This document shows, one piece after another, positions 1-64,000 of a stretch of DNA of 64,000 bases. The stretch is taken from the NCBI RefSeq assembly GCF_014641635.1, contig NZ_BMIC01000006.1, positions 1 to 64,000 on the forward strand. Direction: 5' to 3'. The position numbers and the translations under genes are program-made. Below the pieces are notes generated by a model. That model was not told the origin of the DNA, did not search any database, and saw only the letters and a list, made by a program, of their open reading frames with translations. How positions within the stretch are numbered: position 1 is the first letter of the stretch; each line of letters starts with the position of its first letter. Source of the DNA: Aquaticitalea lipolytica (GTDB lineage Bacteria > Bacteroidota > Bacteroidia > Flavobacteriales > Flavobacteriaceae).

Positions 1-1
1 T

Positions 2-586
2 CCTGGTGATTTTACTTTTTATAAAGGAAATTTAATTTTCCCAAGTGGTAATAGAATTAAAAGCTTTGATTTTAATAATTTTTCTACAGCAGATATATTT
101 TGTTTAGATTCTTCGAATATTTTAAATTGGGGAATTTCTAATTTATATACAGATTGTAATACTAATAGAGTGCTTATTTCTAATTCAAATAACGAAATAA
201 GGGAATTAGATATTGAGAATGAAACTAGTGTTATATTGAATATTGATATTACAAATTTGGATGGTATAATTTATGGAATGGCTACAAGTAATGAATATTT
301 AGCTTCAAATTGCAACTTTCAATTAGTAAATGCGTCGTGCACTCTCTCTATTGAAGAATTTAACTGGCTTAATTACAACATAATATATCCAAACCCCACA
401 AAAGATATTATATATCTTAAAAGTAATATTAATAAGATAGAAATTTTTGATTTTTTTGGTAGAAAAATTATTGAGTTTAACTCGCCAAATGGTCAAATTG
501 ATTTAAGCGAGTTAAAAGATAGTATTTATCTATTAAGATTATATACAGATTTTGGTATTAAAACTGAAAAGTTAGTAAAAGAATAA
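2..586 (+). CDS. C-terminal part of a secreted T9SS-sorted protein (5' end outside window)
   Basis: The reading frame is open from the first bases of the window, so the gene begins upstream; a GTG at 170 is only an internal codon. About 194 residues are visible. The last ~75 residues form a type IX secretion system type A sorting domain: a YPNPTKD motif starts it, followed by the short beta-strand pattern IEIFDFFGRKI and a terminal LLRLYTDFGIKTEKLVKE-like stretch. Such domains are cleaved on export through the T9SS and the protein is released or attached to the cell surface. The upstream visible part has no domain I recognise; it has phrases such as NGLIYGM-like and CxxFQLVNASC that may belong to a repeat-type surface protein. 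The gene reads alone, with a 165-bp gap before the next gene. Confidence 0.8.
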   Translation, partial: PGDFTFYKGNLIFPSGNRIKSFDFNNFSTADIFCLDSSNILNWGISNLYTDCNTNRVLISNSNNEIRELDIENETSVILNIDITNLDGIIYGMATSNEYLASNCNFQLVNASCTLSIEEFNWLNYNIIYPNPTKDIIYLKSNINKIEIFDFFGRKIIEFNSPNGQIDLSELKDSIYLLRLYTDFGIKTEKLVKE

Positions 587-751
587 AACCTTTAAAGTAA
601 ATAGAAAATTATTTTTAGTAAACGCTATTTTCTTTGTGAATAATAATAGTTATGAATTGTAGTGTGTTAAAAACTAATATTTTAACAATAATGACGCTGT
701 TTTTTTCTTAACTTAACGTATTGTTTTTTCACTTCAAAAAAATATAAACAG

Positions 752-2023
752 ATGAAAACAAATTACAGTTATAAAAGCTCAATATATATCCTCTTTTTAT
801 TCGTTTTTTTAAGCTCATCAACGTATAGCTTTGGCTTTTATCAAGATACATATAAAGAATTTAGAGGTGTTGTTGTAGATCGTGATTCAAAAGACCGATT
901 AGCTTTTGCAACACTTTTTGTAAACGATACTCAAATAAGTACAATTACCAATACAGAAGGTGAATTTTTACTTAAAGTTCCGAATGAATTTCTAAACCGA
1001 AAAATAAGCATCTCCTTTTTGGGTTATCTTACTAAAGAAATTCCGTTGTCTGATTTAAATGGAGAAGACATTCAAATACTTTTAGACTTATCAGTTACTG
1101 AACTTTCTGAAGTAAGCATTGTTGCTCCAAAGGATGCACTTACATTAGTAAAAGCTGCTTTAGACAAAAAAGGCAATGAAAATTATTATAATGAAGAAAG
1201 CACAATGATTGCTTTTTACAGAGAAACTATAAAGAAACGTCGTAAAGACGCTTCGTTATCTGAAGCTGTTGTAGAAATTTACAAACAACCATATAAGTCT
1301 AATAAAATTGATGCCATTAAACTTATTAAAGCACGAAAAAGCACCAATTATAACCGATTAGACACGTTAGCCTTAAAACTGCAAGGAGGTCCTTTTACAA
1401 CATTATATGCCGATTTTTTAAAGTATCCTGAATTTATTTTCACAGATACAAACCTTTCGGAATACGACTTTAGCTTTGATAAGTCTACCGAAATTAATAA
1501 CAAAATGATTTATGTTGTAAGGTTTAAACAAAAACCAAACATTACCTATCCTTTGTATTATGGAAAACTTTATATTGATGCTGAAACTTTTGCTTTAACA
1601 AGTGCTATTTATAACCTAAATGTTGAAGATAAAGAACTAGCGTCACAAATGTTTGTTAGACGTAAACCAAAAAAAGCAACAGTTTACCCAACACAAGCAG
1701 CTTACAGAGTAGATTACCGAACTAAAAACGGTAAATGGTATTATGGTTATAGCAACATACAATTGGTGTTTAAAGTCGATTGGCAAGGTAGATTATTTAA
1801 TAGTGTATATAGTTTAAATAGCGAAATGGCTATAACAGATTTAAGCAAAGATTTTAAAGATAAACCAAGACCAAGCGAAAGTCTACGACCAACAATTATT
1901 TTAAGCGATGAAGCTTCAGGATTTTCCGATCCAGATTTTTGGGGAGAATACAACATTATAGAACCCGAAAAATCTATAGAATCTGCAATACAAAAAATTA
2001 ATAAGCAATTAAAAAAATCGTAA
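752..2023 (+). CDS. Secreted protein with carboxypeptidase-like regulatory domain
   Basis: The 423-residue product starts with a signal peptide (hydrophobic run at about residues 10-28). Residues ~38-115 match a CarboxypepD_reg-like beta-sandwich: a GVVVDRDSKDRLAFATLFVN start, then TITNTEGEFLLKVP and ISFLGYLTKEI. This module also sits at the front of many Bacteroidota TonB receptors, but here no plug or barrel follows. The remaining ~300 residues contain regularly spaced aromatic strands (YYGKLYID, WYYGYSNIQLVF) typical of an envelope protein. I infer a periplasmic or outer-membrane location; the function is unknown. A rho-independent terminator follows at 2046-2076, so the gene is probably monocistronic. 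Confidence 0.75.
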   Translation: MKTNYSYKSSIYILFLFVFLSSSTYSFGFYQDTYKEFRGVVVDRDSKDRLAFATLFVNDTQISTITNTEGEFLLKVPNEFLNRKISISFLGYLTKEIPLSDLNGEDIQILLDLSVTELSEVSIVAPKDALTLVKAALDKKGNENYYNEESTMIAFYRETIKKRRKDASLSEAVVEIYKQPYKSNKIDAIKLIKARKSTNYNRLDTLALKLQGGPFTTLYADFLKYPEFIFTDTNLSEYDFSFDKSTEINNKMIYVVRFKQKPNITYPLYYGKLYIDAETFALTSAIYNLNVEDKELASQMFVRRKPKKATVYPTQAAYRVDYRTKNGKWYYGYSNIQLVFKVDWQGRLFNSVYSLNSEMAITDLSKDFKDKPRPSESLRPTIILSDEASGFSDPDFWGEYNIIEPEKSIESAIQKINKQLKKS

Positions 2024-2045
2024 TACAACAACGATAACATTTTCT

Positions 2046-2076
2046 AAAGGCTCTAATTTTTTTAGAGCCTTTTATT
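2046..2076 (+). terminator. Rho-independent terminator
   Basis: The arms AAAGGCTCTAA and TTAGAGCCTTT pair over 11 bp around a T-rich loop, followed by TTATTTT. It lies 23 bp after the stop of the carboxypeptidase-like-domain gene and before miaE. Confidence 0.8.
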
Positions 2077-2089
2077 TTAAACAGAATCT

Positions 2090-2097
2090 TATCTTTA
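2090..2097 (+). promoter_or_regulatory. Putative -7 element for miaE
   Basis: TATCTTTA is close to the Bacteroidota -7 consensus TAnnTTTG and lies 13 bp before the miaE ATG, just after the preceding terminator. The -33 element is not clear. Confidence 0.45.
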
Positions 2098-2110
2098 CAA
2101 AAAACACATT

Positions 2111-2692
2111 ATGCTAGGTTTAAAATTAGAAACAGATCCACGTTGGGTAACAATAGTAGAGTCTAATATTGAAGAAATTTTAACAGACCATGCTTGGTGT
2201 GAACAAAAAGCAGCTACAAATGCGATAACTATTATTACACTCAACTCTGAGCATGAAGATTTGGTAACCGATTTATTGGCATTAGCAAAAGAAGAGCTCG
2301 AGCATTTTCAAATGGTACACGAGATTATAAAAAAACGAGGTTACAAACTAGGTAGAGAGCGTAAAGATAGTTATGTAAACGAGCTTTATAAGTTTATGAA
2401 TAAAGGCGGAACACGAGTGCAATGTATGGTAGATAGGCTTTTGTTTTCTGCAATGATAGAAGCCAGAAGTTGCGAGCGTTTTAAACTATTATCTGAACGT
2501 ATAAACGATGAAGAACTCTCAAAATTTTATCGTGATTTAATGATTAGTGAAGCAGGGCATTACACCACATTTATAGGCTTTGCTCGTAAATATGGGCAAG
2601 ATGTAGATGTTGAAAAACGCTGGAAAGAACTCATTGCTTTTGAAGGCGAACTCATTAAAAAATATGGAAAAACAGAAACCATACATGGTTAA
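2111..2692 (+). CDS. miaE: tRNA-(ms2io6A)-hydroxylase MiaE
   Basis: MiaE is a non-heme diiron hydroxylase that hydroxylates the isopentenyl group of ms2i6A37 in tRNAs reading codons that begin with U. The 193-residue length is typical. The ferritin-like four-helix ligand set is visible: an EELEHF motif at about residues 61-66, a helix MIEARSCERF near 115-125, and SEAGHYTTF near 150-158 supplying the second ExxH. The start is the ATG just downstream of a -7-like element. It stands between a terminator and a lipoprotein gene, so it is probably transcribed alone. The family assignment is confident; exact substrate depends on whether the cell makes the ms2 modification. Confidence 0.9.
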   Translation: MLGLKLETDPRWVTIVESNIEEILTDHAWCEQKAATNAITIITLNSEHEDLVTDLLALAKEELEHFQMVHEIIKKRGYKLGRERKDSYVNELYKFMNKGGTRVQCMVDRLLFSAMIEARSCERFKLLSERINDEELSKFYRDLMISEAGHYTTFIGFARKYGQDVDVEKRWKELIAFEGELIKKYGKTETIHG

Positions 2693-2775
2693 TAATTAGC
2701 TATTTGGCTTTTTCATTAAAAATACCGAACTTCGTAAAGCTCCAAATTTAAATATTAAAACTAAATATTTAAATT

Positions 2776-3747
2776 ATGAGATCTTTAAAAAATTATATTA
2801 GAAAAGTAATCCCTAGCCTATTATTCGTTTACATTTTACCTTTATTCTTTATAATACAATCTTGTAAAACTGATAAAGAACAAACAAAAACTAAGATTAT
2901 TGAAGTGAAAAATGAAAACGTTATTGAAATAATAACTGAGAATATGGATTTTCAGATGCCTGATACAATTCCTTCTGGATGGAACACATTTCGTTACAAA
3001 AACTTATCACCTCAAACTCATTTTTTCCTTATAGATAAATATCCTGAAGGAAAAACATCAAAAGATGCTGAAGAACTAGTAGCACCTGTATTTGAAAGTG
3101 CTATGAAATTAATTACTAAAGGGGAAACTGAAAAAGGTTATGCAGAGTTCGCTAATCTTCCTGAGTGGTTTAATGAAGTAGTATTTGTAGGGGGTTCAGG
3201 GCTACTATCACCTAATCAAGTGGGAGAAACTACACTTAATTTAAAACCTGGCAAATATGTGATTGAATGCTATGTAAAAATGAGCAATGGAATGTTTCAT
3301 ACTTCAATGGGAATGACTAAGGATATTGTTGTAACAACAACTGATTCAGGAAATAAAGCTCTAAAATCTGATATAGATATTACCATTTCAAGTACTGATG
3401 GAATTGTATTTAATGACTCTATAACTTCTGGGAAGCACATTTTTTCTGTCTATTATAAAGATCAAACAGTACATGAAAATTTTGTTGGTCATGATATAAA
3501 TCTTGTTAAACTAGATGAAAATGCAAATTTAAAAGACTTAGAGAGTTGGATGAATTGGGCTAATCCAAAAGGATTAATTGAACCAGCTCCTCTTTACATC
3601 ACTTTTTTAGGTGGAGTTAACGATTTGCCAGAAGGAGACATTGGCTATTTTTCTGTGAATCTTGAAATAGGTAATTATGTGTTAATTTCTGAAGTACCAA
3701 ATTCATTAAGTAAAAATATGCTAAAAACCTTTGTTGTATCACAATAG
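2776..3747 (+). CDS. Lipoprotein with two cupredoxin-like domains
   Basis: The 323-residue protein has a lipoprotein signal ending in a lipobox with Cys30 (FIIQSC). The mature part is two related ~130-residue domains. Domain 1 (about 50-187) has a TFRYKNLSPQTHFFLI strand pair, a loop with SGLLSPNQVGETTLNLKPG, then YVIECYVKMSNGMFHTSMGM. The spacing of His82, Cys165, His175 and Met178/Met180 resembles a blue-copper ligand set. Domain 2 (about 198-323) repeats the pattern (GKHIFSVYYKDQ, GHDINLVKL, NLEIGNYVLISEV) but lacks the C/H/M ligands. I infer a cupredoxin-fold envelope lipoprotein with one possibly active and one degenerate copy. The fold and metal binding are not proven. Confidence 0.6.
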   Translation: MRSLKNYIRKVIPSLLFVYILPLFFIIQSCKTDKEQTKTKIIEVKNENVIEIITENMDFQMPDTIPSGWNTFRYKNLSPQTHFFLIDKYPEGKTSKDAEELVAPVFESAMKLITKGETEKGYAEFANLPEWFNEVVFVGGSGLLSPNQVGETTLNLKPGKYVIECYVKMSNGMFHTSMGMTKDIVVTTTDSGNKALKSDIDITISSTDGIVFNDSITSGKHIFSVYYKDQTVHENFVGHDINLVKLDENANLKDLESWMNWANPKGLIEPAPLYITFLGGVNDLPEGDIGYFSVNLEIGNYVLISEVPNSLSKNMLKTFVVSQ

Positions 3748-3807
3748 TCTATTTGAAAAATAATTAGTTAAAACTAAAGCTGTATGATTATTAGTTTTGA
3801 TTAAAAA

Positions 3808-5112
3808 CTATTTCACAACCTCAGCATACAAATCAAAATCTGCAGCTTCTGTAATTTTTACAGTTGTAAATTCGCCTGTTTTTAAATAGCATTTTGTAGC
3901 ATCAATAAGTACTTCGTTATCCACATCTGGTGAGTCAAACTCTGTACGTCCAACAAAATAATTACCTTCTTTTCGGTCGATAACCACTTTAAATTCTTGA
4001 CCTATTTTAGTTTGGTTGAGTTCCCAAGAAATTTGAGATTGTATTTCCATAATCTCATTGGCACGTTCTTGTTTTACATCTTCTGGCACATCATCTTCTA
4101 AATTGTAAGCATGTGTGTTTTCTTCATGGCTATACGTAAAGCAACCTAAACGCTCAAAACGCATCTCTTTAACCCATTCTTTAAGGGTTTGGTAATCTTC
4201 TTCAGTTTCTCCAGGATAACCAACAATAAGCGTGGTACGAATGGTCATATTTGGTACTGCTTTTCTAAACTCTTTAAGCAGTTTTGTGGTTTTCTCTTTG
4301 GTAGTACCACGACGCATACTTTTAAGAATACTATCAGAAATATGTTGTAACGGAATATCTAAATAATTACAGATTTTTGGCTCTCTGTTCATCACATCTA
4401 ATACATCCATTGGAAAACCTGTTGGAAATGCATAATGCAAACGTATCCACTCAATACCATCAACTTTTACAAGCGCTTCAAGTAATTCGGCTAGATTGCG
4501 TTTTTTGTATAAATCAAGACCATAATAGGTTAAATCTTGAGCAATTAAAATCAATTCTTTTACACCTTTAGCAGCTAATTTTTCAGCTTCAATAACAATC
4601 TCTTCAATAGGTGTCGATTTGTGTTTTCCGCGCATTAAAGGAATAGCACAAAAACTACAAGGTCTGTCGCAACCTTCAGCAATTTTAAGATATGCGTAAT
4701 TTTTTGGTGTTGTTGTTAAACGTTCACCTATTAATTCGTGTTTATAATCTGCTCCTAAAGCTTTTAATAATAAAGGCAACTCTGTAGTACCAAAATACTC
4801 ATCAACATTAGGAATTTCTTTCTGTAAATCTGGTTTGTAACGTTCACTTAAACATCCTGTTACAAAAACTTTATCAACTTCACCATCTTCCTTTTTTTGC
4901 ATAAACTCTAAAATGGTATTCACACTCTCTTCTTTGGCATTATTTATAAAACCACAGGTGTTAATTACCACAATATTTCCTTCTTCCTCATGCACAACAT
5001 CTTTGCCACTGGCTTTAAGTTGTCCCATAAGTACTTCACTATCATACACATTTTTGCTACATCCTAATGTAACAACATTAATTTTATTCTTTTTTAGAGA
5101 TTTTGTTCTCAT
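3808..5112 (-). CDS. rimO: Ribosomal protein S12 methylthiotransferase RimO
   Basis: RimO is a radical-SAM enzyme that methylthiolates an aspartate of ribosomal protein S12. The N-terminal MTTase domain has its three cluster cysteines in TLGCSKN, NTCGF and VTGCLSERY. The radical SAM motif is CDRPCSFCAIP, preceded by YAYLKIAEG. A C-terminal TRAM domain is present (VGRTEFDSPDVDNEV). The product is 434 residues from the ATG at 5112; an in-frame TTG at 5133 would add seven residues but lies inside the -7 element TATCTTTG (5131-5138), so I prefer the ATG. It runs convergently to the preceding lipoprotein gene. Confidence 0.93.
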   Translation of the reverse strand: MRTKSLKKNKINVVTLGCSKNVYDSEVLMGQLKASGKDVVHEEEGNIVVINTCGFINNAKEESVNTILEFMQKKEDGEVDKVFVTGCLSERYKPDLQKEIPNVDEYFGTTELPLLLKALGADYKHELIGERLTTTPKNYAYLKIAEGCDRPCSFCAIPLMRGKHKSTPIEEIVIEAEKLAAKGVKELILIAQDLTYYGLDLYKKRNLAELLEALVKVDGIEWIRLHYAFPTGFPMDVLDVMNREPKICNYLDIPLQHISDSILKSMRRGTTKEKTTKLLKEFRKAVPNMTIRTTLIVGYPGETEEDYQTLKEWVKEMRFERLGCFTYSHEENTHAYNLEDDVPEDVKQERANEIMEIQSQISWELNQTKIGQEFKVVIDRKEGNYFVGRTEFDSPDVDNEVLIDATKCYLKTGEFTTVKITEAADFDLYAEVVK

Positions 5113-5130
5113 TTCAAAAATTTTAGTGTG

Positions 5131-5138
5131 CAAAGATA
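5131..5138 (-). promoter_or_regulatory. -7 promoter element of rimO
   Basis: On the minus strand this reads TATCTTTG, a perfect TAnnTTTG, 18 bp before the chosen rimO ATG. It rules out the upstream TTG as a start. Confidence 0.6.
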
Positions 5139-5189
5139 CAACATCTTTAAACCTTTTATATATTTAACAGTCTTAAATAAAAACTACTC

Positions 5190-6269
5190 ATGAAAACTTC
5201 ATACCTACTTTATGCTGTTTTACTTATTTTTTTGACGAGTTGCTCCTCTTCAGACACACCAACTGATACTGACCCAACTCCTGAAGCGACTTACTTTCCG
5301 CCTCTTAATTCTGAAACTTGGGAAACCGTTTCTCCTTCTGATTTAGGATGGAATCAAAGCCAATTACAGCCACTTTTAGATTATTTAGCGCTTAAAAACA
5401 CTAAAGGATTTATCATATTACACAACGGAAAAATTGTTGTTGAAAGCTATATGAATGGTCACTCATCAACATCACCTTGGTATTGGGCAAGTGCAGGAAA
5501 AACATTAACAACAGCTGTATCTGGAATAGCACAAGATGAAGGATTGATTAATATTAACAGTAAAGTTTCTGACTATTTAGGAACTGGTTGGACAAGTGCT
5601 CCTTTAACAAAAGAGAATTTAATTACTTGCAAAAACTTACTCTCGATGAATTCTGGTTTAGATGATACGTTAGGTGACGATGTATCGCCTGCTAACCTAC
5701 AATATGTAGCTGATGCAGGAACGCGTTGGGCTTACCATAATGTATATGTAAAAATGCAAGATGTCGTTGCACAAACTAGCAATCAAACTTGGAGTACGTA
5801 TTTTAATACCAAGTTAAGAGATAGAATTGGTATGAGTGGCAGTTGGATTCCTGTAGGAGATTTAAGTGTGTATTGGAGTAATACTCGTAGTATGGCTCGT
5901 TTTGGATTGATGATTTATGCCAAAGGGAAATGGGAAAACACTCAAATAGTTCCTGAAGCGTTTTTAAATGAGGCAACAAATACTTCACAGAGTATTAATC
6001 TTGCTTATGGTTATTTGTGGTGGTTAAATGGGAAATCGACTTTTCATTTACCACAAACACAATTTGAATTTAGTGGAAGTCTTATTCCTAATGCACCAAA
6101 TGATATGTATGCTGCTTTAGGTAAAAACGACCAAAAAATTTATGTGGTTCCTAGTAAGAAATTAGTTGTTATACGAATGGGTGAAGTAGCTAACCCAGAA
6201 AACCCAACATTTGGATTATCTGGATTTGATGATGAATTATGGCAAAAAATTAATGCCTTAACTAATTAG
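5190..6269 (+). CDS. Serine hydrolase lipoprotein (class C beta-lactamase fold)
   Basis: The 359-residue product has a lipoprotein signal with lipobox LTSC (Cys18) and then a Ser/Thr/Asp/Pro-rich linker. It belongs to the beta-lactamase-related penicillin-binding fold: the S-x-x-K motif is Ser101-Ala-Gly-Lys104, the Y-x-N motif is in RWAYHNVYVK, and a GLDDTLGDD loop follows SMNSG. It ends in a conserved strand KKLVVIRMGE. The enzymes of this group are esterases, D-aminopeptidases or lactamases; the substrate cannot be read from the sequence. It overlaps the convergent amidase gene by 4 bp, sharing stop bases TTAG. Confidence 0.8.
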   Translation: MKTSYLLYAVLLIFLTSCSSSDTPTDTDPTPEATYFPPLNSETWETVSPSDLGWNQSQLQPLLDYLALKNTKGFIILHNGKIVVESYMNGHSSTSPWYWASAGKTLTTAVSGIAQDEGLININSKVSDYLGTGWTSAPLTKENLITCKNLLSMNSGLDDTLGDDVSPANLQYVADAGTRWAYHNVYVKMQDVVAQTSNQTWSTYFNTKLRDRIGMSGSWIPVGDLSVYWSNTRSMARFGLMIYAKGKWENTQIVPEAFLNEATNTSQSINLAYGYLWWLNGKSTFHLPQTQFEFSGSLIPNAPNDMYAALGKNDQKIYVVPSKKLVVIRMGEVANPENPTFGLSGFDDELWQKINALTN

Positions 6270-7903
6270 TTATAGTTTTTTGGTGCAACTCTCTTTTTTG
6301 TAGCTTGCTCATAATCATAAGCCCAACCTAACAATTCCATTTCAGAGAGAGGCTCACTTATAAACGTTAATCCTCTTGGAGCGCCTTTTTCATTATAACC
6401 CATTGGTACAGTAATAGCAGGATATTCTGCCACTGCAGCAAAGCCTGCGTGATAATTATTTATAGATAAGAAACCATCTAAATTGTGTGCTTTTGTTGGT
6501 GTATCAAAAAACAGTTTTCCGTTAGTTTTTAAGGTGTTTTTTATAGCGTCAAACTCTTCATCTGTAGCATTATCAGCTACAATACCTTCAAAAAGTTTTT
6601 GTCCATAAGGCATTGTGTTTATTGAATCTTTTTTGTTAAACTCAATCACATCTTGCACAGATTTTACCATTAAAGATTTATCGGCTGAAGCAGATAAATA
6701 CACTGGCAAATCATTTTTCATATCTAAATTAAGTAGTCTTAAAAAATCAGGAAGCTCTACTTTTTCTTCTTCAATTTCAACAATAATTGCGCCTTTTAAT
6801 TTTAAGTCTTCAATTGCTCTAACATATAGAGAATCTTCCATTAAACGTTTGAAAGTTCCAAAGCGTTTGCCTTTAACACTAAAATCTTTAAACCCTTCAT
6901 CAAAAGCAAGACTTCTTTTAAGCTGTATAGATTTAAAATCGTTTGCATCATAACCAAACATAGCTTCTAACATAATAGCATTGTCAGTTACATTTTTAGT
7001 CATTGGTCCTGGAGTATCTAAAGTTGAAGAAATTGGCACAATACCACTTCTACTTAACAAACCAATAGTTGGTTTTAGTCCTACAATTGAGTTTTGACTC
7101 GAAGGTGATAAAATAGAACCTGACGTTTCGCTACCAACAGCTGCCACACAAAAGTTTGAAGATACTGCTACTCCACTACCAGAACTCGAACCTCCTGTAT
7201 CAATAATTTTACGACCATAAGGGTTTAAGGTTTGGCCACCAATAGCACTATAACCACTTGGGCAATCACCACAGAAAAAATAAGCCCATTCGCTTAAATT
7301 AGCTTTCCCTAAAATGACTGCTCCTCTATCTTTTAATCGTTGAACAATAAACGCATCGTCCGTTTTGTTATCCTTTAATGCAACAGCTCCTGCAGTAGTT
7401 GACATTGCTGACGTATTGATGTTGTCTTTTAGTAAAATTGGCATTCCGAAGATGTGATGCTTAAGCATTTTATTTTTTAAATCGATATCTTTTTGTTTTG
7501 CCTCCTCTATAACATTAGGATTTAAGGCAATAACAGAGTTTAATGATAAATCGTTTTCTCTATCAAATTTTCTGATACGATAGAGATAGAATTTAGTTAA
7601 ATTCTCATACGATAATTTACCATCTCGTATATGCTTTTGAAGTGTTGGAATATCTTGTTCTAAAATAAGGGGTTTTAAATTTTCATAGGTGCTTTCAGTA
7701 AAACTTTCTAAAGCTGTATTGAAAGGCATCCATAAATCAGATGAATTGATGTGCTTTGAATCTAAAACCTTAAATTCTCTGAAGTCTTTAGTAGATATAG
7801 CACTAATATCTGTTGACGATTTTTTGTCGTCCTCTGTTTTAGATTCAGAGTTTTTACAGGAAAAAATTAAGAGAAAAGTGAAAATAAATAGAAATGACTT
7901 CAT
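6266..7903 (-). CDS. Amidase-signature family lipoprotein
   Basis: The 545-residue product from the ATG at 7903 has a lipoprotein signal (LIFSCKNSE, Cys16). The amidase-signature Ser-cisSer-Lys triad is visible: Lys in PILLKDNIN, the cis-Ser in GGSSSGSG, and the nucleophile in GSETSGSILSPSS. The family hydrolyses amide bonds and includes the GatA subunit, but an exported lipoprotein form is not GatA; similar secreted amidases act on peptides or xenobiotic amides. A longer start at 8002 would put 33 unsupported residues before the signal peptide and is rejected. The 3' end overlaps the convergent serine hydrolase by 4 bp, and both are probably envelope hydrolases. Confidence 0.83.
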   Translation of the reverse strand: MKSFLFIFTFLLIFSCKNSESKTEDDKKSSTDISAISTKDFREFKVLDSKHINSSDLWMPFNTALESFTESTYENLKPLILEQDIPTLQKHIRDGKLSYENLTKFYLYRIRKFDRENDLSLNSVIALNPNVIEEAKQKDIDLKNKMLKHHIFGMPILLKDNINTSAMSTTAGAVALKDNKTDDAFIVQRLKDRGAVILGKANLSEWAYFFCGDCPSGYSAIGGQTLNPYGRKIIDTGGSSSGSGVAVSSNFCVAAVGSETSGSILSPSSQNSIVGLKPTIGLLSRSGIVPISSTLDTPGPMTKNVTDNAIMLEAMFGYDANDFKSIQLKRSLAFDEGFKDFSVKGKRFGTFKRLMEDSLYVRAIEDLKLKGAIIVEIEEEKVELPDFLRLLNLDMKNDLPVYLSASADKSLMVKSVQDVIEFNKKDSINTMPYGQKLFEGIVADNATDEEFDAIKNTLKTNGKLFFDTPTKAHNLDGFLSINNYHAGFAAVAEYPAITVPMGYNEKGAPRGLTFISEPLSEMELLGWAYDYEQATKKRVAPKNYN

Positions 7904-7979
7904 GATTAATATTTTTATTAAAAATACTAAAAATAGAACACTTATATAGTATTGTGTTAGCTTCTCGATACAATTTTTA

Positions 7980-8000
7980 AACACTAGCGTTTTAAAAACC
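7980..8000. repeat. 21-bp repeat, copy 1
   Basis: The sequence begins AACACTAGC and ends TTTTAAAAACC. It differs from the copy at 12820-12840 at one of 21 positions. It contains the near-palindrome AACACTAGCGTT and lies upstream of the amidase gene on the minus strand. Confidence 0.6.
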
Positions 8001-8018
8001 AATCGAAGTGACGAAGTT

Positions 8019-8972
8019 TTACTTGAAGAATGAATCTACAAATTCAAATTTATTAAAAACCTGAAGGTCGTCAATACCTTCACCTACTCCAATATATTTT
8101 ACAGGAATTTGAAATTGATCAGAAATACCAATCACCACACCACCTTTTGCTGTTCCGTCTAGTTTTGTTACAGCCAAAGAAGTGACTTCAGTAGCAGCTG
8201 TAAACTGTTTTGCTTGCTCAAAAGCGTTCTGACCAGTTGAACCATCTAAAACTAGTAACACATCGTGAGGCGCATCGTCTACAACTTTTTGCATAACGCG
8301 TTTTACTTTAGTTAACTCGTTCATTAAATTAACTTTATTGTGCAAACGACCAGCAGTATCAATAATAACCACATCAGCATCTTGAGTAACAGCACTTTTT
8401 AAGGTATCAAAAGCTACAGAAGCAGGATCGCTTCCCATGTCTTGTCGTACCATTGGTACATCTACTCTATCAGCCCAAACTTGTAATTGGTCTATCGCTG
8501 CAGCTCTAAAAGTATCTGCTGCACCTAAAACAACTTTTAAGCCTTGCTTTTTAAATTGTGATGCTAATTTACCAATGGTTGTTGTTTTACCAACACCATT
8601 AACACCAACAACCATTATTACATATGGTTTTTTATCTTTTGGAATTGTAAACTCGGTAGCATTACCACTATCAATTTCTGATAATAATCCTGCTATTTCT
8701 TCGCGAAGAATTTGATTTAACTCAGATGTTCCAAGGTATTTGTCTTTAGCAACACGCTCTTCAATACGCTTAATAACTTTTAATGTTGTATTAACACCAA
8801 CATCACTAGATACAAGTATTTCTTCAAGATTATCAAGAACCTCATCATCAACTTTAGACTTTCCAGCTACAGCTTTATTAAGCTTTGTAAAGAAAGTTGT
8901 TTTAGATTTCTCTAACCCTTTATCTAATGTTTCTTTTTTTTCTGAAGAAAATATTTTTTTAAAAAAACTCAT
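8019..8972 (-). CDS. ftsY: Signal recognition particle receptor FtsY
   Basis: FtsY docks SRP-ribosome complexes at the membrane for co-translational insertion through SecYEG. The 317-residue protein is the short form without a long acidic A domain. The helical N domain covers ~20-105; the SRP GTPase G domain has G1 GVNGVGKTTT at 123-132, the insertion-box DTFRAAAIDQL at 153-163, DTAGR at 205-209, TKLDGTAKGG at 269-278 and GVGEGIDDL at 296-303. The first residues MSFFKKIF are a likely membrane-binding amphipathic helix. It follows rpmB-rpmG-DUF4295 on the minus strand but is separated from them by a terminator at 9060-9089. Confidence 0.95.
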   Translation of the reverse strand: MSFFKKIFSSEKKETLDKGLEKSKTTFFTKLNKAVAGKSKVDDEVLDNLEEILVSSDVGVNTTLKVIKRIEERVAKDKYLGTSELNQILREEIAGLLSEIDSGNATEFTIPKDKKPYVIMVVGVNGVGKTTTIGKLASQFKKQGLKVVLGAADTFRAAAIDQLQVWADRVDVPMVRQDMGSDPASVAFDTLKSAVTQDADVVIIDTAGRLHNKVNLMNELTKVKRVMQKVVDDAPHDVLLVLDGSTGQNAFEQAKQFTAATEVTSLAVTKLDGTAKGGVVIGISDQFQIPVKYIGVGEGIDDLQVFNKFEFVDSFFK

Positions 8973-9059
8973 GGTATTACTAATTTGTGAAGCTAAATCA
9001 ACAATTAAGCCTAATTATAAAGTCTGCTAATTTGTCACTTTTCGGCTCAAATATAGCCA

Positions 9060-9089
9060 TAAAAAAACTGCTTTCAAATGAAAGCAGTT
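9060..9089 (-). terminator. Rho-independent terminator after DUF4295 gene
   Basis: The arms AACTGCTTTC and GAAAGCAGTT form a perfect 10-bp stem with a 4-base loop; on the minus strand a run of T follows. It ends the rpmB-rpmG-DUF4295 transcript before ftsY. Confidence 0.8.
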
Positions 9090-9112
9090 GTAAAAAAATA
9101 TATAGATTATAT

Positions 9113-9265
9113 TTAGTTTTTCTTTAAAAACTCGTCCACAAACTCTGGTGCCATTACTGACTCAACAAACATGTAAGCGCCTGTTTTTGGAGATTTAACC
9201 ATTTTTATAGCTTTGGTTAATCTTTTAGATCCTGTTTGTAACGATGCTACTGATTTCTTTGCCAT
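9113..9265 (-). CDS. DUF4295 small basic protein
   Basis: A 50-residue gene found by direct translation. The product begins MAKKSVASLQTGSKRLTKAI, continues with KMVKSPKTGAYMFVESVM and ends APEFVDEFLKKN. It is lysine-rich and matches the Bacteroidota-specific DUF4295 family, always linked to rpmB-rpmG. The position, 7 bp after the rpmG stop and before a terminator, makes it the third gene of the ribosomal protein operon, and the basic composition suggests it binds the ribosome or RNA. That role is inference. Confidence 0.88.
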   Translation of the reverse strand: MAKKSVASLQTGSKRLTKAIKMVKSPKTGAYMFVESVMAPEFVDEFLKKN

Positions 9266-9272
9266 GACTTAA

Positions 9273-9455
9273 TTATTTTATCTCTTTATGAACTGTCATA
9301 CGCTTAAGGATAGGATTAAATTTTTTAATCTCCATTCTGTCTGGCGTATTCTTTTTATTCTTTGTTGTAATGTAACGAGAAGTTCCTGGTTGTCCAGATT
9401 CTTTATGCTCAGTACATTCTAATATTACTTGTATTCTATTACCTTTCTTTGCCAT
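9273..9455 (-). CDS. rpmG: 50S ribosomal protein L33
   Basis: The 60-residue product starts [17 protein letters not shown] and ends VHKEIK, standard for L33. It has a single cysteine in LECTEH and no CxxC pairs, so it is the zinc-free (C-minus) type. It is the middle gene of rpmB-rpmG-DUF4295, with 27 bp to rpmB and 7 bp to DUF4295. Confidence 0.95.
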
Positions 9456-9482
9456 TTTACGTGTCTTTAACGCGTTATGCTA

Positions 9483-9719
9483 TTATTTATATAATCCTTT
9501 AGCCTTAGCTTCTTTTAACGCAGCAGTAATACCAATTTTATTGATAGTTTTTAACGTTGAAGTTGCTATTTTTAAAGTTACCCATTTATCTTCTTCAGGA
9601 ATATAAAAACGTTTTTTGATTAAATTCGCATCAAATTTACGTTTTGTTTTATTCATAGCGTGAGAAACATTGTTTCCAACCATCGCTTTTTTTCCAGTAA
9701 GTTCACAAACTCTTGACAT
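9483..9719 (-). CDS. rpmB: 50S ribosomal protein L28
   Basis: The 78-residue product opens with [20 protein letters not shown], the conserved L28 beginning, and has the usual [13 protein letters not shown] core. It leads the rpmB-rpmG-DUF4295 operon. The upstream region separates it from the cinA 3' end by 79 bp. Confidence 0.95.
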
Positions 9720-9798
9720 TCTTTCTAACTTTAATTTATGTTGTTTAAAACAGTTTGCAAATTTAGTAAAACTTTATAATACCAGCAAACTAAAATTA

Positions 9799-11043
9799 TC
9801 ACTTTTTTAAAATTTCTTTTTGAAGCATTTCAAAAGCCTTGTTTACGGCTTTATTTATTACTTTAATTCGATGGTTTCCAAAATTAAAAACTTCGGAATA
9901 AACTTTGGTTTTTGTAGCAATAGCAATATATACAGTTCCTACCTCAGCATCTGCATCGCCTTTTGTTGGCCCTGCATTTCCTGTTGTTGCAATAGCATAA
10001 TCGACATTAAATAGTTTTAAAACTGATGTTGCCATAGCCTCTGCAACCTGGCTACTAACAACTGAAAACTTATTAATTAGTGCTTCATCGACTTTTAAAA
10101 CGTCAATTTTAGCTTCGGTAGCATAACTCACTACGCTACCTTTAAAATAATGTGATGCTCCAGTATTTGCAGTAATAGACTCTGCAATTTTTCCTCCAGT
10201 ACAACTTTCGGCAGTAGCAATAGTTTTATTTAATCGTATTAATTGTTTACCTATTATTGCTTCAATAGATTCGTCTTCTTCAAAACCAACAAAAATGTCT
10301 TTAATTTGTGGCAACAATAAAGCAACTTGCTTTTCGATTTCAGCTTCTATCAAAGTTTTATCTGATGCTTTTGCCGTTAATCGTAATCTTACTTTTCCAA
10401 GACTTGGCAAATAGGCTAACTTTATAAATGATGGTAAATTATCTTCCCAGTCTTCAATTCTTGCAGCTAAGTTACTCTCGCCTAAACCATAGGTTAATAT
10501 GGTTTTATGTTGTATAAATGGAAACTTGAATGCTTGTTGAAGTTTTGGAATAACTTCATTTTCTATCAATCCTTTCATCTCGTAAGGAACGCCTGGTAGT
10601 GAAATAAATACTTTTCTACCTTTTTCAATCCACATTCCTGGTGCACTTCCAAAAGTATTCATAAGCACTTTTGCTTTTGAAGGCACTAACGCTTGATCTA
10701 AATTAACCTGAGAAGGGACTTGATTGAAATTTTTCCATAGCAACTTGATATTTTCAGTAACATCATTATTTCTAACTAACGTGTCACTGAAATATTCAGC
10801 TATGGTTTTTTTGGTAATATCGTCTTTTGTTGGACCTAATCCACCTGTAACAATAATAATATCTGCATTGTCTTCTGCCTCTTTTAATGATTTGATAATA
10901 TGCTCTTTATCATCTTGAACAGAAGTAATTTGATAAACAGATACACCTATTTTATTTAGTTGCTGTGCAATAAAAGCAGAGTTTGTATCTACAATTTGAC
11001 CGATAAGAATTTCATCACCAATGGTAATTATTTCTGCTTGCAT
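9799..11043 (-). CDS. cinA: CinA: competence/damage-inducible protein with nicotinamide-nucleotide amidase domain
   Basis: The 414-residue protein has the two standard CinA parts. The N-terminal MoCF/COG1058 domain (about 1-170) starts [19 protein letters not shown] and includes [13 protein letters not shown]. The C-terminal PncC-type domain (about 255-414) has [16 protein letters not shown] and [18 protein letters not shown]. PncC deamidates nicotinamide mononucleotide; the N-terminal domain is an ADP-ribose pyrophosphatase in studied members, so a role in pyridine nucleotide recycling is likely. The start codon overlaps the stop of the upstream Hpt gene by one base, which indicates translational coupling. 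Confidence 0.92.
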
Positions 11044-11387
11044 TAGATATCGAAATCATTTTTAATTTCTTCGGATGCATTCTCTACAGCTTTTAAAACC
11101 AATTCTAATTGTTTTGTAACATCAGTATTTTCATTGTTTTCAAATTTCCCCCAATCTTGAACGACTATTAAATCTTCCAATACACCAAGTTCAAATAAAT
11201 CGATAGTTGGTTTCATTTTATGAGCTGCCTGATAAGTTGTGTAGTAATCGTTTTGAGCAACAGCATTTTTTAATCTCTCAGCATCTTCTGGCACTTCTTC
11301 TAAAAAAGCTTGAGCTAAAGCAACAACGAAATCTTCGTCGCCTCCAGCTAGTTCACGTACTCTAAATAATTTATAGTGTTTTTCCAT
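11043..11387 (-). CDS. Hpt-domain phosphotransfer protein
   Basis: A 114-residue single-domain protein. It carries a histidine phosphotransfer site with His56 in [14 protein letters not shown], after a four-helix-bundle pattern ([16 protein letters not shown]). Free-standing Hpt proteins shuttle phosphate between hybrid histidine kinases and response regulators. No kinase is adjacent; the window's only kinase (37.5 kb) lacks a receiver domain, so its partner is elsewhere. It sits between the FAH-family gene and cinA with 0-1 bp spacing and is clearly in that operon. Confidence 0.82.
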
Positions 11388-11999
11388 TTATTTTATTGTT
11401 ATTTTAAACACCTCTTGGTTTTCTATACTACCAATAAGTATATCGTTAGGTTCTACTCTACCAACTCCAGATGGTGTTCCTGTAAATATAATATCTCCTA
11501 TCTTTAAAGTAAAATATTTTGATATATATTCGATAAGTTCATCAATTTTCCAAAGCATCAGCTTTGTATTGCCTTGTTGAACCAAAGTATTATTTTTTTG
11601 TAATGAGAAATTAATATCGTTTAAATTTTTGAAATTTGTTTTTGGCAGCCAATTACCAATTACAGCTGAACCATCAAAGGCTTTTGCTTTTTCCCAAGGT
11701 AATCCTTTGGCTTTCAACTCACTTTGCAAATCGCGTGCCGTAAAATCTATTCCTAATCCAATTTCATCGTAATATTTGTGAGCAAATTTTTTATCGATGT
11801 ATTTACCAACTTTATTGATTTTAACCAAAATCTCAACTTCATGATGTATGTCGTTAGAAAAATCTGGAATAAAGAATGGTTGCTTTTTTAGCAAAATAGC
11901 AGTGTCTGGCTTTAAAAATACAACAGGATCTGTTGGCCTCTCGTTATCGAGTTCCTTTATATGATCTGTATAATTACGTCCTATGCAAATGAGTTTCAT
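11388..11999 (-). CDS. Fumarylacetoacetate hydrolase family protein
   Basis: The 203-residue protein is a compact FAH-fold enzyme. It starts MKLICIGRNYTDHIKELDN; a metal-binding HHEVEILVKI follows, then DFTARDLQ and GDIIFTGTPSGVGRVEPNDI. Small members are acylpyruvate hydrolases or oxaloacetate decarboxylases; which applies here is not visible. It follows the exonuclease gene by one base and abuts the Hpt gene directly, so exonuclease-FAH-Hpt-cinA form one operon. Confidence 0.85.
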   Translation of the reverse strand: MKLICIGRNYTDHIKELDNERPTDPVVFLKPDTAILLKKQPFFIPDFSNDIHHEVEILVKINKVGKYIDKKFAHKYYDEIGLGIDFTARDLQSELKAKGLPWEKAKAFDGSAVIGNWLPKTNFKNLNDINFSLQKNNTLVQQGNTKLMLWKIDELIEYISKYFTLKIGDIIFTGTPSGVGRVEPNDILIGSIENQEVFKITIK

Positions 12000-12000
12000 A

Positions 12001-12777
12001 CTAATCTAATTTATTATTAAACGCTCTTAACTTTATAGCTGTTAGTACTTTTTTAGTATATAATGGGAAATCGGCATTTAGCAACCAGCCAAAGTAACCT
12101 GGCTCATCATTTAATACGTCTTCAACTCGTTTACCTTTATGTTTTCCGAATGAGAAACACTCTTCGCCTTTTTTATTATAAGTAATAAAACCAGCGAAAT
12201 CAGCAAATTTTTTGCGCGAACTAAACTCTGCTAAAAACTTTGTGTCGTTTTCTAATTCATCATATTTTGCTAATTGCGCTTTTAAGACTTCAAAAGTAGC
12301 ATTGGTGTCTGCTTCAGCACTATGTGCATCGTCTAAATTTTTATCGCAATAAAACTTATAAGCTGCTGACAATGTGCGTTGTTCCATTTTATGAAAAATA
12401 GTTTGCACATCTATAGATACTCTATTCTTCATATCGAAATCAACTTCAGCACGAAGCATTTCTTCTGCTAATAATGGAATATCGAATCTATCAGAATTAA
12501 AACCACCTAAATCGGAATCTTTAATAAGGTTATAAATATCTTTTGCAAGCTCTTTAAATGTAGGTTTATCTGCAACATCTGCATCAGAAATACCATGAAT
12601 TGCTGTAACCTCTTTAGGGATTGGAATTGTTGGATTTACTAACCATGTATTGCGTTCTTCCTTGCCATCTGGATGTACTTTTAATATAGAGATTTCGACA
12701 ATCCTGTCGTTAGTGATGTTTATACCAGTAGTTTCTAAATCAAAAAAACAAATGGGTTTAGTAAGGTTGAGATTCAT
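12001..12777 (-). CDS. 3'-5' exonuclease, DnaQ-like (DEDDh)
   Basis: The 258-residue protein has the DEDDh exonuclease motifs: ExoI FFDLETTGI, HGISDADV, ExoII GGFNSDRFDIPLL, and ExoIII DAHSAEADTNAT with the catalytic His and Asp. A C-terminal ~60-residue module (ECFSFGKHKGKRVEDV to PLYTKKVLTAI) resembles the extension of exonuclease X-type proteins. It could proofread DNA or trim DNA ends; it is not fused to a polymerase. It heads the operon with FAH, Hpt and cinA. A perfect -7 element lies 16 bp upstream of its ATG. Confidence 0.88.
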   Translation of the reverse strand: MNLNLTKPICFFDLETTGINITNDRIVEISILKVHPDGKEERNTWLVNPTIPIPKEVTAIHGISDADVADKPTFKELAKDIYNLIKDSDLGGFNSDRFDIPLLAEEMLRAEVDFDMKNRVSIDVQTIFHKMEQRTLSAAYKFYCDKNLDDAHSAEADTNATFEVLKAQLAKYDELENDTKFLAEFSSRKKFADFAGFITYNKKGEECFSFGKHKGKRVEDVLNDEPGYFGWLLNADFPLYTKKVLTAIKLRAFNNKLD

Positions 12778-12792
12778 TTATGCTATTTTACA

Positions 12793-12800
12793 CAAAGGTA
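12793..12800 (-). promoter_or_regulatory. -7 promoter element of the exonuclease-FAH-Hpt-cinA operon
   Basis: The minus strand reads TACCTTTG, matching TAnnTTTG, 16 bp before the ATG at 12777. Confidence 0.55.
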
Positions 12801-12819
12801 AATAGAATAAACAAAAAAG

Positions 12820-12840
12820 AACACTAGCTTTTTAAAAACC
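12820..12840. repeat. 21-bp repeat, copy 2
   Basis: It is identical to 7980-8000 at 20 of 21 positions. It lies upstream of the exonuclease promoter on the minus strand, about 30 bp outside the left end of cassette-like element A. Confidence 0.6.
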
Positions 12841-12941
12841 TATTGCCTTTATAAAAAAAATAGTCGACCTTCGTTTAACGTTTGATATAAAATATTAAAA
12901 CAATTTCATATCACTATAGTTGTAAGTAATTTAACCTAAAA

Positions 12942-13481
12942 ATGGATATAATCAACAAAACCAAAATTATTGTCCTGATAATATTTTCTCTTTCATTTCA
13001 ATCGACATTAAGTCAAACAGATAAGGAAATGTATGAAATAGTTTCAGTTGTGGTGAATTATAATAATCCCGAATTGCCAATTGTTGACACTTTAAACCCA
13101 ATTTCAATAAGGAGTAACTTCTTAATGAAACAAATCACAGAAAAAGTCACTCTAAACAGGAAACAGAAAAAGATTTTGAAAGGAAAGGTCGACAATAGTG
13201 GTGGATTAATTATTGACAAGACGAAACTTCCCAACTTTAAATTTTATCTGCATAGTGAAATCTCAAATATTTTTCAAAATTTGAGTGCTGATTCTGAAGC
13301 GATAAATCTATTAAATGAAAAAAAACCGTTTTATGTTTTTAGTAAACCAGTAATATTTCTTGAAATTAATATAGCATTTATTAATATGGACTTAATAGGT
13401 GGATTTGGAGCAATTTATATTCTTGAAAAAAAGAATGACAAGTGGATAATTAAAGATAGTATTGGGAAATGGTATTCATAA
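12942..13481 (+). CDS. Secreted protein of unknown function (cargo of element A)
   Basis: The 179-residue protein has a signal peptide (hydrophobic IIVLIIFSLSFQSTLSQ at about 9-25) and a mature part I do not recognise: a charged central stretch (KVTLNRKQKKILKGKVDNSGG) and a C-terminal strand pattern GGFGAIYILEKKNDKWIIKDS, reminiscent of secreted proteins that end in KWxIxD. It is probably periplasmic. It is the only gene on the plus strand between two minus-strand housekeeping genes and lies wholly inside the cassette-like element. Confidence 0.65.
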   Translation: MDIINKTKIIVLIIFSLSFQSTLSQTDKEMYEIVSVVVNYNNPELPIVDTLNPISIRSNFLMKQITEKVTLNRKQKKILKGKVDNSGGLIIDKTKLPNFKFYLHSEISNIFQNLSADSEAINLLNEKKPFYVFSKPVIFLEINIAFINMDLIGGFGAIYILEKKNDKWIIKDSIGKWYS

Positions 13482-13490
13482 TAAACTACG

Positions 13491-13623
13491 TACAACATTG
13501 GCTAGAGTTCATTGCGGCGGAATTCCTAAAAGTTTATATGGGCAACTTTACTATCTTTAAGTTTGGTGGAAAAGTCCTACGGACTATTTCCGCAACGAAA
13601 CCATAGCCCTACCGTTAAACGAA
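13491..13623 (+). repeat. Right-end structured repeat of element A
   Basis: It starts TACAACATTGGCTA and ends ACCATAGCCCTACCGTTAAACGAA in pieces. The outer parts are imperfect inverted repeats (GGCTAGAGTTCATTGCGG against the complement of CCGCAACGAAACCATAGCC). A central hairpin has GGAAAAGTCC (13568-13577), loop TAC and GGACTATTTCC (13581-13591). It matches the right ends of elements B and C. Confidence 0.65.
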
Positions 13624-13640
13624 TCTTCAAAATATTACAT

Positions 13641-13669
13641 AAAAAAAGCACAATTTTAAAATTGTGCTT
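13641..13669 (-). terminator. Rho-independent terminator of the E2 acyltransferase gene
   Basis: A perfect 20-bp palindrome (GCACAATTTT and its complement, 13648-13667), followed on the minus strand by seven T. It lies about 40 bp after the E2 stop. A short palindrome TTCCTG-N6-CAGGAA at 13684-13701 lies between stop and terminator. Confidence 0.85.
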
Positions 13670-13707
13670 CATGTTTTATTAGATTCCTGTCTACGCAGGA
13701 AGGGCAG

Positions 13708-15051
13708 CTATATCTCTCTGTTACTATCCCAAGCTTCTAAGTAATCTTTTACAGCTTTAACAAATTGTCCTCCAAGTGCACCATTTACTACTCTATGGTC
13801 GTAAGAATGCGATAAGAACATTCTGTAACGTATACCAATAAAATCGCCTTCTGGAGTTTCAACAACTGCTGGCACTTTTCTAATTGCGCCAAGAGCTAAA
13901 ATACCAACTTGTGGCTGATTAATAATTGGAGTTCCCATAATACTACCAAAAGTACCAACATTAGTTACTGTATATGTTCCGCCTTGAATATCATCAGGTT
14001 TTAATTGGTTTAAACGCGCTCTGTTAGCAAGATCGTTTACTTTTTTAGTCATACCAACCAAGTTTAATTGGTCTGCATCTTTAATAACTGGAACAATTAA
14101 ATTTCCATCTGCAAGAGCAGCTGCCATTCCTAAATTGATATGTTTCTTCTTAATTATTGAATCGCCTTGAACTGAAATATTCATCATAGGAAACTGCTTG
14201 ATTGCTTTTGCAACCGCTTCCATAAATATTGGTGTAAACGTTAAGTTTTCTCCTTCGCGTTTTAAGAATTCATCTTTAACTTTATTTCTCCAGTTCCATA
14301 TTTTAGTAACATCTGCTTCAATAAAACTTTGAACATGTGCCGAAGTTTGAACAGACTCTACCATGTGATGAGCAATTAATTTACCCATTCTAGACATTTC
14401 AATAATTTCGTCATCACCACTTGCAACAACTGGAGCTGCTTTAGTTTGCTCGGCTCCATTAGATTGTACTGTTGCAACTTTTGGAGCTTCAGTTTTTGGA
14501 GCTGCTACTTGTTGTTGAGCAGGTTTTGAGCTTCTATTATCTATATAAGCAAGAATATCATTTTTAGTAACACGTCCTTCTTTTCCTGTTCCTGGAAGTG
14601 TATCTAATTCTGCTTGAGTAATTCCTTCTTGCTTAGCAATATTTCTTACTAATGGTGAGTAAAATCGATCTTCTGATGATACTACAGTAGCAACTGATGT
14701 TTTTGCAGCTTCAACCGTTTGGGCAACTTGAGCTACTGAAGCACTTTCTGCAACAGCTTCTTGTTTTACTGCTTCAGCTTTTGGAGCAGATGTATCTACT
14801 GATGCTTTTGCATCGGTCTCTATAATTGCAATTGTTTGTCCAACTTGAACAACATCATCTACATTAAAAAGCATTTCAACTAAAACACCTTCTACTTCAC
14901 TTGGCACTTCACTATCTACCTTATCTGTTGCAATTTCTAACACTGCTTCATCAGCTTCAATAGTGTCACCAACATTTTTTAACCATGATGTAATTGTTGC
15001 TTCTGCTACACTTTCTCCCATTTTAGGAAGTTTCAGTTCAAACTTTGCCAT
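13708..15051 (-). CDS. 2-oxo acid dehydrogenase E2 (dihydrolipoamide acyltransferase)
   Basis: E2 subunits carry acyl groups from E1 to CoA on a swinging lipoyl arm. The 447-residue protein has one N-terminal lipoyl domain (1-~75) with Lys44 in EIATDKVDSEVP, an Ala/Val/Glu-rich linker, a peripheral-subunit-binding domain (~131-167: FYSPLVRNIAKQEGI, GTGKEGRVTKNDI), a second flexible linker, and the catalytic domain ending in SHSYDHRVVNGALGG with His419. It is not next to E1 or E3 genes. The single lipoyl domain and overall form fit a branched-chain or general 2-oxoacid E2 better than a pyruvate-specific one; the substrate is unresolved. Confidence 0.9.
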   Translation of the reverse strand: MAKFELKLPKMGESVAEATITSWLKNVGDTIEADEAVLEIATDKVDSEVPSEVEGVLVEMLFNVDDVVQVGQTIAIIETDAKASVDTSAPKAEAVKQEAVAESASVAQVAQTVEAAKTSVATVVSSEDRFYSPLVRNIAKQEGITQAELDTLPGTGKEGRVTKNDILAYIDNRSSKPAQQQVAAPKTEAPKVATVQSNGAEQTKAAPVVASGDDEIIEMSRMGKLIAHHMVESVQTSAHVQSFIEADVTKIWNWRNKVKDEFLKREGENLTFTPIFMEAVAKAIKQFPMMNISVQGDSIIKKKHINLGMAAALADGNLIVPVIKDADQLNLVGMTKKVNDLANRARLNQLKPDDIQGGTYTVTNVGTFGSIMGTPIINQPQVGILALGAIRKVPAVVETPEGDFIGIRYRMFLSHSYDHRVVNGALGGQFVKAVKDYLEAWDSNREI

Positions 15052-15088
15052 ATTCTTATTGTAATGCTAAATTTTGTATTTGCTGTTG

Positions 15089-15096
15089 CAAAATTA
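15089..15096 (-). promoter_or_regulatory. -7 promoter element of the E2 gene
   Basis: The minus strand reads TAATTTTG (TAnnTTTG), 37 bp before the E2 ATG at 15051. Confidence 0.5.
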
Positions 15097-15172
15097 GTGA
15101 AAAATGATGTAATACATTATAAAATGCTCACAATTTAAAAGTCTAAAAATAACCTTTTTGAAGTTAAATTAT

Positions 15173-15793
15173 TTAAACCCTTAAGGTTTCAAACTCAATA
15201 GAATTGCTTTTAAGTTGTGATTCTAATTCTTTATTTGAGTTAATAATTATGTTCTTGTTAGATATTTTCATTAACGGTAAATCATCAATATGGTCAGTAA
15301 TAAAAGTATCTATTTCAGTAAACTTATTACGTTTTAAAATGTGCATAACATTTATCTTCTTTGTTTCTCTAATGTTTTCAGAAAAATTGTGAAAATCTGC
15401 TTTTGGAAAGTCTGTTGCCGAACAAAAATGAAAATTATTTTCTCTTGAAATTATTTCAGCGTAACACAAAGGAGCTGCTGTGGCTAGGATTTTGGTATCA
15501 TAATTACTGTTGCTAACCTCAGGAATTGTGTTTTTATATTTTGATATTTTATGAGCAAATTCTGAATAGTCAATATTTTGCTTGTCTTTGATATAACTTA
15601 GGATATAATATTTCATTTTAGAATGAGATATTAATCTGGCAATACGGAATTTAATAATCGTAACAATTTTTACCAGTAGAAATAATTCAAAATTTTTAAT
15701 ACAATGAATCAATAAAAACTTTAAAAAATGATGGAATGTATTTATTGAATATAAAGTACCATCTAAATCAACTACTAAAACTTTATGCTTCAA
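15173..15793 (-). CDS. HAD-superfamily phosphatase
   Basis: The 206-residue protein has the HAD motifs: I in VVDLDGTLYS (residues ~7-16), II in ILATAAP, and a motif IV-like TDHIDDLPLM. Between motif I and the core lies a hydrophobic, basic cap (FLKFLLIHCIKNFELFLLVKI) that resembles the membrane-leaning cap of HAD domains found with UbiA-type prenyltransferases. It starts 4 bp after the phosphoribosyltransferase stop, so the two are translated together. The substrate is not known; a phosphorylated product of the partner enzyme is plausible. Confidence 0.75.
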   Translation of the reverse strand: MKHKVLVVDLDGTLYSINTFHHFLKFLLIHCIKNFELFLLVKIVTIIKFRIARLISHSKMKYYILSYIKDKQNIDYSEFAHKISKYKNTIPEVSNSNYDTKILATAAPLCYAEIISRENNFHFCSATDFPKADFHNFSENIRETKKINVMHILKRNKFTEIDTFITDHIDDLPLMKISNKNIIINSNKELESQLKSNSIEFETLRV

Positions 15794-15797
15794 AATA

Positions 15798-16370
15798 TTA
15801 ATTTTTAAAATCTAGCGACCAAGGAAATCTCACTAGTATGTTTTTATAAAGATAGAAATCTGGTTTAATAATCGATTCGTTTAATGTCCAAGAAATAACT
15901 GCTATTTTAATTTTAGCCTTTGGAAATCGCCTTTTAATGTTTTCATTTACCACAAACATTGTTTTGCCAGAGTCAATTGCATCATCAATAATTAATATGG
16001 ATTTAACTTCTTCTAATTGAGGAAAATTTAAATCTATATCTTGTTTTGCTAAATTATTTAAATCTAAAGATTGGATTGATTTTTTAACTTTATTAGATTC
16101 GATATGCCTTAGTTTATTCAGAATTGAATATGGCAACATTTTTAGAAGTGGAACAAAAAGCCTTTTATTTTTTTTTGATGTATTAGCCTTTTTAAGTTTA
16201 ACAAATCCAAAAACATTTGCTTCAGTTTTTTTAGATGCTTTAATAGAGTCTAGCATAATCCCTCCACCTTGAAGAATTCCAATAACCATATCAGGATTAA
16301 AGTCAATTTTTTCGATTAACTCAATACATTTTTTATTAAAATGCTCCTCATTTAAAGTTATTACCTCCAT
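15798..16370 (-). CDS. Phosphoribosyltransferase family protein
   Basis: The 190-residue protein has the PRPP-binding motif SILIIDDAIDSGKTM near residues 135-150 and the PP-loop region GILQGGGIMLDSI near 31-43, placing it in the type I phosphoribosyltransferase fold. The hood and central insertion (PLLKMLPYSILNKLRHIESNKV) are not those of hpt, apt, upp or pyrE, so the acceptor is unknown. It lies 16 bp after recR and 4 bp before the HAD gene, in a probable recR-PRT-HAD transcript. Confidence 0.72.
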   Translation of the reverse strand: MEVITLNEEHFNKKCIELIEKIDFNPDMVIGILQGGGIMLDSIKASKKTEANVFGFVKLKKANTSKKNKRLFVPLLKMLPYSILNKLRHIESNKVKKSIQSLDLNNLAKQDIDLNFPQLEEVKSILIIDDAIDSGKTMFVVNENIKRRFPKAKIKIAVISWTLNESIIKPDFYLYKNILVRFPWSLDFKN

Positions 16371-16386
16371 TAAATAAAAACTATTT

Positions 16387-17004
16387 TTATGATTTTAAAG
16401 AAGACTCAAATGGTATTCTGTTCATAATACTTCTACCAAGTGTTACCTCATCTGTATATTCTAATTCATTGCCAACAGAAATACCTCTTGCAATAGTTGA
16501 TGTTACTATATCACAATCTTGTATTTGTTTGAAGATATAAAAATTTGTTGTATCTCCTTCCATTGTTGAACTTAATGCGAATATAAGTTCCTTTATTTCG
16601 CCTTGTTTAACTTTATCTACTAAACTAGTTATATTTAAATCGTTTGGACCAACACCATCCATAGGAGAAATTTTACCTCCTAAAACATGATACAAACCTC
16701 TAAAAGAGCTTGTGTTTTCGATTGCCATTACATCTCTTACGTCTTCAACCACGCAAATAATGTCACTAGTTCTATGTGGATTGGCACATATTTCACAAAG
16801 CTGTGTATCACTTATATTATGGCAACTTTTACAAAACTTAATTTCGTTTCGCATATTTTGAAGAGCACTCGCTAATTGCATAGTTTGGTCGTTTGGCTGA
16901 CGCAATAAATGCAACACCAAGCGTAATGCTGTGCGTTTACCAATTCCTGGTAATTGCGACATTTCGTTAACTGCTTTTTCGAGAAGCTTTGAAGAGAATT
17001 CCAT
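16387..17004 (-). CDS. recR: Recombination mediator RecR
   Basis: RecR works with RecO (and RecF) to load RecA on SSB-coated DNA. The 205-residue protein has the helix-hairpin-helix region [17 protein letters not shown] at 19-35, the four-cysteine zinc finger [16 protein letters not shown], and a Toprim domain opening [12 protein letters not shown] and containing [21 protein letters not shown]. The ATG lies only 5 nt after a TAATTTCG -7 element, so the mRNA is probably leaderless. Confidence 0.95.
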
Positions 17005-17009
17005 ATATG

Positions 17010-17017
17010 CGAAATTA
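17010..17017 (-). promoter_or_regulatory. -7 promoter element of recR (leaderless arrangement)
   Basis: The minus strand reads TAATTTCG, one base from TAnnTTTG, ending 5 nt before the recR ATG. Initiation about 5-7 nt downstream would fall on or near the ATG. Confidence 0.5.
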
Positions 17018-17047
17018 CTATATTTTATGAACTATTAATAGAATAAA

Positions 17048-17083
17048 AAAAGTCCAATACTAAAATTTAAGTATTGGACTTTT
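17048..17083. terminator. Rho-independent terminator, T-run on both strands
   Basis: The arms AAAGTCCAATACT and AGTATTGGACTTT form a perfect 13-bp stem with an 8-base loop and have A/T runs on both sides. It lies just after the propeller gene stop on the minus strand and before recR. Confidence 0.8.
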
Positions 17084-17101
17084 AAATTAATTTTTTTTGC
17101 G

Positions 17102-19615
17102 TTACTCAACAATAAGCTTTTTAGTTACTACACCAGTTTCATTATTAATTTTTACAAAATATAATCCTGAAGCATACTGAGATACATCTATCTTAAACGT
17201 ACTGTTTAAAGTAGCACTTTTTGAATAGTACATTAACTTCCCTAAAGAGTTAAAAATCCTTATTGATACATCTTCATTTTTGCTCCAAGATATATTAACT
17301 TCTTTAGCTGCAGGGTTTGGATATAATGAAATATTATCTAGCTCAAATTCCCCAACACTTAAATTAGGATCAAATAAAGGCGATCTCCATAAGCCACGTC
17401 CATAGGTTGCAGCATAAATCTTATTTTCAACCGTATTAATTTCCAGCTCACTAATCTGAACATTTGGTAAATTATTACTAAAAGGTTTCCAACTATTACC
17501 TGTAGTGTTGTCTATATAATAAACACCATAATTCATTCCTAAATAAAGTCCATCATTCCCATTTGGAGACCAAGCTAAAGCTAATGCACTAAAGTTTGGC
17601 AAATCAAATCTGTATGATGTCCAACTTGTTCCTGCATTTGTAGAAACATATACTTTTTGTGTTCCACTAGTAGCAATAGCAATTTTATTATCATCTGTAG
17701 GATGCACTGCTATTGAGTTAATTGTCCCGATAAAACCAGTAACTTGACTCCAATTACCACCTGCTCCTCCTAAAAAAGTTCTATATAAATTACTTCCTCT
17801 TGCAGCATACATAGTAAAACTAGAAGATGGTGCGATCTTTAAATGATCTAGATTACTTCCAAAGTTTTGAGAAATTGCAGTCCATGAAGCGCCTCCATTT
17901 GTAGATTTGTAAACTTGATCATATCCAGAATAGATAACATCTTGTGTATTTGGGTCTTGCTCAAAAGGAGTTATCCAATTTCCTGATTTTCCATCAGGTT
18001 CGCTTAAACCAAAATATGAATTACCTCCATTAGTTGACTTATACAATGAACCATTTTGTGATGTTCCATAAAGAATATTATTATTGTTTTTATCAACAAA
18101 CGACTCCATACCGTCAGCACCTAACCAGTCTCTCCAAGTTCCAGCAGTAGTATACACAGACGTTCCATTATCTTGAGCTCCTCCGCTCACAATAACAGGG
18201 CTTGATTGGCTAATTCCAATTTTATAGAATTGTCTAATACCTAGCCCAGCGGTTAAGTCAGTATAATATGAATTATTTACAACTGTTGGATTATTAGCTA
18301 CATAAATTCCACCATCACTCCCTATATATAGTTTTGAACCTATATATTCCATTATATCAATATCAGCATGGCAATACCCAATGTTTCCCGATGCTGCTCC
18401 ACCAGGTGTCCATTGAGAAGTTATACTAAAAGATATACCTCCATCAGTTGACCTCCAAGAGTTAATTCCAGCTATATGAACATCATTAACATTTGCAGGA
18501 TTAACAGCAATATCCATATCTCTAGGAGCCTGACCTCTCCCAACATCTCCTGGATCTTCAGGGTTTGAGCTATAACCAAAATAATTTTTACCTGAATGAT
18601 TAAGCATTAAAAAAGTACTACCACTATCTGACGATCTATAAAACCCTCCAAAAGCTCCACTATTAGCTTCTAAGACATAAACAACTGAAGGGTCATTATC
18701 TGACACTCCAATCATTTTTGGCCCACTATTAAATCCAGAAATGGTTGTAAAAGTAGCTCCTCCGTCTGTAGATTTATAAACCTGACTACCTGATGCATAT
18801 ATTGTGTTTGTATCACCTGGTTTAAACTCAACATCATAACCATTAGTTGCGCCTGAATCAATTAACGACCAAGTTGTACCACTAGTTGTAGATTTATAGA
18901 TACCACCTCCTTGAACACTACAATACATTTTAGTTGTATTATTTGGATCAATAAGTATTTTATTTACAGTTCCTCCACCAGTTATAGAAATTAAACTCCA
19001 GGTTGAACCTGCATCTGTTGATCTAAAAATTGAACCATTAGTTGAACCCCAAAAATAAGTTGAAGAATTTGTTGGGTCAATTGCTAAAGCATATACGTTT
19101 AAATTAGAAAGATTATCGGTTAACACTGTCCATGTAGTACCACCATTTGTTGTTTTCCAAACTCCACCAGTATTTGCACCAACTATAATATGATTAATAT
19201 TAGTTTTATCTACAGCTATTGATGTAATTCTACCAACTCCTGGATTCCAACCTGATGTAGCATTCCATGATGTTGGACCCAATTGCTCCCAATTACCAGT
19301 ATCGGCAGCTGTAGACCTAGAATTAAAACCATTTTGATTTAAATAGTTATTATAATTCTGAAGTTCGTTATAATAAAACTCAGGTGTTTTCAGCATTCCA
19401 TTTTCATCCATATTTCTAAGAGCGTTATACTCCCATCTTTTATACGGATTATATCCTTTTCCTCTTTCTGTTCCAACTGTAGCAAAATAAGCTTCAGCTT
19501 CAGCTTGAATTTCTTGTACTGTATAAGTTCCAACTTCAATCATTCTTAAATACTCTTGAGACCAAGAGTTTAAAGCAAAAAAGCATAAAACTAAAGTGAT
19601 GTAAAAATTTCTCAT
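17102..19615 (-). CDS. T9SS-sorted beta-propeller protein with BNR/sortilin-like repeats
   Basis: The 837-residue protein has a signal peptide (MRNFYITLVLCFFALNSWSQ), an ~85-residue N-terminal segment, and then at least nine repeats of the type YKSTNGGATW (WKTTNGGTTWT, FRSTDAGSTWS, YKSTDGGATFT, WRSTDGGISFS, YVSTNAGTSWT). These Asp-box-like turns define a glycosidase/VPS10-type propeller. The C-terminal ~80 residues are a T9SS type A sorting domain (ISLYPNPAAKEVNISW to GLYFVKINN...LIVE). It is exported through the T9SS and probably displayed or released; many such proteins bind or degrade glycans, but no enzymatic residues can be assigned here. Confidence 0.85.
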   Translation of the reverse strand: MRNFYITLVLCFFALNSWSQEYLRMIEVGTYTVQEIQAEAEAYFATVGTERGKGYNPYKRWEYNALRNMDENGMLKTPEFYYNELQNYNNYLNQNGFNSRSTAADTGNWEQLGPTSWNATSGWNPGVGRITSIAVDKTNINHIIVGANTGGVWKTTNGGTTWTVLTDNLSNLNVYALAIDPTNSSTYFWGSTNGSIFRSTDAGSTWSLISITGGGTVNKILIDPNNTTKMYCSVQGGGIYKSTTSGTTWSLIDSGATNGYDVEFKPGDTNTIYASGSQVYKSTDGGATFTTISGFNSGPKMIGVSDNDPSVVYVLEANSGAFGGFYRSSDSGSTFLMLNHSGKNYFGYSSNPEDPGDVGRGQAPRDMDIAVNPANVNDVHIAGINSWRSTDGGISFSITSQWTPGGAASGNIGYCHADIDIMEYIGSKLYIGSDGGIYVANNPTVVNNSYYTDLTAGLGIRQFYKIGISQSSPVIVSGGAQDNGTSVYTTAGTWRDWLGADGMESFVDKNNNNILYGTSQNGSLYKSTNGGNSYFGLSEPDGKSGNWITPFEQDPNTQDVIYSGYDQVYKSTNGGASWTAISQNFGSNLDHLKIAPSSSFTMYAARGSNLYRTFLGGAGGNWSQVTGFIGTINSIAVHPTDDNKIAIATSGTQKVYVSTNAGTSWTSYRFDLPNFSALALAWSPNGNDGLYLGMNYGVYYIDNTTGNSWKPFSNNLPNVQISELEINTVENKIYAATYGRGLWRSPLFDPNLSVGEFELDNISLYPNPAAKEVNISWSKNEDVSIRIFNSLGKLMYYSKSATLNSTFKIDVSQYASGLYFVKINNETGVVTKKLIVE

Positions 19616-19653
19616 GTAAGATTACTTAATGTTATTATTGTTTATAAAGATTT

Positions 19654-19661
19654 CAAAAATA
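19654..19661 (-). promoter_or_regulatory. -7 promoter element of the propeller gene
   Basis: The minus strand reads TATTTTTG (TAnnTTTG), 38 bp before the ATG at 19615. Confidence 0.45.
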
Positions 19662-19819
19662 GTACTTTTTTAATAGATTAATTACTAAATAATTAGCTTT
19701 TAACACCTATCTAATCTATATATGCTTTATGTTTTAATAAAAAAGAATCAGTTTGCAAAAAAGTGCAATACAGATTTTTGAATTGTTATTTTGTATATTT
19801 CGACTCTTAATAACAACAT

Positions 19820-21277
19820 ATGCAACCTATACACGTCCTACTTTTAATTGCAGTTTATTTTGGAATTTTAATTTTTATCTCATACCTCACAGGTAAAGAA
19901 GACAGTAACGATTCTTTTTTTAGAGCAAATAAATCATCTCCTTGGTTTTTAGTAGCCTTTGGGATGATTGGAGCGTCATTAAGTGGCGTCACTTTTATTT
20001 CTGTTCCTGGTGATGTGGGTAGCGGAATGTTTGGCTATATGCAAGTTGTTTTTGGCTATTTATTTGGCTATTTTGTTATTGCTTTTGTTTTAATGCCAAT
20101 CTATTACAAACTTAACGTAACATCAATATATGAATATTTAGGCGATAGGTTTGGTATTGTAAGTCATAAAACAGGAGCATTATTCTTTTTTATATCTAGA
20201 GTTCTTGGCTCGGCTTTTAGGCTTTTTTTAGTTGCAAGTGTTTTACATGAATATGTTTTTAAACATTGGGCCTTCCCATTTCCTTTAACTGTTATTATCT
20301 CCGTAGCATTAATTTTACTATATACATTTAGAGGTGGTGTAAAAACAGTTGTTTGGACAGATACTATTCAAACTTTATTAATGTTAGTTGCTCTAATTGT
20401 AACCATTGTACTTATATATCAACAAATGGGTTGGGGATTAGGAGATTTTATTGGTAGCGATGCTATTAAAAAGTATGACAAAATTTTCTTTTTTGACGAT
20501 ATTCTGGCTAAGAATCATTTCTTAAAACAATTTTTAGGAGGTATGTTTATAGCTATTTGTATGACAGGCTTAGACCAGGATATGATGCAAAAAAACTTAA
20601 CTTGTAAATCTCTAAAGGATGCCCAAAAAAACATGGTTACCTTTAGTATTGTTTTAGTTTTTGTTAACTTTATATTTTTGCTATTAGGTGCATTATTATT
20701 TGTTTTCGCAGAAACAAAAGGAATTAGTGTTCCTGTTATTGATGGTGTTGTTAAAACTGACTTACTTTATCCTGAAATAGCTCTTCACTCAGACTTAGGC
20801 TTGTCTGTAGCCATATTCTTTATTTTAGGTTTAATAGCAGCAGCATATTCAAGTGCAGATAGTGCTCTAACTGCATTAACAACATCATTTTGTATTGACT
20901 TTTTAAACATTGAAAAACGTCCTGAACACACTCAAAAAAGAACTCGTAAAAAGGTGCATATTGGTATGAGTGTTTTAATGATTTTAGTTATAATCTGCTT
21001 TTATTATGTACTAAACCAAAGTGTAATTAGCGGAATTCTTACAGTTGCTGGTTATACTTATGGACCATTATTAGGTTTATTTGCTTTTGGTATTTTAACT
21101 AAACACAAAATTAAAGATAAACTTGTACCATATGTTGCAGTAGCTTCGGTACTAATAAGCTATATTCTGGCCAATCTGCCTTCAGAATATTTAGGTGGCT
21201 ATAAATTTGGATACGAGTTATTAATCTATAATGGTATTATAACTTTTATTGGTTTAGTATTGATTCGTAGACAATAA
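19820..21277 (+). CDS. Sodium:solute symporter (SSS family)
   Basis: The 485-residue inner-membrane protein has about 13 hydrophobic segments in the LeuT-like SSS arrangement. Family marks include an early [15 protein letters not shown], a [17 protein letters not shown] segment in the region that carries the Na+/substrate path, and [18 protein letters not shown] near the middle. It imports an organic solute with Na+; the substrate is unknown. A -7-like TATATTTC lies at 19794-19801, 18 bp before the ATG. The 3' end overlaps the convergent CoA-binding gene by 24 bp. Confidence 0.88.
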
Positions 21278-21613
21278 TACTAATGTACAAGATTCTTCAA
21301 ACTGAATAGATTTTTCACTTAGCAATTTGTAAAATTCAGGATTTTCAGTTCCTGGATTAAAAATAACACGCTTAGGGTTTAACGACATTATATAAGCATA
21401 GTATTCTTTTTGATGCTGCGCACTTAAGTACATTGTTACTGTATTAATATTATCATATTGTTCTAATTCAGTATCAATATTTACTCCATTTACTTCTCCT
21501 TCTTTTAACCCAAAAGCTACAACTTTATGACTAGCATCTACTAGCCTTACAATTGCTAAGTTAGAATATCGTGAAGGATTTAATGAGGCTCCCATTACCA
21601 AAGTTTTCTTCAT
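21254..21613 (-). CDS. CoA-binding domain protein
   Basis: A 119-residue single-domain protein of the CoA_binding_2 group: a Rossmann opening [23 protein letters not shown], a glycine turn [30 protein letters not shown] and ending [16 protein letters not shown]. The family binds CoA or nucleotide in vitro, but its cellular job is unknown. Its coding end overlaps the symporter gene by 24 bp. Confidence 0.8.
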
Positions 21614-21731
21614 GTGTTAAAATGTTGTTAAGGTATGTTAAAAAGAGTAACAGATTCCAAAATTAAGCGTCTATGAAATAACATCCTAATTAATTAGGTT
21701 TTAAAATCAATCAATCAAAAAACAATCAAAA

Positions 21732-24212
21732 ATGAAAAAACTCATGTTCATTTGTGTGCTTTTACTATCTGTAATTGTAAGTGCACAACCAGCTAAAGAA
21801 TTAAGAGATGGAACTGTCTCAGGGCGAGTAATCGACGCTTCACTAAACCAACCACTCCCTTATGTTAATGTAATTATTAAAACAACCGCAAACCAAACTA
21901 TTACGGGAGGAATAACAAAAGACGATGGTACTTTTGAAATTAAAAGTATTCCCGAAGGCGATGTTGTTGTAAGTATTCAATATATCGGATTTAAAACTAT
22001 TGCTAAAACTGTTTCTGTTGGAAAAAACGGTTATGATATAGCTCTAGGAGATATAATGCTTGAAGAAGATGTTGCTAGTTTAGACGAAGTTACTGTTGTT
22101 GCAGAGGTAACAACCATTCAACAAAAAGTTGACAGAAAAGTTATAAATGTTGGAAAAGATTTAACTACTACAGGACCAACAGCTTCAGATATTATGAATA
22201 ATATACCATCTGTAAACGTTGACCAACAAACAGGAAATATAAGTTTACGAGGAAACGAAAATGTACGTGTAATGGTAGATGGTAAACTATCTAATGTACC
22301 AATTGCTCAATTATTAAAGCAGATTCCTTCAACATCTATTAAACAAATTGAATTAATCACAAATCCATCAGCAAAATATAATCCTGAAGGCATGAGTGGT
22401 ATCATTAATATTATTCTTCATAAAAACACCAATATTGGATTTAACGGAAATATTAATCTTGGATTAACAAAAGAGATTTATGCAAAATTTAATAGCTCAA
22501 TAGATTTAAATTATCGCAACGGAAAATTCAATCTTTATGGAAGCTATGGCAATAATATTGGCAAATCTGCGAATTATGGTAGTATTGAACGTTTAGATGA
22601 TAATTCTGAACAGCTATTCGATTTTTTTAACAACAACAAATCACATTTATATAAAGTAGGATTAGATTTTTATATGAATGATAATAATACTGTTTCATTC
22701 TTTACAAACCAAAACATATATGATGGTTTTGGCGCTGGAACAACAGGAGTATTATATCCTAATCAACCTTTACAGCAGCAAATTTTTGATAACGACACAC
22801 AAAACTTATCGTCTCAATATAATGGTGTATTTAATCATAAGTTTAAAAAAGAAGGTGAAAAATTAGATATAGAAGCAGATTATAGTGTTTTTAGCCAAGA
22901 TGAAATTGCAAACTTCAACTTTCAAAATTTCTCTTTTCCTCCAAACTATAGTGATTTTGTAAATACTGATAGAGATCAAACTACAATAAATGTAGATTAT
23001 GTAAATCCTTTATCTGAAAAAGCAAAATTAGAAATTGGTGCTGAAGCAAGGTTATTTGACACTAAAATTGATTATACTTCTACAGGATTATCTGTAAATG
23101 AAAATCAAGATAACATACCTAATAATGGCGATGAATACATACCAACACCACAAACAGATTTTAGTTATAAAAGAGATATCTATTCATTATACGCTACTTA
23201 TGGTAAAACATTTGAAAAGTGGAGTTATCAAGTTGGCTTAAGAGCAGAAAGTGTTATGGAAGATGCAAATGCTTTCCGTACCTTAGAAAACTCTACAGAA
23301 AACACACCGTTTGAAAACGATTACTTTCAAGTATATCCATCAGTATTTTTAACCTACAGTCCTAGTGATAAAAACTCATACCAAATGAGTTATAGTCGAC
23401 GTGTGGACAGACCAGGTTTACAACAAGTAAATCCTATTAGAGAGTGGAGTACACCTTTAATTTCTTCTTTTGGAAATACAGAGTTACAACCACAATTTAC
23501 AAACTCAATTGAAGCAAATTACACCAGAAAATTAGAAAACGGATCAATAACAGGTGGTGTATTTTATCGTCTGGTTGAAGATGAAATTAATAGAGCAGTT
23601 TTTATAGATAGATTAGATATTAATAAAAACATATTAACCTACGATAACTTCGATAACACTACTGCCTTTGGAATTGAGTTAAGCAGTAATTTCAGACCTA
23701 CAAAATGGTGGAATTTTAATGCAAGTTTTGACTTGTACTCTAGAAAACAAAAAGGAATTGCCGAAACTTTAACTGCACCTACAAATGTTGCTACTGTTGA
23801 CGATATTATTTTAGAAACTATTGAGGTAGATAATCTAGTTTGGAACTTTAGAATGTTTAATAATTTTAAAGCAACAAAAAAACTAAACCTATCAGTTTTT
23901 ACTATGTATAGAGGTGAAGAAAAAGGTTTACAGTTTACCAGAAAGCCAATGTTTATGGTTAACACAGGATTACGCTATTCGTTCTTAGAGGACGACAGAG
24001 CTACATTTAGCTTTAATTATAGCGACATCTTTAACACCATGAAGTTTGAGTTTGAAGGAGACAGACCAACACCTCAAGCTGGACAGTTTAATTGGGAAAG
24101 CAATTCTTGGAACATTGGATTATCATATCGTTTTGGAGGAGGTAAATACAGAGCTTTACAACGTAAAAACAGAGATGATAATGAAAAAGATGGAAGTGGA
24201 GGATTTATATAA
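21732..24212 (+). CDS. TonB-dependent receptor with carboxypeptidase-like N-terminal domain
   Basis: The 826-residue outer-membrane protein has a signal peptide, a CarboxypepD_reg-like domain at ~27-110 (GRVIDASLNQPLPYVNV, GITKDDGTFEIKSIP), a plug domain (TTTGPTASDIMNNIPSVNVDQQTGNISLRGNENVRVMVDG in parts) and a long barrel of the OMP_b-brl type ending NIGLSYRFGGGK. The family uses TonB to import ligands across the outer membrane; no SusD partner is adjacent, so this is not a SusCD polysaccharide pair. The upstream 25 bases share a TCAATCAATCAAAAA leader with two other surface genes. Confidence 0.88.
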   Translation: MKKLMFICVLLLSVIVSAQPAKELRDGTVSGRVIDASLNQPLPYVNVIIKTTANQTITGGITKDDGTFEIKSIPEGDVVVSIQYIGFKTIAKTVSVGKNGYDIALGDIMLEEDVASLDEVTVVAEVTTIQQKVDRKVINVGKDLTTTGPTASDIMNNIPSVNVDQQTGNISLRGNENVRVMVDGKLSNVPIAQLLKQIPSTSIKQIELITNPSAKYNPEGMSGIINIILHKNTNIGFNGNINLGLTKEIYAKFNSSIDLNYRNGKFNLYGSYGNNIGKSANYGSIERLDDNSEQLFDFFNNNKSHLYKVGLDFYMNDNNTVSFFTNQNIYDGFGAGTTGVLYPNQPLQQQIFDNDTQNLSSQYNGVFNHKFKKEGEKLDIEADYSVFSQDEIANFNFQNFSFPPNYSDFVNTDRDQTTINVDYVNPLSEKAKLEIGAEARLFDTKIDYTSTGLSVNENQDNIPNNGDEYIPTPQTDFSYKRDIYSLYATYGKTFEKWSYQVGLRAESVMEDANAFRTLENSTENTPFENDYFQVYPSVFLTYSPSDKNSYQMSYSRRVDRPGLQQVNPIREWSTPLISSFGNTELQPQFTNSIEANYTRKLENGSITGGVFYRLVEDEINRAVFIDRLDINKNILTYDNFDNTTAFGIELSSNFRPTKWWNFNASFDLYSRKQKGIAETLTAPTNVATVDDIILETIEVDNLVWNFRMFNNFKATKKLNLSVFTMYRGEEKGLQFTRKPMFMVNTGLRYSFLEDDRATFSFNYSDIFNTMKFEFEGDRPTPQAGQFNWESNSWNIGLSYRFGGGKYRALQRKNRDDNEKDGSGGFI

Positions 24213-24270
24213 AAATTTTAATAGCCTACATAATAGTTGATGGTTAGTGTTAAGTCTGGCTATTAAATAG

Positions 24271-24304
24271 AAAACCCGAAACCTAAAGTTTCGGGTTTTT
24301 ACTT
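24271..24304 (+). terminator. Rho-independent terminator after the TonB receptor
   Basis: The arms AAAACCCGAAAC and GTTTCGGGTTTT pair, followed by TTTTT. Confidence 0.85.
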
Positions 24305-24468
24305 TTAATAGAAATAAATTGTTAAAGTTTGATAATCAGTGTAATGAATATATAATTTATTCGTCTTTATATAAACACTAAACGAATTTTAGATTAATTT
24401 GAATTAGCCTTCTACTTAAACATGAGTTCGATTTTTTATTAAGTGTTATATAAAAGATTAATAGCATT

Positions 24469-24499
24469 AAAACCCAAAGCATTTTGTTTTGGGTTTTTT
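24469..24499 (+). terminator. Second terminator in the gene-free stretch
   Basis: The arms AAAACCCAAA and TTTGGGTTTT pair around a 9-base loop and are followed by T residues. No gene ends here. Confidence 0.65.
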
Positions 24500-24626
24500 A
24501 TTATTGTTAACTAAAGTTAAATATGTTAAAAATTGAAATAAAATTAAAATTCTAACGTCTATAAGTAAGTGATAAGTTTTAAAAGGTTAATTAGTTTAAT
24601 TGGTTAGTTAAATTGGTTAATAGCTG

Positions 24627-24659
24627 AAAAGCCCAAACCTGATAGGTTTGGGCTTTTTT
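24627..24659 (+). terminator. Third terminator in the gene-free stretch
   Basis: The arms AAAAGCCCAAACCT and AGGTTTGGGCTTTT form a 14-bp perfect stem with loop GAT and T-run on the plus strand; on the minus strand it could also end fabH-side transcripts, but the T-run favours plus. Confidence 0.7.
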
Positions 24660-24687
24660 AATTTCTGCTTCCGCAGAATTTTATTTT

Positions 24688-25698
24688 TTACCATTTAATA
24701 ATAACACTTCCCCAAGTAAATCCGCTACCAAAAGCAGCCAATACTACTGTATCGCCTTCTTTTACTTTGCCTTGCTCCCATGCTTCTGTTAATGCAATAG
24801 GAATAGATGCTGCAGTTGTGTTTCCGTATTTCTGAATATTATTAAAAACTTGGTCATCACTCAAACCAAACTTTTTCTGTATAAATTGTGCAATACGTAA
24901 ATTGGCTTGATGCGGAATTAACATATCTATATCTTCTTTTTGAAGATTATTTTTCATTAACCCTTCCATAATTACTTCACTAAAACGAACTACTGCATTT
25001 TTAAATACAAACTGTCCATTCATATAAGGGAAATAACTTTCGTCATTAGGATCGTTATCTTTTATAATATCATTTACCCAACGTTTTCCCATTCCTGGTG
25101 CAATTAACACTAATTCTTCAGCATGTTCTCCTTGCGAATGTAAATGTGTCGATAAAATTCCTTTGGTTGTATCTTCCTCTCTTGTTAATACTGCTGCTCC
25201 TGCTCCATCACCAAAAATTACTGTAACACCTCTACCTCTTGTAGTTTTATCTAATCCATGTGAATGCAATTCGCTACCAATAACAAGCACGTTTTTATAC
25301 ATTCCAGATTTAATGTATTGGTCTGCAACTGAAATTCCATATACAAATCCAGAACACTGATTGCGTATATCTATGGCTCCAACAGTTTTAATATCTAATG
25401 CGTGCTGCACTTGAACTCCTGGTCCAGGAAAATACATATCAGGACTTAAGGTTGCAAATACAATAAAATCGATATCGTCTTTACTAATTCCTGCACGTTC
25501 AATAGCAATTCTGGCAGCCTTTACTCCCATTGTTGCTGTTGTATCTTCAGAGTTTGCTTTTACCCAACGACGCTCTTGTATTCCTGTACGTTCTTGAATC
25601 CACTCATCGCTGGTTTCCATGAATTTTGACAAATCATCATTAGTAACCACATTATCAGGAACATAATGTCCTAGTCCAATTATTTTCGAATTATACAT
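24688..25698 (-). CDS. fabH: 3-oxoacyl-ACP synthase III (FabH)
   Basis: FabH condenses acetyl- or branched acyl-CoA with malonyl-ACP to start fatty acid synthesis; in Flavobacteriaceae branched starters are common. The 336-residue protein has the catalytic triad: Cys115 in IRNQCSGFVYG, His in LIPHQANLRI and Asn in KYGNTTAASIP. The N-terminal DEWIQERTGIQERRW is typical. It stands alone, divergent from htpG, with a TACTTTTG promoter element at 25743-25750. Confidence 0.93.
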   Translation of the reverse strand: MYNSKIIGLGHYVPDNVVTNDDLSKFMETSDEWIQERTGIQERRWVKANSEDTTATMGVKAARIAIERAGISKDDIDFIVFATLSPDMYFPGPGVQVQHALDIKTVGAIDIRNQCSGFVYGISVADQYIKSGMYKNVLVIGSELHSHGLDKTTRGRGVTVIFGDGAGAAVLTREEDTTKGILSTHLHSQGEHAEELVLIAPGMGKRWVNDIIKDNDPNDESYFPYMNGQFVFKNAVVRFSEVIMEGLMKNNLQKEDIDMLIPHQANLRIAQFIQKKFGLSDDQVFNNIQKYGNTTAASIPIALTEAWEQGKVKEGDTVVLAAFGSGFTWGSVIIKW

Positions 25699-25742
25699 GC
25701 TCTTAAAATTTATTCAATATACTTTATTAATTATGAATCATG

Positions 25743-25750
25743 CAAAAGTA
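25743..25750 (-). promoter_or_regulatory. -7 promoter element of fabH
   Basis: The minus strand reads TACTTTTG (TAnnTTTG), 44 bp before the fabH ATG at 25698. Confidence 0.5.
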
Positions 25751-25915
25751 AGTGTCGCAATGTAATTAATAATACCATTTTCGTAAAATTTTGTTTATAA
25801 AATGTCAGTTTGTCACCTTTTCAGTCTTGGTACTTTTTTTGACTAACACTAAAAAGTAAATTAAGTTTAACAAATAACCGTTTTCACTTTCGTGGAAACA
25901 ATTAATAATTTAAAT

Positions 25916-27802
25916 ATGACAAAAGGAAATATTAATGTTTCGGTAGAGAATATCTTTCCTCTCATTAAAAAATTCTTATACAGCGATCACGAAATCTTTT
26001 TACGTGAGCTAATAAGTAACGCAACAGATGCGACTTTAAAATTAAAGCACATGACTACTGTTGGCGACTCTAAAGCAGAATATGGCAACCCAATAATTGA
26101 AGTTAAAATTGATAAAGAAGGCAAAAAACTTCACATTATTGATCAAGGTTTAGGAATGACTGCCGAAGAGGTTGAGAAATACATTAATCAAGTTGCTTTT
26201 TCTGGAGCTGAAGAATTTTTAGATAAGTACAAAGATTCTGCTAAAGATTCAGGAATTATTGGTCATTTCGGACTTGGTTTTTACTCAGCCTTTATGGTTG
26301 CAGAAAAAGTTGAGATTATTACAAAATCACACACTGGCGAACCAGCAGCACATTGGACGTGTGATGGCTCACCAGAATTTACTTTAGAACCTTCTGATAA
26401 AACAGAACGTGGTACAGAAATTATTCTTCACATTGCTGAAGATTCTACAGAGTTCTTAAAAGAATCTAGAATTAAAGAGTTACTTACAAAGTACAATAAA
26501 TTTATGCCTGTTCCAATTAAGTTTGGAACCAAAGAAGTTAATGTGGCTTTACCTGAAGATGCTCCAAAAGACGCAAAACCAGAGAAAAAAACAGTTGATA
26601 ATATCATCAACAACCCAAATCCTGCTTGGACAAAACAACCAACAGATTTACAAGACGAAGATTACAAATCGTTTTACAGAGAGTTGTATCCAATGCAATT
26701 TGAAGAGCCTTTATTCAACATTCATTTAAATGTAGATTATCCGTTTAATTTAACTGGAATTTTATATTTTCCAAAAATGACGAACGATATGAATATGCAA
26801 AAGGATAAAATCCAATTGTATCAAAATCAAGTGTTCGTTACAGATAACGTTGAAGGTATTGTACCAGAATTTTTAACCATGCTACGTGGTGTAATCGATT
26901 CGCCAGATATTCCTTTAAACGTGTCGCGTTCGTACTTACAAGCAGATGGAGCTGTAAAAAAGATTTCATCTTATATTACTCGTAAAGTTGCCGATAAATT
27001 AAAATCGTTATTCAACAATAATCGTGAAGATTTTGAAGCTAAATGGAACGATATTAAAATTGTTATCGAATACGGAATGCTATCAGAAGAAAAATTCTTC
27101 GAAAAAGCAGATGCCTTTGCATTATATCCAACAGTAGATGGTAAGTATTATACCTACGAAGAACTTTTCAATAAAATAAAAGCAAATCAAACAGATAAAG
27201 ACGATAAATTAGTAATCCTTTATGCATCTAACACAGATGCGCAACACAGCTATATTGAAGCTGCAAAAGCTAAAGGTTATGAAGTATTGCTATTAGATTC
27301 TCCTATTGTATCGCACTTAATTCAAAAGTTAGAAAGCACTAAAGAAAATATTTCTTTTGCACGTGTAGATGGCGACCATATTGATAACTTAATTAACAAG
27401 GAAGAAACTAAAATTTCTAAGTTAACAGACGAGCAAAAAACAGAATTAGAAACGGTTTTAAAAGACACTATTCCTTCTGAAAAATTCATGGTTCAGTTAG
27501 AAGCTATGGATAGCAATGCGTCTCCTTTTATAATCACGCAACCAGAATTTATGCGTCGTATGAAAGAAATGCAGCAAACTGGTGGAGGCGGAATGTTTGG
27601 AATGGGTAACATGCCAGAAATGTATAATTTGGTAGTAAATACAAACTCCGATTTGGTTGGCGAAATTTTAAACACCAAAACCAAAAAGAAACAAGAACGT
27701 TTAATAAACCAGAGTTTAGATTTAGCGCGTTTATCTCAAGGCTTACTAAAAGGTGAAGAGCTAACAAACTTTGTAAAGCGTAGCTACGAACTATTAAAAT
27801 AA
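25916..27802 (+). CDS. htpG: Chaperone HtpG (Hsp90)
   Basis: HtpG is the bacterial Hsp90 ATP-dependent chaperone. The product from the ATG at 25916 is 628 residues and begins MTKGNINVSVENIFPLIKKF; a GTG at 25892 would add 8 unsupported residues. The GHKL ATP site is visible in SNATDATLKLK, IIDQGLGMT and GHFGLGFYSAF. The C-terminal dimerisation region contains a Gly/Met-rich loop (QQTGGGGMFGMGNM) and ends SLDLARLSQGLLKGEELTNFVKRSYELLK. A rho-independent terminator follows at 27843-27874. Confidence 0.95.
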   Translation: MTKGNINVSVENIFPLIKKFLYSDHEIFLRELISNATDATLKLKHMTTVGDSKAEYGNPIIEVKIDKEGKKLHIIDQGLGMTAEEVEKYINQVAFSGAEEFLDKYKDSAKDSGIIGHFGLGFYSAFMVAEKVEIITKSHTGEPAAHWTCDGSPEFTLEPSDKTERGTEIILHIAEDSTEFLKESRIKELLTKYNKFMPVPIKFGTKEVNVALPEDAPKDAKPEKKTVDNIINNPNPAWTKQPTDLQDEDYKSFYRELYPMQFEEPLFNIHLNVDYPFNLTGILYFPKMTNDMNMQKDKIQLYQNQVFVTDNVEGIVPEFLTMLRGVIDSPDIPLNVSRSYLQADGAVKKISSYITRKVADKLKSLFNNNREDFEAKWNDIKIVIEYGMLSEEKFFEKADAFALYPTVDGKYYTYEELFNKIKANQTDKDDKLVILYASNTDAQHSYIEAAKAKGYEVLLLDSPIVSHLIQKLESTKENISFARVDGDHIDNLINKEETKISKLTDEQKTELETVLKDTIPSEKFMVQLEAMDSNASPFIITQPEFMRRMKEMQQTGGGGMFGMGNMPEMYNLVVNTNSDLVGEILNTKTKKKQERLINQSLDLARLSQGLLKGEELTNFVKRSYELLK

Positions 27803-27842
27803 TATGTTATACTGAACTTGTTTCATTATCTCATAGAAACCT

Positions 27843-27874
27843 AAAACCACTTTGTGAAAACAAGGTGGTTTTTT
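27843..27874 (+). terminator. Rho-independent terminator of htpG (duplicated sequence, copy 1)
   Basis: The AAAACCAC arm pairs with GTGGTTTTTT around TTTGTGAAAACAAG; all 32 bases are identical to 28530-28561. Confidence 0.8.
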
Positions 27875-27925
27875 ATTGATTAATAGTTACTTAAAGCAGC
27901 ATTTTCATTTTATATATTAAAAAGC

Positions 27926-27933
27926 TAACTTTG
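27926..27933 (+). promoter_or_regulatory. -7 promoter element upstream of the tail-collar gene
   Basis: TAACTTTG matches TAnnTTTG, with a T-rich -33 region about 20 bp upstream. The gene starts at 28059, so a ~115-nt leader is implied. Confidence 0.5.
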
Positions 27934-28058
27934 TTTAGACAGCTGATGTAGGTATATGAAAAATATACTTATAAAACATTAAGTAGTTTATGATTTAAAA
28001 AATCCATTTTATAATTCAAAGTGCAACAACTCTAGGAAGAAACTAAATTTATTATGAT

Positions 28059-28451
28059 ATGAAAAAACTAATCTTATTATTCACGCTTTTCTGTATTTTT
28101 TCTCTAAAAAGCTTTTCTCAAGACGCAATGATTGGAGAAATAAAATTATTTGCAGGCAATTTTGCTCCACGTGGTTGGGCTTTCTGTGAAGGACAGTTAT
28201 TACAAATTTCTGTACATTCAGCGTTATTCTCAATTTTAGGAACTCAATATGGAGGAGATGGAAGAACCACATTTGCTTTACCTGATTTAAGAGATGCAGT
28301 TCCTATTAGTGCAAGTAATACAAGAAAACAAGGCAGTGTAGTAAATGGTGCTAATTTTAAAATTGATAATACACAAAGTAGCGCTACTGTTAAAACTGTT
28401 TCATTGAGATATATAATTGCTTTAAATGGGTTTTATCCAAGTCGTAATTAA
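28059..28451 (+). CDS. Secreted tail-collar-domain protein
   Basis: The 130-residue protein has a signal peptide (MKKLILLFTLFCIFSLKSFSQ) and a tail-collar/MdpB-like domain: GEIKLFAGNFAPRGWAFCEG, LFSILGTQYGGDGRTTFALPDLRDAVPI. Such domains occur in phage tail-fibre collars and in free-standing microcystin-dependent-protein homologues. The classical copies lack a signal peptide, so this is an exported version. No phage genes surround it. It is bracketed by two identical 32-bp terminators. Confidence 0.82.
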   Translation: MKKLILLFTLFCIFSLKSFSQDAMIGEIKLFAGNFAPRGWAFCEGQLLQISVHSALFSILGTQYGGDGRTTFALPDLRDAVPISASNTRKQGSVVNGANFKIDNTQSSATVKTVSLRYIIALNGFYPSRN

Positions 28452-28529
28452 AGCATCTTAACCAGAATTAAAAAGATAATACTTTGTTGTATAAAAAACA
28501 TTTATAGTGTTTTTCGTTAAACAAAACAA

Positions 28530-28562
28530 AAAACCACTTTGTGAAAACAAGGTGGTTTTTTT
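28530..28562 (+). terminator. Rho-independent terminator of the tail-collar gene (duplicated sequence, copy 2)
   Basis: Bases 28530-28561 are identical to 27843-27874, with one further T. It ends the tail-collar gene. Confidence 0.8.
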
Positions 28563-28630
28563 GTAACCAATTGATACTTTTATCGTCACATAAAAAAATC
28601 GTAAATTCAATCAATCAAAAATCAATCACA

Positions 28631-30286
28631 ATGAAACTATTACAATCAACAAAAATTTTATGCTTAGCGTGTCTTACACTTTTCTGTTTTTCTACTGCAA
28701 TTGCACAAACTTTAGAGCAACAAATAGATGAATACTTAAAAGCCGAATACAAAGCCAACGAGCCAGGTGTTTCCTTTTTAATTGCAAAAGATGGAAAACC
28801 TATTTACCAAAAAGCCTTCGGAATGGCAAATTTAGAGCTTAACGTTCCAATGGCTACAACAAATGTTTTTGAAATTGGCTCTATAACCAAGCAGTTTACT
28901 GCTGTTGCTATATTAATGCTAGAAGAACAAGGCAAACTAAAAGTTGAAGACGACATAACCAAATACATTCCTGATTATCCAACTCAAGGAAAAAAAATTA
29001 CCATTCATCAGTTACTAAATCACACTTCTGGTATTAAAAGTTATACTAGTATGGCTAGTTTTATGAAAAATGCCAGAACAGATATGTCTCCAAAAGAACT
29101 TATTGATGTTTTTAAAAATGAACCTATGGATTTTGATCCAGGTGAGCAATTTTTGTACAATAACTCTGGCTATATATTATTAGGTTATATTATTGAAGTA
29201 GTTTCTGGCGAAACCTATGCCGATTTTATTCAAAAGCACATTTTTGATACCTTAGGAATGACGTCTTCTTCTTATGGAAGTATGACAAACATAGTTCCAA
29301 ATAGAGCTTCAGGATATTCCGAAAGCGAAAACGGATACCAAAATGCTGAGTATTTAAGTCTAACCTTACCTTATGCAGCAGGATCTCTTATGTCTACTAC
29401 TTCCGATTTGTTAACTTGGCAAAACGCATTAAATAACTACACTCTTATTAAAAAAGCGAGTTATGAAAAAGCTATACATGGCTCTACTTTAAACAATGGC
29501 GAACACATAACTTATGGATATGGTTTAGGAGAAGAAAATATAAATGGCTCAACCAGTATTCAACATGGAGGAGGTATTTTTGGATATACTACAATGGGAA
29601 TTTATTTTCCTCAAGAAAAGATTTTTGTATCTGGATTAACCAATTGCGATTGTAAAAACATTACAGGAGTTATAACTGCAATTGCTGCCATGGCAATTGG
29701 CAAGCCTTTTCCAAATAAAAAAGATGCTATTAAACTATCTGAAACCGACGCTAAAAAATGGGTAGGAACATATCAATTTGAAGGTAATGTTGTTAGGTAT
29801 GTTACTTTTGAAAACGGACAACTATTTAGCCAAAGAGAAGGAAGTACAAAATTGGAAATCTATCCAATGAGTAAAACTAATTTTATTTTTGATGGAGGCA
29901 ATACATCTTACGAGTTCTCTGAAAGCAATGGTAAAAAACAAGCCAAATTTACTAATAATGGCACTTCAATAATTGGTAACGAGATTGATAAAGCGCCTCC
30001 TGTAGAAAAAGAGACTATTACTTTATCACCAGAAGTTTTATCTCAATATACTGGTAAATACGAATTAGCTCCAGGTATGGTTATGGATGTGACTACAAAA
30101 GAAAATCAAATTTTTGTACAGTTAACAGGACAACCACAATTTGAAATATTTGCCGAAAAAGCAGATACATTTTTCCTTAAAGTAGTTGTGGCACAACTTG
30201 TTTTTAATAGAAATACTGAAGGCAAAGTAACTGGTGTTACACTAAACCAAGGCGGACGACAAATGCCTGCTAAAAAAATAGAATAG
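28631..30286 (+). CDS. Secreted serine hydrolase (class C beta-lactamase fold) with C-terminal domains
   Basis: From the ATG at 28631 the product is 551 residues with a signal peptide (TLFCFSTAIAQ). An in-frame GTG at 28541 lies in the preceding terminator and is rejected. The beta-lactamase-fold motifs are Ser84-Ile-Thr-Lys87, the Y-x-N in FLYNNSGYILLG and HGGG in STSIQHGGGIFGY. Residues after ~370 form two lipocalin-like repeats (KKWVGTYQFEGN and SQYTGKYELAPGM) found behind many Bacteroidota serine hydrolases. It probably acts in the periplasm as an esterase or peptidase. The leader shares the TCAATCAATCAAAAA motif with the TonB receptor gene. Confidence 0.85.
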   Translation: MKLLQSTKILCLACLTLFCFSTAIAQTLEQQIDEYLKAEYKANEPGVSFLIAKDGKPIYQKAFGMANLELNVPMATTNVFEIGSITKQFTAVAILMLEEQGKLKVEDDITKYIPDYPTQGKKITIHQLLNHTSGIKSYTSMASFMKNARTDMSPKELIDVFKNEPMDFDPGEQFLYNNSGYILLGYIIEVVSGETYADFIQKHIFDTLGMTSSSYGSMTNIVPNRASGYSESENGYQNAEYLSLTLPYAAGSLMSTTSDLLTWQNALNNYTLIKKASYEKAIHGSTLNNGEHITYGYGLGEENINGSTSIQHGGGIFGYTTMGIYFPQEKIFVSGLTNCDCKNITGVITAIAAMAIGKPFPNKKDAIKLSETDAKKWVGTYQFEGNVVRYVTFENGQLFSQREGSTKLEIYPMSKTNFIFDGGNTSYEFSESNGKKQAKFTNNGTSIIGNEIDKAPPVEKETITLSPEVLSQYTGKYELAPGMVMDVTTKENQIFVQLTGQPQFEIFAEKADTFFLKVVVAQLVFNRNTEGKVTGVTLNQGGRQMPAKKIE

Positions 30287-30305
30287 CATTTAATAAAAAA
30301 GCATT

Positions 30306-30338
30306 AAAAAAAACCACTTCTCAATGAGGTGGTTTTTT
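30306..30338 (+). terminator. Rho-independent terminator of the serine hydrolase gene
   Basis: The AAACCACTTC arm pairs with GAGGTGGTTTTTT (one wobble) and is followed by T residues. It belongs to the same AAACCAC/GTGGTTT series as the terminators at 27843, 28530 and 31084. Confidence 0.75.
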
Positions 30339-30494
30339 GTTGGTAATAGTTAAAAATTAAGTTTTGTGAAAATAATTGTTTTAGGCTCAAATAAAGCTAG
30401 ATGGTAAAACAAGATGATTTAATTGTGACTTTAGATTAAAACTTGTGTTATATAGTTATACACTGTTTTACAAAACAATTAATTCATTATAATT

Positions 30495-31061
30495 ATGGCA
30501 TCTAAAGTCTCAAAAAAAGACAACTCTGAAGATACTACTCCAGAACAAAAAACAAGTAAACTAAAAGTTGTTAAAGACTTTTTATTAAAACACATTGTAA
30601 AGGTAATTTTATTGCTTTTGGTTATTGTAGTATTTATTTGGAGTCGAATTCAAATAAGTAGTTTAAAAAGTGATTTTAATCAGCAAAAAACTGAAATCAC
30701 TAAAAAATATGAATTAAAACTTGACAGCCTTAATATTGCAAGAATGGAGCTTACTGCAAAAACATTTTCTTGGGCTGTACGTAGTGAGTTACAACGCCAA
30801 AACAAAGAGCAAGTAGAATTGTTTTTTTACGACTTTATAAAATCACCACAAATAGAGAAATTACAATATATAAATTCTGATAATTCGACAATTGAATTGT
30901 CAACAAATAAAAAAGAAGAAGGATTAATAGCTACTTCCGATTTTTTTAAAACCAACGATCAGCTTACAAAAAGCGACTCTACATCTTTTAAAATTGCTAC
31001 ACCAATTATGGGACTCAATAAAAAATTAGGTGTTGTAGTTATAGAAGTAAAAAAGCAATAA
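30495..31061 (+). CDS. Single-span membrane protein of unknown function
   Basis: The 188-residue protein has a charged N-terminus (SKKDNSEDTTPEQKTSKLK), one transmembrane segment at about 35-53 (HIVKVILLLLVIVVFIW), a coiled-coil stretch (SLKSDFNQQKTEITKKYELKLDSLN) and a mixed C-terminal domain ending KLGVVVIEVKKQ. It looks like an inner-membrane anchored protein with a cytoplasmic or periplasmic sensor-like domain. I cannot name a family. A terminator follows at 31084-31113. Confidence 0.6.
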   Translation: MASKVSKKDNSEDTTPEQKTSKLKVVKDFLLKHIVKVILLLLVIVVFIWSRIQISSLKSDFNQQKTEITKKYELKLDSLNIARMELTAKTFSWAVRSELQRQNKEQVELFFYDFIKSPQIEKLQYINSDNSTIELSTNKKEEGLIATSDFFKTNDQLTKSDSTSFKIATPIMGLNKKLGVVVIEVKKQ

Positions 31062-31083
31062 TGTATTAAAAAAATATATTGTT

Positions 31084-31113
31084 AAACCACCTTAAAAAAT
31101 AAGGTGGTTTTTT
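31084..31113 (+). terminator. Rho-independent terminator
   Basis: AAACCACCTT (31084-31093) pairs perfectly with AAGGTGGTTT (31101-31110) over 10 bp, followed by T residues. Confidence 0.8.
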
Positions 31114-31173
31114 ATTTGACATATCAAAAAATAGTCGAAATTCGTTTACAATATTATAAACCAAATTACTACT

Positions 31174-32121
31174 ATGACGCCTTGGATTATTTTAATATCG
31201 TATGCTCTGTTCTTGTTACTATTCGATTTTTTTGTACTCCATAAAAAAGACAAAGTAACTACAGTAAGAAAAGCCATTTTCGAAACCATTTTCTTTGCTT
31301 CTAATGCATTGCTTTTCACTTTTGCGGTGTATTGGTTTTATAACACCAATATGATAGATAATGTAAACAACTTATCTGCTTCAGATGCTGTTGTAAAATA
31401 TCTAACAGGTTATATTATTGAGTTATCATTGAGCGTCGACAACCTTTTTGTTATTGCTATAATATTTACAGGATACAAAATTCCAAGTCAATACCAACAT
31501 AAACTCCTTTTTCTAGGCATACTTGGCGCTATAATTTTTAGAGCTATTTTAATAAGTATTGGTTTAGTGCTCATTCATAAAATTCATGGTATGAGTATTA
31601 TTTTTGGATTGTTCTTATTGTACACTGCTTTTAAAATGCTAAAAAAAGAAGCCGAACATGAAGAAGTGCATGAACCTAAAGGCATTATGAAACTGTTTAG
31701 GTTTAGCAACAGTATGGATGGGGGAAAATTTGTAACCAAAGTAAATGGTAAACGTGTATTTACAACTTTGTTTGCTGCACTTGTTGCTATAGAGTTTACC
31801 GATTTGTTATTTGCTTTAGATAGTATTCCAGCAATTTTTGCCATAACCACAGACCCATTTATTGTATATAGCTCTAATATTTTTGCCATAATGGGATTGC
31901 GTTCACTATACTTTTTCTTGGCAAACATGCTCGAAAAATTTGTGTATTTAAAGTACAGTGTGTTCTCTATTTTAATTTTTGTATCGCTTAAATTAATGAC
32001 AGCAGGTTTTGTAGATATACCTGAATGGTTCTCGTTACTTTTTATTGCAATGTCACTTATTATTGGTGTTTATGTGTCTTTAAATTTTAATAAAGACGCC
32101 GAAAAACATAAAAAAGAATAA
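31174..32121 (+). CDS. TerC family integral membrane protein
   Basis: The 315-residue protein has about nine transmembrane segments and the TerC marks: SLSVDNLFVIAIIF at ~86-99 and TDLLFALDSIPAIFAIT around 209-225, both with the conserved aspartates. TerC proteins export metal ions such as manganese in studied species and are implicated in tellurite resistance by name only. It stands alone; element B begins 51 bp after its stop, with a palindrome at 32129-32144. Confidence 0.85.
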   Translation: MTPWIILISYALFLLLFDFFVLHKKDKVTTVRKAIFETIFFASNALLFTFAVYWFYNTNMIDNVNNLSASDAVVKYLTGYIIELSLSVDNLFVIAIIFTGYKIPSQYQHKLLFLGILGAIIFRAILISIGLVLIHKIHGMSIIFGLFLLYTAFKMLKKEAEHEEVHEPKGIMKLFRFSNSMDGGKFVTKVNGKRVFTTLFAALVAIEFTDLLFALDSIPAIFAITTDPFIVYSSNIFAIMGLRSLYFFLANMLEKFVYLKYSVFSILIFVSLKLMTAGFVDIPEWFSLLFIAMSLIIGVYVSLNFNKDAEKHKKE

Positions 32122-32128
32122 TATAATT

Positions 32129-32144
32129 TACGTAGAACTACGTA
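32129..32144. repeat. Palindrome TACGTAGAACTACGTA, copy 1
   Basis: The 16-bp near-palindrome sits 27 bp before the TTCGTTTAAC of element B; the same sequence at 50536-50551 has the same 27-bp spacing to element C. Confidence 0.6.
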
Positions 32145-32344
32145 TTGATTATTTCAATTTTTAAAACTAACTTCGTTTAACTTCTGATATAAATCATTAA
32201 AACAGATTCATATCATGTTTGTTTTACACAAGTTTCGGAAACAAGTAAAATCTATAGCTTCACTCATTGAATCAATTTATTTACTAATTCTAACTCATAT
32301 AATTAGATTTGATTTTCTATTTTACTTGAAAATATTAGTTCAAA

Positions 32345-32875
32345 ATGAATTTATCTAAAAATCTCTACACATACTTTCTGATTTTATCGTTTTTTATGTC
32401 TTGCTCGACAAATAAGAAAATGATTCATAAAGAATCTAAGATTATAGGTACATATAACGACTATTTCGGAGATAGAATTGAATTAAATGCTGATTCAACT
32501 TTTAAATTTAATTACGCATTTGATCTTATTTCAAGTTGGTCAATCGGAAAATGGAATGTAAAAAGTGATACTATTTATTTTGAGACTAATCTTGTGATGG
32601 ATACTTTAACTATAAGGGATTTAAACAACAAAATAATTCGAGATTCATTAGTATTATCTGATGATACTAAAATCGATAGAATTGAATTAATTGATAATAT
32701 CTCATCAATACTTTCAAGTGGTGGACAAAATAGAAAAAAAGTCCCAGAAAAACTGTTCTGGAAAAATAACAAGCTTTACCGATTTGATAGTATCGGAAGA
32801 TTAGATTTAAGGAGAGTTGATGGTTTTTGGACTAATAAAAAATATAACACATACTTTGTTAAATCAGAAATGTAA
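32345..32875 (+). CDS. Lipoprotein of unknown function (cargo of element B)
   Basis: The 176-residue protein has a lipoprotein signal with lipobox SFFMSC (Cys20). The mature part has a compact beta-rich pattern (GTYNDYFGDRIELNADSTFKF, WSIGKWNVKSDTIYF) like lipocalin- or SH3-type surface lipoproteins, and a LFWKNNKLYRFDSIGRLD turn. I do not recognise a family. It is the first unit of cassette-like element B and is read rightwards from the TTCGTTTAAC end. Confidence 0.65.
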   Translation: MNLSKNLYTYFLILSFFMSCSTNKKMIHKESKIIGTYNDYFGDRIELNADSTFKFNYAFDLISSWSIGKWNVKSDTIYFETNLVMDTLTIRDLNNKIIRDSLVLSDDTKIDRIELIDNISSILSSGGQNRKKVPEKLFWKNNKLYRFDSIGRLDLRRVDGFWTNKKYNTYFVKSEM

Positions 32876-32884
32876 AAACCAGTG

Positions 32885-33094
32885 TACAACACCATGTATA
32901 ATTAATTACTACTGTTAGTTAAGCAGAAGAAAAAAAATTATTTTTAAAACTAAATAAAATAATTGAAAAATCACGACCGCTCAGCTGTCGCGCTTTTTCT
33001 CCAGCGGAATTTTCGCTGTAAACGGCTCATCCAAACGCAAAAGCGCTTGGCTGAATTCCGCAACAAATCATACACAAACTCATTGTAAGCAATT
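32885..33094 (+). repeat. Internal structured repeat of element B
   Basis: It starts TACAACACCATGTATAA and ends CATACACAAACTCATTGTAAGCAATT directly before the ATG of the second gene. GCGGAATT (33004-33011) pairs with AATTCCGC (33054-33061), and GCGCTTTT pairs with AAAAGCGC within it. The end is a diverged version of CATACACAAACACGTTAAACGAA at the right end. Confidence 0.6.
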
Positions 33095-33772
33095 ATGAGA
33101 AACATCTGGAACATAATTTTAATTTCATTATTCGCAGTTGGATTAGCTAATGCTCAAGACAATCTGCAGACTGTTGAATACAACGAATTGTTGAAATTGA
33201 AAGTTGATGAAAACCGATTTACCTTTGGTTGGCTAGACAGTGTTTTCAGCGGAATTCCTTGTTTCAGAGATTATACAAAATCGGATATTCAAACTGAACT
33301 TGTTGACCCAAAAACGGACTCGATTATATATACTTCATCAGAACCAAAAAGAAACGGATTGATAATCGTTCCAAACAGCATAGAAGTTGACAAAAAAAGT
33401 AAGAAATTTCAAATTAGCGGAAAAATAACTGGTGGTTGGGAAAGTGTAATTCCAACTGAATTTAAAATTTACATTGGACATCGGAACGACACGATTTCTA
33501 ACACTACTCTTTCACCAAACTTGCATGGAGACATATATTTTAATGGAAGAAAAATGGACAGTACAATTGTCATCGATACAGTTCCTGCCTTCTATATGAG
33601 TGATTTACAAAGATTTGAAGCTTATCGAGGAAAGGAATATTTAGAAAACTCAAAATACAAGGAAATGCTCTTTGAAATTAATGGAATAATAGACGAAAAG
33701 AGCATTTTAGTTTTTGGACTTTCGTCACGCTATGCCGAGATATTTGAAATCGGAAAATTATTAACTGAATAA
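33095..33772 (+). CDS. Secreted protein of unknown function (second cargo of element B)
   Basis: The 225-residue product has a signal peptide (MRNIWNIILISLFAVGLANA) and an unrecognised mature region with repeated beta-strand patterns (KFQISGKITGGWESVIPTEFKIYIGHRND, FYMSDLQRFEAYRG). A start within the internal structured repeat puts the ATG 4 nt after CATTGTAAGCAATT. It is the second unit in element B and is probably periplasmic or surface-located. Confidence 0.65.
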   Translation: MRNIWNIILISLFAVGLANAQDNLQTVEYNELLKLKVDENRFTFGWLDSVFSGIPCFRDYTKSDIQTELVDPKTDSIIYTSSEPKRNGLIIVPNSIEVDKKSKKFQISGKITGGWESVIPTEFKIYIGHRNDTISNTTLSPNLHGDIYFNGRKMDSTIVIDTVPAFYMSDLQRFEAYRGKEYLENSKYKEMLFEINGIIDEKSILVFGLSSRYAEIFEIGKLLTE

Positions 33773-33782
33773 AATAACTACT

Positions 33783-33916
33783 TACAACAATGGCTATAAG
33801 CAATCGCTTGTTTTCGCCTACTTCTGAAAAATCCTCGCGGATTTTCAGTTAAGTGTGTACTTGCAAAGTTAAGTGCTAACCAACCCAACTAACCATACAC
33901 AAACACGTTAAACGAA
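33783..33916 (+). repeat. Right-end structured repeat of element B
   Basis: It starts TACAACAATGGCTATAAG and ends CCATACACAAACACGTTAAACGAA in pieces. The hairpin CTGAAAAATCC (33824-33834), loop TCGC, GGATTTTCAG (33839-33848) is the counterpart of the GGAAAATCC/GGATTTTCC hairpin in element C. Confidence 0.65.
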
Positions 33917-33926
33917 AATCAAAAAC

Positions 33927-35702
33927 CTACATTCTTTCAGGCACATTAATACCTAACAAGCTAAATGCATTTTTAATAAGGTTGGCAACAGTAAACGATA
34001 ATTGCACTCTAAACGTTTTTTCGTTGTTGTTATCAGCTCCAAGTATAGATACATTTTGATAAAATGAGTTAAACTCCTTTACCAAATCGTAAGTATAATT
34101 AGCCACAAGTGCAGGACTATGATTATCTGCTGCATTTTGTATCACTTCAGGAAATAACTGTATTTGCTTTATAAGCTCTTTCTCTTTGTCGTGTAATGTA
34201 ACCTCAACTTTAGCAGTCATATCTACTTCTGCTTTTCGCAAAATAGACTGGATTCTAGCATATGTATATTGTATAAAAGGTCCTGTATTTCCTTGAAAAT
34301 CGATAGATTCTTTAGGATCGAACAAAATTCGTTTTTTAGGATCTACTTTTAAGATGTAATACTTTAAAGCTCCTAGACCAATAGTTTTATAAAGTTCTTG
34401 CTTTTCAGCTTCAGTGTAACCTTCTAATTTTCCAAGCTCTTCAGATATTTCTCCAGCTGTAGAAGCCATTTCATGAATTAAATCGTCAGCATCAACAACA
34501 GTTCCTTCTCTACTCTTCATTTTCCCAGAAGGTAAATCTACCATTCCGTAACTTAAATGAAACAGGTTTTTAGCCCAATCGAATCCTAATTTTTTAATAA
34601 TTAAAAACAAGACTTTAAAATGGTAATCTTGCTCATTACCTACTGTGTACACCATTCCTCCAACATCTGGATAATCTTTTACACGTTGAATAGCTGTACC
34701 AATATCTTGAGTCATGTATACTGCTGTACCATCACTACGTAATACTATTTTTTCGTCTAGTCCATCATCGGTTAAATCACACCAAACTGAACCATCTTCT
34801 TTTTTTATAAACACTCCAGATTTTAATCCTTCAGCTACAAATTCTTTACCTAACAAATAGGTTTCACTTTCATAATATAGTTTATCGAAATCGACACCTA
34901 GGTTTTTGTAAGTTGTATTAAATCCGTCGTAAACCCAACCGTTCATTTTTTCCCATAAAGCAACAACCTCTTTATCGCCTGCCTCCCATTGTAATAGCAT
35001 TTGTTGCGCTTCTAACAATATAGGAGCTTGCTTTTTAGCATCTTCTTCAGATATACCTTTAGCAACTAAATCTTGTATTTGCTTTTTATATTCTTGGTCA
35101 AATTTTACGTAGTAATTACCAACAAGCTTATCGCCTTTTAAGCCTGTGCTTTCTGGAGTTTCACCATTCCCAAAATACTTCCACGCCAACATACTTTTAC
35201 AAATATGAATCCCTCTATCGTTTATAATTTGGGTTTTGTAAACTTTTTTACCTGAAGCTTTAATAATCTCAGCAACGCTATAACCTAATAAGTTGTTTCG
35301 CACATGACCTAAATGCAAAGGTTTGTTTGTGTTTGGTGACGAATACTCAACCATTACAGCTTTTTCACCAGCTTTAGGAGACTTAAAACCAAAAGTTGTA
35401 TTGTTAGCTATTGAATTGAAAAAGTTAATATAATATGCATCGTTAATCTCGATATTCAAAAACCCTTTTACAACATTAAAAGCTTTAACTTCTTCAACCT
35501 TTTCAACTAAATACTCACCAATCGTTTCTCCTATTTGCTGAGGGTTACCTTTTACAACTCGCAACATTGGAAACACAACTACAGTAATATCTCCTGCAAA
35601 CTCTTTACGAGTTGCCTGAAATTCTACAGATTCTAATTCGGCATTATAAACAGTTTTTACTGCTTCTTTTACATAATTGGATAGTGTGTCCTGAAGGTTC
35701 AT
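33927..35702 (-). CDS. argS: Arginyl-tRNA synthetase
   Basis: ArgS charges tRNA-Arg. The 591-residue class Ia enzyme has the HIGH-type motif HLGHVRNNLLG near 135-145 after SSPNTNKPL, and the KMSKS-equivalent MKSREGTVVDADD near 400. The N-terminal additional domain (DTLSNYVKEAVKTVYN) and the C-terminal anticodon-binding domain ending LLGINVPERM are complete. A perfect TATCTTTG -7 element lies 24 bp upstream of the ATG. Its 3' end is only 10 bp from the right end of element B. Confidence 0.95.
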   Translation of the reverse strand: MNLQDTLSNYVKEAVKTVYNAELESVEFQATRKEFAGDITVVVFPMLRVVKGNPQQIGETIGEYLVEKVEEVKAFNVVKGFLNIEINDAYYINFFNSIANNTTFGFKSPKAGEKAVMVEYSSPNTNKPLHLGHVRNNLLGYSVAEIIKASGKKVYKTQIINDRGIHICKSMLAWKYFGNGETPESTGLKGDKLVGNYYVKFDQEYKKQIQDLVAKGISEEDAKKQAPILLEAQQMLLQWEAGDKEVVALWEKMNGWVYDGFNTTYKNLGVDFDKLYYESETYLLGKEFVAEGLKSGVFIKKEDGSVWCDLTDDGLDEKIVLRSDGTAVYMTQDIGTAIQRVKDYPDVGGMVYTVGNEQDYHFKVLFLIIKKLGFDWAKNLFHLSYGMVDLPSGKMKSREGTVVDADDLIHEMASTAGEISEELGKLEGYTEAEKQELYKTIGLGALKYYILKVDPKKRILFDPKESIDFQGNTGPFIQYTYARIQSILRKAEVDMTAKVEVTLHDKEKELIKQIQLFPEVIQNAADNHSPALVANYTYDLVKEFNSFYQNVSILGADNNNEKTFRVQLSFTVANLIKNAFSLLGINVPERM

Positions 35703-35725
35703 TTTTGCTTTGTATTATAAGTTGG

Positions 35726-35733
35726 CAAAGATA
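35726..35733 (-). promoter_or_regulatory. -7 promoter element of argS
   Basis: The minus strand reads TATCTTTG (TAnnTTTG), 23 bp before the argS ATG at 35702. Confidence 0.55.
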
Positions 35734-35790
35734 GAATTTTTAAAACAAGTAAGTAACAGATTTTGTAATGAAATATATATCTTAGTCCCT

Positions 35791-36912
35791 ATGAGGAATC
35801 GCATTTTACTTATTTTACTTTCTGCTGTAGTTTTTAACTGTAGTAACTCTAATGAAAACGTTGTTCAACAGCCAGAAACTACCTTTTATAAAGGTATGGA
35901 TTTATCGTTTCAAAGTGAGTTGGAAGACTATAATGTTACTTATAAAGATGCTAACGGAAATACTATTGATTTGCTAAATTATGTTGCTAACAATGGCACT
36001 AATCTAGTACGTTTAAAATTATGGCACACTCCACAAGATGGACAAAATAGTCTTGCTGATGTAAAAGCATACGCACAACGCGTAAAAAGCAATAACATGG
36101 ATTTTTTACTCGATTTTCATTATAGTGATTATTGGGCAGATCCAGGAACGCAAACACCTCCTGTTGCCTGGCAAAGTATGACCAATACTCAGCTAAGAAA
36201 TGCCGTTTACAATTATACCAAAGATGTTGTTCAGCAATTAAAAAACCAGAACACAATGCCAAAAATTATTCAAATTGGAAATGAAACTGACAGCGGTTTT
36301 TTATGGAATTATGGCAAAGTTTGGAACGAATTTTCTAACAATTGGGTAAATTATGCTGCTTTGGTAAACGAGGCAGTAAGAGCCATACGAGAAGTTGATA
36401 ATGCAAATTCTGTGAGGATTATGCTGCATCATTCTAGCGTAGAGAACGCTATTTACTTTTTTAATGAGTTAGCAGTTTACAATCTTGATTTTGATATTAT
36501 TGGATTGTCATATTATCCGCAATTTCAAATTCGTAATCTTAGTTTGGTTCAGTCAAAAATTAATGAGTTAGCAACCACTTTGAATAAAGATATTTTAATG
36601 GTAGAAGTTGCATATCCTTTTACTTTACAATGGGATGATAACAATACAAATTATATTGGCAGCAACGATCAAATTTTAAGTGAGTTTCCTGCAACTCCAG
36701 AAGGCCAAAAAGCCTATTTTGAATGGCTAGTTACAGCTATTAAAAACATACCAAATAACCATGGTATTGGATTTTGTTATTGGGCTCCAGATTGGGTAGC
36801 CTTTACAGGTAATGAAGCTACATCAACAAATGGTAGTTCGTGGGAAAATCAATGCATGTTCGATTTTAATCACAAAGCACTTCCTGTTTTTGATGTGTTT
36901 AGAGCTAATTAA
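35791..36912 (+). CDS. GH53 arabinogalactan endo-beta-1,4-galactanase lipoprotein
   Basis: GH53 enzymes cut beta-1,4-galactan side chains of pectin. From the ATG at 35791 the product is 373 residues, with a lipoprotein signal (LSAVVFNCSNSN). An earlier in-frame start at 35710 is rejected because it precedes the signal. Family motifs: GMDLSFQSELED at the start of the barrel, DFHYSDYWADPG, the acid/base Glu in QIGNETDSGFLW and the nucleophile Glu in LMVEVAYPF, then FCYWAPDW near the end. No other galactan genes are nearby, so it is a stand-alone surface enzyme. Confidence 0.9.
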   Translation: MRNRILLILLSAVVFNCSNSNENVVQQPETTFYKGMDLSFQSELEDYNVTYKDANGNTIDLLNYVANNGTNLVRLKLWHTPQDGQNSLADVKAYAQRVKSNNMDFLLDFHYSDYWADPGTQTPPVAWQSMTNTQLRNAVYNYTKDVVQQLKNQNTMPKIIQIGNETDSGFLWNYGKVWNEFSNNWVNYAALVNEAVRAIREVDNANSVRIMLHHSSVENAIYFFNELAVYNLDFDIIGLSYYPQFQIRNLSLVQSKINELATTLNKDILMVEVAYPFTLQWDDNNTNYIGSNDQILSEFPATPEGQKAYFEWLVTAIKNIPNNHGIGFCYWAPDWVAFTGNEATSTNGSSWENQCMFDFNHKALPVFDVFRAN

Positions 36913-36915
36913 AAA

Positions 36916-37122
36916 TTAGGCAGACTTCTTTCCTCCTAGAAAACTTAAAACAACAGCTACAAGCCCTAAACCTATAGTAATATAGGCATCTTTATTGTCT
37001 TGACCTTCAAATTCGGCAATACCAATGTCAACAGATGTTTCTGGAATTATTAATTTATAAATTCCGTATCCTAATAATCCTAATCCGACGATTAACAATA
37101 TTAATTTAATGGCTTTGTTCAT
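36916..37122 (-). CDS. Small two-span membrane protein (DUF3185-like)
   Basis: The 68-residue protein has two transmembrane segments (KLILLIVGLGLLGYGIYKLI and AYITIGLGLVAVVLSFLGG) and a short charged loop with EFEGQDNKD. The layout fits DUF3185 membrane proteins of unknown function. It lies 3 bp from the convergent galactanase stop. Confidence 0.65.
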   Translation of the reverse strand: MNKAIKLILLIVGLGLLGYGIYKLIIPETSVDIGIAEFEGQDNKDAYITIGLGLVAVVLSFLGGKKSA

Positions 37123-37523
37123 ATCTTAAATTTTTAATTGTATTGTTAAGATAGCAAATTTTAATTTAACATTTAACTACTTGATTTGCAGATTGTTAAA
37201 ATTTAATAAAATCACAACGTGCATTTCGTCGACAAACGTGTAGTTTTCCTATGTTTTTTGCCTTTCATCGATACTTCTTTTTTTAGAAAAAAATAATACA
37301 CCACTTCATCTAATTTATTAGCATTAAAACCTAAAAATTAGATTTTTCTGCTCCTTTTAGCCATTTTTGATATTAGCTATTAATCAAAGTCCCAAATATT
37401 GATGATACATAATATTCAACCTTTAACGGGATTGTTTTTGTATTTTGTGTTCTTACTTATCCTCTCCCTCAAGGCAAGTTCGCTGCAAAACAACATTGCA
37501 ATTATTAAAACTAGTCTCAACAG
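37123..37523. other. Intergenic region with a small ORF before the histidine kinase
   Basis: The 400-bp gap holds one small ORF (37402-37527), listed separately. The rest is AT-rich with no terminator stem or convincing -7/-33 pair that I can support. Confidence 0.5.
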
Positions 37524-37527
37524 ATGA
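37402..37527 (+). CDS. Possible 41-residue leader ORF overlapping the kinase start
   Basis: The ORF encodes a peptide with a hydrophobic run (LTGLFLYFVFLLILSLKA) and ends TGA in the ATGA shared with the kinase gene at 37524. Coupling through ATGA is typical of translationally linked genes. Its short length and lack of recognised family mean it may be chance. Confidence 0.3.
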   Translation: MIHNIQPLTGLFLYFVFLLILSLKASSLQNNIAIIKTSLNR

Positions 37528-39578
37528 AACAGTTAATTACATTAGCTGCTTTTTTTTCTGCCCTTTTTTGTTTTTCACAAACAAATGAGATAGATAGCCT
37601 ATCCTTACAACTAGCGTATCAAAAGCAAGATGTTTCTAAGGTAGAAACCTCAATGCACCTTATTAGAGCGCTTTACAAGGCTAACGACTATAAAAAAGCA
37701 TTAATGTATATTGATGAGACTGAACGTTTATCTAAATCGTTGAATTATACAAAAGGGAATGCGGAAGCCAATTACTACAAGGCTCTTATTTATGCTTCAA
37801 AAAACGATTATTTTAATGCCATAGATAATTACAATAAATCTAAAAGACTTTATAAGCAAATAAACGATACTCTTGGTATTGCCAAAATAAACAACAACAT
37901 TGGTATTATTGAAATTAAACGTGGTAACTATGTGTCTGGTTTAGAAAACTCGTTATCTGCAATTAAGGTTTTTGAAAACAGACATCTTCGTGAAGACTTA
38001 AGTTCTGCTTACAACAATTTAGCTGAAGCTTATTTTAATACACACCAAATAGATAAAGCTTTAGAGTTTAATGTAAAAGCATTAAATGTTAGAGAGCAAC
38101 TACGCGATAGTTTAGGCATAAAAAGTTCGACCAAAAATATTGCTATGCTTTACTCTATGCGTAAAGAACATAGAAAAGCTATTGAATATTACGAGAATGT
38201 ATTGCGAATGCTCAACCCAAAACAAGACCAAGCATTACGAGGCGAAATACTTCCTCGAATTGGTAATGAGTACTTACAGTTTAAAGACTACGACAATGCT
38301 AATAAGTATTTAGCAGAAGGCTTACAATACAACCGTTCTATTAATAATAAAGATGGAATGCTAAGAACTTTAAACTCTATTGGACAACTTAACTTAGAAC
38401 AAGGCAACTTAAAGGTTGCCCAAATGCATATAGCTGAAGCTTATAATTATGCCAAAGGGACTACTGATAAAATTGAAGTTTTAAAAAACTACAGGCTTTT
38501 AATGAAAATTGATTCCACTAATAACAATTTTCAAAGTGCATATAATTGGCAAAGGCAGTATTTTAGTTTAAAAGAAGAATTAGAGTCTCAAGATTTACCC
38601 AAAATCCCTGTAAATACAGACTCTATAAAAGAAGGGATGTCTTCAAGTATTGATGATTTTGATGATATTTCTTCACTCGAAAAAAATATAGAAAACGAAA
38701 ACCAGGTTAAAAAACTCAAAGCAATCTCTTATATATTGGTTGCTGCTTTTATTACTGTACTAACCATTTTACTTCTTATTTATTTAAAGAGAAAAAACAC
38801 TTTAAGGTACACACAAGAGCTAGAAGAAAAGAATGAGCAAATTCAAATTCAGAACGAAGCAATTTTAGAGCAAACTCATCATCTTGAAGAAATTAATAAA
38901 GTAAAAGACCGATTGTTTTCAATTGTGTCTCACGATTTAAAAGATTCTATTTCTTCAATAAAAGGCTTTTTAGATTTACTTAAAGAAGATAGTATTTCTA
39001 AAGAAGAGTTTAATGAACTTATTCCTGAACTAAGCGAAAATGCGAATAATGCATCTTTGCTTTTATACAATTTATTAAACTGGTCTAAATCGCAAATGCA
39101 AAACTTAGAACCAAGTCCTGAGATGTTTAATATTCAAGAGGTGTTTCATAACAAGATAAGTTTGGTTGAGCAAAAAGTTGAGCAAAAACGAATTGTTGTT
39201 ATTGACGAATCTCAGCGCGATTTTGTATACGCAGATAAAAGCATGATTGAAATTGTAATTCAAAATCTTATTACTAATGCTGTTAAATTTAGCAGAGTTG
39301 GAGATATCATTACAATATCTAACAGAAGCCAAAATGGTAATGCTTTAATTTGTGTTGAAGATACAGGTGTTGGTATTTCTAAAGAAAATTTAAGTAAGCT
39401 GTTTAAAAATAATAACTTCACTACTATTGGTACCAAAAATGAAAAAGGTACTGGCTTAGGATTAACTATTTGCAAAGAATTAGTTGAGCTTAATAAAGGC
39501 AGAATTTGGGTTGAAAGCACTCAAAATGTTGGTTCTAAATTCTTCATTGAGCTACCTAAATCTAAAATTTCTGAGTAA
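37524..39578 (+). CDS. TPR-containing sensor histidine kinase
   Basis: The 684-residue membrane kinase has a signal peptide (LITLAAFFSALFCFSQ), a periplasmic stretch of about eight tetratricopeptide repeats (e.g. KAEANYYKALIYASKNDYFNAI, GNAYKEALMYID-like units), a transmembrane segment near ~397-415 (ISYILVAAFITVLTILLLIYL), and a cytoplasmic HisKA-HATPase core: H-box FSIVSHDLKDSISS with the phospho-accepting His, N-box NLITNAVKFS, G1 DTGVGI and G2 GTGLGL. No response regulator is adjacent. Such TPR kinases sense envelope or nutrient signals in Bacteroidota; the ligand is unknown. Confidence 0.88.
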   Translation: MKQLITLAAFFSALFCFSQTNEIDSLSLQLAYQKQDVSKVETSMHLIRALYKANDYKKALMYIDETERLSKSLNYTKGNAEANYYKALIYASKNDYFNAIDNYNKSKRLYKQINDTLGIAKINNNIGIIEIKRGNYVSGLENSLSAIKVFENRHLREDLSSAYNNLAEAYFNTHQIDKALEFNVKALNVREQLRDSLGIKSSTKNIAMLYSMRKEHRKAIEYYENVLRMLNPKQDQALRGEILPRIGNEYLQFKDYDNANKYLAEGLQYNRSINNKDGMLRTLNSIGQLNLEQGNLKVAQMHIAEAYNYAKGTTDKIEVLKNYRLLMKIDSTNNNFQSAYNWQRQYFSLKEELESQDLPKIPVNTDSIKEGMSSSIDDFDDISSLEKNIENENQVKKLKAISYILVAAFITVLTILLLIYLKRKNTLRYTQELEEKNEQIQIQNEAILEQTHHLEEINKVKDRLFSIVSHDLKDSISSIKGFLDLLKEDSISKEEFNELIPELSENANNASLLLYNLLNWSKSQMQNLEPSPEMFNIQEVFHNKISLVEQKVEQKRIVVIDESQRDFVYADKSMIEIVIQNLITNAVKFSRVGDIITISNRSQNGNALICVEDTGVGISKENLSKLFKNNNFTTIGTKNEKGTGLGLTICKELVELNKGRIWVESTQNVGSKFFIELPKSKISE

Positions 39579-39612
39579 AGTATTTTGTGTACTTTTACAC
39601 AAAACAAATGCT

Positions 39613-40236
39613 ATGACTCGCTATCTTTTAATCTTATCTATTTTACTTTTATCACTAAATTGTAAAAAATCTGAAAGCAAATCAGAGGTTGATAACGAAT
39701 TGAATGAACTTTTTGCTATTATGCAAGGTTCTTATGATTCTGAAATACAATCGCAAGTCGATTCTACATACTTTAATATTTCACTTCACATGTATCCTAT
39801 CTGGAAAGATAAGGGCAATTTTTTGTATGTTGAGCAAGCCTTAAATAGTACACAAGACAAACCATACAGACAACGTATTTATGAAGTAACAAGATTAAAT
39901 GACAGCACTTTTAAATCTGCTGTTTACACACTTGCTATAGATTCACTTTGGGTAGGAAAATGGAAAACACCATCTGCTTTTGATTCTATATCATTAAAAG
40001 ATATTACTCTAAAAGATGGTTGCGAAGTATTACTAAAACGTATTGAGCCTAACTATTTTGCTGGAAAAACAGGAAAAACCTCATGTGAAAGCTCATTAAG
40101 AGGTGCATCATATGCCACAAGTGAAGTTGAAATTTTAGAAGACAAAATCATATCTTGGGATAGAGGTTTTGATTCCGAAGGCAACCATGTTTGGGGAGCC
40201 GAAAAAGGAGGTTATATTTTTAACAAGCTAGATTAG
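39613..40236 (+). CDS. CpcT/CpeT-like lipoprotein
   Basis: The product from the ATG at 39613 is 207 residues with a lipoprotein signal (LLLSLNCKKSES, Cys18). The mature part matches the CpcT/CpeT chromophore lyase family: ELFAIMQGSYDSEIQS, LHMYPIWKDKGNFLYVEQAL, QRIYEVTRLNDSTF, KGYIFNKLD. The original members attach phycobilins in cyanobacteria; a heterotrophic flavobacterium has no phycobilisomes, so this is a related protein used for some other ligand. It overlaps the convergent ctlX gene by 4 bp. Confidence 0.75.
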   Translation: MTRYLLILSILLLSLNCKKSESKSEVDNELNELFAIMQGSYDSEIQSQVDSTYFNISLHMYPIWKDKGNFLYVEQALNSTQDKPYRQRIYEVTRLNDSTFKSAVYTLAIDSLWVGKWKTPSAFDSISLKDITLKDGCEVLLKRIEPNYFAGKTGKTSCESSLRGASYATSEVEILEDKIISWDRGFDSEGNHVWGAEKGGYIFNKLD

Positions 40237-41165
40237 GCTTTAGGTAAAAACACCTCAGCCATCATACAACGAGCACTACCTCCACCACATGTTTCAATAG
40301 TTTCTAATGAGCTTGATAAAATCTCACAATGCTTTTCTATTTGAGCAATTTGAGCTTTAGTTAAACTATCATGTGCTGCTTTACTCATAACAAGATATCG
40401 CTTATCATCATTACCTCTTACTTGTAACATATTTCCAGCAAACTGATGCATTTGTGCTTCAGTAATAGTAATGATTTCCTTTCCATCATCTTTTAAATGT
40501 TGCAATACATTTTTACGCTCTTTTTTATCATCAATACTATCTGCACAAATCACAGCAAAATTTTCAGCAAGACACATCATAACATTAGTATGATAAATAG
40601 CCAATCGCTTTCCATCAACGGTTTGATTAGCTGTAAATACTACTGGAAAATAATCAAAATCTTCACAAAACTCTATAAACAATTCTTCATCAGCTCTTGG
40701 TGATAATGCGCAATAAGCTTTACCATTTTTACGATCTAACAACAAACTTCCTGTACCTTCAAGAAAAATACCATCGTCTTCAGCACTTGTGTAATCAACA
40801 ATGTTTTCGATTAAAAAACCTTCTTTTTCTAATCGCATAAACACTTCTTCACGTCGCTCTCTACGTCTGTTTTCTGCAAACATTGGATACAATGCTATAT
40901 CACCATTTTCATGAAAACTCACCCAGTTATTTGGGAAAATAGAATCTGGAGTATCCATTAATTTATCATCATTTTCAACAATTACATTAACACCAACTGC
41001 TCTTAGTTTTTCAACAAACGCATCAAACTCAGCTTGAGCTTTTGCATTAATTTCAGTGTTTTTAATATCTAAATCTTCCTGAAAATAGTTGTTTACAGCA
41101 GTTTCTTCGTTCATCCTAAAACTTACTGGACGAATCATTAATATAGTGTTAGTTGTTTGTTTCAT
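40233..41165 (-). CDS. ctlX: Citrulline utilisation hydrolase CtlX
   Basis: A 310-residue amidinotransferase-fold hydrolase. It starts MKQTTNTILMIRPVSFRMNEETAVNNYFQ, has IFPNNWVSFHENGD with the conserved Asp/His, and ends CGGGSARCMMAEVFLP with catalytic Cys300. The family is related to arginine deiminase and dimethylarginine hydrolase. It overlaps the CpcT gene by 4 bp at the 3' end. A TAATTTTG promoter element lies upstream at 41185-41192. Confidence 0.85.
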   Translation of the reverse strand: MKQTTNTILMIRPVSFRMNEETAVNNYFQEDLDIKNTEINAKAQAEFDAFVEKLRAVGVNVIVENDDKLMDTPDSIFPNNWVSFHENGDIALYPMFAENRRRERREEVFMRLEKEGFLIENIVDYTSAEDDGIFLEGTGSLLLDRKNGKAYCALSPRADEELFIEFCEDFDYFPVVFTANQTVDGKRLAIYHTNVMMCLAENFAVICADSIDDKKERKNVLQHLKDDGKEIITITEAQMHQFAGNMLQVRGNDDKRYLVMSKAAHDSLTKAQIAQIEKHCEILSSSLETIETCGGGSARCMMAEVFLPKA

Positions 41166-41184
41166 GACTTAAAGTATTGTGATG

Positions 41185-41192
41185 CAAAATTA
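41185..41192 (-). promoter_or_regulatory. -7 promoter element of ctlX
   Basis: The minus strand reads TAATTTTG (TAnnTTTG), 19 bp before the ATG at 41165. Confidence 0.45.
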
Positions 41193-41254
41193 GTTTAAAT
41201 TGATTAAGTTTGATTCATATTCATCTCAAGTTTTTGAACAAAAAATCAATCAAA

Positions 41255-42988
41255 ATGAAAAAAATAGTAATCCTGCTGGTTTTAATCACTTCATGCAACT
41301 CAAAAAAGGAAAATACTAATTTCGACTTTACAACTGCTTTTGAAAAAAGCAATGGAACCGAAACAGCAACTTACCAGGAAAGTATAACTTATTATAAAAA
41401 TTTAGCTGAAGCATATCCTCAAATTTCAATCGATTCTATAGGTGAAACCGATTCAGGTAGACCTTTACATATAGTTACACTAAATCCTGATGCTGAATTT
41501 AATTTTGAAACCATCAGAAAAAACAAACGTATTTTACTAGTAAACAATGGCATTCATCCAGGAGAATCAGATGGTATTGATGCTACTATGATGCTATTTA
41601 GAGATATTGCTCAAGGCAAAATTGAAGCACCAAAACATACTGTATTAGTTGCGATACCAATTTATAATATTGGAGGTAGCTTAAACCGAAACTCTACAAC
41701 CAGAACCAACCAAAATGGACCTAAAGAATATGGTTTTAGAGGGAACGCTCGAAATTATGACCTCAACAGAGATTTTATAAAAAGCGATACTAAAAATGCT
41801 CGCACATTTGCACAAATTTTTCATTTAGTACAACCAGATGTGTTTATTGATAATCATGTAAGCAATGGTGCAGACTACCAATACACGTTAACACATTTGT
41901 TTACGCAACACAACAAACTTGGTGGCGATTTAGGACAGTATCTGCACACCGAAATGATGCCAAATTTAGAACAAAAGCTAGTTACAAAACAATGGGATAT
42001 CACACCTTATGTGAATGTTTTTAATAGCGTTCCTGAAGATGGGTTTAGCCAGTTTATGGACTCACCAAGATACTCAACAGGTTACACCACATTATTTAAC
42101 ACATTAGGCATGATGGTAGAAACACATATGCTAAAACCATATAAACAAAGGGTTGAAGGTACTTATGAGTTAATGAAAAGTATGATTGAAATCGTAGAAA
42201 AAGATTCAGATAAAATTAAAACCATGCGTTCTAATGCTTTAAAAACTTATCAAGATGCTGGCACATATCCTTTAGATTGGCAAATTGATACGACCAGAAC
42301 AAGCACCTTAAAATTTAAAGGCTTTGAAGGCACAATGTTGCCGAGTGATGTTACTGGATCACAACGTTTAAAATACGACAGAACAAAACCATTTACTAAA
42401 GATGTTGTGTACAAGAATTATTTTAAACCAACTCTAGAAGTAACTATTCCTAGCGCTTATGTTATTCCTCAAGGATGGTGGAATGTAATCGATTTGCTAA
42501 AACTCAACAAAGTTGAAATGACACAGTTTAAAAACGATACAACACTAACTGTTGAGAGCTATAAAATAGATAACTACAATACTAGAAATCAGGCATACGA
42601 AGGTCATTATCAACATTACAGCACAAAAGTAATTTCAACTCAAAAAGAAGTCACTTTTAATAAAGGTGATTATTATATTAAAACCAATCAGCCAGCTTTT
42701 AGATATTTACTTGAAACTCTAGAACCGCAAGCACCAGATTCGTTTTTTAACTGGAATTTTTTTGATACTATTTTACAACAAAAAGAAGGATTTTCACCTT
42801 ATGTTTGGGAAGATATGGCTCTTCAGTTGCTTGAGAATAATACAGATTTAAAAACAGCTTTTGAAGCCAAAAAACAAAGCGAGGAAGCTTTTGCAAACAA
42901 TTGGTATGCACAGCTAGATTGGATACATCAACAAAGTGCTTATTACGAAAAAGCACATTTACAATATCCTGTTTATAGAGTGAAGTAA
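41255..42988 (+). CDS. M14 family zinc carboxypeptidase lipoprotein
   Basis: From the ATG at 41255 the product is 577 residues with a lipoprotein signal (LVLITSCNSKK). A TTG at 41210 is rejected. The M14 zinc site is visible: HxxE in NNGIHPGESDGIDA, the third ligand in FIDNHVSNGADYQ, and the general base Glu in MVETHML. The catalytic domain covers ~60-330; a ~240-residue C-terminal extension is unassigned. M14 proteins of this type act as carboxypeptidases or peptidoglycan-peptide amidases. The leader carries the AATCAATCAAAATG motif also seen upstream of the TonB receptor. Confidence 0.85.
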   Translation: MKKIVILLVLITSCNSKKENTNFDFTTAFEKSNGTETATYQESITYYKNLAEAYPQISIDSIGETDSGRPLHIVTLNPDAEFNFETIRKNKRILLVNNGIHPGESDGIDATMMLFRDIAQGKIEAPKHTVLVAIPIYNIGGSLNRNSTTRTNQNGPKEYGFRGNARNYDLNRDFIKSDTKNARTFAQIFHLVQPDVFIDNHVSNGADYQYTLTHLFTQHNKLGGDLGQYLHTEMMPNLEQKLVTKQWDITPYVNVFNSVPEDGFSQFMDSPRYSTGYTTLFNTLGMMVETHMLKPYKQRVEGTYELMKSMIEIVEKDSDKIKTMRSNALKTYQDAGTYPLDWQIDTTRTSTLKFKGFEGTMLPSDVTGSQRLKYDRTKPFTKDVVYKNYFKPTLEVTIPSAYVIPQGWWNVIDLLKLNKVEMTQFKNDTTLTVESYKIDNYNTRNQAYEGHYQHYSTKVISTQKEVTFNKGDYYIKTNQPAFRYLLETLEPQAPDSFFNWNFFDTILQQKEGFSPYVWEDMALQLLENNTDLKTAFEAKKQSEEAFANNWYAQLDWIHQQSAYYEKAHLQYPVYRVK

Positions 42989-42989
42989 T

Positions 42990-43571
42990 TTATACTAAAA
43001 TCTTAATATTAGCATAAGAGTTTTCCATAGCTTCAACCGTTTGCATTGGGTTTAACCACTCTACTTTTGTAATACCTTCGTTTACTTGAGGCTCTAATTT
43101 ACCTTCATAATTAGAAGTCATTTCAAACCAATATGTAATTTTTATTTTATGCTTTCCGTTGCGTTTAAAAATATGGTAAGTAGTTTCTAAAGGCTTGGTA
43201 ATTTTTAAACCTTTAACATTGGTTTCCTCCTCTACTTCACGCAAAGCAGTTTGCTCAATGCTTTCTTTACCTTCAATTTTACCTTTAGGCAAGTCCCATT
43301 TATCATTACGATAAATAAATAAAATTTCTCCTTTGCTATTAAATACTTTTCCGCCACCAGCAACAACATTAGGCAATTTTTTAAGAAAGGTTTTAAGAAG
43401 CTTGTCTTCAGTTTTACCTATAAGTCTTGCCTCTTCTAATGAAGTAGAGTTTAGATCTCTAATTACTTTACCAATATTAACCTTACTTAAAAGGTAATTC
43501 TTAAAATTAGTCTCTTTACTAACTTCAGTGGTTAAAATAATTGGCTTGTCATTGACAAAAACTTTATACAT
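42990..43571 (-). CDS. NUDIX hydrolase
   Basis: The 193-residue protein has a NUDIX box in LPKGKIEGKESIEQTALREVEEETNVKGL and an N-terminal ~60-residue addition. It hydrolyses a nucleoside-diphosphate derivative; the exact substrate is unresolved. It is divergent from pyrE with 125 bp between starts and stops one base from the convergent M14 gene. Confidence 0.85.
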   Translation of the reverse strand: MYKVFVNDKPIILTTEVSKETNFKNYLLSKVNIGKVIRDLNSTSLEEARLIGKTEDKLLKTFLKKLPNVVAGGGKVFNSKGEILFIYRNDKWDLPKGKIEGKESIEQTALREVEEETNVKGLKITKPLETTYHIFKRNGKHKIKITYWFEMTSNYEGKLEPQVNEGITKVEWLNPMQTVEAMENSYANIKILV

Positions 43572-43684
43572 CTAATAGCTTATAAAAGTATTGAATTGGT
43601 AAAAATATCATTTTTTGTTTCATAGCACCAAATTTGAAAATTAATTTTAAGTAAATTTTTGAAATTAAAATCTATAAAATTGTT

Positions 43685-43692
43685 TAGTTTTG
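43685..43692 (+). promoter_or_regulatory. -7 promoter element of pyrE (leaderless arrangement)
   Basis: TAGTTTTG matches TAnnTTTG and ends 4 nt before the pyrE ATG. A TTTG at 43658-43661 could be the -33 element, with a 23-bp gap that is longer than ideal. Confidence 0.55.
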
Positions 43693-43696
43693 CGTC

Positions 43697-44341
43697 ATGA
43701 TTTTTCACAAACAAACCGCTAAAAAAACCGCTGAATTATTATTACAAATTCATGCGATAAAACTACAACCTAACAAACCATTTACTTGGGCATCTGGTTG
43801 GAAATCACCAATATATTGCGATAATCGCATTGTATTATCATATCCTCCTATACGCAACTACATTAGAGAGACAATGGCAAAACATATTGAAAAGCAATAT
43901 GGTAAGCCAGATGTTATTGCTGGTGTTGCTACAGGAGCTATTGGAATTGGAATTTTAGTAGCCGAATATTTAGGCTTACCATTTGTGTATGTAAGACCAG
44001 AAGCTAAAAGTCATGGTCGACAAAACCAAATTGAAGGTTACATTGAAAAAGGTCAGAATGTAGTAGTTGTTGAAGACTTAATTAGCACTGGAAAAAGTAG
44101 CTTAAATGCCGTAAAAGCATTAAAAGAAGAAGGTGTTAATGTTAAAGGAATGGTTGCCATTTTCTCATATGGTTTTGAGGTTGCTGCAAACAATTTTAAA
44201 GACGAAAATGTAACTTTACATACACTAAGTAATTACGAAAGCTTATTAGAACAAGCTCTAGACACCAACTATATAACCTCAAAAGAACAAGACGTTTTAG
44301 CAGATTGGAATGCCAATCCGAGTGAATGGAACGCTAATTGA
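43697..44341 (+). CDS. pyrE: Orotate phosphoribosyltransferase
   Basis: PyrE converts orotate and PRPP to OMP in pyrimidine synthesis. The 214-residue protein has the PRPP motif VVVVEDLISTGKSS near 115-128 and AGVATGAIGIGILVAEYLGLP near 72-92. The ATG lies 4 nt after the -7 element, so its mRNA is probably leaderless. The SRPBCC gene follows after 26 bp. Confidence 0.93.
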   Translation: MIFHKQTAKKTAELLLQIHAIKLQPNKPFTWASGWKSPIYCDNRIVLSYPPIRNYIRETMAKHIEKQYGKPDVIAGVATGAIGIGILVAEYLGLPFVYVRPEAKSHGRQNQIEGYIEKGQNVVVVEDLISTGKSSLNAVKALKEEGVNVKGMVAIFSYGFEVAANNFKDENVTLHTLSNYESLLEQALDTNYITSKEQDVLADWNANPSEWNAN

Positions 44342-44367
44342 TATAACGCTTGTAAAATATAAAACAA

Positions 44368-44763
44368 ATGAATTTAGAATCTCCAAAAGTAAGTATCGAT
44401 AAATCATCACAAGACGTATTTGATTTTTTATCAGACGTCAAAAATTTTGAACAATTAATGCCTGAAAACACAAGTAAATTTGAAGTTTTAGGTGAAGATA
44501 CTTTTGTGTTTGCATTAAAAGGAATGCCAGAAATAGTATTAAAAAAGAAAGAAGCTGTTGCTCCAAATAAAATTGTACTTGGTGCAGCTGGTGGTAAAAT
44601 AGACTTTTCTTTAACAGGTCATATTACTTCTGTAAGCGAAACCAAAAGTGATGTACAGTTAATTTTTGATGGCGAATTTAACGCTATGATGGCAATGATG
44701 ATAAAAGGCCCAATAAGCAAGTTTATAGAAACTTTAGCTACTAATATTCCAGCAAACGTTTAA
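44368..44763 (+). CDS. SRPBCC-domain protein
   Basis: A 131-residue single-domain protein of the START/polyketide-cyclase fold: it begins NLESPKVSIDKSSQDVFDFL and has a beta-rich centre with LTGHITSVSETKSDVQLIFDGEF and a C-terminal helix GPISKFIETLATNIP. It binds a hydrophobic ligand or stabilises a partner in known relatives. It follows pyrE closely and probably shares its transcript; the functional link is not obvious. The 3' end overlaps birA by 4 bp. Confidence 0.75.
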   Translation: MNLESPKVSIDKSSQDVFDFLSDVKNFEQLMPENTSKFEVLGEDTFVFALKGMPEIVLKKKEAVAPNKIVLGAAGGKIDFSLTGHITSVSETKSDVQLIFDGEFNAMMAMMIKGPISKFIETLATNIPANV

Positions 44764-45491
44764 TATAATAGGGAGATAGATTTTAAATCGAATTCTTTAA
44801 TAATTTGGTCTTCTAATTGCACTTTAAGACATCCCGAATTAGAAACTCCTATTATAAACCCAGAAAATAAATGACCTTCAGCGTTTTTAAATGTTGAAGG
44901 TTTATTTTTTCTAAACAGTAACTCTTCATAATCAGCTTTAAGCGCTTGAAAATTCCCTGATTTTAAAATTTCAAAGTTCATTTTAAGATGCTTTAAAATA
45001 ACTTGTAACAATTCATCTAAATTAAAATGCTCTCCAGAAAGAAGTTTTAAAGACGATGCATTAGGTAAATTTTCAAATTCAGTTTGGTTAACATTTAAGC
45101 CAACTCCAATAATCGACCCTTGCAATTGGTTCTGTTTTATGACATTTTCAATTAATATACCAGCTATTTTCTTATTCTCTGACAAAATGTCGTTAGGCCA
45201 CTTTATCTTTAATTTCTTAATATTAAATTCCTGCAAAGCCTTCAAAATAGACAAAGCAACAGTAATACTTATATAAAAATGCTGGTCAATATTAACAAAC
45301 GAAACATCTTTAAACACACTAAACATAAGGTTTTTTGAGTCTTCAGAGTTCCAATGCGTACCCATTTGCCCACGACCATTTGTTTGGTAGTTAGTTACCA
45401 CAACTGTATAATCTTTAACTGCCTCTTCAGCACTCATCTGCCTTAAAAAAGAGTTGGTAGAGTCAATGGCATTAAGTTTGATTATACGCAT
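44760..45491 (-). CDS. birA: Biotin--[acetyl-CoA-carboxylase] ligase (monofunctional)
   Basis: The 243-residue enzyme attaches biotin to the carboxylase carrier protein. It has the biotin-binding GRGQMGTHW and KIKWPNDILSENKKIAGILIEN motifs, and IIGVGLNVNQTEFENLP. There is no N-terminal helix-turn-helix, so it does not regulate biotin genes. The start is the ATG at 45491; a TTG at 45497 is less likely. It ends convergently with the SRPBCC gene. Confidence 0.92.
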   Translation of the reverse strand: MRIIKLNAIDSTNSFLRQMSAEEAVKDYTVVVTNYQTNGRGQMGTHWNSEDSKNLMFSVFKDVSFVNIDQHFYISITVALSILKALQEFNIKKLKIKWPNDILSENKKIAGILIENVIKQNQLQGSIIGVGLNVNQTEFENLPNASSLKLLSGEHFNLDELLQVILKHLKMNFEILKSGNFQALKADYEELLFRKNKPSTFKNAEGHLFSGFIIGVSNSGCLKVQLEDQIIKEFDLKSISLLY

Positions 45492-45559
45492 ATACAAGAA
45501 TTAATTAAAATTATAATATTCTTAAGACTATTTAAAGTTCAAAAGAACTAAAAAAATAA

Positions 45560-45567
45560 TAACTTTG
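45560..45567 (+). promoter_or_regulatory. -7 promoter element of rsfS-ftsH
   Basis: TAACTTTG is a perfect TAnnTTTG, 19 bp before the rsfS ATG at 45587. Confidence 0.55.
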
Positions 45568-45586
45568 CACAAACTAAATCAATTTA

Positions 45587-45958
45587 ATGGCGAAAGACAA
45601 TAATAACGCAGACCAATTAATAACAACGATATTAAGTGGTATTGAAGATGTAAAAGGAAGAGAAATTAGTATTCTAGATTTAAGAGAGTTAGAAAATACG
45701 GTTTGTGATTATTTCATTATTTGTGAAGGTACTTCAAACACACAAGTAAACGCTATAGTCAATTCTATACAAAAAAAGGTGAGCAAAGAGCTCAAAGATC
45801 ATCCATGGCATATTGAAGGTAGTGAAAATGCAGAATGGGTGTTAATGGACTATGTTAATGTAGTTGTGCACGTTTTCCAAAAACACATCAGACAATATTA
45901 CGATATTGAGAGTCTTTGGGGAGATGCTAAAACAACAGAAATAGAAACTAGTTACTAA
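45587..45958 (+). CDS. rsfS: Ribosome silencing factor RsfS
   Basis: RsfS binds L14 and blocks subunit joining when nutrients are scarce. The 123-residue protein has the family core: DVKGREISILDLRELENTVCDYFIICEGTSNTQVNAI, HIEGSENAEWVLMDYVNVVVHVF and KHIRQYYDIESLWGDA. It is followed by ftsH after 10 bp, forming an operon. Confidence 0.93.
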   Translation: MAKDNNNADQLITTILSGIEDVKGREISILDLRELENTVCDYFIICEGTSNTQVNAIVNSIQKKVSKELKDHPWHIEGSENAEWVLMDYVNVVVHVFQKHIRQYYDIESLWGDAKTTEIETSY

Positions 45959-45968
45959 AAAAAAATTA

Positions 45969-47981
45969 ATGGCAAAAGAAACTAAAAATATAAACAAAAA
46001 ACCAAAAATGAATCCATATTGGATTTACGGGATTATTATAGCCGTATTTTTTGGTATTCAACTTTTTTCAGGTGGTTTTGGTAATGAAGCTAAAACAACA
46101 ACACCTGCACAATTTATAAACTACTTACAAAAAGGTGAGGTTGCAAAAATTGAGATTGTAAACAAAAGAGATGCTAAAGTGTATCTTACTGATGACGCTC
46201 AAAAAAGTGAAACTCATAAAGGCACAAAACCTTCTAGTATATTTCCAACTGTAACTCCGTTACCAAATTATGTATTTGAGTTTGGAGACCTACAATTGTT
46301 TCAAGAGCAAATCACAAAAACTATAGATGAGAACAGCCTAAAAACTGAAGTAAAATACGTTACCGAAAGTAATGCTTGGGGCGAACTTTTATTGTCGCTA
46401 CTTCCATTTGTACTTATTATTGGTATCTGGATTTTCATCATGAGACGTATGTCTGGTGGAGCTGGTGGTGGAGCTGGTGGACAGATTTTTAATATCGGAA
46501 AATCGAAAGCAAAGTTGTTTGATGAAAACACTGATGTTAAAACTTCATTTAGAGATGTTGCTGGTTTAGAAGGAGCAAAAGAAGAAGTACAAGAAATTGT
46601 AGACTTCCTTAAAAACCCAGAAAAATACACCAAACTAGGTGGTAAAATACCAAAAGGAGCACTACTTGTAGGACCTCCAGGAACTGGTAAAACCCTATTA
46701 GCAAAAGCTGTTGCTGGTGAAGCTAAAGTACCTTTCTTCTCATTATCTGGTTCAGATTTTGTTGAGATGTTTGTTGGAGTTGGAGCTTCTCGTGTTAGAG
46801 ATTTATTTAAACAAGCTAAAGAAAAATCTCCAGCCATAATTTTTATTGATGAAATTGATGCTATTGGTAGAGCGAGAGGAAAAAATAATTTTTCTGGTTC
46901 TAATGATGAGCGTGAAAACACATTAAACCAGTTATTAACTGAGATGGATGGTTTTGGTACAAATACAAATGTTATTGTATTGGCTGCAACCAACAGAGCA
47001 GATGTATTAGATAAAGCGCTAATGCGTGCTGGTCGTTTTGATCGTCAAATTTTTGTCGACTTACCAGATATTAACGAGCGTAAAGAGATTTTTGAAGTCC
47101 ATTTAAGACCTATCAAAAAATCTGATGATTTAGATATTGATTTCTTATCACGTCAAACTCCAGGGTTTTCTGGAGCAGATATTGCCAATGTTTGTAATGA
47201 AGCTGCATTAATAGCTGCAAGAAATGGCAAAAAAGCTGTTGATAAACAAGACTTTTTAGATGCTGTTGATAGAATTATTGGTGGATTAGAAAAGAAAAAT
47301 AAAATTGTTACTCCAGATGAAAAACGTGCTGTTGCTTTCCATGAAGCTGGTCATGCAACCATAAGCTGGATGTTAGAGCATGCTGCTCCATTAGTAAAAG
47401 TTACAATTGTTCCTCGTGGTCGTTCATTAGGTGCTGCATGGTATTTACCAGAAGAGCGTTTAATTGTAAGATCTGAACAAATGCTTGACGAAATGTGTGC
47501 TGCTTTAGGTGGTAGAGCTGCTGAGAAAGTTATCTTTAATAAAATTTCTACAGGTGCTTTAAGCGATCTAGAAAAAGTAACAAAACAAGCAAGAGCCATG
47601 GTAACCATTTATGGTTTAAGTGATAAAGTAGGTAATCTTACATATTACGATTCTTCAGGACAAAACGAATACGGATTTACAAAACCATATAGTGAGCGTA
47701 CTGCAGAACTTATTGATAAAGAAATATCTGATATTATTGAAGAGCAATACCAACGTGCTATAAAAATATTAGAAGACAATAAAGATAAGCTGACAAAATT
47801 AGCTGAAGTACTTCTAGAAAAAGAAGTCATTTTTAAAGACAATTTAGAGAAGATTTTTGGTAAACGCCCTTTCGGAAAAGATGACGAAGTTGAAATGCCA
47901 AAAAACAACACTAAAGACGTTAAGACTGAAGAAGTTAAAGCTGAAGATGAAGAAGAAGTTAAAGACGACTTATTAAAATAA
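45969..47981 (+). CDS. ftsH: ATP-dependent zinc metalloprotease FtsH
   Basis: FtsH degrades membrane and unfolded proteins. The 670-residue protein has two N-terminal membrane segments ([16 protein letters not shown] and [19 protein letters not shown]), the AAA domain with Walker A GPPGTGKT at 235-242, Walker [12 protein letters not shown], and the zinc site HEAGH at 458-462. The C-terminal tail is rich in Glu and Lys. It follows rsfS in the same transcript; a terminator follows at 48001-48038. Confidence 0.95.
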
Positions 47982-48000
47982 ACCTTATACAACCTTATAA

Positions 48001-48038
48001 AAAACTTAAATTAATCTAATGTTAATTTAAGTTTTTTT
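48001..48038 (+). terminator. Rho-independent terminator of ftsH
   Basis: AAAACTTAAATTAA pairs with TTAATTTAAGTTTT over 14 bp, followed by TTT. Confidence 0.75.
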
Positions 48039-48085
48039 ATATTTGGTAGAATCAATTTAAGAAACAGGTTAATAGCAACCCATAA

Positions 48086-48691
48086 ATGAGTCTATTTCGT
48101 AAAATCTTCGGTAAAAAAGAAACATCTGGAGAAAACATAAAAGGCGAAGAAAGAGGCAAGTATATGCCTGAAATAAAAATTCCTATTGACGAGAAATTTA
48201 CTATAAATTTCAAAGCCAATGGTGGAAAGTTTTTGTACTGCGAAAATATTGACGAAATAAAAAAAACTCTTAAAGAGATTCTTAATGAAAACGAATGGGA
48301 AGACAAAAACGTGTTTCTACTCGACGAACGCTTAAAAGATTTATTCAAAGAATTTAATCTTAAAGCGACCAGAAAAACTGCCGAAAGCACTTATTTTCTT
48401 TCTACTTGCGAATATTTAATTGCTGATGATGGATCGTTATTAATCTCATCAAATCAAATTGCAGAAAAGAAACTTAAAGACCTTCCTCCAAATTTTATCA
48501 TCTATGCAACTACAAGTCAGTTTGTTGAAAACATTGGCGAAGGATTACGAGGCATAAAAAACAAGAATAGAGAAAAAATTCCAACGAATATTACGACTAT
48601 AAAACACTTCAAAGCTTTAGAAGATAAAGATTTTCTAACCTATGGAAGTAGCTCAAAAAACTTATATTTGCTGCTGCTAGAAGATTTATAG
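48086..48691 (+). CDS. LUD-domain (LutC/YkgG-like) protein
   Basis: The 201-residue protein matches the LUD domain: KATRKTAESTYFLSTCEYLIADDGSLLIS, LPPNFIIYATTSQFVENIGEGLRGI, and ending LEDKDFLTYGSSSKNLYLLLLEDL. LutC is part of lactate utilisation, but LutA and LutB are not here. This stand-alone version between ftsH and cdsA is common in Flavobacteriaceae and its role is unknown. Confidence 0.8.
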   Translation: MSLFRKIFGKKETSGENIKGEERGKYMPEIKIPIDEKFTINFKANGGKFLYCENIDEIKKTLKEILNENEWEDKNVFLLDERLKDLFKEFNLKATRKTAESTYFLSTCEYLIADDGSLLISSNQIAEKKLKDLPPNFIIYATTSQFVENIGEGLRGIKNKNREKIPTNITTIKHFKALEDKDFLTYGSSSKNLYLLLLEDL

Positions 48692-48782
48692 ATGAAACAT
48701 ATTCTTATTTCTATTTTGAAAAACACTAAAGCTAATTTTAAGATGTTCCATCTGACAATTAAAAAACAATAAAAGTCTGCAG

Positions 48783-49604
48783 ATGAAAGAACTTAGTACA
48801 CGAGCCATTTCTGGAGCTTTATACATTTCACTACTTATATTATGTATTTATTGGCAATACGCATTAGTAGTATTGTTTTTAGTTTTTGGGCTTATTTGCA
48901 TGGCAGAGTTTAAAAAGCTAATCGACCTAAAAGGCAACATATCGTACATCATTTTTTTAGTTATGTATCTTGGGTTTAGCATTTGGTGCCTCACTCCTGC
49001 TGTAAATACAGGATTTAGCGAAGCCATTAAAATATTACAAGTTATTACCATATTTGTACAATTGTTTTTAATAAAAGACTTGTTTTCAGAAAAAACAATT
49101 CCGTTGTTTAGCTCAAAACGTTATATACTTACAACATTCTACCTATCAAGCTCATTTGTGTTTTTAATACTTATCGCAAACAACGATAATACATTTACAC
49201 CTATGTTATTATTAGGTGCATTTATATTGGTTTGGATAAACGATACAGGAGCTTATATAGTAGGTAAAAACTTCGGAAAGCAAAAACTCTTCCCAAGTGT
49301 ATCGCCAAAAAAGACTGTTGAAGGTTTTTTAGGTGGTTTATTTTTTGCCTGTGTTGCTAGTTATTTTATTGCCTTATTTACCGAGACTTTAGACTCTACA
49401 CATTGGCTTGCACTAGCCATTGTAGTATCTGTTTTTGGTACAATTGGCGATTTAATCGAATCTAAATTTAAGCGACAAGCTGGCGTAAAAGATAGTGGTG
49501 TAATTATGCCAGGACACGGAGGTTTGTTAGATAGGTTAGATAGTATTATTTTTACAGCACCATTTTTCTATTTATTTTTAAGACTGTTTCCGTATGTTTC
49601 ATAA
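48783..49604 (+). CDS. cdsA: Phosphatidate cytidylyltransferase CdsA
   Basis: CdsA makes CDP-diacylglycerol for phospholipid synthesis. The 273-residue integral membrane protein has seven to eight hydrophobic spans and the signature ESKFKRQAGVKDSG followed by MPGHGGLLDRLDS. It overlaps the start of psd by 11 bp; both act in phosphatidylethanolamine synthesis. Confidence 0.92.
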   Translation: MKELSTRAISGALYISLLILCIYWQYALVVLFLVFGLICMAEFKKLIDLKGNISYIIFLVMYLGFSIWCLTPAVNTGFSEAIKILQVITIFVQLFLIKDLFSEKTIPLFSSKRYILTTFYLSSSFVFLILIANNDNTFTPMLLLGAFILVWINDTGAYIVGKNFGKQKLFPSVSPKKTVEGFLGGLFFACVASYFIALFTETLDSTHWLALAIVVSVFGTIGDLIESKFKRQAGVKDSGVIMPGHGGLLDRLDSIIFTAPFFYLFLRLFPYVS

Positions 49605-50244
49605 AGAAGGACAAAAAATTATTTTTATAACCTTGGTTATAGTAGTTGCAATTATTTTCGCAATAGATTATACAGTAACACTACCTTGGTTACGTATTGC
49701 ATTAATGTTTTTAGCATTAGCATTCTTCGGATTGATACTTCAGTTTTTTAGAAACCCAAAACGTATTGGCAAACTTAATGATAACCATGTGTTGTCGCCA
49801 GTTGATGGAAAGGTTGTTGTTATTGAAGAAGTACAGGAAAACGAATATTTTAAAGACAAACGTATACAAGTATCTGTATTTATGTCGCCAATAAATGTAC
49901 ACGTTACACGCTATCCAATTGGCGGAAAAGTTGCTTTTAGCAAATATCATCCTGGTAAGTTTTTAGTGGCTTGGCACCCAAAAGCTAGTGAGGAGAATGA
50001 GCGTACAACAGTTGTGGTAGAAAACAATAGTTTTGGTAAAGTATTATACCGACAAATTGCTGGAGCATTAGCAAAACGTATAGTAAATTATGCCAAAGCA
50101 GATGATGTTGTAGCACAAGGAAGCGATTCTGGATTTATAAAATTTGGTTCGAGAGTAGATGTTTTTTTACCTTTAGATGCCAAAGTTAAAGTAACACTAA
50201 ACCAAAAAGTAAAAGGTGGTGTTAGTGTAATTGCCGAAAAGTAA
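49594..50244 (+). CDS. psd: Phosphatidylserine decarboxylase-family protein
   Basis: The 216-residue protein is the short, archaetidyl-type Psd. A TM segment lies near residues 10-25, and VFMSPINVHVTRYPIGGKV and IAGALAKRIVNYAKADDVVAQG give the family core. Autocleavage would occur at Gly185-Ser186 in KFGSRVDVFLP, making the pyruvoyl group. It decarboxylates phosphatidylserine to phosphatidylethanolamine. It overlaps cdsA by 11 bp and is followed by the ACBP gene 4 bp later. Confidence 0.92.
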   Translation: MFHKEGQKIIFITLVIVVAIIFAIDYTVTLPWLRIALMFLALAFFGLILQFFRNPKRIGKLNDNHVLSPVDGKVVVIEEVQENEYFKDKRIQVSVFMSPINVHVTRYPIGGKVAFSKYHPGKFLVAWHPKASEENERTTVVVENNSFGKVLYRQIAGALAKRIVNYAKADDVVAQGSDSGFIKFGSRVDVFLPLDAKVKVTLNQKVKGGVSVIAEK

Positions 50245-50248
50245 AATA

Positions 50249-50515
50249 ATGACAAAAGAAGAGTTAAACATAGAATTTGAAGATGCGGTAGAACGCATTA
50301 ACAACTTTAAAGAACCTTTTCCTGCCGACTTTTTATTACGCTTATATGCTTATTATAAAAAAGCGACCAATAACTACGAACGACCAAGTAGTAGTAAACC
50401 TATAATTAACGCTTTTAAAACCAATGCCCTTTTTCAGGTTAAAGATGTGAGCCAAGACGAAGCCAAACGCATTTATATAGATTTGGTAAACAACTACTTT
50501 TTATACCGAAAATAA
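50249..50515 (+). CDS. Acyl-CoA-binding protein (ACBP)
   Basis: The 88-residue protein matches the ACBP four-helix fold: FEDAVERINNFKEPFPADFLLRLYAYYKKATNNY, GKTN-like turn replaced by SSSKPIINAFKTNALFQ, and IYIDLVNNYFLYR. It binds long-chain acyl-CoA, and sits at the end of the cdsA-psd phospholipid operon. The start is the ATG at 50249; an in-frame TTG at 50231 overlaps psd and is rejected. Confidence 0.85.
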   Translation: MTKEELNIEFEDAVERINNFKEPFPADFLLRLYAYYKKATNNYERPSSSKPIINAFKTNALFQVKDVSQDEAKRIYIDLVNNYFLYRK

Positions 50516-50535
50516 ACCCTCTTTTTTACCAAAAT

Positions 50536-50551
50536 TACGTAGAACTACGTA
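50536..50551. repeat. Palindrome TACGTAGAACTACGTA, copy 2
   Basis: The 16-bp near-palindrome is identical to 32129-32144 and lies 27 bp before the TTCGTTTAAC of element C, the same spacing as in element B. Confidence 0.6.
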
Positions 50552-50667
50552 TTTCTTTTTACGTTTTAAAACGCTAACTTCGTTTAACTATCGATATAGA
50601 TAATTAAAACCAATCCATATCGTCGCATTACACACAATTACTCCGGAAAACCAGAACTAACATTATA

Positions 50668-50982
50668 ATGACAAACTCGGAAAAGAAAAAAATCGCTTTA
50701 ATCATATTTCATGTGATTGTTCTTTTATTCTTGTTTGTTTCAATAACTTTATTACTCGACGACATTTTTTCACAGAACGAAAACCCAAATGATTATATAG
50801 ATTCTTTTTATGTAAGTACACCTAGAATAATTGCTCCATTTGCTGTTTTACTTGGTTCAATAAGTTGGTTGATAATTTTAATTAAATGGATTCGAAATAG
50901 TCGTCTAGAATTTTATATGAAATCAATTTTTCTAACCAAAACAATTATAATTATTGGATTGATTCTATTAATGACAATTTAG
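50668..50982 (+). CDS. Small three-span membrane protein (cargo of element C)
   Basis: The 104-residue protein has three hydrophobic segments (IALIIFHVIVLLFLFVSITLLL, IIAPFAVLLGSISWLIILI, KTIIIIGLILLMTI) and an acidic loop (DDIFSQNENPND). No family is recognised. It is the only gene inside cassette-like element C. Confidence 0.6.
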   Translation: MTNSEKKKIALIIFHVIVLLFLFVSITLLLDDIFSQNENPNDYIDSFYVSTPRIIAPFAVLLGSISWLIILIKWIRNSRLEFYMKSIFLTKTIIIIGLILLMTI

Positions 50983-51473
50983 TCTCATTAGATTTATTTT
51001 ACACAAATTAGAATTTAAATCGCATACGGAATCTAACTCAGACGCGGATTTTTCTTTTGCGCAAATTATATTGGGTTTGCTAAATTAAATACTTATATGT
51101 TTTCTGCTTCAAAGCGTTTTGCAAACACTTTTTGCCATTTAAGCTGTTAAAAGCAAAACTATTGTTTAGCTTTTATTATGTTAATTGTTCTCCTCATTAC
51201 CGCAAAAACTTTATGTGCATACTCTATTCTGTCGCAACAGTGTGTAACAACGTGTATAGTCAATTGCTTGGTCTGTGATTACTCGGAAAATCCTACGGAT
51301 TTTCCTACTGGTTCGTTTCTTTTGTTAACTTAGTTCTTGCCAACGCAACAAACCATATACAACAACGTTAAACGAAATCTCAAATTTTATATCATTAATC
51401 ACTTTTCACTTTAAAAGTTGCTACAACATTTATAAAAAGGTATTTTAGCTGCACAAACACCAAATCTGTTATT
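50983..51473. other. Gene-free stretch after element C gene
   Basis: The 490 bp hold the end of element C, listed separately, and the leader of the M28 gene. Between 50983 and 51243 there is no credible ORF; there are short inverted repeats such as GCAAA/TTTGC around 51120 and AAAAGCAAAACTA/TTTAGCTTTT around 51150-51175. Confidence 0.5.
51244..51376 (+). repeat. Right-end structured repeat of element C
   Basis: It starts near GTAACAACGTGTATAG and ends AACAAACCATATACAACAACGTTAAACGAA in pieces. The central hairpin is perfect: GGAAAATCC (51285-51293), loop TAC, GGATTTTCC (51297-51305). Outer sequences form an imperfect inverted repeat. Confidence 0.65.
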
Positions 51474-52631
51474 ATGCAACGTTTTATATTATTTGTTATC
51501 GCTTTAGTATGCTTTAATACTAGTAATGCACAAACCTACAACACTTATTATGGTGACATTGTTGCCAATGTATCGTCTAGCAACGTATTAAACGACCTCA
51601 CAACTTTTGAGAATTTTGGCATAAAAGAGTTAGGCACTACAGCTTTAACTAACACTCAAAACTGGATTACTGCTCGTTACCAAAGTTTAGGCTATACAGA
51701 TGTAGTGTTGCAACCTTTTAGCTTTAATGGCAATACAACCAATAATATAATTGTTACCAAAACAGGTACAGTGTATCCTAACACCTATTTAATTATCGAT
51801 GCGCATTACGATACTATTAATGGTCCTGGTACTAACGATAATGGTACAGGTACAGTATTATTGTTAGAGTTAGCACGACTTTTAAAAGATGTAGATACCG
51901 AATACTCTATAAAATTTATTCATTTTAGTGGTGAAGAAGATGGTTTGGTTGGTAGTACGTATTATGTAAATAATACTGTTATTCCTCAAAATTTAGATAT
52001 AAAACTTGTGTTTAATATCGACGAAGTTGGTGGTGTTAATGGCATGACTAATAATACTATTGTTTGCGAAAGAGACCAAAGTAGTCCAGCTTCTAACAAT
52101 GCGGCTTCGGCTGCTCAAACTACCATTTTGGCTAACTGCATGGAGTTATACTCTAACCTAAATACCGAAATATCGTTTGCTTACGCTTCAGATTATGTGC
52201 CTTTTGAAAATAATGGTGAAATTATCACTGGGTTGTTCGAAAAAAATGAATCGCCAGTAAACCATACCATCAACGATAATTTAGCGAATATGGATGCTAC
52301 CTATGCTTATGAAGTGGTAAAAGGTGCTCTTGGTGCTGCTTTAGAGTTTTCTGTGGCTTACGACTCTTCTTTAAGTATTGTTGACGAGCAGTTTGTTTCT
52401 GTGTCTGTGTTTCCTAATCCTGCAAATAAATACATTACTGTTGCTTTTAAAAACCCCATACAAACTCCTGTGGATTTTAAACTTATTGATGTACAAGGCA
52501 AAGAAGTTATATCTAAAACCTTAACCGAACAATCAGAGAAGATTGCTGTAGATTCGTTAAGTAGAGCTAACTATGTTGCTGTTTTTAAAATTGAAAATCA
52601 ACGATTAATTAAGAAAGTGATTTTAAATTAA
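51474..52631 (+). CDS. T9SS-sorted M28 family peptidase
   Basis: The 385-residue secreted peptidase has a signal peptide (FILFVIALVCFNTSNA) and the M28 two-zinc site: IDAHYDTINGPGTNDNGTGTVLL, HFSGEEDGLVGS and VFNIDEVGG. The C-terminal ~75 residues are a T9SS type A sorting domain (VSVFPNPANKYITVAF to LIKKVILN). It is an aminopeptidase-type enzyme exported through the T9SS. It overlaps the convergent DDAH-like gene by 4 bp. Confidence 0.88.
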   Translation: MQRFILFVIALVCFNTSNAQTYNTYYGDIVANVSSSNVLNDLTTFENFGIKELGTTALTNTQNWITARYQSLGYTDVVLQPFSFNGNTTNNIIVTKTGTVYPNTYLIIDAHYDTINGPGTNDNGTGTVLLLELARLLKDVDTEYSIKFIHFSGEEDGLVGSTYYVNNTVIPQNLDIKLVFNIDEVGGVNGMTNNTIVCERDQSSPASNNAASAAQTTILANCMELYSNLNTEISFAYASDYVPFENNGEIITGLFEKNESPVNHTINDNLANMDATYAYEVVKGALGAALEFSVAYDSSLSIVDEQFVSVSVFPNPANKYITVAFKNPIQTPVDFKLIDVQGKEVISKTLTEQSEKIAVDSLSRANYVAVFKIENQRLIKKVILN

Positions 52632-53548
52632 TCACGTATTAAAGGCATAGTTGAGCAACGTAATAATCCTTCTTGCTTAGAAATCTCAGCATAAGGTACT
52701 TCTTCAACTGTAAAACCTTGTTTACGTAACCAGGTATTTAAACGCGTAAAATTACGTTCGGAAATCACAACATCATCAGCTATTGAAAAGATATTACTGT
52801 TCATGTGATACATTTCTTCACGTGTAATGTGAAATAGATTTTCTTTTCCGAAAAGGTTTACTAAATACATATAATCGCTTTCTTCTCTAAAACCGCTTTT
52901 ATAAATAATCCCTTTGTCTTTTCCGACAGGTTGAAAACAGCAGTCTAAATGCAAAGCATTATCTCTTGGTTCTATTTTAGATTTTACGAGGTCAAACTCC
53001 TTTACAATCTTATCAGGAAACAAATCTTTAATAAAATTTACACCTTCTGTATTTGTACGAGCAGTAATATAATTTTTATAATCGCTGCCTTTATAGGTAC
53101 CAATAAAAATGTGGTTGTTCCAAAGCATTACGTCTCCACCTTCAATATGAACCTCTTCTGGTGGACGAATTACTTTTTTTGGATCTATCTGGTCTATGAC
53201 ATATTGAATAGCGTCTAACTCCTCATCACGTTCTGGCAGAATATTGGCTTTTATAAAAATATCGTCAATTACAAAAGCGATATCTCTGGCAAATATTTGG
53301 TTATAGTCTTCAATAAGATCAGGACGATACACCTTAACATTATACTTTTCGAACACTTTTGCTACTGCATCCATCTCTTTTACCATATCTGCTTCAACAG
53401 GATAGGTACCAGCTTTAATGTGTTCTAACGATTTTGGGTCGTAAGCTTCCTCTACTGTTGGTGTTGGACCATTGCTAATTGCAGTTCCTAAAACCACAGC
53501 TCTTAATCGAGAGGTTTCGTTTTTTATGTTAAGTTTTAAATAGTCCAT
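52628..53548 (-). CDS. DDAH/arginine deiminase-like hydrolase
   Basis: The 306-residue amidinotransferase-fold enzyme has a conserved RDIAFVID, VHIEGGDVMLWNNH, ALHLDCCFQPVG and Cys298 in LLRCSTMPL near the C-terminus. It is a relative of CtlX (40.2 kb) but only distantly alike, and probably converts a guanidino substrate such as dimethylarginine or arginine. It follows gltA on the minus strand with a terminator in between (53562-53591). Confidence 0.78.
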   Translation of the reverse strand: MDYLKLNIKNETSRLRAVVLGTAISNGPTPTVEEAYDPKSLEHIKAGTYPVEADMVKEMDAVAKVFEKYNVKVYRPDLIEDYNQIFARDIAFVIDDIFIKANILPERDEELDAIQYVIDQIDPKKVIRPPEEVHIEGGDVMLWNNHIFIGTYKGSDYKNYITARTNTEGVNFIKDLFPDKIVKEFDLVKSKIEPRDNALHLDCCFQPVGKDKGIIYKSGFREESDYMYLVNLFGKENLFHITREEMYHMNSNIFSIADDVVISERNFTRLNTWLRKQGFTVEEVPYAEISKQEGLLRCSTMPLIRD

Positions 53549-53561
53549 AGGTTACAAATAT

Positions 53562-53591
53562 AAAAAAAGCCTCATTATAAAAATGAAGCTT
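53562..53591 (-). terminator. Rho-independent terminator of gltA
   Basis: AAGCCTCATT (53567-53576) pairs with AATGAAGCTT (53582-53591), with one mismatch; the minus strand then has a run of seven T. It lies after the gltA stop at 53611. Confidence 0.7.
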
Positions 53592-53610
53592 ATATCACTA
53601 TCGTTATGAT

Positions 53611-54897
53611 TTAGCGTTTATCAATAGATACAAAAGGCCTTAAAGTTTCTCCAATATATATTTGACGTGGACGACCAATTGGCTCGTTATTTAAACGCAT
53701 TTCTCTCCACTGTGCAATCCAACCTGGTAAACGACCTAATGCAAACATTACTGTAAACATATCAGTTGGTATTCCCATACCTCTGTAAATAATACCAGAA
53801 TAGAAATCGACATTTGGATATAATTTACGGTCAACAAAGTATGGATCTTGTAATGCTTCTTTTTCTAATCCTTTAGCAATATCTAAAATTGGATCTTCAA
53901 TACCTAAATTATCAAGTACTTCGTCTGCTGCCTTTTTAATGATTTTAGCACGAGGATCGAAGTTTTTATATACTCTGTGTCCAAAGCCCATTAAACGGAA
54001 AGGATCTTCTTTATCTTTAGCTTTAGCCATATACTTTGCAGTATCTCCACCATCTTCCTTAATAGCTTCCAACATTTCTAATACTGCTTGATTTGCTCCA
54101 CCATGAAGTGGTCCCCAAAGTGCAGAAATACCTGTAGAAAGTGATGCAAATAATCCAACATGTGACGAACCAGCTATTCTTACAGTAGATGTAGAACAGT
54201 TTTGTTCGTGGTCTGCATGAAGAATTAATAATTTGTCTAATGCATTTATTAATATTGGATTTAATATATATTCTTCATTAGGCTGCTTAAACATCATTTT
54301 TAAGATGTTTTCTACATAACCTAAATTTTTATCTCCATAATCTAATGGTAAACCTTGTTTTTTACGAAGTGTCCAAGCTACTAATACAGGAAACTTACCT
54401 AATATTTTTACAATAGCTTTGTACATATCTTCTTCAGAATTTACATTTACTGAAGATGGGTTAAAAGCTGTTAATGCACTTGTTAATGATGCAATAACAC
54501 CCATTGGATGCGCAGATTTAGGAAACGCATCAACTATTTTACGTACATCCTCATCTACAACAGATTGCGCTTTAATATCTGTATGAAATTTTTCTAATTC
54601 TTCTTTTGTTGGTAATTCACCAAAAATTAAAAGGAATGCTACCTCAAGGAAATCTGCTTTTTCAGCAAGTTCTTCAATTGAATAACCTCTGTATCTTAAT
54701 ATTCCTTTTTCACCATCTAGAAAAGTAATAGCACTCTCGCAAGACCCTGTATTTTTATAACCTGGATCGATAGTAATTACACTATCTGTAGTACTTCTTA
54801 AGTTCTTAATATCGATGGCAACTTCGTTCTCTGTTCCAACAATTAATGGGAACTCATATTTTTTTCCTTCTATTTCTAAAGTAGCAGTTTTTGACAT
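53611..54897 (-). CDS. gltA: Citrate synthase
   Basis: The 428-residue enzyme starts at the ATG 54897; upstream in-frame codons to 54942 are rejected. Catalytic motifs are LILHADHEQNCSTST, LWGPLHGGANQAV with His and GFGHRVYKNFDPRA. It condenses oxaloacetate and acetyl-CoA in the TCA cycle. A TAATTTCG -7-like element lies at 54944-54951, and eno lies upstream with its own terminator. Confidence 0.94.
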   Translation of the reverse strand: MSKTATLEIEGKKYEFPLIVGTENEVAIDIKNLRSTTDSVITIDPGYKNTGSCESAITFLDGEKGILRYRGYSIEELAEKADFLEVAFLLIFGELPTKEELEKFHTDIKAQSVVDEDVRKIVDAFPKSAHPMGVIASLTSALTAFNPSSVNVNSEEDMYKAIVKILGKFPVLVAWTLRKKQGLPLDYGDKNLGYVENILKMMFKQPNEEYILNPILINALDKLLILHADHEQNCSTSTVRIAGSSHVGLFASLSTGISALWGPLHGGANQAVLEMLEAIKEDGGDTAKYMAKAKDKEDPFRLMGFGHRVYKNFDPRAKIIKKAADEVLDNLGIEDPILDIAKGLEKEALQDPYFVDRKLYPNVDFYSGIIYRGMGIPTDMFTVMFALGRLPGWIAQWREMRLNNEPIGRPRQIYIGETLRPFVSIDKR

Positions 54898-55024
54898 ATT
54901 GTATTGTAAATTTTTGTTTAAAATGGTTGAGATTATCAACAACGCGAAATTACGAAATATATCACGATTAATAAAGCATGTTTACAAAGGTTTTAACAAT
55001 TCTATTATATATAAAATTGATAGT

Positions 55025-55063
55025 AAAAAAGAAAGCGATTATTAATGGTTTAATAATCGCTTT
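55025..55063 (-). terminator. Rho-independent terminator of eno
   Basis: AAAGCGATTATTA and TAATAATCGCTTT form a perfect 13-bp stem; the minus strand then has T residues. It lies between the eno stop and the gltA start. Confidence 0.75.
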
Positions 55064-55084
55064 AGTAATAATTTATTGAAGTAT

Positions 55085-56428
<1,344 letters not shown>

Positions 56429-56493
56429 TTAATCTAAATGTTTAGAATCTATTTCAGAATTACATTTAAAATTTACGATAATGTTTTCGCAAT

Positions 56494-56530
56494 GAAAAAA
56501 CCTCAAAGAATTTGATGGTTCTTTGAGGTT
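56494..56530 (-). terminator. Rho-independent terminator of carA
   Basis: AACCTCAAAGAA pairs with TTCTTTGAGGTT over 12 bp; the minus strand then has a T-run. It lies after the carA stop at 56537. Confidence 0.8.
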
Positions 56531-56536
56531 TCAATA

Positions 56537-57640
56537 TTATTTATTTTTAATGTTTTCTATAAATTGGTCAAACAAGTATGACGAATCATGCGGACCAGGA
56601 CTTGCCTCTGGATGATACTGCACTGAAAAACAATTTTTAGATTTCATTTTTATTCCTGCTACTGTATTATCATTCAAATGCACATGTGTGATTTCTATAT
56701 CTGAATGTTTTTCGGTTTCTTCTCTGTTAATAGCAAAACCATGATTTTGAGATGTAATTTCTCCTTTACCAGTCACTAGGTTTTTAACAGGATGATTAAT
56801 CCCTCTATGACCATTGTGCATTTTATAAGTTGAAATTCCGTTTGCTAAAGCAATTACTTGATGTCCTAAACAAATACCAAACAAAGGTAAATTACGTTTA
56901 ATAATTTCTTTTGCGACAGCTTGAGCCTCTACTAAAGGTTCAGGATCTCCAGGTCCATTAGATAAAAAGTATCCATCTGGATTAAAAGCACTCATATCTT
57001 CAAACGTTGCATTGTATGGAAATACTTTTATGTAAGCGTCACGCTTTGCAAGATTGCGTAGAATGTTTTTCTTAATTCCAATATCTAAAGCTGCAATTTT
57101 ATAGGTTGCGTTTTCATTGCCAAAATAATATGGCTCAGTCGTTGATACTTTTGAAGCAAGCTCGAGGCCTTTCATTTCTGGAACTGAAGCTAATTGTTTT
57201 TTTAAGCCTTCAATATTGTCAACTTCTGTAGAAATTACAGCATTCATTGCTCCATTATCTCTAATGTAACTCACCAAAGCTCTTGTATCAACATCAGAAA
57301 TGGCCAATAGGTTATTCTTTTCGAAAAAGTTTTCTAATGAATCATCTGCTGCTGGCCTTGAGTAATTAAAACTGAAATTTTTACAAATTAATCCAGCAAT
57401 TTTAATTGAATCAGATTCAACTTCATCAGAAAGTGTTCCATAATTTCCAATGTGTGCATTAGTTGCTACCATTAATTGACCAAAATATGAAGGGTCAGTA
57501 AAGATTTCTTGGTAACCTGTTGTTCCTGTGTTAAAACAAACTTCTCCAAAAGCTGTCCCTTCTTTACCAATTGATTTTCCATGAAAAATGGTTCCATCTG
57601 ATAAAAGGATAATCGCTTTTTGTCTTTTATTATATTTCAT
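56537..57640 (-). CDS. carA: Carbamoyl-phosphate synthase small subunit
   Basis: The 367-residue glutaminase subunit supplies ammonia to CarB for carbamoyl phosphate. From the ATG at 57640 it has AIILLSDGTIFHGKSIG, an ATP-grasp-partner N-domain, and the class I amidotransferase triad Cys in LFGICLGHQVIALA and His/Glu in SVQYHPEASPG. carB is not adjacent. It lies downstream of rplQ with a terminator between. Confidence 0.94.
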   Translation of the reverse strand: MKYNKRQKAIILLSDGTIFHGKSIGKEGTAFGEVCFNTGTTGYQEIFTDPSYFGQLMVATNAHIGNYGTLSDEVESDSIKIAGLICKNFSFNYSRPAADDSLENFFEKNNLLAISDVDTRALVSYIRDNGAMNAVISTEVDNIEGLKKQLASVPEMKGLELASKVSTTEPYYFGNENATYKIAALDIGIKKNILRNLAKRDAYIKVFPYNATFEDMSAFNPDGYFLSNGPGDPEPLVEAQAVAKEIIKRNLPLFGICLGHQVIALANGISTYKMHNGHRGINHPVKNLVTGKGEITSQNHGFAINREETEKHSDIEITHVHLNDNTVAGIKMKSKNCFSVQYHPEASPGPHDSSYLFDQFIENIKNK

Positions 57641-57670
57641 TTCTAAAAAAAGGTTTTGCAAAATTGCATA

Positions 57671-57705
57671 AAAAAAAGGATAAACTAAAATTGTTTATCC
57701 TTTTT
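57671..57705 (-). terminator. Rho-independent terminator of the rplQ operon
   Basis: AAAAAGGATAAAC pairs with GTTTATCCTTTTT over 13 bp; T-runs lie on both sides. It follows the rplQ stop at 57728 on the minus strand. Confidence 0.85.
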
Positions 57706-57727
57706 ATATTTATAAATGTACTCTCAT

Positions 57728-58216
57728 TTATTCTTCTTCCTCGTTTGAAGCTTTTTTAGATTCTACAGCTGGAGCTGCAGGAGCTGCTGCATCAGCTTTT
57801 TTAGAACGACCTCTACGAGTTGTTTTCTTTTTAGGTTGCTTGTCTGCATTGTAGATTTCATTGTAATCTACTAATTCGATCATTGCCATATCAGCGTTAT
57901 CACCTAAACGATTTCCAAGTTTAATGATACGTGTGTATCCTCCTGGACGATCAGCAACTTTTACAGCTACATCTCTAAACAATTCAGTAACAGCGTCTTT
58001 CTGTCTTAATCTAGACATAACGATACGTCTGTTATGAGTTGTATCTTCTTTAGATTTTGTAATCATTGGCTCAACAAATTGCTTTAAAGCTTTTGCTTTA
58101 GCTACAGTAGTGTTGATACGCTTGTGCTCTATTAAAGAACAAGCCATATTAGCCAACATTGACTTTCTGTGAGCTGTTTTACGACCTAAATGGTTTATTT
58201 TTTTTCCGTGTCTCAT
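57728..58216 (-). CDS. rplQ: 50S ribosomal protein L17
   Basis: The 162-residue L17 begins [21 protein letters not shown] and has the usual ~116-residue core ([31 protein letters not shown]). A ~45-residue C-terminal extension rich in Lys, Ala and Glu ([21 protein letters not shown]) is common in Bacteroidota. Last gene of the alpha operon. Confidence 0.95.
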
Positions 58217-58278
58217 GACATTTGTTTATAACCTTCATCTTGCTGCAACCCACTATTGAGGAGCAAAATATGAAGTGA

Positions 58279-59271
58279 TTAATCTTTATCTAATTTGTAT
58301 TTGCTTAAATCCATTCCGAAATTCAATCCTTTAACATTTACTAGCTCTTCTAGTTCAGTTAATGATTTTTTACCGAAGTTTCTGAATTTCATTAAATCGT
58401 TTTTGTTGAAAGATACTAAGTCTCCTAATGTATCTACTTCTGCAGCTTTTAAACAGTTTAATGCACGTACAGAAAGATCCATATCAACTAATTTAGTTTT
58501 CAATAGTTGTCTCATGTGAAGTGATTCTTCATCATAAGTTTCTGTTTGAGCAATTTCATCAGCTTCTAAAGTAATACGCTCATCAGAGAATAACATGAAG
58601 TGGTGAATTAATATTTTAGCTGCTTCTGTTAAAGCATCTTTTGGAGCTATTGATCCGTCTGTGATGATTTCAAAAACTAATTTTTCGTAGTCAGTTTTTT
58701 GTTCAACACGGAAGTTTTCAATAGTATATTTTACATTCTTAATAGGAGTGTAAATTGAATCTGTAAAGATTGTTCCCATTGGTGCAGAAGCTTTTTTATT
58801 TTCTTCAGCAGGAACGTATCCTCTACCTTTTTCAATTGTAAGCTCCATATTAATACTTACTTTAGGGTCTAAGTTACAAATCACTAAGTCTTTGTTTAAT
58901 ACTTGAAACCCTGAAATGAATTTTTGAAAATCTCCAGCAGTAATTTGGTTTTGTCCAGAAATTGAAATTGTAACCGTTTCGTTATCAATTTCGTCTATTT
59001 GACGCTTAAAGTTAACTTGTTTTAAGTTCAAAATAATTTCTGTAACATCTTCAACTACTCCAGCAATTGTAGAAAATTCGTGATCAACACCTTCAATTCT
59101 AACTGATGTAATTGCAAATCCTTCTAAAGAAGATAACAAAACTCTTCTTAAAGCATTACCTACTGTTAATCCATAACCTGGTTCTAAAGGTCTAAATTCA
59201 AATTTACCTTCAAACTCAGTTGAATCAATCATGATTACTTTGTCGGGCTTTTGAAAATTTAATATTGCCAT
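58279..59271 (-). CDS. rpoA: RNA polymerase alpha subunit
   Basis: The 330-residue alpha subunit has the N-terminal assembly domain ([23 protein letters not shown]) and the C-terminal DNA- and activator-binding domain ([34 protein letters not shown]). It sits between rpsD and rplQ in the alpha operon. Confidence 0.96.
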
Positions 59272-59292
59272 ATTGCGTTTTGTATCTAGTTA

Positions 59293-59898
59293 TTATTTAG
59301 AGTATAATTCGACGATAAATTGTTCGTTGATATTTTCTGGAATTTGAACTCTCGCCGGAACAGAAACATAAGTTCCTTGTTTTGTATCGTTATTCCAAGT
59401 AATCCATTCATACACACTACTAGAGTTAGCAAGTGAATTTTGAATAGCTTCTAATGATTTAGATTTTTCTCTAACAGCAACAACATCACCAGCTTTTAAT
59501 TGGTAAGATGGTATGTTTACAATTTCACCATTTACTGTGATATGTCTGTGAGACACTAATTGTCTTGCTCCACTACGTGAAGGAGAGATTCCCATTCTGT
59601 AAACAACGTTATCTAAACGAGACTCACAAAGTTGTAATAATACCTCACCTGTAATACCAGGAGCAGCTGTTGCTTTTTTGAACATGTTTCTGAATTGACG
59701 CTCTAATACACCATAAGTGTATTTTGCTTTTTGCTTTTCCATTAATTGGATTGCGTATTCAGATTGTTTACCACGACGCTTGTTTGCACCATGTTGTCCT
59801 GGAGGATAGTTTCTTTTTTCGAAAGCTTTATCATCTCCATAAATAGCTTCACCGAATTTACGTGCTATTTTAGTTTTAGGACCAGTATATCTTGCCAT
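59293..59898 (-). CDS. rpsD: 30S ribosomal protein S4
   Basis: The 201-residue S4 starts [21 protein letters not shown] and contains the S4 RNA-binding motif [34 protein letters not shown]4 is an early 30S assembly protein and an autoregulator in E. coli and Bacillus. Its own promoter lies at 60001-60029 with a ~100-nt leader, downstream of a terminator hairpin after rpsK, so it can be expressed apart from the genes before it. Confidence 0.96.
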
Positions 59899-60000
59899 TT
59901 CTTAATTGTTTTTTGAGAGTGTTTGTGAATTAAGGTCTTAATCTTATCCTCCGACAAACGTTGATCTCTCTAATTGATACTTGTTTATTTTTTCAGTTTG

Positions 60001-60029
60001 CAAATTTACACATAAAAAGTTAATATCAA
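60001..60029 (-). promoter_or_regulatory. Promoter of rpsD-rpoA-rplQ
   Basis: On the minus strand a TTG -33 (60027-60029), an 18-bp spacer and TAAATTTG (60008-60001) form a full promoter. The -33 lies inside the distal arm of the preceding terminator hairpin. The leader to the rpsD ATG is about 100 nt. Confidence 0.55.
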
Positions 60030-60052
60030 CTATTAAAAATAGCTGATATTAA
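60013..60052 (-). terminator. Terminator or attenuator hairpin after rpsK
   Basis: TTAATATCAACTATT (60020-60034) pairs with AATAGCTGATATTAA (60038-60052) with one mismatch over 15 bp; on the minus strand CTTTTT follows. It lies 19 bp after the rpsK stop and overlaps the -33 of the rpsD promoter. Confidence 0.6.
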
Positions 60053-60070
60053 TTCTTTATATTATATAAA

Positions 60071-60460
60071 TTATACTCTTCTACGTTTTGGTGGGCGACA
60101 ACCATTATGAGGTAGTGGAGTAACATCAATAATTTCTGATACTTCTATACCTGCATTATGAATTGAACGAATAGCAGACTCTCTACCATTACCTGGACCT
60201 TTAACGTATACTTTTACTTTTTTAAGCCCTGCTTCTCTTGCAACACCAGCAGCATCTTCAGCAGCTAATTGTGCAGCATAAGGAGTGTTCTTTTTTGAAC
60301 CTCTAAAACCCATTTTTCCAGCTGATGACCATGAAACAACATCTCCTTTTTTATTTGTTAAAGAGATAATGATGTTGTTAAATGATGCTGCAATGTGAGC
60401 TTCTCCAATTGAGTCAACAATGACTTTACGTTTTTTAACTTTAGTACTTGACTTTGCCAT
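60071..60460 (-). CDS. rpsK: 30S ribosomal protein S11
   Basis: The 129-residue S11 contains [43 protein letters not shown] and the C-terminal [18 protein letters not shown]. It lies 11 bp after rpsM in the alpha operon. A terminator-like hairpin follows it. Confidence 0.96.
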
Positions 60461-60471
60461 ATTACTAATTA

Positions 60472-60846
60472 TTATTTAGTTGCTTTTTTCTTGTTAGCAA
60501 CTGTTTTTCTTCTACCTTTTCTTGTTCTAGAGTTGTTTTTAGTGCGTTGACCTCTTAATGGAAGTCCTGCTCTATGACGAATACCTCTGTAACATCCAAT
60601 ATCCATTAAACGTTTGATGTTTAATTGAATTTCTGAACGAAGTTCACCTTCAATAGTATAAGACCCAACAGCTTCACGAATATTGCTTATTTCGTCATCT
60701 GTCCAATCTTGAACTTTAGTGTTTTCATCAACTTTAGCGTTAGCTAAAATTTCTTTTGCTCTGCTTGCACCTATTCCATAGATGTAAGTTAAGGAGATTA
60801 CTCCTCTTTTCTGTTTTGGTATATCTACACCTGCAATTCTTGCCAT
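60472..60846 (-). CDS. rpsM: 30S ribosomal protein S13
   Basis: The 124-residue S13 starts [19 protein letters not shown] and has [28 protein letters not shown] near the end. It begins 2 bp after rpmJ in the operon. Confidence 0.96.
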
Positions 60847-60848
60847 AA

Positions 60849-60965
60849 TTATCCTTGTCTTTGTTTGAATCTAGGATTCTTTTTGTTAATTACGTAAAGT
60901 CTTCCTTTTCGTCGTACTAATTTACAATCAGCACTTCTTTTTTTAACTGATGCTCTAACTTTCAT
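60849..60965 (-). CDS. rpmJ: 50S ribosomal protein L36
   Basis: A 38-residue gene found by direct translation. It begins [20 protein letters not shown] and ends [12 protein letters not shown]. The usual three-cysteine-and-histidine zinc site is reduced to one Cys, so it is the zinc-free type common in Bacteroidota. It lies between infA and rpsM. Confidence 0.94.
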
Positions 60966-60976
60966 CTGTTTTTGTA

Positions 60977-61192
60977 TTAGTATCTATAAGTTATTCGAGC
61001 CTTAGATAAATCGTAAGGGCTCATTTCTAATTTTACTTTATCTCCTGGTAATAATTTAATATAGTGCATACGCATTTTACCAGATATATGCGCTGTTACA
61101 ATATGTCCATTTTCTAATTCAACACGAAACATGGCATTTGATAATGCTTCAATTATTGATCCGTCTTGTTCTATTGCTGCTTGTTTTGCCAT
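60977..61192 (-). CDS. infA: Translation initiation factor IF-1
   Basis: The 71-residue IF-1 has the S1/OB fold with [36 protein letters not shown] and [25 protein letters not shown]. It lies 7 bp after secY in the operon. Confidence 0.96.
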
Positions 61193-61199
61193 AATAATA

Positions 61200-62546
61200 T
61201 TAAGCTACTGCCTTTCTATTTTTACCGGTTTTCATTAAGCCATCATAGTGTTTGTTCAACAAATATGAATTTACTTGTTGCATGGTATCTATTGCAACAC
61301 CTACCATAATTAGTAGTGATGTACCACCAAAGAATAATGCCCAACCTTGTTGCACACCCATTATTCTTTCCACTATTGCTGGGAACACAGCGATAAGTGC
61401 TAAAAATATTGAACCTGGTAACGTAATTTGTGACATTATTTTATCTAAATATTCAGATGTTTCAGTTCCAGGTCTGATACCAGGAATAAAACCTCCGCTT
61501 CTTTTTAAATCATCAGCCATTTTATTGGTTGGAACTGTAATTGCAGTATAGAAATATGTAAATATTATAATCAATAATGCAAATACTACATTGTACCAAA
61601 ACCCAAAAATATCAGAAAATTGTGTTTGCATCCATTGACCTGCATCACTTGTCCCAAAAGATTTACCTATTAAACTTGGTACAAACATAATTGCCTGTGC
61701 AAAGATAATTGGCATAACTCCTGAAGCATTCAATTTTAATGGTAAAAATTGACGTGATCCAAATACATTTTTCTCGTAACCACCTGAAGCTGTTCGACGT
61801 GCGTATTGAACAGCAATCTTACGAACTGCCATTACTAACATAATTGATGCTAATATGATTACAAACCATATAACAATCTCAATTAACACCATCATTAATC
61901 CTCCATTACCACCACCTTCAATTCTAGAAGCATAATTTTGAACAAATGATGCAGGCATACGAGCTATAATACCAACCATAATTAATAATGAAATACCATT
62001 ACCAATACCTTTGTCAGTTATTTTCTCACCTAACCACATTGCAAAAACACATCCAGTTACTAGGATAACAATTGAAGAGAAATAGAACATTCCTCCTGTT
62101 CCTAATAAAAATGCTGAAGTTGGAATTCCTAATGTTGGTAAACTTGCTAGATATCCTGGTGCTTGTACCAAACATATAGCAATAGTTAACCAACGTGTAA
62201 TTTGGTTTATTTTTTTACGACCACTCTCTCCATCTTTTTGTAATTTTTGAAGATAAGGAATCGCGATTCCCATTAATTGAACAACAATTGAAGCTGAAAT
62301 GTAAGGCATAATACCTAATGCAAACACTGATGCATTTGCAAAAGCTCCACCAGTAAAAGCATTTAATAGGCCTAGTAAGCCTTGATCTGTATTACTTGCC
62401 AAAACTTCTAACTGACTTGCGTCAATACCAGGTAAAACTACTTGAGCACCAAAACGATAAACTAAAAGCAAACCAAGCGTAAGCATGATTCTGTCTTTTA
62501 GTTCTGTTATTTTCCAAACATTTTTTAAAGTCTCTATAAATTTCAT
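61200..62546 (-). CDS. secY: Protein translocase subunit SecY
   Basis: The 448-residue SecY has ten transmembrane segments, with [17 protein letters not shown] for TM2, [14 protein letters not shown], and the cytoplasmic loop [19 protein letters not shown]. It forms the pore with SecE and SecG. It is inside the spc operon between rplO and infA. Confidence 0.96.
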
Positions 62547-62559
62547 CCTCTAATTGGTC

Positions 62560-63012
62560 TTATAAAGTTATAGCTTCTCCTCCTGCAGCTTCGATAGCAG
62601 CTTTTGCTGAAGCAGTAAATTTATGAGCAGTTACTTTTAATTTTGATTTTAACTCTCCACGACCTAATACTTTTACTAAGTCATTTTTAGTTACAACACC
62701 TAATCCAATAAGCGTTTCAAAATCTACTGTGTCTTTTATTTTTTTCTCATCAACCAATTGTTGTAATTTATCAAGATTAACACCTTGATATTCTACACGG
62801 TTAATATTTGTAAATCCAAACTTTGGCACACGTCTTTGAAGAGGCATTTGTCCTCCTTCAAATCCTACTTTTTTAGAATATCCAGAACGAGATTTAGCTC
62901 CTTTGTGACCACGAGTTGCAGTACCACCTTTACCAGAACCTTGTCCTCTACCAATTCTTTTGCCTTGATTTTTTACTGACCCTTCAGCCGGTTTTAAATT
63001 ACTTAAATCCAT
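62560..63012 (-). CDS. rplO: 50S ribosomal protein L15
   Basis: The 150-residue L15 starts MDLSNLKPAEGSVKNQGKRIGRGQGSGKGGTATRGHKGA-like in its Gly/Lys-rich arm and has RRVPKFGFTN. It lies 13 bp after rpmD and 13 bp before secY. Confidence 0.96.
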   Translation of the reverse strand: MDLSNLKPAEGSVKNQGKRIGRGQGSGKGGTATRGHKGAKSRSGYSKKVGFEGGQMPLQRRVPKFGFTNINRVEYQGVNLDKLQQLVDEKKIKDTVDFETLIGLGVVTKNDLVKVLGRGELKSKLKVTAHKFTASAKAAIEAAGGEAITL

Positions 63013-63025
63013 TACTTATGCTGTA

Positions 63026-63208
63026 TTATTTTGTCTCTTCAACAGAAACTAAATGTTGAACTTTACTAATCATTCCAAGAATACTTGGTGTGTTATCATG
63101 CACAACTGATTGGTTCATTTTACGTAAACCTAAAGACTCTAATGTTCTTTTTTGAGTTGAAGTGCGTTTGATATCACTTTTTACTTTTGTTACTTTAATC
63201 TTTCCCAT
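63026..63208 (-). CDS. rpmD: 50S ribosomal protein L30
   Basis: The 60-residue L30 starts [21 protein letters not shown] and has [26 protein letters not shown]. It lies between rpsE and rplO. Confidence 0.95.
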
Positions 63209-63220
63209 TATCGTTATAGA

Positions 63221-63745
63221 TTAACCGTTAAATACTTTTTCAAGTGAAATTCCTCTTTCTCTAGCAACAGAATTTGCATCTCTTAATTGTAATAAAGCAT
63301 CAAAAGTTGCTTTTACTACGTTATGAGGGTTAGAAGAACCTTGTGATTTTGATAATACATCATGTACTCCAACTGCTTCTAAAACTGTTCTCACAGCTCC
63401 ACCAGCAATAACTCCTGTTCCTGCTGCTGCTGGAATGATGTTTACTCTTGCTCCACCAAATTTCCCTTTTTGCTCGTGTGGTAATGTCTTTTTGATAATA
63501 GGAATTCTTACTAAATTTTTCTTAGCGTCTTCAATTGCTTTTGCAATTGCTGTTGCTACGTCTTTAGATTTTCCTAAACCGTGACCTACTACACCTGCTT
63601 CGTCTCCTACAACAACTATAGCAGAAAAGCCAAATGCTCTACCTCCTTTAGTTACTTTAGTAACTCTTTGTACTCCAACTAAACGGTCTTTAAGATCTAG
63701 TCCACTTGGTTTTACTAACTCTGCGTTTTTATATTTTTGATACAT
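63221..63745 (-). CDS. rpsE: 30S ribosomal protein S5
   Basis: The 174-residue S5 has [31 protein letters not shown] and the S5 C-terminal [30 protein letters not shown]. It lies between rplR and rpmD. Confidence 0.96.
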
Positions 63746-63751
63746 AATGTC

Positions 63752-64000
63752 TTAGAATTTAAGTCCTCCTTCTCTAGCACCTTCTGCTAATGATTTTACT
63801 CTTCCATGATATTGATATCCACCTCTATCAAAAGAAATAGTATCTACACCTGCTTTAATAGCTCTTTCAGCAATAGCTTTACCAACTAGTGTAGCTATTT
63901 CTGATTTAGTACCTTTAGCAGAAGTAATGTCTTTATCTCTTGAAGATGCTGCTATAATAGTTTTACCAGTTACATCATCAATAATTTGAGCATAAATTTC
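63752..64000 (-). CDS. rplR: 50S ribosomal protein L18 (N-terminus outside window)
   Basis: The last 82 residues are visible by direct translation: [25 protein letters not shown] at the left of the visible part and [26 protein letters not shown] at the end. It is L18, next to rpsE, and lacks the first ~35 residues because the window ends. Confidence 0.94.

Follow-up and report, generated by a model that had tools for sequence, protein, structure and literature searches.

Canonical integron integrases carry an IntI-specific additional domain (PMC9668308, citing Messier and Roy 2001), and clusters of attC sites without an integrase are known as CALINs (PMC9024848, PMC8618304). As summarized in PMC12444791, Loot et al. 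2024 have also described attG sites, which are consensus genomic sites that are neither attC nor attI. In Bacteroidetes, a 2022 survey counted one complete integron, that of Salinibacter ruber (PMC9024848). Bacteroidetes are considered almost free of integrons; here, we describe an integron-like system that is common in Flavobacteriaceae. It is a gene-capture system of marine flavobacteria, with a recombinase that is without the region by which known integron integrases are recognized and, by the criterion of PMC9668308, it is therefore integron-like in function and not a canonical integron. Our literature search, the scope of which left out most subscription journals and all preprints, returned no paper that joins Flavobacteriaceae or Bacteroidetes with such arrays or such a recombinase.

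The DNA analyzed is a 64,000-nucleotide stretch of Aquaticitalea lipolytica (contig NZ_BMIC01000006.1, positions 1 to 64,000), hereafter the window. The block from 32172 to 33916, which we call element B, consists of two gene-plus-repeat units with outer ends TTCGTTTAAC and GTTAAACGAA, and very probably represents two integron-like cassettes in a solo attC-like hairpin site, or pad, captured most likely by a tyrosine recombinase of ~390 aa acting in trans. The initial annotation had described this block as a two-unit array, and we observed just that: two open reading frames on the + strand, a repeat after each, and the ends as they had been described. The internal repeat that it reported is also real and far beyond chance; we place it at 32881-33084 (32885-33094 in that annotation). 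The features of element B, and of the two elements in the window that have the same ends, are as follows.

12870..13623, + strand: element A, a pad with one cassette (ORF 12942-13481) and the same ends; the unit start GTAAGTA pairs with its own end at 6/7 positions
32129..32144: palindrome TACGTAGAACTACGTA upstream of the pad, a possible operator
32145..32175, + strand: putative promoter-like TTG-N20-TAACTTCG, running into the pad
32172..32223, + strand: left part of the pad, with R'' TTCGTTTAAC (32172-32181, the left end of element B), L'' GATATAAATC, loop, L' GATTCATATC and GTT, as placed by a covariance-model R1 match, fold and alignment
32224..33084, + strand: cassette unit 1; start TTACACA against own end AGTGTAC, 5/7 complementary
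32345..32875, + strand: gene 1, 176 aa, lipoprotein-like N-terminus
32881..33084, + strand: attC-like site of unit 1 (the internal repeat), R'' AGTGTACAAC ... L' CATACAC ... ATT
33085..33909, + strand: cassette unit 2; start GTAAGCA against own end TACTTAC, 6/7
33095..33772, + strand: gene 2, 225 aa, signal-peptide-like N-terminus
33779..33909, + strand: attC-like site of unit 2, terminating in CATACACAAACACGTT
33907..33916: right end of element B, GTTAAACGAA
33910..33916, + strand: right part of the pad, AAACGAA, which pairs with TTCGTTT at 32172-32178
50579..51376, + strand: element C, a pad with one cassette (ORF 50668-50982) and the same ends

Neither protein of element B (176 aa and 225 aa) had a match in Pfam. 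In the window, the sequence CGTTAAACGA was counted 4 times (0.04 expected). The right arm of the internal repeat, CATACACAAACTCATT, differs by two mismatches from CATACACAAACACGTT at 33894-33909, and the ATG of gene 2 comes next, at 33095. With two attC-like sites and no integrase nearby, element B is CALIN-like, a CALIN being defined by at least two attC sites, and is, like a CALIN, a small attC-like cluster far from any integrase. Unlike a CALIN, it sits in a conserved family of hairpin pads, which number about 22 in the genome and of which some are empty in relatives. The suggestion that gene-plus-repeat units in tandem form an array of cassettes was supported by the right-hand repeat: a blastn search of the genome with the segment 33770-33920 gave 39 matches (about 26 at E<0.01), including relatives in tandem arrays on contigs C1, C3 and C2. 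Unit number, which had been proposed as a variable to examine, differs between sites, being 1 in elements A and C, 2 in element B, 3 at C1:678979-681676, and more elsewhere on C1 and C3.

Each unit starts with GTT plus 7 nt, a heptamer complementary to the one that precedes AAC where the same unit ends. We observed this symmetry in >100 units from many genomes. The start/end match averaged 5.00 of 8 for 13 units of the own genome, vs 2.81 after shuffling (the largest of 2000 shuffles was 4.46), 5.53 of 8 vs 2.76 for 30 units in 12 loci of the family, and 5.47 of 8 vs 2.63, with a mode of 7, for 89 units in 80 named loci; the observed mean was attained by none of 2000 shuffles. Base 8, after the R box, was always A at the unit start and was C at the unit end in 80/89 (units with at least 6/7 matches), and this constant A opposite C could mark strand or orientation. 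The inner stems covary: L''/L' triples are complementary in 115/135 sites (shuffled maximum, 59), with GTG/CAC, GTA/TAC and GGC/GCC among the covarying pairs. This L-triple test was used in place of a covariance fold of whole attC sites, for which only 3 sites were short enough. A search of Rfam gave no match, and the median unit length is 793 bp.

As judged from these comparisons, the unit symmetry is that of integron cassettes, in which the attC R boxes pair again in the circular cassette. The system resembles integrons in that a tyrosine recombinase adjoins an attI-like site, in its co-oriented one-gene cassettes, each terminating in a palindromic site, and its GTT/AAC cores, in the R'/R'' pairing that would be restored upon circularization, and in L-box covariation. 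It differs from them in R boxes of 10 bp (AAC/GTT plus 7 variable nt), longer than RYYYAAC/GTTRRRY and not respecting RRRY (for example, GTTGGCA), and in the constant A opposite C that follows the 7 nt. Also, the integrase gene is co-oriented with the array and directly upstream of it, and the recombinase has an extra N-terminal part of ~95 aa and is without the IntI-specific additional region. The unit symmetry bears on one further claim, that the internal copy in element B had changed its core to ATTGTAAG as if inactivated. This did not hold up, since unit starts pair with their own unit ends: unit 2 begins with the GTAAGCA that follows the internal ATT, as listed above. Nor is the internal core AAACGAA in decayed form, since in every array (G/A)TT is followed by unit-specific bases.

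Pads are hairpins of ~57-61 bp that are also present without cassettes elsewhere, and are ordered R''(TTCGTTT-AAC)-L''-loop-L'-R'(GTT-AAACGAA). The left end of element B resembles an attC hairpin, and from this an empty site TTCGTTTAAC-N-GTTAAACGAA was to be expected; when 60 genomes were searched for this pattern, exactly one match was obtained, a 61-bp hairpin in G007. In G001, a genome of the same genus, an empty hairpin lies directly after the orthologous terC-like gene, which is the position of element B here; at this locus only the left flank is orthologous, and the right flank differs. At the element C locus, the orthologous site in G001 is an empty pad and both flanks align, window positions 49386-50637 and 51368-55033 matching adjacent G001 stretches that meet at the pad. 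A covariance model gave 22 pad matches in the own genome; for G001, G007 and G018 the number was about 12-15 per genome. Seven pad hairpins are empty, with empty ones found in G001, G007 and G018, and a cassette follows most of the others. Among pads shared by the own genome and G001, some carry different cassettes (L108/L115, L045/L122) and others have cassettes here and none in G001 (L040/L120, L043/L123). The empty and filled states, together with the differing orthologous pads, therefore indicate that pads stay and cassettes come and go.

In 21/30 occupied pads, an attC-like arm downstream carries the complement of the first unit's start (8% in a cross-control), and at 9/30 no start/end match was seen. 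This count supersedes an earlier test with a loose left-arm pattern (33 pads, mean 2.91/7 vs 1.94, 5 good), in which false arms inside genes were picked up. The outer ends of element B belong to a resident hairpin site, whose two arms they form and which was split by insertion; they are not the bounds of a single mobile element. Compared with attG insertions as they are summarized in PMC12444791, the cassettes are similar in lying at genomic sites other than attI, whereas the pads are conserved attC-like hairpins with R and L boxes and conserved flanks, and so fall outside the attG sites of that summary. It should be noted that three G001 pads (L118, L119 and L121) have in common a ~22-bp insertion in the hairpin loop that is AAATTTTCCTGAACTTGTTTTAG-like.

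The ~390-aa tyrosine recombinase is present as one copy per genome in 38/149 family genomes at E<1e-35, with the C5 fragment of the own genome as query; its catalytic set (R, K, H, R, H and Y) is invariant. An attI-like motif, ATATAACNAGTT (the site reading ATATAACNA-GTT; region ATATAACCAGTT), was found within 400 bp downstream of the integrase in 48/79 named loci and upstream in none; in relatives, the distance from integrase to motif is tens to about 200 bp, and a co-oriented array then follows. The motif did not occur in 1.40 Mb of background. The attC-like sites around the integrase are likewise one-sided, with 110 downstream on the same strand, 0 on the opposite strand and 2 upstream. An exact TAnnTTTG was present upstream of 18/63 attI motifs, without TTG at 17-22 nt, and is weak as a Pc promoter. 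For 26/80 integrases (L179-L258) the contig ends <1 kb downstream, on the array side, and for none does it end upstream; it is probable that short-read assemblies break at the arrays and that these are undercounted.

An intact integrase was not found in the own genome. Contig C5 encodes a 112-residue C-terminal fragment of the tyrosine recombinase, followed by ATATAACCA-GTTG and attC-like sites, and an array on C3 opens with the attI motif as found on C5. The C5 integrase lacks its N-terminal part (L072:6520-8356), and an FAD-monooxygenase-like ORF lies directly upstream of the fragment. The first unit after this attI motif is ~3.2 kb long (L072:8394-11590) and carries several genes that run against the array; it starts with GTACGCA, which pairs with its own end at 6/7 positions, so that it may be a multi-gene cassette. 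In G001 an intact integrase gene is located at a contig edge, the contig ending in the attI motif.

The nearest models to the recombinase are XerA/XerC-like, with IntI close behind. Xer/XerA proteins (PDB 5hxy, 4a8e) gave the best sequence and profile matches to its core-binding and catalytic domains; unlike Xer/XerA, the recombinase has an extra N-terminal domain and is linked to cassette arrays. Within the extra ~95 aa, residues 1-72 are predicted to form a beta-beta-alpha-beta-beta-alpha-beta domain. Profile alignment to VchIntIA (2a3v) matched chain positions 6-181 and 245-317 and skipped 182-244, the IntI-specific additional region, in place of which the recombinase family has ~20 residues.

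Taken with the pads and the unit ends, these results lead us to propose that the two cassettes of element B were inserted one after the other into the solo attC-like hairpin downstream of the terC-like gene. Insertion would have been between (G/A)TT and AAACGAA, and for this reason the pad arms would flank the array. Each cassette comprises one gene plus an attC-like site, and its first 7 nt would pair with its own R'' once circular. Cassettes would excise as circles and fold as single-stranded hairpins, and the ~390-aa integrase would insert them at attI or, in trans, at scattered pads. Since the integrase is broken in the own genome, the cassettes there may now be stranded. Weighing against the proposal are this broken integrase, the single orthologous flank at the element B locus of G001, the 5/7 pairing of unit 1 and the 9/30 pads without a start/end match. 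It is improbable that the cassettes are instead those of a canonical integron or CALIN and owe their movement to a standard IntI present elsewhere in the lineage, even though the cassette and attC-like anatomy matches and the nearest NCBI model is entitled "site-specific tyrosine recombinase/integron integrase". The recombinase adjacent to the arrays scored 186-213 bits, below the TIGR02249 cut-off of 265, and the R boxes are 10 bp long with variable sequence. At E<1e-50, TIGR02249 matched 0/299 family genomes, a search that is weak alone because the controls gave no match either; the skipped IntI-specific region in the VchIntIA alignment is the better evidence.

The inverted ends at A, B, C and other sites, and the dispersal of the pads themselves in about 22 copies in the own genome, could also be expected if element B were one transposon-like element, with TTCGTTTAAC/GTTAAACGAA as terminal inverted repeats, that a transposase moves whole. 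We consider this very unlikely. In relatives, the sites without cassettes still have both arms and the hairpin and are not a bare target, which largely refutes a whole-element transposon; also, cassette content changes at orthologous pads, and the units have paired ends of their own. Homologous recombination or duplication between dispersed intergenic repeats, with no site-specific recombinase involved, would draw on repeats that are indeed numerous and on the tandem duplication of some pads with ~100 bp of flank (L044, L043). It is hardly credible as an account of element B, however, as it predicts neither the pairing of unit starts with their own ends, nor the exact (G/A)TT-AAACGAA junctions, nor arrays that are found only downstream of the integrase.

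Whether the cassette system as a whole constitutes a separate and widespread integron lineage of Bacteroidota, with an XerA/XerC-like recombinase that has its own N-terminal domain and no IntI region, and with dispersed, promoter-bearing solo attC pads as extra landing and expression sites, is to our minds an evenly balanced question. The integron-like system described here was easy to miss, because its recombinase bears no IntI signature and assemblies break at its arrays. It is a natural setting in which to test whether cassette recombination requires the IntI-specific region, and its pads provide a clear empty/occupied read-out of cassette landing places.

The two units of element B are independent of each other in other genomes. 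The initial annotation had proposed looking for either gene alone, and would have been contradicted by two genes that always occur together; we found unit 2 without unit 1, and homologues of unit 1 as cassettes without unit 2. Gene 2 was found in 3/397 family genomes. One of these, G168, belongs to another genus and has a gene 2 homologue (88% aa) as a single cassette between two attC-like sites, with a different neighboring gene; gene 1 was not found there. Unit 2 is present in its entirety in G168 (84% nt, match to 33059-33909), where it starts GTT-GTAAGCA and pairs with its own end at 7/7 positions. Gene 1 homologues are present in 7/397 family genomes besides the own genome, and are in cassette form in G344 and G080, the two that were checked; the G080 copy is about 4.8 kb from the integrase.

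Finally, we examined the sequence just upstream of pads. TTG is located 19-20 nt before the 8-mer TAACTTCG in 30/41 pads (26 at exactly 20), compared with 14% in background. This TTG-N20-TAACTTCG arrangement resembles Bacteroidota promoters, and captured genes may therefore be transcribed from the pad. The palindrome TACGTAGAACTACGTA has 21 copies in the genome at no more than 1 mismatch (control, 0), of which 10 are just upstream of pads, and it was found at 13/41 pads in four genomes. Two local duplications were seen among pads, at L044:1330-2160 and L043:3690-4330, where the pad and ~100 bp of upstream flank form a tandem pair and each of the two copies has a cassette of its own. The palindrome also occurs at 50536-50551 of the window, and three copies are clustered at C5:99446-99983.
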